A DNA stretch of 33,094 bases from Acidobacteriota bacterium. GTDB taxonomy: Bacteria > Acidobacteriota > Terriglobia > Terriglobales > Acidobacteriaceae. The stretch spans positions 1 to 33,094 of the forward strand of contig JAKAFB010000019.1 in the NCBI GenBank assembly GCA_021818105.1. The letters are read 5' to 3'. The notes beneath the pieces were generated by a model. It was not told the DNA's origin. It made no database searches and saw only the letters and a program-made list of their open reading frames with translations. Below are positions 1-33,094 of this stretch, piece after piece (position 1 is the stretch's first letter; the number at the start of each line of letters is the position of its first letter). The position numbers and the translations under genes are program-made.

Positions 1-2
1 TG

Positions 3-329
3 ACGATCGGGCTGGGCGTACTGGTGCTGCTGTTTGGCCGCCGCTACGGCTCGGGCTGGCGCAGCCATGCGCAGAGACTCATCATCGGACTTTCAACGGC
101 ATCGCTGGGGCGGGTTGCGGTGCAGCTAATCTGGGACATCATCACGAAGACAGCCCAGCCACATTCCATGGCCGAATACCAGCGCGTTCTGGAACTGCGC
201 GAGCAACTGCTGAACGGCAACAATGCGTTGTATTTTCTGGTGCTGGTGTGGTGGATTATTGCCTTCTGGATCAATGAGCCGGGGCAGGCGCAGGGCGCGG
301 GCGGGAAACCTGCAGAGGACACGAATTAG
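3..329 (+). CDS. Membrane protein, 3' part (5' end outside window)
   Basis: The reading frame is open from the left edge of the window to a TAG at 327-329, so this is the C-terminal part of a longer gene. A GTG at 24 could be read as a start, but it lies inside a hydrophobic stretch and has no ribosome binding site, so truncation by the window edge is more likely. About 109 residues are visible. They show hydrophobic segments at the extreme N-terminal side, around the middle and near the end (a Trp-rich segment around NALYFLVLVWW), joined by a polar loop, which suggests an inner-membrane protein. The family is not recognised. It is co-directional with nothing else in the window and converges with the ribonuclease gene. 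Confidence 0.55.
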   Translation, partial: TIGLGVLVLLFGRRYGSGWRSHAQRLIIGLSTASLGRVAVQLIWDIITKTAQPHSMAEYQRVLELREQLLNGNNALYFLVLVWWIIAFWINEPGQAQGAGGKPAEDTN

Positions 330-351
330 CGACGTTTGAGAATCTTTGAAA

Positions 352-382
352 TAAGAAAAGCGCGGATGGATTCCATCCCCGC
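352..382 (-). terminator. Rho-independent terminator of the RNB ribonuclease gene
   Basis: Just after the ribonuclease stop codon (388-390) the minus strand reads a hairpin with stem GGATGG/CCATCC and a short AAT loop, flanked by extra G/C pairs, followed by TTTTCTTA. This is the layout of an intrinsic terminator. It may also stop transcripts from the plus-strand gene that ends at 329. Confidence 0.65.
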
Positions 383-387
383 ATTTC

Positions 388-1854
388 TTATGCTTCAAAG
401 TCGATGAAGCCACGCTCGGGATCGGTGCTGACGAGGCGGACTGTCACGCGGTCGCCGACGTCGAGCCCCTTGGCGCCGCGGACGAGCATGCCTTCCACGT
501 GAGGATCGAAGGTGCGCACGAAGGTGCCGTAGTTATTGACGCCGGTGACGACGGCGCGGAAGCGATCACCAATGCGCGGATGGAGCACGACGGCGGCGAT
601 GCGCTTTTGCATTTCGCGCTCGACCTTGCGGGCGGCGTTCTCCATGCTTGTGCAGCGCTCGGCGATGGCGTTGAGGTCGTCCTCAGAGTACGGCTGAGGG
701 CCGCGCGCAAGCCATGCCTTGAGCAAACGCTGCGTAACGACGTCAGGGAATCGGCGATTGGGCGCGGTGGAATGGGTGTAGTCCTGCACGGCGAGGCCGA
801 AGTGGCCGGGAGACTCTTCTTCCGGCTTGACGAGCACATATTCACCGGGCCCCATGAGTTTGACAACAGCCAGGGAGAGATCGGGGAAACGGTCGGGGTC
901 TTTCTGCTTTTGCGCGAGCAGGAAATCGTTAAGGGCCTTGGAGTCTGGCGTGGAGGGCAGAGATCCGCCGAGGCCAGCGGCTACTTCCACGATGCGGTCC
1001 CAGCGCTTGGGCGTGCGGACCACGCGGCGGATGGATGCGACGTTGGCGCCATCAAAGATGCGGGCGATGACGCCGTTGGCCGCGACCATGAACTCCTCAA
1101 TGAGTGCCGTGGCGCGGTTCTTTTCGAGGCGTGCGATTTCGACGGCTTCTTCGGCGAGCATAACGGGGCGGGTTTCAATGGTTTCTAGATCGAGCGCGCC
1201 GTGCTGGAAGCGGCAGTCAAGCATGCGCTGCGCGGCTGCATCCTGCAGCTTGAGCTGGGCGGCGAGTTGCGGATTGGCAGCAACCTTCTCTGGCGCCGGA
1301 CCAGCGCCCGCGAGCCAGGTGCCGATGGAGGGATAGGCAAGCTGCGCGCTGTTGCGCACGAGCGCGCGATAGGCTTTGCCGCCGGTAACGCACCCTTCTT
1401 CATTCACGCAGAATTCAATGATCAGGGCGAGGCGGTCCTCGTTCTCGTTGAGCGAGGTAATGCCTTCGGAGAGCTCCACGGGGAGCATGGGGAAGACCTT
1501 GACGCCGGTGTAGACCGAAGTGGTCTCACTGCGCGCGTGGCTGTCAATGAGGGAGCCGCGCAGGACGCGGGCATCGACATCGGCAACACCGATGAGGACG
1601 CGGATGCGGCCGTCGGGCAGGTGCTCTGCCCACTCAATCTGGTCGAGGTCCCTGGAGGTGTCGTTGTCAATAGACGACCAGAGGAGCGAGCGGAGATCCT
1701 TCGCATCGGGAGCGGCGGGAAGCTTGGGGCGCGCCTGAATGGCGGCGATTTCAGTCTCAGTGCCCGCAGGAAAGTCCGGCTGGAAGCCATGCTCGAGCAT
1801 GGAGGCATGGGCGGCTGCGACGAGGTTGAAATGCAGTGCATGATGAGCGTGCAT
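388..1854 (-). CDS. RNB-domain ribonuclease (RNase II/R superfamily)
   Basis: This is a 488-residue protein with an RNB exoribonuclease core and a C-terminal S1 RNA-binding domain (about residues 420-487, VVTGVNNYGTFVR). The family degrades single-stranded RNA 3' to 5' with metal ions in the cytoplasm. The ATG at 1854 was chosen because AGGAGG lies about 10 bases upstream; an extension to 1926 has no such signal. The active-site segment is IDNDTSRDLDQ (residues 62-72). Asp63, Asp69 and Asp71 match three of the four RNase II catalytic aspartates, but the fourth position is Gln72. The second conserved segment is YTHSTAPNRRFPD. N-terminal cold-shock domains of classical RNase II/R are absent, so it belongs to a shorter RNB subfamily. 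It is separated from the upstream cytochrome cluster by a terminator and is probably monocistronic. Confidence 0.88.
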   Translation of the reverse strand: MHAHHALHFNLVAAAHASMLEHGFQPDFPAGTETEIAAIQARPKLPAAPDAKDLRSLLWSSIDNDTSRDLDQIEWAEHLPDGRIRVLIGVADVDARVLRGSLIDSHARSETTSVYTGVKVFPMLPVELSEGITSLNENEDRLALIIEFCVNEEGCVTGGKAYRALVRNSAQLAYPSIGTWLAGAGPAPEKVAANPQLAAQLKLQDAAAQRMLDCRFQHGALDLETIETRPVMLAEEAVEIARLEKNRATALIEEFMVAANGVIARIFDGANVASIRRVVRTPKRWDRIVEVAAGLGGSLPSTPDSKALNDFLLAQKQKDPDRFPDLSLAVVKLMGPGEYVLVKPEEESPGHFGLAVQDYTHSTAPNRRFPDVVTQRLLKAWLARGPQPYSEDDLNAIAERCTSMENAARKVEREMQKRIAAVVLHPRIGDRFRAVVTGVNNYGTFVRTFDPHVEGMLVRGAKGLDVGDRVTVRLVSTDPERGFIDFEA

Positions 1855-1925
1855 CGCGAATGGCCCTCCTGAACTGCGAAGGGACAGCCTAACACGCGGG
1901 GCGGGTGACGCGCGGACCATGCACA

Positions 1926-1951
1926 AAGGCGGCCGGGAATCGGGCCGCCTT
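1926..1951 (-). terminator. Terminator-like hairpin closing the cytochrome cluster
   Basis: A perfect 9-bp inverted repeat (AAGGCGGCC / GGCCGCCTT, 8-base loop) starts 26 bases after the stop codon of the ImcH-like gene and ends in TTTG on the minus strand. It separates the cytochrome cluster from the ribonuclease gene. The T tract is short, so it could also be a 3'-end stabilising hairpin. Confidence 0.6.
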
Positions 1952-1977
1952 CAGTGCCATTCGATGCCGGGTTTGGT

Positions 1978-3420
1978 TTATTGCTGAATGCCGAGGTCTG
2001 CCAGCACCTTGGGCTTGGATTCATCGACGGCCAACAGGTTGTGGCAGACAGCGCAGTCCTGCGGGATGCTGGAGCCATCCTTGGCGTTGTGGTCGCCATC
2101 GTGGCAACGGAAGCAGCCGGGATAGCTCATGTGGCCAATGTGATTGGGATGCGTTCCCCAGGTAACCTTCATGTCAGGAAAAACATTCTGGCTGTAGAGG
2201 GTGACGAGTTCCTTGCCGGCGGCCTTAACGAGATCTGCCTTGGAGGAGAGCACATCAGGATTGCTGCTGCGATAAAAGGCTTCGAGCTCGGCAGGAATCC
2301 TGGTGCTTGCGTCAGCCTGGCTGCCGTAGGTGGCTTTCAGCAGCACGAGACCTTCTTTGTGGACCCAGGGCAGCGACGGGCTGATGGCGCCGATAGCCAT
2401 GGCGCTGTTGAGGGCTTCCTCTGCGGTGACGAAGGTGTGCGCGGCGCGGTTGTGGCAGTCGATGCAATCCATGAGGCGGCGCTCGCCCTTCGGTGTGGCG
2501 CCGTTCAGCGAGGAGGCCGTGAAGGCGGTCTCGGAGCCGTCTGGGTTGCGCTTGGAGACCCAGGGAATGGTGGTCCGGCTCTCATCGGTGGCGATGTATT
2601 CGATGTGGCCGAGATGCACACCGTGGATGCCGGTGAGGTGGGAGAGTCCGTCGAGGCCACCGAGGTGGAGGACGACGACGGATTGCGTCTCAGTGTTCTG
2701 CTCATCGTCAGCGAAGGAGGACTTGACGAGCAGCCTTTCACCGACGAACTTGGCCGGCGTGTGGCATCCCTCGCAGATGACGCGCGCAGGACGCAGGTTC
2801 TGGACCGGCGAAGGGATGGGCCGCGAATAGGTGTTGAAGGCCACTTCAAACAACTGCTTGGTGCCATCCACCTTGGCGGCGAAGTAGGATCTTGCTCCCG
2901 AACCTATGTGGCACTCCACGCAAGCGACGTGGGAGTGGGGAGATATTTTGTAAGCGGTGTACTCCGGGTGCATCACGTGGCAGGAGGCGCCGCAGAACTG
3001 CGGAGAGTCCATATAGGCCGCGCCTCGATAACTTGCCATGGAAACGACGAGGAAGTTGATGATGGTGGCCACAAGCACGATATCGACGCCGTGGCGGAAG
3101 ATGCGGTCGTTGAAGTCGACCTTGGGGTAAACGGCAGGGATTTTTCCCGCCTTTAGCAGGCTCTGGTGGCGGATAAAGATGCCGACAGGGATGATGAGCA
3201 GGCCCAGCACAAAGAGGGCCGGCAAAATGAGGTTGAAGATGATGCCGAGATAAGGATTGGGATGTGGCTGAGCGAACATTTCCATCAGCCAGTTACCAAT
3301 CATGGTGACGCCGGCTGCAGTGGTGATGGCACCACCGGCAAGGCTGATGGGATTGTTGCCAAAAAAGAGCGCAGGGCGCACCCAGTGTTCGCGGAATCTC
3401 AGGCTCAGAAAGGTCGGCAC
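1978..3420 (-). CDS. ImcH/NapC-NirT-like membrane multihaem cytochrome c (quinol dehydrogenase)
   Basis: This 480-residue protein has three predicted N-terminal membrane segments (about 26-49, 57-83 and 112-129) followed by a periplasmic cytochrome region. Haem sites are one C-X3-CH (Cys143/Cys147/His148, followed by Met150) and five CXXCH motifs starting at Cys167, 216, 319, 436 and 456, so six c-type haems are predicted. The first two sites with the HVM and CVECH context resemble the NapC/NrfH quinol-oxidising module. Three membrane segments plus NapC/NirT plus extra haems is the architecture of Geobacter ImcH, which passes electrons from menaquinol to the periplasm; ImcH is usually described with seven haems. 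The start is a GTG at 3420 with GAGGG just upstream. It is the last gene of the minus-strand cytochrome cluster. The inferred role is entry or exit of electrons at the quinone pool. Confidence 0.85.
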   Translation of the reverse strand: MPTFLSLRFREHWVRPALFFGNNPISLAGGAITTAAGVTMIGNWLMEMFAQPHPNPYLGIIFNLILPALFVLGLLIIPVGIFIRHQSLLKAGKIPAVYPKVDFNDRIFRHGVDIVLVATIINFLVVSMASYRGAAYMDSPQFCGASCHVMHPEYTAYKISPHSHVACVECHIGSGARSYFAAKVDGTKQLFEVAFNTYSRPIPSPVQNLRPARVICEGCHTPAKFVGERLLVKSSFADDEQNTETQSVVVLHLGGLDGLSHLTGIHGVHLGHIEYIATDESRTTIPWVSKRNPDGSETAFTASSLNGATPKGERRLMDCIDCHNRAAHTFVTAEEALNSAMAIGAISPSLPWVHKEGLVLLKATYGSQADASTRIPAELEAFYRSSNPDVLSSKADLVKAAGKELVTLYSQNVFPDMKVTWGTHPNHIGHMSYPGCFRCHDGDHNAKDGSSIPQDCAVCHNLLAVDESKPKVLADLGIQQ

Positions 3421-3442
3421 GTTGCCCTCGGGTCAGAAGTAA

Positions 3443-3468
3443 GCGGCCCGCCGAGTGCGGCGGGCCGC
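3443..3468 (-). terminator. Strong intercistronic hairpin before the ImcH-like gene
   Basis: A perfect 11-bp inverted repeat (GCGGCCCGCCG / CGGCGGGCCGC, 4-base loop) lies between the stop of the monohaem cytochrome gene (3479) and the GTG of the ImcH-like gene (3420). On the minus strand it is followed by TTACTTCT. It can act as a partial terminator or as an mRNA-stabilising hairpin that lowers expression of the membrane cytochrome relative to the soluble one. Confidence 0.65.
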
Positions 3469-3478
3469 GGGGAGCACT

Positions 3479-3799
3479 TTACTTCAAGGTGCGGAAATAC
3501 ACAACAGCTTCCTTGATCTGCTCGTCAGAGAGCTTGCCTTTGAAGGAGGGCATCTTGCCCTTACCATCCGTAGTGGCCTTGATCATGTCGGCCTCGGACA
3601 GCTTCTTCATTTCCGGACTGGCGATGGGCATGACCTTGAGCATCTTGGCCGAGGGTGTGTCTGCAGCGCCCTTGGCGCCGTGGCACATGGCGCATTTTGC
3701 CTTGTAGGTTGCCTCGCCTGCGGATTGCGCGAAGCCCATGGAGCCGGCCATACATACAGTGGCAGCCAACACCGCGAGAGTACGAATCGTTCTTGTCAT
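3479..3799 (-). CDS. Periplasmic monohaem cytochrome c (paralogue 2)
   Basis: A 106-residue class I cytochrome c with a cleavable signal peptide (cleavage probably after GFA, about residue 24). It has a single CAMCH haem site (Cys36, Cys39, His40) and a likely axial Met83 in GKMPSF. The ATG at 3799 is preceded by AAGGAG with 7 bases of spacing. The protein is colinear with its neighbour at 4003-4326: both have the haem Cys at residue 36 and the Met at 83, and share HGAKG, ADTPSAK and YFRT. A tandem duplication is the simplest origin. Its place between the outer-membrane conduit and the quinol dehydrogenase suggests a soluble electron shuttle across the periplasm; this is inference. Confidence 0.9.
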   Translation of the reverse strand: MTRTIRTLAVLAATVCMAGSMGFAQSAGEATYKAKCAMCHGAKGAADTPSAKMLKVMPIASPEMKKLSEADMIKATTDGKGKMPSFKGKLSDEQIKEAVVYFRTLK

Positions 3800-3965
3800 T
3801 GCATCACTCCTTCAAGTTGTTCCACGGCCAGGATGCTGAAAGCGCATCTGCCATGCAGTGTTTCCTACACAGTTAAACCCCGGTCGCGGCGCTGTGTCGC
3901 ACTGATTTACTGCCAGTCTTGCCAGGCGACGCAGAGACCCCGGGGGGGCGGCACAGCCATCATGA

Positions 3966-4001
3966 GGGAATGAAGGCTGCGCCGGTTTTTAATTCATTCC
4001 C
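3966..4001 (-). other. 3' hairpin after monohaem cytochrome paralogue 1
   Basis: A perfect 9-bp inverted repeat (GGGAATGAA / TTCATTCCC) with an 18-base loop begins one base after the stop codon of the cytochrome gene at 4003. It lies in the roughly 200-base spacer (3800-4002) before the second cytochrome gene. No gene was seen in that spacer. It is more likely an mRNA 3'-end structure than a full terminator, because no T run follows. Confidence 0.5.
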
Positions 4002-4002
4002 G

Positions 4003-4326
4003 TTACTGCAAAAAGGTGCGGAAATAGGCTACCACGCCCTTAATCTGAGCGTCGGTCAACTTGTCCTTGTAGGGTTGCATTTTGCCCATCCCGTTGCGGA
4101 CAGCCTCCTCCATTTTTGCCTCAGTCATCCCTTTGACTTCAGGGTCAGTGACAGGCTTCACCTTCATGGCCTTGGCTGAAGGGGTGTCTGCCATACCCTT
4201 CGCGCCGTGGCACATCTGGCACTTTGATTTGTAAAGAGCTTCGCTGGACGGCTGCGCGAAGCACACAGCGCCCGTAAGCAGGAAGACTGCTGTCAGGGCC
4301 ACTTGCAATCGAATCATCTTGCGCAT
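4003..4326 (-). CDS. Periplasmic monohaem cytochrome c (paralogue 1)
   Basis: A 107-residue class I cytochrome c with a signal peptide (MRKMIRLQ then a hydrophobic core, cleavage after CFA). The haem site is CQMCH (Cys36, Cys39, His40) and the probable sixth ligand is Met83 in GKMQPY. The ATG at 4326 is chosen over an extension to 4371 because GGGAG precedes it by 7 bases and the signal peptide then starts normally. It is the close paralogue of 3479-3799. Charge differs between the two: this copy has more Lys/Glu exchanges around residues 56-80, which could mean different partners. Predicted role: soluble periplasmic electron carrier for the adjacent MtrAB-like conduit. Confidence 0.9.
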   Translation of the reverse strand: MRKMIRLQVALTAVFLLTGAVCFAQPSSEALYKSKCQMCHGAKGMADTPSAKAMKVKPVTDPEVKGMTEAKMEEAVRNGMGKMQPYKDKLTDAQIKGVVAYFRTFLQ

Positions 4327-4421
4327 GGTAAAACTCCCGTTTGATTTCCGCACTCCCCGGCGTGCATGCAAGCGTTGCGGAACAGATGCGGACTCGTAGA
4401 GAAGAACGTTTTACACAGTGG

Positions 4422-4451
4422 GCGCGGGAGGCAATGCCATGCCTCCGGCGC
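4422..4451 (-). other. Intercistronic hairpin after the MtrB-like gene
   Basis: The arms 4422-4433 and 4440-4451 pair over 7 bp, one G-G mismatch and 4 more bp, with a 6-base loop (ATGCCA). It lies in the 217-base spacer between the barrel gene (stop at 4544) and the first monohaem cytochrome (4326). No open gene was seen in this spacer. No T run follows on the minus strand, so mRNA processing or protection is more likely than full termination. Confidence 0.5.
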
Positions 4452-4543
4452 GATTCAGTTCCCGGAGGGAAAAGAAGAGGTGAACCGGCACTTCATCCGA
4501 ACCCGGTCCACCCCAGCCATCCTCAGAGGTACAGCGGTTTCAA

Positions 4544-7171
4544 TTAGAACTCATAGTGCATGCCAAGGGTGACGTTGTTGGAGTGGAAGTTCCTTGGCCC
4601 TGTGAGGCCGGACGGCGGTTCGGTTAGGCCGACCGGGCCTGTGATTGTGGACGACGTACACGGAACAACCGTTGCGGTGAACGAAGTTGTGGTGCTGCAG
4701 TACTGCGCACCTGAAGGCCCACCTTCTCCGTAGCCGTAGTAGTTATACTCTGCGGACCAGATCCAGCTTGGCCGCACGGCATAGGAGAACGTTGCAAAGG
4801 GAGTCTGGTACGTAGAGTTGAGAGACCCGTTGACAGCGCGGGCGTCGTTGAAGAACTGGCTGCCGTTCACTGCACTGATGCGGTAGCCGAGATTCGAGTG
4901 CACCTTCTTGTTGGGAGACATGGTGAGAGCCACCGTGCCCGAGTTCGTGGGAGCCGACATGAAGTCACGAGCGATCCAAGACACCAACTGGGTTGTGGAA
5001 CCCCTGGCAAAGACACCGGGACATACATTCGGCGTACCGGCGGCTGTGAGTGTTGCCGTGCCTGGATAGTTGGGGCCGTTCGCACCGCTGGTGTAGCACA
5101 TGTTCGTGGCTGTGTACACGTCAGTGAATGCGTAGGTGAGGTCGACGCCCCAGTGCTCGTTCTTGGCGATCGTCGCACCGACGCCCATGAACCGGCTGTG
5201 ATCGACATGATCGATAGGCTCAATGTAGGGCTGGATTTCTTCGCCCGCTACTTCAGCCGCTTGACGATCGGCTTCAGTAATGTTGTTGGTGTTGTTATGC
5301 CGCTCGCGGTCCGAGAAGGATCCGGAGATTGTTGCCCAGGGCTTTGGCCGGTACTGGGTATGGACCCTGTACTGCTGCCGTTGACGCGGAGCAACAGGCG
5401 TGAGCACGTTATCGGCGTAGGAAACGATCGCCGTACCGTTGAGTTGCCAGTTCGAGGTGGGGCGCAAAGCCGCATTGAAGATGCCGCCGTTCTCCGTAAT
5501 GGACACCGTACCGCTGACGGGATCGCCATACACGATGTTTCCATTGTGGGGCACACCCTGGCCGATGTTGTGGTTGAGGTAGCGATAGCCAAGCGCGAAG
5601 GACGCGCGTGGCGTGGCATCCCAACGCACGGTAAGCGTGTTGATTGTGAATTGCTGGCCGAAGTAGTTGTACGTGAGGTAGCCGTTGATGCCGTGCGGCA
5701 GAGTGCCAACACCTGGGGTCAGCGGACCGGAGTAGTTGATGGTCTGGTTGCCCGTGGAGGTTGTCGTATCCTTAGGCGTGTTGAGGGTTGCCGGCGCAGG
5801 CACGTTTGAGTAGCCGGGCTGATGGACGGTGGAGTAATTCACCTGGTCAGAAACACTGACCTTTTTGGCAACCTGCCAGACAATGCCATAGTCGATGACG
5901 AAGGCGGAGCGATGTCCGCGGGCGTAGCCGCCACTGTAAGTCTGCTCGCGCGCGGTGCCGTTGAGACCCTGTACATCCTCGTAGTAGCTGGGCAGGTCCA
6001 TGGTCCCGAGAGTGTAGGTGATGTTGCCGTTCATCGAGACGTCCTTCAAGGCACTGCTCTGGAAATGGAGGATCTCGGTGGGCAGGATTATCCTTGTGGG
6101 CTGCGTGCGGGAGTAGCTGGTCACGACAGCGCATGCAGGGTTGATGATCGGCAGGCCGCCGGGCGTATTCGGTGGCGACAGGATTGTGTAATGGGTCTTG
6201 TCGGTGTAGGCGGAGCCCATGCTGGTGGTGGTGCAGGCGCCAATGCCATAGGGCGTTACGCTGTCCCAGTTGCCAAGGTAGACGGGGGTTCCGTCCGCCT
6301 CCTGCACCATGAAGTCCTTCGGGTTCAGGGTGAAGAAGGAGTCCATCTTGTAGTGATTGACAAACTGCTGATAGGTCACCGTCGTTTTGTCAGAGGGTTT
6401 CCAGTCGATGGCGCCGCTAAACTCATCCGTGCCGTTGCGCTGGTACTGCTGGAGCAGCGCATCGTACTTGAAGATGGAATAGCTGGGGCTCAGCGTTGGG
6501 CCTTCCATGGTGTAGTGCGAGTAGCCGACGTGATACGTAAATTTTGAAAGCGGAAGAATGGTCAGATTCACGTCGGTCATGCGTCGCACGGTATTGAAGA
6601 GCACGGAAGAGTGCATAACCTGAGGCCATGCCAGCGAGCCGACGGGAGCGTTGGAGGGGCCGATGGGAATGGACAGGCCATTAGGGATGTTGGGATTGCC
6701 CAGCAGGTTGTAGTCGAAGTACTGGCGGTCACGACGGAACATGCCGGAAAACTGGAAGAGCTTGCCCTTGTAGAAATTCAATCTGACAAGGTTGTTGGGA
6801 TCACCACCAAAGCCGCTGGTGAAACCGCTGAGCGAATCGATCAACGGATTTTTGTTGCCCGGCAGCGCATGCATCTCAATGGTCTGGCCGAGGACGCGTG
6901 GACCGGACTGGAGATTGACCAGCGTGGAGTACATGGCGTCCGCGCCTGAGAGATTGACTATATGGCCGCCGAGATCGACGGTCTGATGGATGGAGTAGCC
7001 TTGCGGGGCACTCACCGGTTGCGATGATGGCGCATCCGGAGCCTGGGCGCGTGCTGCACCCTGCGCCATGCAGAGTACGATGGCCGCCCCAATTCCTGCG
7101 GCGATGCGCAGGGCCTTTGCAGGAGAGGTCTGTCGCCTGGACAGCGGATCAAATTGACTTAACTTTCTCAT
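4544..7171 (-). CDS. MtrB/PioB-family outer-membrane beta-barrel of a porin-cytochrome conduit
   Basis: An 875-residue exported protein. The signal peptide ends near ARAQAP (about residue 43). The rest is rich in alternating aromatic/polar strands (for example YHVGYSHYTM, FALGYRYLNHN, WIWSAEYNYYGYG) and ends in YEF, the terminal aromatic signature of outer-membrane barrels. MtrB/PioB proteins form a roughly 26-strand sheath around an MtrA-type decahaem cytochrome. The assignment rests on this fold pattern plus the decahaem gene directly upstream. It is longer than Shewanella MtrB (about 700 residues), so long extracellular loops are expected; Cys pairs around residues 316/349, 698/718 and 828/842 may cross-link them. 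The N-terminal CXXC of Shewanella MtrB is not present. The ATG at 7171 has GAGG upstream; the GTG at 7183 does not. Confidence 0.82.
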   Translation of the reverse strand: MRKLSQFDPLSRRQTSPAKALRIAAGIGAAIVLCMAQGAARAQAPDAPSSQPVSAPQGYSIHQTVDLGGHIVNLSGADAMYSTLVNLQSGPRVLGQTIEMHALPGNKNPLIDSLSGFTSGFGGDPNNLVRLNFYKGKLFQFSGMFRRDRQYFDYNLLGNPNIPNGLSIPIGPSNAPVGSLAWPQVMHSSVLFNTVRRMTDVNLTILPLSKFTYHVGYSHYTMEGPTLSPSYSIFKYDALLQQYQRNGTDEFSGAIDWKPSDKTTVTYQQFVNHYKMDSFFTLNPKDFMVQEADGTPVYLGNWDSVTPYGIGACTTTSMGSAYTDKTHYTILSPPNTPGGLPIINPACAVVTSYSRTQPTRIILPTEILHFQSSALKDVSMNGNITYTLGTMDLPSYYEDVQGLNGTAREQTYSGGYARGHRSAFVIDYGIVWQVAKKVSVSDQVNYSTVHQPGYSNVPAPATLNTPKDTTTSTGNQTINYSGPLTPGVGTLPHGINGYLTYNYFGQQFTINTLTVRWDATPRASFALGYRYLNHNIGQGVPHNGNIVYGDPVSGTVSITENGGIFNAALRPTSNWQLNGTAIVSYADNVLTPVAPRQRQQYRVHTQYRPKPWATISGSFSDRERHNNTNNITEADRQAAEVAGEEIQPYIEPIDHVDHSRFMGVGATIAKNEHWGVDLTYAFTDVYTATNMCYTSGANGPNYPGTATLTAAGTPNVCPGVFARGSTTQLVSWIARDFMSAPTNSGTVALTMSPNKKVHSNLGYRISAVNGSQFFNDARAVNGSLNSTYQTPFATFSYAVRPSWIWSAEYNYYGYGEGGPSGAQYCSTTTSFTATVVPCTSSTITGPVGLTEPPSGLTGPRNFHSNNVTLGMHYEF

Positions 7172-7245
7172 CTGAAGCCTCACTTGGAAAACGTTGCTCG
7201 CGGCGAAACATTCAACGCGCGCGCAAGGTTGCTACGAGATCCGGA

Positions 7246-7271
7246 CCGCGCCCTCCACACGGAAGGCGCGG
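7246..7271 (-). other. Hairpin between the decahaem and barrel genes
   Basis: A perfect 7-bp inverted repeat (CCGCGCC / GGCGCGG, 12-base loop) lies 9 bases after the decahaem cytochrome stop (7281) in the 109-base spacer before the barrel gene. No T run follows. It fits the pattern of hairpins in every spacer of this cluster. Confidence 0.45.
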
Positions 7272-7280
7272 AGCAGCCTG

Positions 7281-8246
7281 TTACCGAATAAACGCCTGGC
7301 TGAGGTTCGAACCATGGATCATGGTGTGGCAGTCAATACACGGAGTGACCGTGTTTGAGCCAGGATCAATTCCATGGACCGCGCCTGCGGCAACCGGGCT
7401 ATGGCACTGGTTGCAGAGCGTGGCGATCGTCGGCATGTTCAGGAGCCGCGCGTTTTGTGAACCATGCGGCGTATGGCATGCGGTGCAGCCCTCGGCCTTG
7501 ACCGGAGCATGCTCGAACACAAATGGTCCGCGCACGTCGGTATGGCACTTGGTGCAGACAGCATTCTGATCCGCCGTGGATCTCAGGTTGTTTTCTCCAA
7601 AGGTGCCGTGGGCGTCATGGCAGTCTGAGCACTTGACCAGACCTTCATTGACGCGATGATGGAACGGCATGCCAAATGAGGGCTTCACGTCTGTATGGCA
7701 CTGGTAGCAGAGCTGAGGCTGTGAAGCCTTGAGCAGATACTCCGATGCCTTGGGAGCGTGAACCGAGTGGCAGCCTGTGCAGCCAACGTCAGCTTTGGCG
7801 TGAGGGGAACGTTCGAAGTTGGGATGCGTGCCGGCATGACACTTGAGGCACGTCTGGTCGACCTGTTTTGCGGATGCCTTGGCAGGGTTGAAGATCTTGC
7901 TTACATCGCCGCCGCCATCCACGTGCGCCTTGCCCGGACCATGGCAGCCTTCGCAAGTGACGCCGGACTTGCCGTGCATCATGGCAATTTTGGTGTGCGG
8001 ATTGTTTGCAAACCCCTTGGCGACATCCTCATGACATGTGGCGCAGGTATCTGAACCAACAAAGTCAGCCTGGGCGGGTTGAGCGGCCTGAACATTGGCC
8101 TGTTTGGCCCCGTTTGGCGGAGCGGCATTTGCCGTGGCGCACAACAACCCTGCGCCGAGCAGCAGCATCAAGAAAACTTGCAGTCCCGGCTTCCTGCCCG
8201 GAGCCGCACCGATCAACAATCGCATTACTGGCCCATCTCTATGCAT
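7281..8246 (-). CDS. Decahaem c-type cytochrome, MtrA/PioA/DmsE type
   Basis: A 321-residue exported protein with ten CXXCH motifs, first cysteines at 68, 98, 133, 156, 180, 206, 231, 254, 278 and 303. Number of haems and length match MtrA/PioA/DmsE (about 300-340 residues), the periplasm-spanning haem wire that plugs into an MtrB barrel. A hydrophobic signal segment (about 22-41, ending TANAAP) directs export. The ATG at 8246 is preceded by GAGGTGG with 6 bases of spacing; a further ATG at 8225 would give a more usual signal peptide but has a weaker ribosome binding site. It is the first gene of the cluster and faces the Crp/Fnr-type regulator across the operator region. Direction of electron flow (metal reduction or oxidation) cannot be read from sequence. 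Confidence 0.92.
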   Translation of the reverse strand: MHRDGPVMRLLIGAAPGRKPGLQVFLMLLLGAGLLCATANAAPPNGAKQANVQAAQPAQADFVGSDTCATCHEDVAKGFANNPHTKIAMMHGKSGVTCEGCHGPGKAHVDGGGDVSKIFNPAKASAKQVDQTCLKCHAGTHPNFERSPHAKADVGCTGCHSVHAPKASEYLLKASQPQLCYQCHTDVKPSFGMPFHHRVNEGLVKCSDCHDAHGTFGENNLRSTADQNAVCTKCHTDVRGPFVFEHAPVKAEGCTACHTPHGSQNARLLNMPTIATLCNQCHSPVAAGAVHGIDPGSNTVTPCIDCHTMIHGSNLSQAFIR

Positions 8247-8368
8247 CAATTACCACCTCGGTAGCTCGTCTGATCGCTGCCTGCCGTTGGATGGATAACT
8301 CAGCGTTTTATCCGCTCGTGAAGAACCTTGCGTACGCCTACAATCCACTGGCGGTAAACAGGCACCGT

Positions 8369-8384
8369 TGTGCGGAGCGTCACC
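8369..8384. promoter_or_regulatory. Degenerate CRP-type operator (TGTGC-N6-TCACC)
   Basis: The sequence matches TGTGA-N6-TCACA at 8 of 10 specific positions. Its centre lies 54 bases (about five helical turns) from the better site at 8423-8438, so the two would sit on the same DNA face. It is about 125 bases upstream of the decahaem cytochrome start. Confidence 0.4.
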
Positions 8385-8422
8385 TCATGCGCAAAATCCT
8401 ACGTTTTCCCGAGCAAGAGTAC

Positions 8423-8438
8423 GGTGACATCCATCACA
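8423..8438. promoter_or_regulatory. CRP/FNR-family operator (GGTGA-N6-TCACA)
   Basis: GTGA (8424-8427) and TCAC (8434-8437) form an exact palindrome with a 6-base spacer, and the site matches the TGTGA-N6-TCACA consensus at 9 of 10 positions. It lies about 180 bases upstream of the decahaem start, on the cytochrome side of the divergent region. The adjacent regulator has the R-E-x-x-x-R recognition helix that reads GTGA half sites. Confidence 0.65.
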
Positions 8439-8829
8439 CAGTGCAAGCATTCCTCGATTTTTTGAATTTTTTTGCTGAAAATCGGCGCATGCAGCTTATG
8501 TTTCCAAGCTTCAATAAGCGGAATCCACAGACAGAATGCGGCTCCAATGCACTTCTGGATCTTTGGCCATTGGGTTTGAAACTTCGACTTCTTAACTGCA
8601 AAGTGAGGATTGCAGCTAACAGCTTAACCAGAGTTGCGATGAAATAAACATGAAGATACTGTCATCTTTCTCTCGGGAGTTTATGGCTGAGTTTCCCACT
8701 TAGAAAGTAGGGATAAGAGACTAGACACGCGAGGTTAGAAAACCTGGCTCCGGTTGCACGCAGGGCAGGCACGGGCGGGTGTAACGGCAGGAATCCTTGC
8801 CTTAATGAAGGTGGCAGGGGCTAAAGAGA

Positions 8830-8845
8830 AGTGAGGACCATCACA
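8830..8845. promoter_or_regulatory. CRP/FNR-family operator (AGTGA-N6-TCACA) on the regulator side
   Basis: GTGA (8831-8834) and TCAC (8841-8844) again form an exact palindrome with a 6-base spacer, 9 of 10 positions matching the CRP consensus. It lies about 160-200 bases upstream of the possible starts of the regulator gene, a position suited to autoregulation. Confidence 0.6.
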
Positions 8846-8957
8846 TCTTGAAGTGTGGGACTTGGGCGAGACTTGACCCAGGCGAAAATCTCTTTCCCGG
8901 AGACCGAAGAGCTTTTTCACCTCGGATGCTGCCTCCGAGCTACTGGGAGGAAACGCC

Positions 8958-9026
8958 ATGAGGTGTTGGAGCTTTTTATCGGCGAAAGCCTGGGTGAGAC
9001 GATGGCGGAACTTGGAATTCCCGTAG
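8958..9026 (+). CDS. Possible 22-residue leader ORF upstream of the regulator
   Basis: An ATG at 8958 has an excellent ribosome binding site (GGGAGG, 7 bases of spacing). The ORF encodes 22 residues with three Trp and several Arg (begins MRCWSFL, ends NLEFP), then stops at TAG 9024-9026 followed at once by TAA 9027-9029. That TAA overlaps the ATG at 9029 of the regulator frame (TAATG). It overlaps the alternative regulator start at 9002. It may couple translation to the regulator or be chance; expression is not shown. Confidence 0.35.
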   Translation: MRCWSFLSAKAWVRRWRNLEFP

Positions 9027-9754
9027 TAATGCATAGACGGCAGAAGCAGATACCGCGGCATGCGCCGGTGGGTTGCGCGGCCTGCTCCAATCGCCGGCCC
9101 GGCTGGTTCTGCTCGCTGGGCAGTGCCGTGTTGGCAGACCTTGAACTTGCCACCAGCACCATTTCGCTTCCCGCGCAAGCTTCATTATTTGCACAGGGAG
9201 AGGAAGCGCGCTGCCTCTACCTAATCTGCGGCGGCTATCTGAAACTGACAGCGGGACATCCGAACGACCGGCAGATGATTGTCCGCGTGGCAGGGCCAGG
9301 CTCCATGCTGGGGCTCTATGCGGTGCTGTCTCATGGGGTGTATGAGGTTTCGGCGGAGTCGCTGACGGCCGCGCAACTGAGGCCGGTGGAGCGTGAGCGT
9401 TTTTTGAACTTTCTGCGCAGCCACAAGGAAGCGCAGATGCGCGCCGTGCAGTGCATTTGCCAGGAGTATCGCTTTGCGCTGCAGGATGCCTGCCGGATTT
9501 CGCTGGCGGAAACAGTGGCGGCGCGGCTGGGCCGGCTGCTGCTGGAGCTGGGACACCAGATCGGCGAAGAGAAGAGTGAAGGCAGGCTGCACTTTCCGCT
9601 GCTGCTGACGCATGAAGAGATGGCTTCCATGGCCTGTACGACGCGGGAGACGGTGACGCGCACACTGGGCCAGTTCCGCAAGGAGGGCTGGATCTCCATT
9701 GAGGACTCGGTGGTGACCCTGCACCATCCGGAGCGGCTGGAAACGCTGATTTAA
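9002..9754 (+). CDS. Crp/Fnr-family transcriptional regulator with N-terminal cysteine cluster
   Basis: A 250-residue regulator with an N-terminal cysteine motif C-X2-C-X8-C (Cys25, 28, 37), a cyclic-nucleotide-binding-type beta roll (about 40-150), a dimerisation helix and a C-terminal winged helix. The recognition helix reads RETVTR (215-220): Arg215, Glu216 and Arg220 are the CRP-type residues that contact GTGA, unlike the V-E-x-x-S-R of FNR. The beta roll lacks the Glu and Arg-Ser that bind cAMP in CRP, so cAMP is an unlikely ligand. The cysteine cluster resembles FNR but with different spacing, so an Fe-S or thiol redox switch is possible. Start is uncertain: ATG 9002 (weak GGTGAG), ATG 9029 (coupled to the leader ORF), or a longer form from GTG 8855. 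Divergent from the cytochrome cluster, it is the obvious candidate regulator. Confidence 0.85.
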   Translation: MAELGIPVVMHRRQKQIPRHAPVGCAACSNRRPGWFCSLGSAVLADLELATSTISLPAQASLFAQGEEARCLYLICGGYLKLTAGHPNDRQMIVRVAGPGSMLGLYAVLSHGVYEVSAESLTAAQLRPVERERFLNFLRSHKEAQMRAVQCICQEYRFALQDACRISLAETVAARLGRLLLELGHQIGEEKSEGRLHFPLLLTHEEMASMACTTRETVTRTLGQFRKEGWISIEDSVVTLHHPERLETLI

Positions 9755-9864
9755 GCTTTAACTTTTCGCCACTGCCTCGCATCGGCGCGCTTTCTCGCGC
9801 TCGCCTTGGTGCGATTTGCCACGTCCAAGGAATATCATCGACTGAGCAGGAGTTTGCGCACGGT

Positions 9865-10425
9865 ATGAACCGAATTGCAGTCTGTTTTTGTGTTTTGCTT
9901 TTTTCCAACGTCGCGTTTGCCCAGATTTCAACCCCACCCCAGCAGGAAATAACATCGACAGCCCCTACGGAAGTCGCCAATTTCCAGAAGATTGAGGATG
10001 CCTGGTCGAATGCGGTGAACATGCGCGACCAGTACGCGCTGGAGTTGGTGCTGTCACCACTGTTTGTCAACGTTTCTGCAACGGGGGAGATTACGACGCG
10101 CAATCAGCAGGTGGCCGAGATGATCTCCAGCGATGACAAGACGCCGCACCTGGACCAGCGCGTGGTGACGGTGCGCATGATGGGCGACATCGCCGTGGTG
10201 AATGGCACCTATACGTACCACCACAAGGTGGGGTCAGCGCAGGTGGATGAAAAAGGCGTGTTTACACACGTGTTTGAGCGGGTGCGCGGAAACTGGCTGT
10301 GTGTAAACTCGCAGCGCACCATGCTGCCAGAAGAGGCAAAGGCAAAGACAAAGAAACAGTCGGGCTCGGATTTGCCCTTCCATCTTCCGCTCTTCTCAAA
10401 AGGCGACAAGAAGGACCAGCAATAG
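9865..10425 (+). CDS. Secreted NTF2-like/DUF4440-type protein
   Basis: A 186-residue protein with a signal peptide (MNRIAVCFCVLLF..., cleavage after AFA). Residues about 40-145 have the alpha-plus-beta cone pattern of the SnoaL/DUF4440 family: an initial helix (IEDAWSNAVNMRDQYALE), then strands ending in a GNWLCVNSQRT motif. The family holds diverse small-ligand enzymes and binding proteins, so no reaction is assigned. The C-terminal tail is Lys-rich and low in complexity. The ATG at 9865 has AGGAG 12 bases upstream. It follows the regulator by 110 bases and could be cotranscribed with it or independent. Confidence 0.7.
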   Translation: MNRIAVCFCVLLFSNVAFAQISTPPQQEITSTAPTEVANFQKIEDAWSNAVNMRDQYALELVLSPLFVNVSATGEITTRNQQVAEMISSDDKTPHLDQRVVTVRMMGDIAVVNGTYTYHHKVGSAQVDEKGVFTHVFERVRGNWLCVNSQRTMLPEEAKAKTKKQSGSDLPFHLPLFSKGDKKDQQ

Positions 10426-10426
10426 C

Positions 10427-10442
10427 TGCGGCACGGGCCGCA
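10427..10442. terminator. Short hairpin between convergent genes
   Basis: A 6-bp perfect stem (TGCGGC / GCCGCA) with a 4-base loop fills most of the 23-base gap between the convergent stop codons of the NTF2-like gene and mnmG. It could end transcripts from either side; there is no clear T run. Confidence 0.4.
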
Positions 10443-10448
10443 ATGGCT

Positions 10449-12488
10449 TTAGCCTGCACGGCGCGCGCCCTGCAGACGGATGGATACGTGCACGAGGCTG
10501 AGCGCGGCGGGAGTGACGCCGGGGATGCGACTGGCCTGGCCGATGGTGCCGGGGCGGACGCGCTCGAGCTTCTCACACATTTCGCGGGAAAGGCCGCTGA
10601 TGGCGCCATACTCCAGCCACTCGGGAATGGCGACGGCCTCGGCGGCTTTGAGCTTCTCAATCGACTTTTTCTGCTGCTCAAGATAACCAGCAAACTTGAT
10701 TTCTGTCTCGACGGCGCGCGCCTCATTGCGATGAACAGAGGGGAGCGGGCCGCCGTTGCGGACGGCTGCGGCCATCTCTGCGAGTAGAGGCTCGGCGGTC
10801 AGGGCGTCACGCATGGCGGTGAGGATCGACTCGATGGCAACTTCAGGCCGCTTGAGGAGCAGCGCCCAGGTGAGGCCCGCTGTGGCGGGCAGATCGCCAA
10901 GGCCTGCAGCGGCGAGGCGCTCACCATCGACCTTGCCGGTGTTGAGCAGGCGGTCGAGTGCGGCGAGGCGCGCCTGCTTTTGCTCGTAGTCGGACCAGGC
11001 TGCGTCACTGATGAGGCCGAGGCGGCGGCCGTGGGGCGTGAGGCGGCGGTCGGCGTTGTCAATGCGCAGGTGCAGGCGGAACTCTGCGCGCGAAGTAAAC
11101 ATGCGGTAGGGTTCGTTGGTCCCCTTGGAGATGAGGTCATCGATAAGGATGCCGGTGTAGCCCTCGGTGCGGTCCATGGTGAAGGGCGGCAGCCCCTTGA
11201 GCCAGAGTGCGGCGTTGATGCCGGCCATGATTCCCTGGCATGCGGCTTCCTCGTAGCCGCTGGTGCCGTTAATCTGGCCGGCGAGGTAGAGGCCCTCCAT
11301 GGACTTGACGCGCAGGGAGCGGTCGAGTTCGGTAGCGTCCACGCTGTCGTACTCGATGGCATAGCCAGGGCGCAGCATTTCGGCATTTTCGAGGCCGGGG
11401 ATGGAGTGGACCATCTGCCACTGGACTTCCATGGGAAGCGAGGTGGACATGCCGTTGACGTAGACCTCATGCGTGTTGAGCCCTTCCGGCTCGAGGAAAA
11501 ACTGGTGCTGGGTCTTGTCAGGGAACTTGACGATTTTGTCTTCAATGGACGGGCAGTAGCGGGGGCCGATGCCCTCGATGCGGCCGGAGTACATGGCGGA
11601 GCGGTGGACGTTTTCGCGGATGAGGCGGAGCGTCTCCGGCGTGGTGTAGGCGATGTGGCAACTGATCTGCGGCTGCGCGATCCTCTTTGTGCGGAAGCTG
11701 AAGGGCGTGGGATCGGCGTCGCCGGGCTGCTCCTCGAAGGCATCCCACCGGATGGTGCGGCCGTCGAGGCGCGGGGGCGTACCGGTCTTGAGGCGGCAGG
11801 TGCGCAGGCCGAGGTTGCGTAGCGCTTCGCCGAGAAGGACGCTTGCGGGCTCGCCGCTGCGACCGGCGGGATAGCGCTCCTCGCCGCAGTGGATGAGGCC
11901 GTTGAGGAAAGTGCCGGTTGTGATGATGGTGGCGCCGGCCATGAGGCGGCGGCCATCGCGGAGCTTGAGGCCGAGGACGCGGCGGCGAGGGCGAGTGGGA
12001 CGCGGCAGGTCGTTGGGGAGGTCGTCAGGGGAGATGCCATCCCAGGTCTCAGAATCGAGACCTGGGGCACCCAGAGAGGAGGGAGTATCAGAATCTTCGA
12101 GGACGAGGTCCACGACTTCGGCCTGGCGGATGTGGAGGTCTTTCTGGGCCTCGAGGACTTCGCGCATTTTGACGCGGTAAAGCTGCTTGTCGCACTGGGC
12201 GCGAGGGCTCCAGACGGCGGGACCGCGCGAGGTGTTGAGAAGGCGGAACTGGATTCCGACGGCGTCAGCGACCTCGCCCATGATGCCGCCGAGGGCATCG
12301 ACCTCGCGGACGAGGTGGCCCTTGGCCACGCCGCCGATGGCGGGGTTGCAGCTCATCTGGGCGATGAGGTCGAGGTTCATGGTGATGAGGGCGGTTTTGA
12401 GGCCCATGCGCGCCGCGGCCATGGCCGCCTCGCAGCCGGCATGTCCCGCGCCCACCACAACGACGTCGTATTGTTCAGTAAAAGACAT
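10449..12488 (-). CDS. mnmG: tRNA uridine-5-carboxymethylaminomethyl(34) synthesis enzyme MnmG (GidA)
   Basis: A 679-residue FAD protein that, with MnmE, installs the carboxymethylaminomethyl group at wobble U34 of several tRNAs. It has the N-terminal FAD-binding motif [12 protein letters not shown], the SCNPAIGG segment, and the conserved RLKTGTPPR and [14 protein letters not shown] motifs. It is about 50 residues longer than E. coli MnmG. Most of the excess is an insertion at residues 132-170 (a Pro/Asp/Arg-rich segment between EVVDLVLE and VLGLKLRDG), which contains a palindromic repeat also found elsewhere in the window. No ribosome binding site precedes ATG 12488, and a good -10 element lies only 9 bases upstream, so the transcript may be leaderless. 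MnmE is not in this window. Confidence 0.95.
12039..12072. repeat. Palindromic repeat copy inside mnmG
   Basis: CCCAGGTCTC (12041-12050) and GAGACCTGGG (12057-12066) form a perfect 10-bp inverted repeat with a 6-base loop, followed by GCACCC. The 34-base unit differs from the copy at 17532-17565 only at two loop bases. It is read in frame in mnmG as part of a 39-residue insertion. Confidence 0.8.
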
Positions 12489-12496
12489 TCCATCTT

Positions 12497-12525
12497 ATTG
12501 TACGGACTGCGAGCTTAGGCCGGAA
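12497..12525 (-). promoter_or_regulatory. Possible mnmG promoter (leaderless)
   Basis: The minus strand has TACAAT (12497-12502), a 5/6 match to the -10 consensus, with TTCCGG 17 bases upstream as a weak -35. Transcription would begin within a few bases of the ATG at 12488, which has no ribosome binding site. Confidence 0.35.
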
Positions 12526-12614
12526 CCTGCGCGGATAACGGCGGGGACTTGACGATAATGCTAGGATGCCCACAACACTTCCCTTTCCGTCCAACAAGAA
12601 GGAGGTATGGCCGC

Positions 12615-12932
12615 ATGGGACCAACAGAACTGCCGCGAGAGAGGCAGACGGAGGGCGACCCGGCTGCCGCAACCGGTTATGCACCGTATGTTCAATCGGC
12701 TGAGGAGCTTGAGGAAGAGAGCCGCAAGATTAGGCGCTTGCAAATAGTGGTGAACATGGTGATGCAGGTGATTGCGCAGAACGCAACGCTGACGGTGGAA
12801 GAGGCCTCGGCAATGGTGGCGGATACGCGGCGGGCAGCGATGGGGATGTTCCCGGACAAGGAACTGGCCTTTAACCTGATCTACTGGCCGCGGCTACAGC
12901 GGCTGATGCGGGAGCGCTACAGGATGCAGTAA
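12615..12932 (+). CDS. Small conserved protein of unknown function
   Basis: A 105-residue soluble, helix-rich protein. The ATG at 12615 is chosen because a full AAGGAGGT lies 9 bases upstream; an ATG at 12607 is too close to that site and is out of frame. The N-terminal 25 residues look disordered; a central helix (about 25-55, EELEEESRKIRRLQIVVNM) is followed by a segment with the pattern MVADTRRAAMGMFPDKELAFNLIYWPRLQRLM. No family is recognised. It is transcribed away from mnmG and has a signal that predicts high translation, so it is likely a real gene. Confidence 0.65.
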   Translation: MGPTELPRERQTEGDPAAATGYAPYVQSAEELEEESRKIRRLQIVVNMVMQVIAQNATLTVEEASAMVADTRRAAMGMFPDKELAFNLIYWPRLQRLMRERYRMQ

Positions 12933-12980
12933 GCGCCTGCGGAGCAGCAATCAAGAACGAGATAGGCTCGTTCCCCCGCT

Positions 12981-13751
12981 TTACTTGTTCTCGTTGGCGG
13001 TGAGGCGGAAGGTGATGGTGCCCCAGAAGAGGCGGGCGCGCATCTGGACGGGCAGGTGGCGTTCGTCGTCGGTATACCAGATCCAGATGTTGCCGCGGTT
13101 TTTGACCACTCCAGCTGCCGCCGTGGGCTGGACGCGGATGGTCTTAAAGGTACCGAGCGGCGTTTTGATTTCCTCGCGGCCCTCGACTTTGATGGTGACG
13201 GGGACGTTGTGCATGGCGTCGGCCAACGGAATAACGAAGCTGTGCCCCACCTCAAGCGGTTGCGAGGCGAGGTAGAAGACGCCAGTGAGGACATCGGTCA
13301 TGCAGCCGGGGATGGGCGTCTCAACGTGCTTGGTCTGGCCGGTGACGAGGTTTTTCTCGTCGAGGATGGACCGGGACTGGCCGTAGACGAGTTGGAGGGT
13401 GGAGTTAATCTGGCGGCGACCCTCGACAGTCTGCTTGCTGAACTCGTAGGTGCAGGCTTTGGCGCGGTCAATGGTGGACTGGAAACGGTCACTGACGTGG
13501 AAGATGAGGTTGATGGCACCGATGGTGTCTGCGGTTGCGGTAATGCGCTCGCGGTCACCCATCTGCTCAAAGTGGACGACAGCGGTGCCGGCGGGGAAGA
13601 CGCGCCAGTCCACGGAGTAGGTGAGGGTTTGCTTTTGGGGGAAGCTGAAGCCGGGACGCGGGGGCACAAGCTGCGGCAGCTGCTGGGCCTGTGCCATGGC
13701 GGCAAAGGCGAGGGCACAGAAAATCGTCTTCACCGTTATGCGCTTCTTCAC
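12981..13751 (-). CDS. DUF3108-family secreted protein
   Basis: A 256-residue protein with a signal peptide (cleavage after AMAQA). The mature part has the DUF3108 pattern: an initial LTYSVDWRVFPAGTAVV strand pair, a central region with ISDRFQS-like sequence (HVSDRFQSTIDRA), and a closing segment with a beta-hairpin IWIWYTDDERHLPVQMRARLF. Members are periplasmic or outer-membrane-associated beta proteins of unknown function. Start is a GTG at 13751 with AGGAG 12 bases upstream; an internal GTG six codons later is possible. It lies 52 bases after the methyltransferase gene and may be the last gene of the heptosyltransferase operon. Confidence 0.8.
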   Translation of the reverse strand: MKKRITVKTIFCALAFAAMAQAQQLPQLVPPRPGFSFPQKQTLTYSVDWRVFPAGTAVVHFEQMGDRERITATADTIGAINLIFHVSDRFQSTIDRAKACTYEFSKQTVEGRRQINSTLQLVYGQSRSILDEKNLVTGQTKHVETPIPGCMTDVLTGVFYLASQPLEVGHSFVIPLADAMHNVPVTIKVEGREEIKTPLGTFKTIRVQPTAAAGVVKNRGNIWIWYTDDERHLPVQMRARLFWGTITFRLTANENK

Positions 13752-13803
13752 CGTGAGGGTGGGCTCCTTTAGCAGCTAGTTAAGCGTGGTGCGCGGGGTT
13801 TGC

Positions 13804-14445
13804 TCACCGGGGCCAGCGCGCCAGCGCGCCGAGAGCCGGCCGCAGCAGGAACAGGCAGAGGTAGAGCAGAGCGGCTCCTATAAGAGCATTGTACTCGCGG
13901 TGCTTGAGGTAGAGCTGGAGGGAGAAGCTGCCGGAGGCGGATGGGGCGGGAGCGGCCGGGGAGCCGCTGGCCGGAGGACGGGCGGGCGTGAGGCGCGGGA
14001 CGAGGCGCGGCACGCGGCGGCAGTAGGCGTCGAAGTCAGAAAAGGTGGCGCGGAGGAAGCGCTCCTCCGATGCGATGACGGGCACGTAAATCACAAGAAA
14101 ACCGACGGCGAGGATGAGCGCGACGGGCCAACTGCGCAAGGCCACGACAAAGCCCGCAGCGATGAGCATGGAGCCGAGGTAGAGCGGGTTGCGCGTGTGC
14201 GCGTAGGGGCCGGTCTGGGTGAGTTCGCGATTCTTTTTGACGTAGCCGGAGGCGTATCCGCGCAGCCAGAGGCCGGGGATGACAAGGACGAGGCTCCAGG
14301 CGATAGCGGTGGGCAGAGGCGGGCGACTCCACAGTTCAAAGAGGTAGAGCGCAGCGGTGACGAAGCCGAGCGGGACGCGGATGCGCCGGGCGATGCGCTG
14401 CCAGCGGGCGATCCAGTCTGCGGGCGGGTTGCTGGGGTTCGTCAT
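13804..14445 (-). CDS. Isoprenylcysteine/phospholipid-type membrane methyltransferase family protein
   Basis: A 213-residue integral membrane protein with several hydrophobic segments. The signature KNRELTQTGPYAHTRNPLYLGSMLIAAG (quoted in part: GPYAHTRNPLYLG) is the S-adenosylmethionine-binding motif of the ICMT/PEMT superfamily, and ASEERFLRATFSDFDAYCRRVPR is the matching C-terminal motif. Substrate is unknown; lipid or polyprenyl methylation is possible. A Pro/Ala-rich linker (about 150-172) precedes a last hydrophobic segment, an unusual extension. Its ATG overlaps the stop of the heptosyltransferase gene (ATGA at 14442-14445), so the two are translationally coupled, pointing to the cell envelope. 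Confidence 0.75.
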   Translation of the reverse strand: MTNPSNPPADWIARWQRIARRIRVPLGFVTAALYLFELWSRPPLPTAIAWSLVLVIPGLWLRGYASGYVKKNRELTQTGPYAHTRNPLYLGSMLIAAGFVVALRSWPVALILAVGFLVIYVPVIASEERFLRATFSDFDAYCRRVPRLVPRLTPARPPASGSPAAPAPSASGSFSLQLYLKHREYNALIGAALLYLCLFLLRPALGALARWPR

Positions 14446-15515
14446 GGGGTGGATTCAGAATAAAGCAGCTCTTCAGCGGCCTGCAGCACCTGCGGAGGCT
14501 GGATGGTAAGGAGGCCGGCCTCGGGGGTCTGATAGCGGGTGTGGTCGCGGCGGCTCTCAGGGCTGCGGAGGACCTTGAAGCGAGTACCGAAGGGGCCGTT
14601 GCGACTGGGGTCTGTGGGCCCGTAGATACCGAGGACGGGACGGCAGAGGGCGCAGGCAAGGTGCAGGGGGCCGGTGTCTCCGGCGATGGCGAGGCTGATG
14701 CGGCGGGTGATGGCGATGAGCTGGTCGATATTGACGACGAGCGGAATGGCGGCGCCGGCAGTGCGCTTGACGATGACGTCAGCGAGGTGCTGCTCACCGG
14801 GGCCGGCGTTAACGAGGATGGTGCAACCGCGGGCGATGAGGGACTTGGCCACCTCAGCGTAGCGGTCAACGGGCCAGCGTTTGGCTCCCCAGCCGGCGCC
14901 GGGATTGATGAGGACGGCGGGGCGGCCTGCGAATGGAGCGAGAAGGGCGTCGGCCCATGCCTCGGAGGTGAGATCGACGGGGAGCATGGGCGGCTCAGGC
15001 TTGAGCTGGTCGCCGGCGATGGCCTCAGCGAGTTCGACATCCTGCTCAATGACGTGGGCGCCGTGGGTGATGACGCGCTCAGTGAAGAAGACGCGGGCGG
15101 CACGCTCGCGGGGTTTAGCCTCGCCGATGAAACGGTGGCAGCCGGTCATGCGGCCGATCATGGCGGAGCGGATGGCGCCCTGGAGATCGAGGACGACGTC
15201 GTACTGGGCATCGCGGAGGGAGTGGCGGAGGGCGGCGATGAGGTCGCGGGTGTGGCTGGCGAGGAGGTTGCGGCGCCAGTCCTTGGTGGCGGCGAGGTGG
15301 ATGTGGTCGACGAGGGGCTGGCGCGGGTGCGGCGAGGCGGTGTCGCGGACGGTGCTGCCGGGCGCGCCGAGAAGCGAGTGCCAGCGGGGCTCGACGACCC
15401 AATCGATGATCCAGCCGGGATGCGCCTTGCGCAGGGCAGTGACGGCAGGTAAGGCGTGCAGAATGTCACCCATAGCGCCTAGGCGGACAATGAGCAGGCG
15501 GAATTTGGACTGCAT
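14442..15515 (-). CDS. waaC: Glycosyltransferase family 9, LPS heptosyltransferase I-like
   Basis: A 357-residue GT9 protein. It starts with the typical LLIVRLGAMGDILHALPAV and has the nucleotide-sugar site segments INPGAGWGAKRWP and AIAGDTGPLHLACALCRPVLGIYGPTDPSRNGPFG. WaaC adds the first heptose to Kdo2-lipid A at the cytoplasmic side of the inner membrane. The match to WaaC rather than WaaF is a judgement from the motifs. ATG 15515 is used; a TTG two codons upstream is possible. No clear ribosome binding site is seen and an inverted repeat lies directly upstream. It leads an operon with the membrane methyltransferase. Confidence 0.82.
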   Translation of the reverse strand: MQSKFRLLIVRLGAMGDILHALPAVTALRKAHPGWIIDWVVEPRWHSLLGAPGSTVRDTASPHPRQPLVDHIHLAATKDWRRNLLASHTRDLIAALRHSLRDAQYDVVLDLQGAIRSAMIGRMTGCHRFIGEAKPRERAARVFFTERVITHGAHVIEQDVELAEAIAGDQLKPEPPMLPVDLTSEAWADALLAPFAGRPAVLINPGAGWGAKRWPVDRYAEVAKSLIARGCTILVNAGPGEQHLADVIVKRTAGAAIPLVVNIDQLIAITRRISLAIAGDTGPLHLACALCRPVLGIYGPTDPSRNGPFGTRFKVLRSPESRRDHTRYQTPEAGLLTIQPPQVLQAAEELLYSESTP

Positions 15516-15595
15516 TGGCAAGGATTGATTGTCTCACAGGCGATGAAGCGGAGTGAGGAACGAAGGTGCAAGGGCGGAGCGCTGTGGCCTTGCCA
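15516..15595 (-). promoter_or_regulatory. Leader inverted repeat upstream of waaC-like gene
   Basis: TGGCAAGG (15516-15523 on the plus strand) and CCTTGCCA (15588-15595) are exact complements, with the first arm directly touching the start codon. In the mRNA leader this can form an 8-bp stem around the initiation region. A regulatory role is only a possibility. Confidence 0.25.
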
Positions 15596-15792
15596 GCAGG
15601 CGCGAAATAATCGGCATACTTTCTGTGGAAAAGAAAAATATTCAAGGGGGGGTATGCCCTCTAGCGGATGCCCTGAGCCCGGACCCTGCTCTGACTCTGT
15701 TCTTATTGTGCGCGAAATGCACGTAATTATCTGCAAATCGAGGGGAGGATTTTTTCGGGGGTTCCCACGCATGGCCTGCGCTGCGCGGACGA

Positions 15793-15897
15793 CGTGGATG
15801 GGGCAGCCCCGAAAGGGTGGGCCAGCCTGCCTGAGGTTCTTGGTCTCCCACCCATCCACGATAAGACTGTGGATGGATGGGGCACGAAAGGTTCGTG
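15793..15897. repeat. Compound palindromic (REP-like) repeat region
   Basis: The 377-base stretch 15522-15898 has no supported gene. Its right part holds nested palindromes: CGTGGATGGG (15793-15802) pairs exactly with CCCATCCACG (15851-15860); the latter can instead pair with GTGGATGG (15869-15876); and CACGAA/TTCGTG (15883-15897) forms a further small hairpin. The last hairpin touches the stop codon of the gene at 15899. The GGGGCAC motif next to the stem recalls the GGGGCACCC end of the repeat at 12039 and 17532. Confidence 0.6.
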
Positions 15898-15898
15898 G

Positions 15899-16369
15899 CT
15901 ACTTATGACCGGGCCACCCGCCAAAGCGCTGGCGTAGCTGAGGAAGGTTTTCCGTGGGAACCAAAACGGTCCCGTCCTGCAGATGAGCTATAGGAACCAG
16001 TTCTTGACCGGCCGGAGCCCACAGCTCCTCCGAGCTGGCAGGCCTGAGATGCAAGCGATCCTCCGGAACGGGATTGGGGCCAGTGACGGGTGAGTAGTCG
16101 GCTTCGAAGCTCGGATTTCCCTTGTAGTCCGTCAGCTCGCATCGGTTCACATTGCGAGTGCCATCGAGCCAACATGCCAGCCAATAGCCTCTGGGCGAAA
16201 AGTCCAGCGGCGCGGGAGGAGCCGGTATCCAGACTGCCATTGGGGGCAGTTTCTTTGGCCGTGAGGGAACCGAAGCTGCCCATTGCAGGCGTGCCACCAC
16301 GGCACCCAGCACCGCGACGATTGCAACCACTAACCAGATGTACCAATAACGGCGGATTGATTGCTTCAT
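15899..16369 (-). CDS. Hypothetical single-span membrane-anchored protein, possible partner of the RHS fragment
   Basis: A 156-residue protein with one N-terminal membrane segment (about 9-32, YWYIWLVVAIVAVLGAVV) and a Pro-rich outer domain ending GWPGHK. The family is not recognised. Four or fewer Cys and the motif RGYWLACWLDGTRNVNRCELTDYKGN suggest a small extracytoplasmic fold. It starts 14 bases after the RHS stop codon and lies on the same strand. Toxin-tipped RHS genes are often followed by an immunity gene in this position, so immunity is a reasonable inference but not shown. Base composition is more AT-rich than flanking genes. Confidence 0.6.
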   Translation of the reverse strand: MKQSIRRYWYIWLVVAIVAVLGAVVARLQWAASVPSRPKKLPPMAVWIPAPPAPLDFSPRGYWLACWLDGTRNVNRCELTDYKGNPSFEADYSPVTGPNPVPEDRLHLRPASSEELWAPAGQELVPIAHLQDGTVLVPTENLPQLRQRFGGWPGHK

Positions 16370-16383
16370 GTCAGCTTCTCCTC

Positions 16384-17526
16384 CTACTGGGTGTCGCAGT
16401 GTTGCTGACCGTCATTACCGGTAACACAGTTGGTGGCAGTCGCTGTCACTTTCGCGTTGCCGCTAAAATCCGAGTTCTCGTTTGCCCACTGACTCAACTG
16501 ATCGAATGCGTCATTCGGAACGATGGAAAGCCCGTTCGCTTGCGATTGTGTAATCGCGCCAGCCGTGAGCAGTCCTTGTTTTGTGAAGTCTGTGCAGTTC
16601 GTGCTGCAAACGCGGTACTGCCCGTGATTGGTCTTATGCTGCTGATCGATCCAAGCATTCAGGGCCGCCGTCTCTTGAGGCGTTGTCTTGAAGTAGTTGA
16701 CCTTCACTGTATTCACAGGGACGCCCTCTATTTTCGCTAACGCACTTTTCAACCCGTCCATTGAAGCATCAGTCGGCAGCCCGTCAGCGCCAAATTGGAT
16801 GGTTGGAAGCGGCTGCACATCGACGTGCCCAGGTTCGCTCAATCCCCATCCGCCCTTCAAGGTTTGTTCTGCGGGACCGAAGCTCGCGAATCGGGCACTG
16901 CCATCAGGGTTGATGGACACAAGTGCTTCATGACCGAATACGCCGACCATCGTAGAGAAGGTCACTGACGCAGCGTCCTTCCCCGTCGGATCGGTCATGT
17001 TGAGTGGGTTATTCAGCGCGTAGGCGTACATATTCCAGCGCTGTGGGTTCATGATGTGCACTAATGTTCCCGTATGAGGATCGGGACTCATGAAGCGGCC
17101 CATCGTAGATGCATAGTACCCGGCCCCGAAGTAGTCGTTTCCTGATTCGGAATCACGTTCTTTGCCGGTGAAGTGGAGCGGTGTAGCGTCGTCGGCGGTG
17201 GGTGGGGCGTAGGGGTCAGGGTAAGCGTAGAGCGCGTCGCCGTAGGGCAGGCTCTGGATGTCGGTGTCGGGCACGCCGATGGTGTTGAGATTGCCGCTGA
17301 CCTGCATGCGGCGGGTGCCGAGGGGGTCGGTGAGGTGGAAGTGGAGGCCGCTGGTGTCGTAGGTGGCGAGCAGCTTGCCCGCGACGTAGACGTTGGTGCG
17401 CTGCCAGTTGCCGCTGCCGTCCTGCTGGGTCAGCTCGGAGCCGTCCTCGCCCAGCACGTAGCTGGTGGTGAGATGGAAGCCGTTCGTGCTGGGGTCGCGT
17501 GCGGAGACGGCGGGCATGGCGAACAT
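16384..17526 (-). pseudogene. Truncated RHS-repeat protein with variable C-terminal domain
   Basis: A 380-residue C-terminal piece of an RHS/YD-repeat protein; full-length members usually exceed 1000 residues. Residues 1-183 hold the RHS-associated core (FTGKERDSESGNDYFGAGYYAS, partly quoted, then MGRFMSPDP and NNPLNMTDPTGKD). The sequence after DPTG is the variable tip, about 197 residues, with His199 in GHEALVSI and Cys311 in STNCTDF. A His before an NC motif recalls circularly permuted papain-like hydrolases (LRAT/YiiX type); this is a weak inference. There is no ribosome binding site, and a palindromic repeat with in-frame stop lies immediately upstream, so the fragment has lost its 5' end. 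The 3' part is less GC-rich than the 5' part. Confidence 0.7.
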
Positions 17527-17531
17527 CTTAC

Positions 17532-17565
17532 ATCCCAGGTCTCAAAAGCGAGACCTGGGGCACCC
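17532..17565. repeat. Palindromic repeat copy at the RHS breakpoint
   Basis: CCCAGGTCTC (17534-17543) and GAGACCTGGG (17550-17559) flank a 6-base loop (AAAAGC) and are followed by GCACCC. It matches the mnmG copy at 32 of 34 bases. It sits 5 bases before the first ATG of the truncated RHS gene. The 88 bases from here to the cupin gene hold another GGCACCCGG segment. Confidence 0.8.
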
Positions 17566-17612
17566 GGCCCATTTTGTAGCTGACTTGAATTTGCCGAACT
17601 TCCAGGATTTGG

Positions 17613-17650
17613 CGGGTGGCACCCGGCGGGGCGGACAGAGGCGCCACCCG
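17613..17650 (-). terminator. Hairpin downstream of the cupin gene
   Basis: CGGGTGGC (17613-17620) and GCCACCCG (17643-17650) form an exact 8-bp stem with a 22-base loop, starting 3 bases after the cupin stop codon. No T run follows, so termination is possible rather than certain. Confidence 0.4.
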
Positions 17651-17653
17651 GCG

Positions 17654-18130
17654 TTAGGCCGGGGGCGGGGCGGGGGTGAGGCCGTGGCGGCGCATGACCT
17701 CGGCCATCTTTGCGCGGTCGGGCGGGCCGCCGGCGGCTGCGTTGATGACCTCGGCGGCATCACGGAAATACTGCGGGCCGATGGCGGCGGGGGTGACGAC
17801 GCAGAGGACCTTCACGTCGTGGGGAGTGTTGTTGTCAAAGCGGTGGACGGCTCCGCGCGGGATGCAGAGGGCCTGGCCGGGGCCCACGTCGATCTGCCTG
17901 CCGTCGACGGTCCAGGTCAAGACGCCTTCGACGCCGTAGATGGTTTCCTCGTAGTGGTCGTGGCTGTGCGCGGGCGCGGCGAGGCGCTGGGAGCCGGGGA
18001 CGACCACCTCAAAGGCGGCGATGGTGCCGGAGGAGTCCTGACCGGTGAGCAGGAAGCGGACGGCGAGCGGGCCGATGCGGATGGTTTCGTCAGCAGGATT
18101 GACTTGCAGGTTGATTGTCTGGGGAGTCAT
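17654..18130 (-). CDS. Cupin-domain protein
   Basis: A 158-residue single-domain cupin. The metal-binding motif 1 is HSHDHYEETIYGVEG (His-X-His-X4-Glu-X6-Gly pattern) and motif 2 is PRGAVHRFDNN. Such proteins are small metal-dependent dioxygenases, isomerases or sensors; the substrate cannot be read here. An Ala/Pro-rich C-terminal tail is dispensable-looking. The gene is divergent from a MarR regulator with two operators between them, so it is almost certainly the target of that regulator. This links it to a response to a small aromatic or oxidative signal, which is inference from MarR biology. Confidence 0.85.
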   Translation of the reverse strand: MTPQTINLQVNPADETIRIGPLAVRFLLTGQDSSGTIAAFEVVVPGSQRLAAPAHSHDHYEETIYGVEGVLTWTVDGRQIDVGPGQALCIPRGAVHRFDNNTPHDVKVLCVVTPAAIGPQYFRDAAEVINAAAGGPPDRAKMAEVMRRHGLTPAPPPA

Positions 18131-18148
18131 GCTCTACCTCGATTTTCT

Positions 18149-18165
18149 AGTAAACTTGGTTTACT
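18149..18165. promoter_or_regulatory. MarR operator 1 (AGTAAAC-TTG-GTTTACT)
   Basis: A perfect 7+7 inverted repeat with a 3-base spacer, 18 bases upstream of the cupin start codon. Its core TAAAC/GTTTA is shared with operator 2. Confidence 0.8.
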
Positions 18166-18176
18166 GTGAAATTATG

Positions 18177-18191
18177 GTAAACATAGTTTAC
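18177..18191. promoter_or_regulatory. MarR operator 2 (GTAAAC-ATA-GTTTAC)
   Basis: A perfect 6+6 inverted repeat with a 3-base spacer, 11 bases upstream of the MarR start codon and just before its GGAGA ribosome binding site. Centre-to-centre distance to operator 1 is 27 bases. The two together cover both promoters of the divergent pair. Confidence 0.8.
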
Positions 18192-18202
18192 GGAGACCGT
18201 CA

Positions 18203-18664
18203 ATGGGTTTTTTGCAAGAAAATCCGCCGGTGGCGACCCAGGAGATGCTGATCGGGGCGCTGCTGCGCGTTCCGGCGCAGGCGATTCAACGGCGCATCAT
18301 CAAGGAACTGAACGAGGCGGGGTTTGAAGGTCTGAGCTTGCCGCATATGGCCGTGATGCGGTATCCGAGTCCGGATGGAGTGAGGCCGGGAGTTCTTGCG
18401 GAGCGGGCAGGGATGAGCAAGCAGGCGATGAACCGGCTGCTGGGCAGCCTGGAAGAGCTGGGATACCTGGTGCGGGGGGACGCACCGGACGAGGGGCGGG
18501 CGCGGATTGTGCGCTTTACGGAGCGCGGGCGGGCGGCGTATGCGAAGGCGCTGGAGGTACTCCACGAGATTGAGCGCGAATGGAGCGCGGAGCTTGGGGC
18601 GAAGGACTTTGCAAAGCTGAAGGAGCTGCTGTTTCGCGTGTGGAATAGCCCGCTGGTGCGGTAG
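18203..18664 (+). CDS. MarR-family transcriptional regulator
   Basis: A 153-residue winged-helix regulator. The helix-turn-helix is at about 60-95 (PGVLAERAGMSKQAMNRLLGSLEELGYLVR), followed by the wing DAPDEGRARIVRFTERGRA, typical of MarR proteins. It is expected to dimerise and repress its own gene and the divergent cupin gene through the two TAAAC-type palindromes. ATG 18203 has GGAGA 6 bases upstream. The ligand is unknown. Quoted motifs identify the family clearly. Confidence 0.9.
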   Translation: MGFLQENPPVATQEMLIGALLRVPAQAIQRRIIKELNEAGFEGLSLPHMAVMRYPSPDGVRPGVLAERAGMSKQAMNRLLGSLEELGYLVRGDAPDEGRARIVRFTERGRAAYAKALEVLHEIEREWSAELGAKDFAKLKELLFRVWNSPLVR

Positions 18665-18767
18665 GCATCGACTCGCACGCTGACCGCGGCTGACTGCGCG
18701 GTATAGGATGGTCGAGTTCTGATGAGCATCCCTTCTGCGCTGCCGAGCGCGGGAGAAGCAAGCCAAC

Positions 18768-20111
18768 ATGCAGAGTAAGACGGGGGACACGATGGTGACT
18801 CGACGGGAGTTTCTTGACTCGCTGGCGGTGGGCGCGGCGGGGCTGGCGGTGAGCGCGACGGCGAAGAGCTATGGACAGATTCTGGGGGCGAATGAGCGGC
18901 TGAACTTTGCCGTGATTGGGCTGAACGGGCGGGCGTATGCGCATCTTTCCGCGCTGAAGGCGAACAAGGCCGCCGCGCGGGTGACGCATGTGTGCGACGT
19001 GGAGAGCAACATCCTGGCGAAGTTTGCCGCGGAGACCGAGAAGGAGATTGGCGAGGCGCCGGCGACGGAGAAGGATTTTCGCAAGGTGCTGGAGCGGAAG
19101 GATGTGGACGCGGTGACGATTGCCACGCCGGACCACTGGCACACGCCGATGGCGATTGCAGCGCTGCAGGCGGGCAAGCACGTGTACGTGGAGAAGCCGT
19201 GCAGCCACAATCCGGCGGAGGGCGCGCTGCTGGTGGAGGCACAGCGGAAGTACGGGAAGCTGGTGCAGATGGGCAACCAGCAGCGGTCATCGCCGCACAC
19301 GATTGAGATTGTGGGCAGGATTCACGACGGGCTGATTGGGCGGCCGTATTTTGCGAAGTGCTGGTACAACAACACGCGGAAATCGATAGGCGTGGGCAAG
19401 CCTGCGCCGGTTCCGGCGACACTGGACTGGGATTTGTGGCAGGGGCCTGCACCACGACAGCCCTACAAGGACAACGTGCAGCCGTACAACTGGCATTGGT
19501 TCAGGATTTGGGGGACCGGAGAGACGCTGAACAACGGTACGCACGAGGTGGACGTGTGCCGGTGGGCCCTGGGGGTGCGGTATCCCCAGCGCGTAACGGC
19601 AACCGGCGGGCGGTATGCCTACAAGGACGACTGGCAGTTCTATGACACGCTGATTACGAGCTATGAGTACGAGGACCAGATGATTGCGTGGGAGAGCACG
19701 AGCTGCCAGGGTATGCGCTACTTCAACCGCGGACGGGGATCGATTATCGAAGGCACAAAGGGCACGGTGCTGGTGGACCGCGACGGGTACGAGATCTATG
19801 ACCTGGACGGGCGGAAGACAAGCGAGTACAAGGTGGGGACGAAGACAAGCTCGGCGGACCTTGTGGGGCGCGATTCGATGACGGACGCGCACTTTGCGAA
19901 TTTTATCGACGGAATGCGCAAGGGGACACCGCTGCATGCGCCGGTGGCGGAGGGGAATGTGGCGGTGACGATGCTGCATCTCTCAAACATCGCATGGTTT
20001 GTGAATCGCGAGCTGCGACTGGACGCAGCGGAAGGGAAGATCGACGGCGATGAGGAGGCGATGGCCATGTGGTCACGGACATATGAGCCGGGATGGGAGC
20101 CGCGGATATGA
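18768..20111 (+). CDS. Tat-exported Gfo/Idh/MocA-family oxidoreductase
   Basis: A 447-residue protein with a twin-arginine signal (TRREFLDSLAVGAAGLAVSA, residues 11-30) and a Gfo/Idh/MocA dehydrogenase fold. The dinucleotide-binding N-terminus reads FAVIGLNGRAYAHL, and the catalytic EKP is at 142-144. Family members oxidise or reduce sugar and cyclitol hydroxyls with tightly bound NAD(P). A Tat signal indicates export in folded form with cofactor bound. Start is ATG 18768; ATG 18792, with GGGG upstream, would place the twin arginines at a more usual distance. It is translationally coupled to the TIM-barrel gene by an ATGA overlap, so both act on the same sugar. Confidence 0.88.
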   Translation: MQSKTGDTMVTRREFLDSLAVGAAGLAVSATAKSYGQILGANERLNFAVIGLNGRAYAHLSALKANKAAARVTHVCDVESNILAKFAAETEKEIGEAPATEKDFRKVLERKDVDAVTIATPDHWHTPMAIAALQAGKHVYVEKPCSHNPAEGALLVEAQRKYGKLVQMGNQQRSSPHTIEIVGRIHDGLIGRPYFAKCWYNNTRKSIGVGKPAPVPATLDWDLWQGPAPRQPYKDNVQPYNWHWFRIWGTGETLNNGTHEVDVCRWALGVRYPQRVTATGGRYAYKDDWQFYDTLITSYEYEDQMIAWESTSCQGMRYFNRGRGSIIEGTKGTVLVDRDGYEIYDLDGRKTSEYKVGTKTSSADLVGRDSMTDAHFANFIDGMRKGTPLHAPVAEGNVAVTMLHLSNIAWFVNRELRLDAAEGKIDGDEEAMAMWSRTYEPGWEPRI

Positions 20112-20986
20112 AGATGTCGAAGATGTCGCGGAGAGATCTGGTGAAGGCTGGAGCACTGGCGGTGGGGTTGCCAATGCTTGGACAAATGGCTGCGGCACAG
20201 AAGGCACCGCGCGCGGAGAGCGGAGCGGAGGCGCCGGTGCAGCTGGGGCTGGCGAGCTATACGTTCCGCGAGTTTACGCGAGCGCAGCTGATTGGCTTTA
20301 TGAAGCAACTGCGCGTGACAGGGCTGAATGCGAAGGACGTGAAAGACCACCTGCCGATGGACCCGACGGAGGAGGCCGCGGCACTGGCCGACTATGCGAC
20401 GGCGGGAATTCGGCTGCATGCGGCGGGAGCAATCTATTTCCGCAAGGATGAGGATGCGGATATTCGCACGAAGTTTGACTACTGCAAGCGGGCGGGTATT
20501 GGGGTGATTGTGGCGGGGGACCCAACTCCGGAGACTCTGCCGCGGCTGGAGAAGTTTGTGAAGGAGTATGACATTCGGCTAGCGATCCATAATCACGGGC
20601 CTGAGGACAAGGTGTGGCCCTCGCCGCTGGACGTGCTGAAGGACGTACGCGGGATGGATCCGCGGATTGGCTGCTGTATTGATGTGGGCCACTGTGTGCG
20701 CGCGGGGACGGATGTAGTGGACGCGATTCATGCAGCAGGGCCGCGGCTGCTGAACATGCACATGAAGGATCTGACGGACTTTCATGACAAGGGGAGCCAG
20801 GTTGCAGTTGGCGAGGGGAAGCTGCCGATACGCGAGATTTTCGCGGCGCTCGTTGCAATCAAGTATCAGGGATGGGTGGATCTGGAGTATGAGGTGCACG
20901 CGGATGACCCGATTCCGGGCGTGACGGAGAGCTTTGCCTACATGCGTGGCGTGCTGACGGGGATGGGCTACGCGGCGAATGGATGA
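20108..20986 (+). CDS. Tat-exported sugar phosphate isomerase/epimerase-like TIM barrel
   Basis: A 292-residue protein of the xylose-isomerase-like TIM-barrel (AP endonuclease 2) superfamily. It begins with a Tat-type signal (SRRDLVKAGALAVGLPML). Probable metal ligands lie in the segments IHNHGPE, CCIDVGHC, NMHMKD and VDLEYE. Such proteins isomerise, epimerise or cleave sugars. ATG 20108 overlaps the stop of the oxidoreductase gene (ATGA), and this start gives a normal signal peptide; an in-frame earlier start at 20093 is less likely. The substrate is unknown; with the upstream oxidoreductase, an extracytoplasmic keto-sugar step is a reasonable inference. Confidence 0.85.
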   Translation: MKMSKMSRRDLVKAGALAVGLPMLGQMAAAQKAPRAESGAEAPVQLGLASYTFREFTRAQLIGFMKQLRVTGLNAKDVKDHLPMDPTEEAAALADYATAGIRLHAAGAIYFRKDEDADIRTKFDYCKRAGIGVIVAGDPTPETLPRLEKFVKEYDIRLAIHNHGPEDKVWPSPLDVLKDVRGMDPRIGCCIDVGHCVRAGTDVVDAIHAAGPRLLNMHMKDLTDFHDKGSQVAVGEGKLPIREIFAALVAIKYQGWVDLEYEVHADDPIPGVTESFAYMRGVLTGMGYAANG

Positions 20987-21011
20987 GACGTGGCCGCGAG
21001 GCTGGCCGGGG

Positions 21012-22010
21012 TTATGACCTGGGCGGTGCCAGCCGTGCGGTGAGCCACTGGAGCGCGGCTGGAGCGTTTTCGATTTCAACGCGGAGGGGTACGGCCTGAA
21101 GCGGTACGGAGGCGGGCAGCGCCGCAGTTAGGTCACCGAGGCGGATGAGGTCCTTCTGGGTGGTCAGGAAGGTGTGGGCGTCTGCGTTGCGGGCGGCGGT
21201 AACCAGCCTTTGCAGGTCATCGCGGGTGTAGGGATGGTGGTCGTCAAAGGCGACGAGCGCACCCAGGCGGATGCCCGCGTCGGCGAGACCGGAGAAGAAC
21301 TGCTCCGGACGGGCGATGCCGCAGAAGGCGGCAACGAGGCCGTCGACGGGTGGCACATCCATGTGGCGATGGAGGCGCCAGATGGGGCCCTGCCAGCCGA
21401 AAGCTCGGAGCGCAGGTTCGAGCGCAGGTTCATCAGCGGGAATGACGATGACGCTGGCGCGATGAATGGCGCTCTGCGGCTCACGGAGATTGCCGGCAGG
21501 GAGCAAGACATCCAACCAGTCAGCTTTGTTGAGGATGAGGATATCGATATCGCGGTGAAGCTCACGGTGCTGGAAGCCGTCGTCGAGGATGTGGACGCGC
21601 GGGCCTGGCGCGGCGGCGGAAAGATGCGAGGCGAAATCGACTTCAGCGGCATTGCCTGCGGCATAGCGCTGGGGAGCCACGTAGACGGGAACACCGGCTT
21701 CGCGCGTGATAAGGATGGGCTCATCCCCGAAGTCGGCGGGGGCGCCGGATGAATCGACGCGCAAGACGGCTTGATTCTGGCGGCCATAGCCTCGGGAAAG
21801 GACATCGACATGGAAGCCTGCCTGAGTGAGCAGGCGCGCGAGCGCGATGGTGAGGGGCGTTTTGCCAGCTCCGCCAGTGGAGAGGTTGCCGATGCTAATG
21901 ACAGGCCAGTGAAGCCGCTGCGGTGGTTTGCCGCGCGCGATGCGAAGGTCATTCAACGCCAGACCAGCGGCATAGAGCGGCACCAACGGAGTAAGCCAGG
22001 GTCGCTTCAT
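21012..22010 (-). CDS. lpxK: Tetraacyldisaccharide 4'-kinase LpxK
   Basis: A 332-residue inner-membrane-associated kinase that phosphorylates the 4' position of the lipid A disaccharide. The P-loop is in ISIGNLSTGGAGKTPL, which matches the LpxK family closely, followed by LSRGYGR and the DDGFQH motif. An N-terminal hydrophobic segment anchors it. The ATG overlaps the stop of waaA (22007-22010), so the genes form a coupled lipid A/Kdo operon. It converges with the TIM-barrel gene across 25 bases. Confidence 0.93.
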   Translation of the reverse strand: MKRPWLTPLVPLYAAGLALNDLRIARGKPPQRLHWPVISIGNLSTGGAGKTPLTIALARLLTQAGFHVDVLSRGYGRQNQAVLRVDSSGAPADFGDEPILITREAGVPVYVAPQRYAAGNAAEVDFASHLSAAAPGPRVHILDDGFQHRELHRDIDILILNKADWLDVLLPAGNLREPQSAIHRASVIVIPADEPALEPALRAFGWQGPIWRLHRHMDVPPVDGLVAAFCGIARPEQFFSGLADAGIRLGALVAFDDHHPYTRDDLQRLVTAARNADAHTFLTTQKDLIRLGDLTAALPASVPLQAVPLRVEIENAPAALQWLTARLAPPRS

Positions 22011-23305
22011 GATCGGATCCCTTCTTCGTCGAGCAGTGTGGTGAGCGCATGGAGGGTGCGGTCTGTGGCTCCGGCCTGCTGCTCGAAGACGGTCTTGGCG
22101 CGCTCGCCCATGGCGGCCGCTTCAGAGCGGTTGCGCAGGAGATCCACGAGAACATCCGCGAGTTCGCTGGCAGAGACGATGCGCACAGCATTCTGCGCGC
22201 GGAGCGTGTCAGTGATTGCGCGGAAGTTTGCGTAGTAAGGGCCCATGACGATGGGGACGCCGAACTGGGCGGGCTCAAGGGGATTGTGACCGCCTTCGGG
22301 GACGATGCTGCCACCGACGAAGGCGACGGAAGCGAGCGAGTAGACGGAAGCAAGCTCACCGATGGAGTCCAGGAGGAAGACCGCGCCTGGCTTGAAGGGA
22401 TGGGGTGCTTCGGCTTGTCGTGTCCACTTGGAGCGGCGCAGGCAGGGGTAGCCGTACTCATGCATGAGATCAGCGACGGCACCGAAGCGCTCGGGATGGC
22501 GCGGGGCGAGGATGAGAACGAGGTTGGGGTCGGCAGCGAGCAGGCGCGGCCAGGCATCGAGCAGGGCTTCCTCTTCACCCTCAAGGGTGCTGCCGGCCAC
22601 GACGAAGCGCTGGCCGAAGCCGAGTGCGCGGAGTTGGAGCGTGGCCTCAGCAGTCTCGGGGGCGCGGACATCGAACTTGATATTGCCGGAGACGGTGACG
22701 CGGGTGGGCGAGCAGCCGAGGGCACGGAGGCGCTGAGCGTCTGTCCGGCTCTGCGCCAGAACGCGGCTGAGCTGGCTGAGGAAGGGACGCCAGAGCGGGC
22801 GCAACAGGCGATAGCGCGGCCAGGAACGGTCAGAGATGCGGGCATTGACCACGGCGACGTGGATGCCGCGGCGGAAGCAGCCGCTGAGCAGATTAGGCCA
22901 GAACTCGGTTTCCGCGAGGATGAGCATACGGGGCTGGAGAGCCTCAAGATATGCGCGGATGGCCCAGGGAAGATCGAGGGGGCAGTAGAAGACGCGGTCT
23001 GCACCGTAGCGCTGGCGGGCAAGATCCTGGCCGGTGCGCGTGGTAGTGGAGATGACAAGGCTGTAGCCGGGAAAAGCGCGGTCCAGCTCCGCGATAAGGC
23101 GACTGGCGGCGAGGATTTCCCCGACGGAGACGGCATGGAGCCAGAGGACGGGGCGCTGGATCATACGCAGGTGTGGCGGGACGCGACCGAGACGCTCGGC
23201 AAGCCCTTCGCGGTATTTGTGGGTGTGGGCCATCTGCCAGAGCCACCATGGAGCGCTTACCAGCAATGCCACCAGCAATAGAAGGTTATACAAGAGCAGT
23301 ATCAT
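22007..23305 (-). CDS. waaA: 3-deoxy-D-manno-octulosonic acid (Kdo) transferase WaaA/KdtA
   Basis: A 432-residue GT30 enzyme that transfers Kdo from CMP-Kdo to lipid IVA at the inner membrane. It has an N-terminal membrane segment (about 2-25), the conserved HAVSVGE motif with the likely catalytic Glu, the LAETEFWPN segment, and the C-terminal EGGHNPLEPA nucleotide-sugar motif. Length and motif order match the family. It is the first gene of the waaA-lpxK operon, and divergent from the secreted protein gene at 23362 across 56 bases, which must hold both promoters. Confidence 0.94.
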   Translation of the reverse strand: MILLLYNLLLLVALLVSAPWWLWQMAHTHKYREGLAERLGRVPPHLRMIQRPVLWLHAVSVGEILAASRLIAELDRAFPGYSLVISTTTRTGQDLARQRYGADRVFYCPLDLPWAIRAYLEALQPRMLILAETEFWPNLLSGCFRRGIHVAVVNARISDRSWPRYRLLRPLWRPFLSQLSRVLAQSRTDAQRLRALGCSPTRVTVSGNIKFDVRAPETAEATLQLRALGFGQRFVVAGSTLEGEEEALLDAWPRLLAADPNLVLILAPRHPERFGAVADLMHEYGYPCLRRSKWTRQAEAPHPFKPGAVFLLDSIGELASVYSLASVAFVGGSIVPEGGHNPLEPAQFGVPIVMGPYYANFRAITDTLRAQNAVRIVSASELADVLVDLLRNRSEAAAMGERAKTVFEQQAGATDRTLHALTTLLDEEGIRS

Positions 23306-23361
23306 GCAGTACGGAACTTACCTTCCCCCGGTCTAACCCTCTGATGATACCCTCGTCCACG

Positions 23362-24024
23362 ATGAGTAGCTTAAGGAGAAAGCTGTATGGGGTATGTACG
23401 CTGGTCCTGACGCTGGCAGTACCGGCCATGGCCAGGCAACATAAGATGCCTCAGGTGCAGCCTGCCACATCCTATGCCGATGTGGAAGTACACGAAAAGG
23501 AACATGTGGCGATTGCCGCCGAGCCGTATGACACGAAGGAAAAGGGATCGCTATTCCGTGTGGACTACCTGAGCCACGGAGTGATGCCAATCTGGCTTGT
23601 GGTGACGAACACGGGGGACAAGCCGATTTCGCTGCGGGATGCGCGGATCCTGTTTGAGCCGGCAAAGGGGGATGAGATCCAAGCGGCTGAGGTGGAGGAC
23701 GTGCTGCGGCTGATGACGAAAACGGACCGCATGGGAACAAAGATTCCGATGCCAACTCCCTTCCCTTCCATCCATACCAAGGCCAAGGGCAGCCTGAAGG
23801 ATATTCAGGCGGACTTTGACCAGTTTGAGTATGGGACACTGGTGGTGGAGCCGCATACTACGCGGGCGGGGTTCCTGTTCTACGACGTGTCAGAGCTGGA
23901 CAATCCGCTGAAGGGCGCGAAGCTGCACCTCTTCAAACTGCGCGACGCGGACGGCAAAGAGCTGTTCTATTTTGAGATTCCGTTCGACAAGTATTTGCAG
24001 TCGAAATCGAGCGCAATGAAGTAA
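23362..24024 (+). CDS. Secreted protein of unknown function
   Basis: A 220-residue protein with a signal peptide (MSSLRRKLYGVCTLVLTLAVPAMAR). The mature part looks like a beta-sandwich: IWLVVTNTGDKPISLRDARILF suggests an immunoglobulin-like or DUF-type strand pair, and VVEPHTTRAGFLFYDVSELDNPL is a second such block. No family is recognised. ATG 23362 is chosen because the signal peptide begins there; ATG 23344 is possible and neither has a clear ribosome binding site. It faces waaA and converges with queD, leaving 3 bases between stop codons. Confidence 0.7.
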   Translation: MSSLRRKLYGVCTLVLTLAVPAMARQHKMPQVQPATSYADVEVHEKEHVAIAAEPYDTKEKGSLFRVDYLSHGVMPIWLVVTNTGDKPISLRDARILFEPAKGDEIQAAEVEDVLRLMTKTDRMGTKIPMPTPFPSIHTKAKGSLKDIQADFDQFEYGTLVVEPHTTRAGFLFYDVSELDNPLKGAKLHLFKLRDADGKELFYFEIPFDKYLQSKSSAMK

Positions 24025-24027
24025 CCA

Positions 24028-24405
24028 CTACTCGTAGTAGGTGGCGGTGGTGGTGTCGGTCTCCCAGATGGTGCAGTCCTTGACGCGGACGCGGCCCTGG
24101 GTCATGCCGGAGAGCTGCTCGTTGGTCTGGTCGTAGAAGTAGCGCGCGAGATTCTCAGCCGATGGATTGATTTCCGTGAAGGGATCGAGGTCGTTGAGCA
24201 TCTGGTGGTCAATGCGGTCGATGACCGGGCGCATGACCTGCTTGAGCAGCTTGAAATCGAGCAAGAGGCCGGTGGAGTCGAGTTCCGCTCCGGCGAGGGT
24301 GACGCGGACCTTGTAGTTGTGCCCGTGCGGGTTTTCGCACTTGCCGCGGTAGTTGCGCAGGTAGTGTCCTGAGGAAAAATCGGCCTCGACGGTGACTTCA
24401 TACAT
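24028..24405 (-). CDS. queD: 6-carboxytetrahydropterin synthase QueD (PTPS family)
   Basis: A 125-residue member of the 6-pyruvoyltetrahydropterin synthase family. QueD converts 7,8-dihydroneopterin triphosphate to 6-carboxytetrahydropterin in queuosine/7-deazaguanine synthesis. Zinc ligands His14 (SSGH), His27 and His29 (PHGHN) and the catalytic Cys23 (CENPHGH) are present, as is a Glu in WETDTT near the end. Length is typical. It may be the last gene of an operon with pncA and the small membrane protein; other que genes are not in the window. Confidence 0.92.
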   Translation of the reverse strand: MYEVTVEADFSSGHYLRNYRGKCENPHGHNYKVRVTLAGAELDSTGLLLDFKLLKQVMRPVIDRIDHQMLNDLDPFTEINPSAENLARYFYDQTNEQLSGMTQGRVRVKDCTIWETDTTTATYYE

Positions 24406-24445
24406 GGGTGTTCACGCGTTCCAGTGGGGAAGAATCCCCCTGCAT

Positions 24446-24736
24446 TTATTGTAGTGGCTGGGCGGGATTCGAGCTGCCGGGGTTGCCGCGGCGCTTGCGG
24501 CGGGCGGCGAGGCGGGCTTCCTCGGTGCGCCGGTCGACCTGCTCAAAGAGGTTGCTCATGACGCCGATGAGCGCCGAGGCGAGGGCGGCGAGCAGCATGA
24601 TGAGTGCGATAGTGCGCCAGAGCGAGGCGTTGGCGGGCAGGCCGGGCTGGAAGCTGGAGGGCACAAGCGCCATGCCGCCGGAGAGCAGCGCGAAGAGGCC
24701 GAGCGTGGCGGCGAGGATGTAGAAGTTGCGCGACAT
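24446..24736 (-). CDS. Small two-span membrane protein of unknown function
   Basis: A 96-residue protein with two hydrophobic segments (about 5-27 and 40-63) and a basic C-terminal tail (RLAARRKRRGN) that should lie in the cytoplasm. The family is not recognised. It is 42 bases after pncA and 40 bases before queD on the same strand, which supports cotranscription. Confidence 0.6.
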   Translation of the reverse strand: MSRNFYILAATLGLFALLSGGMALVPSSFQPGLPANASLWRTIALIMLLAALASALIGVMSNLFEQVDRRTEEARLAARRKRRGNPGSSNPAQPLQ

Positions 24737-24778
24737 GGCTGCGTGGCAAGTGGCTGCCCTGCTGCGATTTTACGGCTA

Positions 24779-25411
24779 TCAGGCAGGGCGGGAAAGCTGG
24801 GCGGTGGTGATTTCGACGACGCCGGCCTGGGCGAAGTCGGCGTGGATGCGGGCGTCGGAGCTGGGGTCGATGGCGCGGCAGGCATCGCGGAGGACGATGG
24901 CCTCAAAGCCGGCGCGGCGGGCATCGATGGCGGAGTAGTGGACGCAGTAGTCGTAGGCGAGGCCGGCGAGGAAGACGCGCTGGAAGCCACGCTCGCGCAG
25001 GTAGCCGTCGAGGCCGGTAGGCGTGGAGTGGTCGTTCTCAAAGAAGGCGGAGTAGGAGTCGACGTGGGGTCGGAAGCCCTTGCGCAGGATGAGCTCGGCC
25101 TGCGGAAGTCGTAACGCGGGGTGGAACTCGGCGCCGGGCGTGCCTTGGACGCAGTGGTCGGGCCAGAGGGTCTGGAGACCGTAGCTGAGCTCGACCTGCT
25201 CAAAGGGTTTGCGAGTGGCGTAGCTCGATGCAAACGAGGTGTGGCCGTCGGGGTGCCAGTCCTGGGTGAGGATGACGTGATGAAAGAGCGGCGCAACGCG
25301 CTGGATGACGGGGATGACGGCGTCGCCCTCGGGCACAGCCAAAGCTCCGCCGGGGCAGAAGTCGTTTTGAATATCGACGACGATCAGGACGTCGTGGGGG
25401 GTGATTTGCAT
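24779..25411 (-). CDS. pncA: Nicotinamidase PncA
   Basis: A 210-residue isochorismatase-fold amidase that hydrolyses nicotinamide to nicotinate in NAD salvage. The catalytic triad Asp13, Lys111 and Cys156 (DYCV) and the metal ligands Asp51, His53 and His57 in QDWHPDGHTSF are all present. Length matches bacterial PncA (about 210). It starts 37 bases after the antitoxin gene and precedes the small membrane protein. Confidence 0.93.
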   Translation of the reverse strand: MQITPHDVLIVVDIQNDFCPGGALAVPEGDAVIPVIQRVAPLFHHVILTQDWHPDGHTSFASSYATRKPFEQVELSYGLQTLWPDHCVQGTPGAEFHPALRLPQAELILRKGFRPHVDSYSAFFENDHSTPTGLDGYLRERGFQRVFLAGLAYDYCVHYSAIDARRAGFEAIVLRDACRAIDPSSDARIHADFAQAGVVEITTAQLSRPA

Positions 25412-25447
25412 GCGTATCTCAGGGCCGGTGTAAGGAGAGTGCGTAAA

Positions 25448-25756
25448 CTAAGCGGCGTCCACCATCTCAAGTCGCAGACGCTTGCCGACGGCGCGTGCGG
25501 CTTTGGCGATGGTCTGCAACTGCACCGCACTGTTTTCCGGGTCGAGAAGACGATCAAGTTGCGAGCGGCTTGTACCCATACGCTCAGCCATCGTCTTCTT
25601 GCTGATTTTGCGCGCCTTCATCGCCTTTGCCAGTTGCCATGCAATCACGCGCTTGATGGCCGCTGTCTCCACTTCGTCCAGAATGTCTTCTTCTTCGAGG
25701 AAGCTGTCAAAGCTTGAGCCGCTGTGATCGAAGACCGGTTTCTTTTGCGTTCTCAC
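25448..25756 (-). CDS. higA: HigA-type helix-turn-helix antitoxin
   Basis: A 102-residue protein with an acidic N-terminal region (SFLEEEDILDEVETAAI), a helix linking to toxin binding, and a helix-turn-helix at about 48-85 (ARKISKKTMAERMGTSRSQLDRLL). The GTG at 25756 overlaps the toxin stop codon (GTGA) and has AAGGGGA just upstream, so it is preferred over longer starts that overlap the toxin frame. It is expected to neutralise the toxin and repress the operon through the palindrome upstream of the toxin. Toxin-first order is typical of HigBA. Confidence 0.85.
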   Translation of the reverse strand: MRTQKKPVFDHSGSSFDSFLEEEDILDEVETAAIKRVIAWQLAKAMKARKISKKTMAERMGTSRSQLDRLLDPENSAVQLQTIAKAARAVGKRLRLEMVDAA

Positions 25757-26112
25757 TGCAGTCCCCTTTCGTGTTTGCGCTTGTTCTGCCGCGCCAATTC
25801 CAAATCTGCCCCAGGCGTTGCCCGCGACTTTTTGAGAATGCCGTGGAGAAGTACCAGGCGCTGCCGGTTGTCCACATAGAAGAAGACGCGTGCGATGCGA
25901 TTTCCATTGAGATTGGTACGAATCTCGTGCAATCCGCCTCCCATAGGCCGACAGAGCGGCATACCCAAAGGCCAACCGAATTCGACGGTCTTGATGTCTT
26001 CCCCAATTAAACGGCGATCCGCCGGAGCCATTGCCTTAAGCCAAATTCGGACAGGCTCTGCGCCAGCTTCAGTGCGATAGAAAATGGCTGGCACCCGCTT
26101 GAGCGTACCCAT
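25753..26112 (-). CDS. higB: HigB/Gp49-type toxin (RelE superfamily)
   Basis: A 119-residue basic protein of the phage-derived Gp49-like/HigB family. The motif order matches: WLKAMAPADRRLIGEDIKTVEFGWPLGMPLCRPMGGGLHEIR (quoted in parts: GLHEIRTNL, RIARVFFYVD, LLHGILKKS). The family cleaves mRNA on the ribosome. ATG 26112 is the first good start; it has no ribosome binding site and a promoter-like -10 about 5 bases away, so the mRNA may be leaderless. Operator, toxin and antitoxin form a compact unit on the minus strand between dinG and pncA. Confidence 0.86.
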   Translation of the reverse strand: MGTLKRVPAIFYRTEAGAEPVRIWLKAMAPADRRLIGEDIKTVEFGWPLGMPLCRPMGGGLHEIRTNLNGNRIARVFFYVDNRQRLVLLHGILKKSRATPGADLELARQNKRKHERGLQ

Positions 26113-26116
26113 CTCA

Positions 26117-26145
26117 TGTGTACCATGCGTGGTACTTTTCGTCAA
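26117..26145 (-). promoter_or_regulatory. Promoter and operator of the HigBA-type operon
   Basis: TTGACG (26140-26145, minus strand) is a 5/6 match to the -35 consensus. At 17 bases spacing lies a weak -10 TACACA (26117-26122). Between and over these is a perfect inverted repeat GTACCA / TGGTAC (26120-26135, 4-base loop), placed to block the promoter when bound by the antitoxin complex. Confidence 0.55.
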
Positions 26146-26188
26146 CGGAGCCATTCGGCTTACTGAGTGCGGCACGCAACATTTCCTT

Positions 26189-28195
26189 TCATTCGTTCTC
26201 TGTCAGGCCGAAGAAGGCTTCCACGTCGGTGATGCTGGTGGTCATGCGGTAGGGTGGGAGGCTTTGGAGGAAGGTTTGGCCGTAGCGCTGGCGGCGGACG
26301 CGGGGGTCGAGGAGGACGAGGACGCCGCGGTCTTCGAGCGACCGAATCAGCCTGCCGAAGCCCTGCTTGAGGGTGAGGACGGCGGACGGCACCTGGTAGT
26401 CAAAGAAGGGCTTGCCGCCGGCCTCTTCAATGACCTTCATGCGCGCCTGCACAACTGGGTCGTTGGGCACGGCGAAGGGCAGGCGGTCAATGATGACGCA
26501 GCTCAGCGCCTCACCCTGCACGTCCACACCCTGCCAGAAGCTGGAAGTGCCGAAGAGGACAGCGTTGGGGGTTTCGCGGAACTGCTCCAGCAGCGCCTTG
26601 CGCGGGGCCGTCCCGTGCAGCAGGATGGGGAAATCAAGCACCGGCATCAGCCGCTCGTAAAGCGCGCGCATCTGGCTGTAGCTGGTGAAGAGGCAGAAGG
26701 CGCGGCCGCGGGTAATTTCCAGCACGCGCTGGATGCAGTCGGCGGCGGCCTCGACGAAGTCGGGCTCGCGGGGGTCGGGCATCTGGGGCGGCAGGTAGAG
26801 CAACGCCTGTTCGCCGTAACGGAAGTGCGAGGGGACGACGAGCTCTCGCGCCTCGCTCATGCCGAGGCGCTTGCGGATGTGCTGGAAGCCGCCCTGCACG
26901 GTGAGTGTGGCGGAGGTGAGGACGACGGTGGGGATGCTTTCAAAGACGAGGTCGCGCAGGAGCTCGGAGACATCAATGGGCGTGGCCTGGAGGAAGGTGC
27001 TGCGCTGCCCTGCGCGGGCGGAGGCGGACGTTTCGGTCCCACTGGCGCGGGACAAGCGGCGCTCCAGCCAATAGACCATGTTGCCGGCGTTGGACTCGAG
27101 GAGGAACTCAAGCTCGGAGCGGAGGCGGGCGACCCGCTTGCGGAGGGCTGGCGCTTCGTCAACGCCTTTGAGGGCGTCGATTTCTGCCTCAAGGCGCTTG
27201 AGAGTGGCGCGGACGCTCATGTAGAGGTCGCCGGAGGTTTCGAGGAACTCGTCGCGGTCGGCGAAGGGCTGGCGGCCGTCGGCGGACATGGGCAGGGCGG
27301 AGAAGAAGAGGCGGGCGCGCTCGCGGAGCTGCTGGGTGACGGGGAGGACGTTGCCGGAGCCCTCCTTGCCGCGGAGGAGGACCTCAGTGTCGCGGGCGAG
27401 CTCTTCAAAGCGGATGTTGCTGACGGAGAGGCCGAAGTAGCTGGAGGCGACCTCTTCGAGCTCGTGCGCCTCGTCAAAGACGACTGCGGCGGCCTCGGGC
27501 AGGATGCCTGCGTCGGGGGCGCCGGCGGCCTCCTGCTTGACGGCGAGGTCGGCGAAGAAGAGGTGGTGATTGACGATGATGATGTCGGACTCGAGGGCCT
27601 TGCGGCGCATTTCCGTGATGAAGCAGCGCTGGTAGTCGGGGCAGGTGTTGCCGAGGCAGGCCTCGGCACGGGCATCGAGCTTTTGCCAGAGGGCGCTGGA
27701 CTCGGGCAGGCCGGCGAGCTCGGAGCGGTCGCCGGATTCCGTGACCTGCTCCCAGTCAGCGATCTGGCGGTACTGGTCGATTTCTTCGAGGCCGGTGAGG
27801 ATGGGCTGGTTGCGCAGTGCGACGAGTTTGTGGCGACAGAGGTAGTTGGCGCGGCCCTTCATGTAGCAGACGCGCAGCTCGCCGAGGAGCGATTCGAGGA
27901 AGGGGACATCGCGGAAGTAGAGCTGGTCCTGGAGGGCCTTTGTGCCGGTGGAGACGATGACGCGCTGGCCGGTGCGGAGGGCGGGCAGAAGGTAGGCGAG
28001 GGTCTTGCCGGTGCCGGTGCCTGCCTCGACGATGAGGTGGCGGCGCTCGGCGAGGGCGCGCTCGACGGCTTTGGCCATGTCAAGCTGGCCGGGGCGGTAC
28101 TCGTAAGGCAGGGGCGAACGCGCGAGGATGCCGCCGGGAGCGAAGAACTCGTGGAGGGTAGGCAGGGCGCGCGTTGTGCTGTCTGCGGGGGACAT
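26189..28195 (-). CDS. dinG: DinG/YoaA-family ATP-dependent DNA helicase
   Basis: A 668-residue superfamily 2, XPD-like helicase. Walker A is EAGTGTGKT, the DEAH box is VVFDEAHELEEV, and the four iron-sulphur cysteines lie in KGRANYLCRH and ACLGNTCPDYQRC (three). C-terminal helicase motif with GFGRLIR is present. Such helicases unwind DNA 5' to 3' and resolve R-loops or damaged forks. Length is in the DinG/YoaA range; distinguishing the two is not possible here. A long frame on the opposite strand mirrors it and is not a gene. Confidence 0.9.
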   Translation of the reverse strand: MSPADSTTRALPTLHEFFAPGGILARSPLPYEYRPGQLDMAKAVERALAERRHLIVEAGTGTGKTLAYLLPALRTGQRVIVSTGTKALQDQLYFRDVPFLESLLGELRVCYMKGRANYLCRHKLVALRNQPILTGLEEIDQYRQIADWEQVTESGDRSELAGLPESSALWQKLDARAEACLGNTCPDYQRCFITEMRRKALESDIIIVNHHLFFADLAVKQEAAGAPDAGILPEAAAVVFDEAHELEEVASSYFGLSVSNIRFEELARDTEVLLRGKEGSGNVLPVTQQLRERARLFFSALPMSADGRQPFADRDEFLETSGDLYMSVRATLKRLEAEIDALKGVDEAPALRKRVARLRSELEFLLESNAGNMVYWLERRLSRASGTETSASARAGQRSTFLQATPIDVSELLRDLVFESIPTVVLTSATLTVQGGFQHIRKRLGMSEARELVVPSHFRYGEQALLYLPPQMPDPREPDFVEAAADCIQRVLEITRGRAFCLFTSYSQMRALYERLMPVLDFPILLHGTAPRKALLEQFRETPNAVLFGTSSFWQGVDVQGEALSCVIIDRLPFAVPNDPVVQARMKVIEEAGGKPFFDYQVPSAVLTLKQGFGRLIRSLEDRGVLVLLDPRVRRQRYGQTFLQSLPPYRMTTSITDVEAFFGLTENE

Positions 28196-28262
28196 GGGGC
28201 CGGGTGCTTCTTTACATCATAGTGACGCACCCGGCGGGGTGGCTTGCGGGGTCTGGATGGGG

Positions 28263-28538
28263 TCAGGCCTCGGCGGTGGTGGGATCGATGATGAGCTTGA
28301 CCTCAGCGATGCTGTTGGCGGGAAAGCCGCCCTGACGGGCGTGCTCGCGGACCATTTCCTCGTTGGGCGCGATGTAGATGCAATAGATCTTGTCGCCGGT
28401 GACATAGCTGTGGACCCACTGGATTTGAGGGCCGAGGTTGCGGAGGACTCCGCAGGACTTTTGCGAGATGGCTTTGATGGTTTCCGGCGGGAGGGAGCCG
28501 GCGCCGGGAAGTTCACGCTCAATGACGTACTTGGGCAT
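28263..28538 (-). CDS. DUF4242 small protein
   Basis: A 91-residue protein beginning MPKYVIERELPGAG, a signature of the DUF4242/SCO4226 family, a ferredoxin-like fold; one actinobacterial member binds nickel. The CIYIAPNEEMVREHARQGGFP segment is the conserved centre. The ATG at 28538 has AAGGAGG 8 bases upstream, a strong start that rules out the longer frame. It is 67 bases upstream of (and codirectional with) dinG. Confidence 0.85.
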   Translation of the reverse strand: MPKYVIERELPGAGSLPPETIKAISQKSCGVLRNLGPQIQWVHSYVTGDKIYCIYIAPNEEMVREHARQGGFPANSIAEVKLIIDPTTAEA

Positions 28539-28677
28539 GGGAACAACCTCCTTGCGGTTGGGAATGTGGCGAGTAGTGTAGCGCCAATGGAAGGCGATGT
28601 ATAGACGAGTCGCGGTCGCGCTGGCCATAGAATAGGAAGAGAGTTATGCGCGCGGGGCCGAGGCAAAGGCCCGTAAG

Positions 28678-30150
28678 ATGCGTGCCAGGAGAGACTTCTT
28701 GCCGACGTATCGCAGATCGGTAGTACCGGTCCGGCCCGGCGCGGGCACGCTGCCACTGGTGGCGATTGTGGGGCGGCCCAATGTGGGCAAGTCCACGCTG
28801 TTCAACCGGTTGACGGGGAGCAGGCGCTCGATTGTGGGCGATGAGCCGGGGATTACGCGCGACCGCATCTATGGCGAGTATGAGTGGGCAGGGCGGCAGT
28901 TTCGCCTTGTAGACACGGGCGGCATTGTGCCGGACGATCCGGAGCTGATTCCCACGGAGATTCACAACCAGGCGCAGGTGGCTCTGGGCGAGGCGGATGG
29001 GCTGGTGCTGGTGGTGGATGCGCGGACGGAGCTGGCCAGCCCGGATTATGACCTGGTGAGGATGCTGCTGCGGGCGAGCAAGCCGGTATTTCTTGCAGTG
29101 AACAAGGTGGAAGGCGAAGCGATGGCGATGGCGGCGGAGAACTTCCGCCGACTGGGGATTAAGAACGTGTATCCGATCAGCGCGGAGCATGGGCTGGGCG
29201 TGGGCGACCTGCTGGATGCGATTGCGGAGGCGATTCCGGAGCGCGCGGGCGAAACAGAAGAGGCCCCAGAGGAAGAAGCCAAGCCGGAAACGCCGGGGTT
29301 GCATCGCACGCATGGGGAGTTTGAACAGCATGAGACGTCAGTGGCGATTATCGGACGGCCGAATGTGGGCAAGAGCACGCTGCTGAATGCGCTGACGGGG
29401 ACATCGCGGGCGATTGTGTCGCCGATTGCGGGCACGACTCGCGACGCAGTGGACGAGGTGGTGGAGTTCGAGGGCGCAACGCTGCGGTTTGTGGATACGG
29501 CGGGCATTCGGCGCAAAGGCAAGACGCACCTGATGGCCGAAAAGCTGAGCGTGGTAATGGCGCGGCGGCACCTGGAGGCGGCCGACGTGGCTCTGCTTGT
29601 GATTGATGCAACCGAGGGCGTAACGGCGAGTGACGCGACGATTGGCGGCTATGCGCATGAGAGCGGACGCAGCGTGATCATCGTCGTAAACAAGTGGGAC
29701 GCGGTGACGACGGGACGGACGGATGGCAGGCCGCCAGCGGACCGCGAGATTTTTGAGAAGCAACTGCGGCGCGTGCTGAAGTATCTGGATTATGCTCCGG
29801 TGATCTTTCTCTCAGCGCTGGAGCGCAAGGGCATGGGCCGCGTGCTGCGCGAGGTGAAGGCCGTGGCGGCAGAGCGCCGCAAGCGCATCACCACAGGGCA
29901 GATGAACCGCTTCCTCGACCAGATTGATTTTCAGCGGGCGCCGGTGCCGATGGCGAAGCGCGTGCGGATTTTCTACATGACGCAGGCAGCGGTGGCGCCG
30001 CCGACGTTTGTGCTGTTCACGGATCGGGACGTGAAGCTGCACTTTGCATTTGAGCGCTTTCTGGAAAACCAGATTCGCGAGGCGTTTGGGTTTAAGGGCA
30101 CGCCTATCTGGTTCAAGGTGAAGGCGCGCAACGCAGAGAAGAACGAGTAA
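28678..30150 (+). CDS. der: Ribosome-assembly GTPase Der (EngA)
   Basis: A 490-residue GTPase with two tandem G domains and a C-terminal KH-like domain; Der acts late in 50S subunit assembly. Each domain has GRPNVGKST; switch motifs DEPGITRD/DTGG and PIAGTTRD/DTAG are present. The G4 motif is NKVE in domain 1 (142-145) where NKxD is usual, and NKWD in domain 2. The acidic linker between domains (about 207-225) is longer than usual. Start is ATG 28678 with AAGG 8 bases upstream; a TTG seven codons later with AGGAGA upstream is an alternative. Confidence 0.94.
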   Translation: MRARRDFLPTYRRSVVPVRPGAGTLPLVAIVGRPNVGKSTLFNRLTGSRRSIVGDEPGITRDRIYGEYEWAGRQFRLVDTGGIVPDDPELIPTEIHNQAQVALGEADGLVLVVDARTELASPDYDLVRMLLRASKPVFLAVNKVEGEAMAMAAENFRRLGIKNVYPISAEHGLGVGDLLDAIAEAIPERAGETEEAPEEEAKPETPGLHRTHGEFEQHETSVAIIGRPNVGKSTLLNALTGTSRAIVSPIAGTTRDAVDEVVEFEGATLRFVDTAGIRRKGKTHLMAEKLSVVMARRHLEAADVALLVIDATEGVTASDATIGGYAHESGRSVIIVVNKWDAVTTGRTDGRPPADREIFEKQLRRVLKYLDYAPVIFLSALERKGMGRVLREVKAVAAERRKRITTGQMNRFLDQIDFQRAPVPMAKRVRIFYMTQAAVAPPTFVLFTDRDVKLHFAFERFLENQIREAFGFKGTPIWFKVKARNAEKNE

Positions 30151-30223
30151 GTGATGCGCGCCACGGGCTCTTTCGCTGAAAAACCAACTTACAAGTGAAT
30201 ATCTCGAAGTCTGCGGAGCAGGG

Positions 30224-30248
30224 TCTGCGTGTGCGTTGTGCACGCAGA
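30224..30248. terminator. Hairpin between convergent der and M1-like genes
   Basis: TCTGCGTG (30224-30231) and CACGCAGA (30241-30248) form an exact 8-bp stem with a 9-base loop in the 108-base gap between two convergent genes. No long T run follows on either side, so it is a weak or bidirectional terminator. Confidence 0.45.
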
Positions 30249-30258
30249 AGATGACTGC

Positions 30259-32217
30259 TTACTGCGGCGGGTTGGAGTGGCTGAAGCCGGAATCGGGAGT
30301 GGTTTCGTCGATGTGGGTGATGTGGACGCTGGCCTGGGTCTCCGGGACGGTGCCGTCGTTGAGCTGGACCTGGGTGGGCTGGCCGACGACGAGCATGCGG
30401 CGGACGAGCTTGCCGCGGGCGGGAATAAGGACGCGCTCAGTGGATGTGGTTTTGGTGGTGAGGACGGTGACAGGCACCTCTGCCGCGGCATAGCCCGCAT
30501 TGGCGAGGTTGATGGCGACGAGCCAGGTGCCGCCCTGCTGTGGGGTGGGAAAGACACTCTCGATACTGAGGTCGGGCAGTCCCTTGTCGGCATCGATCCA
30601 ATCGGCGAAAAACCAGGAGAGGTCCTGTCCGGTTGCACCGCTCATGAGGAGTCTCTCCATGAGACCGGGGCCCGGGCCGGTGTCCTGTGAGGGATCGTAG
30701 GCCTTCAAAGCGGCGGCGAGCGCCTCGTTGCCGATGAGGTCGCGGAGCATCCAGAAGACATAGGCGGCCTTGGTGCGGTAGTAGATGGGCGCGGTGGCAA
30801 CGGCGAGAGGCTGGCCGGAGCCTTCGCCGGGGCTGGAGGGCTCGTCGAGCGCGAGGGCGGCGCGGTCGGCCTCAAGCGTGCCAAGAGCGTCATCGCGGCC
30901 GTGGTGTTTTTCCATCCAGAGCGTGCCGATGAAGGTGGAAACGCCTTCGCTGACCCAGGCACGGGGCGAGGCAAGCCAGGCGTGGGTGAGGGCATGTGCA
31001 AGTACGCTCTGTAGCTGCTCGGCGGGGACCTCTTTGAGGCTGGCGGCGAGCAGGGATCCGGTTTCGTAGGGTGCGTCGTTGGGGTCGGGCAGGTCGAGCA
31101 GCGTGAGTTGGGTGCGCGGGGATTTGCCCAGCCAATCCTCGAGGAACGGTGAGATAGCGCTGGCAGCGTCGATCCAAGTCTGCACCGCGACTTCATTGTC
31201 AGGGAGTGTCCACGCGGTAAGGTTGGCGCCGGTATGAGCTTTGCGGACGGCCACGAAGAGGCTGGGCGCGAGGAAGCCAAGGTGGTTTGTGCTGAGAGTG
31301 GCGGTGGCTACGCCGTTCACATCTGGGTAGAAGCCGCCGGGCGCGGCGATGGTTAGCGGGACGGAGTGCCCGTTGATGAGGGCGACGGTGGGCTGTTGGC
31401 CGTAGGGGAACTCGACGGTGAGGCTCAGGCGGAAATGGGCGGATGAGAGACGCAGCTTGTGAGTGCCGATTTCATCGAAGAGGCGCGCGCCATCGCCGAG
31501 GATGACGGGGACGCTGGAGACGGGGTACCAGACGACATTACCGAAGCCGCGCAGGCCGGTGAAGGAGGCGGCAATTTCGTCCCAGTCAGAATGGAGGGCG
31601 ATGGCATCGGGGGTGCCCACGGCGACGAGACGCTGGGCAGAGGCCAGAATCTGGCCGCCATAGCGCACATCTAGCTGGAGCGAAGCTCCGGGCGCGAGGG
31701 GCAGGGCGAAGGGCACGGCGGCCTCGTGGAGTTGGCCGGTGTGATCGGCGTCAGAGTTGAGGACAGCGACGGGAAACGCGACATCCTTGCCGGCGATGCG
31801 GATTTGCTCCCAATTGAGCGTGGAAGAGATTTGCAGTGGGATGCGCGTGAGCGGAGACGGGCCGTCATTGCGAACGGTGATGAGGGCGCGCGCGGCGAGA
31901 TGATGCGTGGCGGGCTGAAGGTGAACGTCGAGATCGAGGCTGGTGAAGGTGACGGCGCGGCGGTCGGCGTCAGTGGCGACGGGCTCTTTGGCGAGAGGAG
32001 TCGCAGCAGGACCGGCCTGGGTGGTAACGCTGAATTCATCGGCAGAGCGCGAAAAGATGACCTTGCCGCCGGGTTTGGCGCTCTGGGACTGCGGAGCCTG
32101 CTGTGGCGCGGCAGACTTTTCGGCCGGCTTGCTGCTGGACTGCGCTGGGCAGGGGATGGTGGCCAGAGCTGCGGCGAGGGTGGCAGCCGCCAGGCTACGG
32201 GCAAAGGGGGATGTCAT
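30259..32217 (-). CDS. Exported M1-peptidase-like protein lacking the catalytic glutamate
   Basis: A 652-residue exported protein with an N-terminal signal peptide (cleavage after PCPAQ) and a Pro/Gln-rich linker (about 28-50). The next 200 residues are an all-beta domain, and the middle has an M1 aminopeptidase-like zinc segment HALTHAWLASPRAWVSEG (His408, Ala409, His412, Glu424). M1 enzymes have HEXXH followed by Glu after 18 residues. Here the catalytic Glu is Ala409 and the second Glu follows after 11, so peptidase activity is unlikely. Downstream is a helical domain and a terminal beta domain. Its ATG overlaps the rlmB stop (ATGA), a coupled pair of unrelated functions. Confidence 0.75.
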   Translation of the reverse strand: MTSPFARSLAAATLAAALATIPCPAQSSSKPAEKSAAPQQAPQSQSAKPGGKVIFSRSADEFSVTTQAGPAATPLAKEPVATDADRRAVTFTSLDLDVHLQPATHHLAARALITVRNDGPSPLTRIPLQISSTLNWEQIRIAGKDVAFPVAVLNSDADHTGQLHEAAVPFALPLAPGASLQLDVRYGGQILASAQRLVAVGTPDAIALHSDWDEIAASFTGLRGFGNVVWYPVSSVPVILGDGARLFDEIGTHKLRLSSAHFRLSLTVEFPYGQQPTVALINGHSVPLTIAAPGGFYPDVNGVATATLSTNHLGFLAPSLFVAVRKAHTGANLTAWTLPDNEVAVQTWIDAASAISPFLEDWLGKSPRTQLTLLDLPDPNDAPYETGSLLAASLKEVPAEQLQSVLAHALTHAWLASPRAWVSEGVSTFIGTLWMEKHHGRDDALGTLEADRAALALDEPSSPGEGSGQPLAVATAPIYYRTKAAYVFWMLRDLIGNEALAAALKAYDPSQDTGPGPGLMERLLMSGATGQDLSWFFADWIDADKGLPDLSIESVFPTPQQGGTWLVAINLANAGYAAAEVPVTVLTTKTTSTERVLIPARGKLVRRMLVVGQPTQVQLNDGTVPETQASVHITHIDETTPDSGFSHSNPPQ

Positions 32218-33032
32218 GAGCCAAGGCCTTTCTGCTTCTTTGGTTTGGACGCGGCCTCAGAGGCGGGGCGAGCGGACTGGCGTGCTGCGCTTCGGCGCTG
32301 GCGGAAGGCCTCATAGAGCACGACCGCGCCGGCGGCGGAGACGTTGAGCGAGCTGACTCCGCCGGCCATGGGGATGCGCAGGAGGTGGTCACAGGTACGG
32401 CGGACGAGGTCGTGGAGACCGGCGCCCTCGCGGCCAAGGACGAGGACACAGTCGCCGGTGAAGTCGAATTGGTCGTAGTCCTGGGAGCCGCGCTCGTCGA
32501 GGCCGATGACCCAGATGTTGTGCTCCTTCAGGTCTTCGAGGGCGCGGACGAGATTGACGACACGGGCGATGCGGAGGTGCTCGGCGGCCCCGGCGCTGGC
32601 TTTGACGGCCACGGGACTGAGGGGGGCGGAGCGGCGCTCGGTGAGGATGACGCCATCGACGCCGGCGCCGTCGGCCACGCGGAGGAGCGCGCCGAGGTTC
32701 TGGGGATCTTCGACGCTATCGAGGGCGAGGAGCAGACGGGCGGGGGCGGGCTGGCCGGCCGGCCCAGGGAGCGAGGTGAAGAGATCTTCAATGCTGAGAG
32801 CCTGTTGCGGGTGCACGAAGGCGACAACGCCCTGGTGCATGGGAGTCCCAGCGATTTGGGTAAGCTGCTCACGGGGCTCCTGGCGGATGCGGACGCCGGA
32901 CTGACGGCACTCGGCAATGAGGCTGGCGAGGCGGTCATCGTGGCGCTCGCGGGCGACGAGCACATGGTCAAAGCGGCGCTTGCCGGCACGAAGTGCTTCT
33001 TCCACCGGATGCAGGCCGTAGAGAACTTCCAT
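32214..33032 (-). CDS. rlmB: 23S rRNA (guanosine-2'-O)-methyltransferase RlmB, SpoU family
   Basis: A 272-residue SPOUT methyltransferase. The N-terminal RNA-binding segment (LYGLHPVEEALRAGKRRFDHVLV) and the knot motifs (LDSVEDPQNLGALLRVADGAG, quoted in part; VLGREGAGL; IPMAGGVSSLNVSAAGAVVLYEA, in part) identify RlmB/TrmH-type enzymes, which methylate G2251 of 23S rRNA. A basic Ala/Ser/Lys tail extends past the fold. ATG 33032 lies 62 bases from the window end. It has no clear ribosome binding site. The upstream neighbour is not in the window. Confidence 0.9.
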   Translation of the reverse strand: MEVLYGLHPVEEALRAGKRRFDHVLVARERHDDRLASLIAECRQSGVRIRQEPREQLTQIAGTPMHQGVVAFVHPQQALSIEDLFTSLPGPAGQPAPARLLLALDSVEDPQNLGALLRVADGAGVDGVILTERRSAPLSPVAVKASAGAAEHLRIARVVNLVRALEDLKEHNIWVIGLDERGSQDYDQFDFTGDCVLVLGREGAGLHDLVRRTCDHLLRIPMAGGVSSLNVSAAGAVVLYEAFRQRRSAARQSARPASEAASKPKKQKGLGS

Positions 33033-33094
33033 AGAAACAGTGTAGAAGATGGGCGGGTGTGGGCGAGCATTGCGCGGTTCGGCCTGGAGGCGGC

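Follow-up and report, generated by a model that had tools for sequence, protein, structure and literature searches.

The stretch of DNA analysed here (33,094 nucleotides, called the window below) carries an array of five genes, mtrA, a barrel gene, cyc1, cyc2 and imcH, all on the minus strand and running from 8246 down to 1978. The array probably specifies an MtrAB-type porin-cytochrome conduit that has its own quinone module and exports electrons from menaquinol. The kinds of component are already known; what is new is their pairing, with imcH beside mtrAB. This linkage was not found in the accessible text of the open-access literature, and the available part of the 2018 survey contains no mtrAB adjoining imcH (PMC6295460). 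The neighbourhoods in that part left ImcH untied to an MtrAB-type conduit, whereas the gene neighbourhood described here proposes a full path at one locus.

Gene products of the array and its flanks

The five-gene minus-strand array of the initial annotation is borne out by coordinates, haem motifs and family profiles, the barrel being identified by its fold. The haem sites, put at about 19, number 18 by motif count (17 CXXCH and one CX3CH). The first gene (7281..8246, minus strand) encodes a decahaem c-type cytochrome of the MtrA/DmsE type, 321 residues long from the ATG at 8246, with 10 CXXCH motifs by count and a hydrophobic signal segment. It belongs to the DmsE family TIGR03508 (267.5 bits, cut-off 192.2) and matches 6r2q_A with an E of 3.4e-38 (phmmer). 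The 10 CXXCH motifs are present in 37 of 40 extracted homologues; the exceptions are one split, one mis-extended and one truncated ORF. Cytochrome assembly proteins (PF01578) are represented in the genome by three matches.

The second gene (4544..7171, minus strand) encodes an 875-residue protein with no Pfam or NCBIfam match. It gave nothing at E 0.01 against PF11854 (MtrB_PioB) and no meaningful match among sequences of solved structures (best E 0.96). A search for PF11854 across the whole genome gave nothing at E 0.001; among 14 control genomes there was just one match, below the cut-off, so that this search is without a positive control. The single-chain model (pLDDT 80.2) places MtrB (6r2q_B) first, with a Foldseek E of 2.5e-15, Z 25.2 and an rmsd of 3.8 over 578 aligned residues of a 649-residue chain; the runner-up barrel lies six Z units lower, at 19.0. 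By our own count, the model has 28 strands of at least seven residues, against the 26 strands that define MtrB, the exact number being approximate. A short helix (78-84) separates strands one and two and resembles the cap helix described for MtrB (PMC7198977). The protein, as modelled, has the MtrB fold and is classed as MtrB-like by fold, not as a member of PF11854. A search of genome contigs with the barrel by itself returned no relative; relatives were named afterwards, via the ImcH alignment.

Two small minus-strand genes, cyc1 (4003..4326) and cyc2 (3479..3799), encode monohaem cytochromes c of 107 and 106 residues, predicted to be exported, the first of them class-I-like. Each has one CXXCH, one N-terminal hydrophobic segment and an above-cut-off match to PF13442 (E 1e-13 and 2.2e-15, respectively). 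Genus maps usually show one or two monohaem genes and at most four; the window has two.

The last gene (1978..3420, minus strand) encodes an ImcH-type hexahaem cytochrome of 480 residues, predicted to reside in the inner membrane. It matches PF03264 above the cut-off (E 7.5e-12) and carries five CXXCH and one CX3CH (CGASCH), a pattern that 32 of the 33 genus copies extracted share; the other copy is truncated. ImcH has been defined by three N-terminal membrane helices, one CX3CH and 5-9 CX2CH (PMC6295460). On its model, the window protein agrees with this definition, having a helical N-terminus with long helices at 24-49, 56-91 and 106-137, plus one at 2-21. The helix count is taken from the model, since a hydropathy scan at 1.4 sees only two segments. 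NrfH (2j7a_C) is matched by sequence with an E of 6.7e-8; by structure, the Z of 5.3 over 143 residues is level with unrelated rows.

Pfam was run in the window on the five array genes and two neighbours, the other ORFs being read by eye. One neighbour, the divergent regulator, is described below. The other is a flanking RNB-domain exoribonuclease (388..1926, minus strand; PF00773, E 1.4e-73), which is probably outside the electron wire; of 34 genus stretches, unequal in reach, 21 contain a relative.

Proposed electron path and its direction

The most likely function is the oxidation of menaquinol coupled to extracellular reduction at low oxygen, a direction that we infer. ImcH would oxidise menaquinol in the inner membrane, and the soluble monohaem cytochromes would ferry the electrons through the periplasm and dock at the N-terminal, periplasm-facing haems of MtrA. 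Sheathed by the MtrB-like barrel, MtrA would take the electrons through the outer membrane. They would exit at its C-terminal haem to an extracellular acceptor, for example humic substances or Fe(III), either directly or via a separately encoded surface cytochrome.

The cluster would be turned on at low oxygen by an FNR-like regulator encoded divergently from mtrA. This Crp/FNR-type protein (9002..9754, plus strand; by reading, the ATG at 9002 is the likely start) matches PF13545, PF00027 and PF00325 and has a conserved CX2CX8C together with further cysteines. Of 31 aligned rows, which include four short fragments of 33-54 residues, 27-28 keep the three cluster cysteines. An FNR box (TTGA-N6-TCAA) in the mtrA-regulator gap was considered and rejected, as it is absent from all 31 intergenic stretches.

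It is unlikely, but far from negligible, that the conduit runs inward, from extracellular Fe(II), reduced humics or a cathode through MtrAB and the monohaem cytochromes to oxidases, or via ImcH to the quinone, a direction already proposed for the PioAB and MtoAB systems. Class-I monohaem cytochromes usually have high potentials, so that a high-potential or inward path fits at least as well, and such partners recall MtoD, itself a monohaem class-I carrier. The mtrAB pair has no adjoining surface cytochrome, like the iron-oxidising PioAB and MtoAB (PMC6344600), and mto clusters also carry a quinone module in the same cluster (PMC6295460). For the Trout Bog Terracidiphilus MAGs, 0-3 'oxiEET' genes, which would suit inward flow, are given beside 3-8 'redEET' genes (PMC12285243). 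Against inward flow, the available text of the 2018 survey links ImcH homologues to quinol oxidation and to Fe(III)-reducing organisms alone (PMC6295460), and the adjoining regulator is FNR-like; neither point is decisive.

The cluster resembles Shewanella MtrCAB with CymA in its decahaem family, its MtrB-fold barrel and its NapC/NirT-related quinol dehydrogenase. It differs in having ImcH instead of CymA, monohaem carriers instead of STC or FccA, no MtrC, and a barrel outside PF11854. By reading, this barrel also lacks the N-terminal CXXC of gammaproteobacterial MtrB. The MtoAB-MtoD-CymA/MtoC systems of Sideroxydans and Dechloromonas, and PioAB, likewise combine a decahaem protein, a barrel and a quinone module without a surface cytochrome (PMC6344600, PMC6295460); here, in contrast, the quinone module is ImcH, there are two monohaem genes, and iron oxidation is not implied. 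ImcH of Geobacter sulfurreducens likewise begins with helices that precede CX3CH and CX2CH motifs, and the window protein falls within the 5-9 CX2CH range of the homologues (PMC6295460). The Geobacter protein has seven haem sites, whereas that of the window has six and is encoded beside mtrAB-type genes. Group 5 MtrCAB of the Acidobacteriia (Bryobacteraceae and others) is also an MtrAB-type conduit of Acidobacteriota; in the accessible text, it has MtrC and no quinone oxidoreductase nearby (PMC8805035), the reverse of the window cluster.

The initial annotation held that the quinol step is usually encoded elsewhere, which is overstated. In nearly every MtrCAB group, the mtrCAB cluster of one or more members includes cymA (Baker 2022, PMC8805035), and both cymA and mtoC/mtrH occur in mtrAB/mtoAB clusters (Zhong and Shi 2018, PMC6295460). 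The unusual feature is imcH in the position of the quinone module. To call the system 'complete' or 'self-contained' also goes too far: no surface cytochrome is encoded in the cluster, and other contigs of the genome carry a 9-haem lipoprotein, a candidate surface cytochrome (C2), and a CbcL-like 11-haem/b561 pair, a quinone module (C101). The 9-haem candidate, present in 6 of the 59 genus genomes, was picked up through PF22113, yet it had no PF22113 match in a later scan. An octahaem protein is encoded on contig C52. The idea that the genome encodes no other multihaem cytochrome like the window protein was abandoned: PF09699 gave this protein alone, and those on C52, C101 and C2 were found otherwise. 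The genome's multihaem inventory is a lower bound. Two larger proteins of sister-genus clusters (L139-L143) were also rejected as surface cytochromes. One, with 13 haems (L139), carries a fused cytochrome b561 domain; the other, with 11 haems, has a C-terminal membrane segment and is followed, in the genus, by a separate b561-like gene. Judged by sequence, both look like CbcL-like quinone modules.

Linkage and transcription of the locus

The suspected linkage extends to neighbouring genomes. In the genus compared, which comprises 59 genomes and includes Terracidiphilus and Occallatibacter, the barrel and ImcH are both present in 55 genomes and on a single contig in 50. By the positions of the matches listed, imcH follows the barrel gene on the same strand, at a distance of no more than 3 kb, in 49 of the 59, so that the array is more than a chance assembly. 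All 32 genus genomes of good quality have ImcH. One exception, G053, has an mtrAB-cyc locus without imcH, its ImcH being on another contig, and counts against the proposed conduit with its own quinone module. The genus comes from soils and bogs according to record titles; if the proposed function is right, extracellular respiration would be a core trait of these acidobacteria, with probable consequences for the cycling of iron and humic matter in peat and acidic soils. The lineage was described as one not usually studied for such processes. This is true in part, but Terracidiphilus MAGs have been listed with EET genes (PMC12285243) and MtrA homologues of Acidobacteria were noted in 2013 (PMC3669403). 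As the locus is also found in the cultured strain Occallatibacter savannae AB23 (L116), genetic testing is feasible.

Beyond the genus, the search for linkage covered Acidobacteriota, with coordinates taken from the matches listed: 134 of 150 for ImcH, from 128 genomes (the 16 weakest dropped), and 127 of 150 for MtrA (the last 23 dropped). Among these matches, the distance between imcH and a decahaem gene is at most 10 kb in 35 genomes, which represent 16 families, among the 73 compared. The two genes share a strand in 24 of these genomes and, again among the matches listed, lie on opposite strands in 11, which count against a common array. The overall ImcH search figure, 165/297, includes weak partial matches. 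MtrA and MtrB are both present in 11 of 20 regions, which is not a rate, the regions having been picked mostly for imcH near a decahaem gene.

Of 80 named ImcH loci, 30 lacked both MtrA and MtrB within the stretch examined, some stretches being short contigs. Such loci would be expected if ImcH were a general quinol dehydrogenase, placed here by chance next to a DmsEF-like conduit that serves a specific extracellular terminal reductase, and NCBIfam does name the decahaem protein DmsE family. We consider this improbable: reading the window ORFs by eye showed no reductase gene next to the cluster, and imcH adjoins mtrAB in 49 of the 59 genus genomes.

Co-expression of the array is a separate matter. 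In array order from mtrA, the intergenic gaps measure 109, 217, 203 and 58 bp, and the cyc2/imcH gap holds an 11-bp all-GC hairpin (3443..3468, minus strand), possibly an attenuator, a processing site or a terminator-like element. These long gaps and the hairpin before imcH make one transcript for all five genes doubtful. The hairpin is the sole all-GC stem of at least 8 bp in the window, and an all-GC stem occurs within 120 bases upstream of imcH in 11 of the 33 genus loci that have an imcH ORF. In total, seven terminator-like sites were found against a shuffle mean of 7.0, that is, no excess, and two sigma-70-like promoters against 3.1 in shuffles. Two neighbouring transcription units with different partners, mtrAB-cyc1-cyc2 and a lone imcH, would agree with the hairpin, with distances reaching 217 bp, with G053 and with the CbcL-like quinone module elsewhere in the genome, but are very improbable given the order fixed in 49 of 59 genus genomes and the imcH-mtrA proximity that recurs in other families.

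Two types of barrel and outward MtrA half

Within the genus, two types are found of both the barrel and the outward MtrA half. The likeness over MtrA residues 62-120 is 0.70 between types, and 0.70 and 0.73 within them. After residue 120 the likeness is 0.61 and 0.63, and over residues 251-300 it is 0.48 between types against 0.77 and 0.81 within. For the whole barrel, the corresponding values are 0.20-0.47 and 0.44-0.68. In MtrB, MtrA makes its bonds with the barrel through its C-terminal half, which points outward (PMC7198977). That the barrel and this outward half change together agrees with a placement of MtrA inside the barrel and lends it some independent support.

The types have apparently been exchanged at a fixed locus, with imcH staying. 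There is about an even chance that, in this genus, the outer-membrane end is an exchangeable cassette: two deeply different types of barrel and outward MtrA half would have replaced one another more than once, the inward end being retained. If so, different conduits would plug in turn into a constant ImcH, and the conduit served by ImcH could be read from the imcH-mtrA linkage seen across Acidobacteriota. The inward end in this sense comprises the N-terminal MtrA haems, the monohaem carriers and ImcH, at one fixed chromosomal locus.

The main support for exchange comes from the ImcH tree and the DNA profiles, since the quick trees of MnmG, Crp and RNB are weak or sparse. The MnmG and Crp trees each call for four type changes, both on weak branches; the starred branches force only one and two changes, respectively, and 169 and 31 of 500 shuffles are as low. 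In the RNB tree, type II forms one clade, but the gene is found in just three type II rows. One point against a clean swap is that the distances of MtrB correlate with those of RNB (r 0.49) about as well as those of MtrA do (0.46). The exchange of types, if real, offers a natural test of which MtrA face has to fit the barrel. The C-terminal part of type II MtrA is nearer to the outgroups (likeness 0.58, against 0.43 for type I), so type I MtrA may have diverged fast rather than been cleanly swapped.

Composition of the cluster and predicted structure of its barrel

The cluster consists of five genes on the minus strand (8246 to 1978). They encode a decahaem cytochrome (mtrA, 8246-7281), a barrel of 875 residues (mtrB, 7171-4544), two monohaem cytochromes of 107 and 106 residues (cyc1, 4326-4003; cyc2, 3799-3479) and an ImcH-type membrane cytochrome of 480 residues (imcH, 3420-1978). 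An RNB exoribonuclease gene (388-1926, minus strand) lies downstream, and a divergent Crp/FNR-type regulator (9002-9754, plus strand) upstream. The array is real and conserved. The initial annotation had read it correctly in outline; the annotation's estimate of about 19 haem sites is lowered by one, the motif count over the five genes giving 18.

The decahaem protein carries ten CXXCH motifs, scores 267.5 bits against the DmsE family profile (cut-off 192.2) and matches MtrA of the solved Mtr complex (E 3.4e-38), a chain whose molecule name differs in the sequence table. According to Pfam, both monohaem proteins are cytochromes c of the PF13442 kind, and the membrane cytochrome has a NapC/NirT segment (PF03264), together with one CX3CH and five CXXCH motifs.

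At E 0.01 the barrel has no hit among Pfam or NCBIfam models, a profile search with PF11854 returned nothing in the whole genome, and sequence comparison with solved chains gave no match (best E 0.96). Its identity was therefore tested by structure. A model built on an alignment with 41 relatives from named genomes (pLDDT 80.2, pTM 0.70) places MtrB (6r2q_B) first in Foldseek, with E 2.5e-15. A second aligner superimposes 578 residues of this 649-residue chain on the span 58-875 (Z 25.2, rmsd 3.8), the next row being a siderophore receptor (Z 19.0). A short helix also separates strands 1 and 2 of the model, as described for MtrB in the available text on the Mtr complex (PMC7198977). MtrB has 26 strands, whereas 28 of at least 7 residues were counted in the model, some of which may be loop strands.

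ImcH homologues are described, in the portion available of Zhong and Shi 2018 (PMC6295460), as having three N-terminal membrane helices, an atypical CX3CH and 5-9 CX2CH motifs; they span 12 phyla, with 19 homologues from Acidobacteria. The membrane cytochrome of the window, judged by its model and motifs, fits this description, with predicted helices at 24-49, 56-91 and 106-137 plus one at 2-21, the CX3CH and five CX2CH. A hydropathy scan recovers only two of the model's helices, and in a fold search NrfH (Z 5.3) is tied with unrelated rows.

Linkage of imcH to mtrAB

The barrel query was matched in 77 of 99 relatives' genomes, the window's own included. Within the genus, ImcH was found in 56 of 59 genomes and in all 32 of good quality. 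Both proteins are present in 55 of the 59 genomes compared, on one contig in 50, and imcH follows the barrel gene on the same strand within 3 kb in 49. Named members of the genus include Terracidiphilus sp. MAG_BO331 (L115) and Occallatibacter savannae AB23 (L116). The sole one-contig genome outside this arrangement, G007, carries a divergent imcH (53% identity to that of the window) upstream of mtrA (L034), and a typical ImcH on contig C320. The two proteins lie on different contigs in five genomes. One of these, G053, is by map reading a true separation, with the order mtrA-mtrB-cyc-cyc-RNB (L048) and a more divergent ImcH match on another contig (L226); it is a case in which partner exchange might be studied in nature. 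The regulator adjoins the cluster in 29 of 34 genus stretches, the RNB gene in 21 and mnmG in 19, the stretches being of unequal reach. With such steady neighbours, the location has the look of a fixed place in the chromosome rather than of an island.

Among the best 80 of 587 named ImcH loci, profiles found both MtrA and MtrB in 42, one of the two in 8 and neither in 30, scored within the fetched stretch, some loci lying on short contigs. Across the phylum, ImcH is matched in 165 of 297 genomes (weak partial matches included) and MtrA-like genes in 257 (loose scoring). On the stronger rows (134 for ImcH, 127 for MtrA), 73 genomes hold both, and imcH lies within 10 kb of an MtrA gene in 35 of these, from 16 families and on the same strand in 24. 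The pairing thus recurs in Acidobacteriota. The window cluster is a lean form of it, as related clusters elsewhere add 11-, 13- or 19-haem genes: in the sister genus (L139-L143), 11-haem genes lie inside the mtrAB and imcH cluster, mostly with a 13-haem gene too. Four further loci (L162, L178, L180, L184), where ImcH is followed by 19- and 13-haem cytochromes with no mtrAB in the fetched stretch, show other large multihaem neighbours of ImcH in the phylum.

The kind of system is already known. In the sections available, a 2013 paper put forward MtrA homologues in acidobacteria together with a part in reducing iron (PMC3669403), MtrCAB is reported from Bryobacteraceae and other Acidobacteriia with no quinone oxidoreductase nearby (Baker 2022, PMC8805035), and all Terracidiphilus MAGs of Trout Bog are listed with EET genes, 3-8 reductive and 0-3 oxidative (PMC12285243). 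The accessible part of the 2018 survey found no mtrAB or mtoAB adjoining imcH, unlike cymA and cbcL/mtrH/mtoC (PMC6295460), and no description of imcH joined to mtrAB was found in the open-access literature, as far as its text was available. This pairing and the apparent exchange of the outer end are new.

Apparent exchange of the outer end

Two barrel types, deeply divergent and each paired with its own outward half of MtrA, occur in the genus: type I, that of the window, and type II, represented by seven loci in the trees. The type II loci (L049, L050, L060-L064) occupy the same chromosomal site as the window type, while across the two types imcH and regulator are in agreement. Type II is a single clade in both the MtrB and the MtrA tree (100/100 each). 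The ImcH tree requires four changes of type, and 0% of 200 bootstrap trees give one. Pairwise distances correlate for MtrA and MtrB (r 0.78), less for MtrB and RNB (r 0.49) and hardly for MtrB and ImcH (r 0.05). Loci L036 and L049 differ in type, although their imcH and regulator place them near each other. They share 80-87% DNA identity across most of imcH and 76-86% across the regulator core, versus 44-67% across the barrel; between L036 and L033, of the same type, the barrel reaches 72-92%.

At the N-terminal haems of MtrA, the two types are as similar to each other as their members are among themselves; identity between types then drops stepwise towards the C-terminal haems. In the solved Mtr complex, as far as the text was available, it is through its C-terminal half, which points outward, that MtrA bonds with the barrel, the N-terminus projecting into the periplasm (PMC7198977). 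By this analogy, such a gradient would be expected of a decahaem protein held in this barrel with the orientation known from Shewanella, and of an outer end exchanged as one unit. Against a swap stand the weak support in the trees of neighbouring genes and the C-terminus of type II MtrA, nearer to outgroups than that of type I; the latter makes fast change in type I a possible source of the difference.

Proposed electron path and further haem proteins

Most likely, electrons would pass from menaquinol to ImcH, a monohaem carrier, MtrA in its barrel and an outside acceptor. Inward flow, as in MtoAB and PioAB, would also fit, given the class-I monohaem carriers and a cluster without MtrC. Outward flow is somewhat favoured: in the part available of the 2018 survey, ImcH homologues had until then been linked to quinol oxidation only (PMC6295460), and the adjoining regulator has FNR-like cysteines (27-28 of 31 aligned rows). 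However, none of the 31 intergenic stretches compared has an FNR-box.

No surface cytochrome is encoded in the cluster. One candidate is encoded on contig C2 (L225:4172-5857), a 9-haem protein whose signal resembles that of a lipoprotein and which occurs in 6 of 59 genus genomes; it was found via the MtrC/MtrF domain PF22113, and a later Pfam scan gave short cytochrome c models only. Contig C101 (L214:7510-9730) encodes an 11-haem cytochrome with a C-terminal membrane segment, then a b561-like protein whose PF01292 match is below its cut-off; the pair resembles a split CbcL-type quinone module. Contig C52 (L221:5749-7113) adds an octahaem PF13447-type cytochrome that has a single membrane segment. 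The cluster is thus not the only relevant equipment of this genome.

Between cyc2 and imcH lies an 11-bp, all-GC hairpin (3443-3468), the only all-GC stem of at least 8 bp in the window. In 11 of 33 genus loci, an all-GC hairpin of this kind is found no more than 120 b upstream of imcH. The element may tune carrier and ImcH to different levels, or separate two transcripts.
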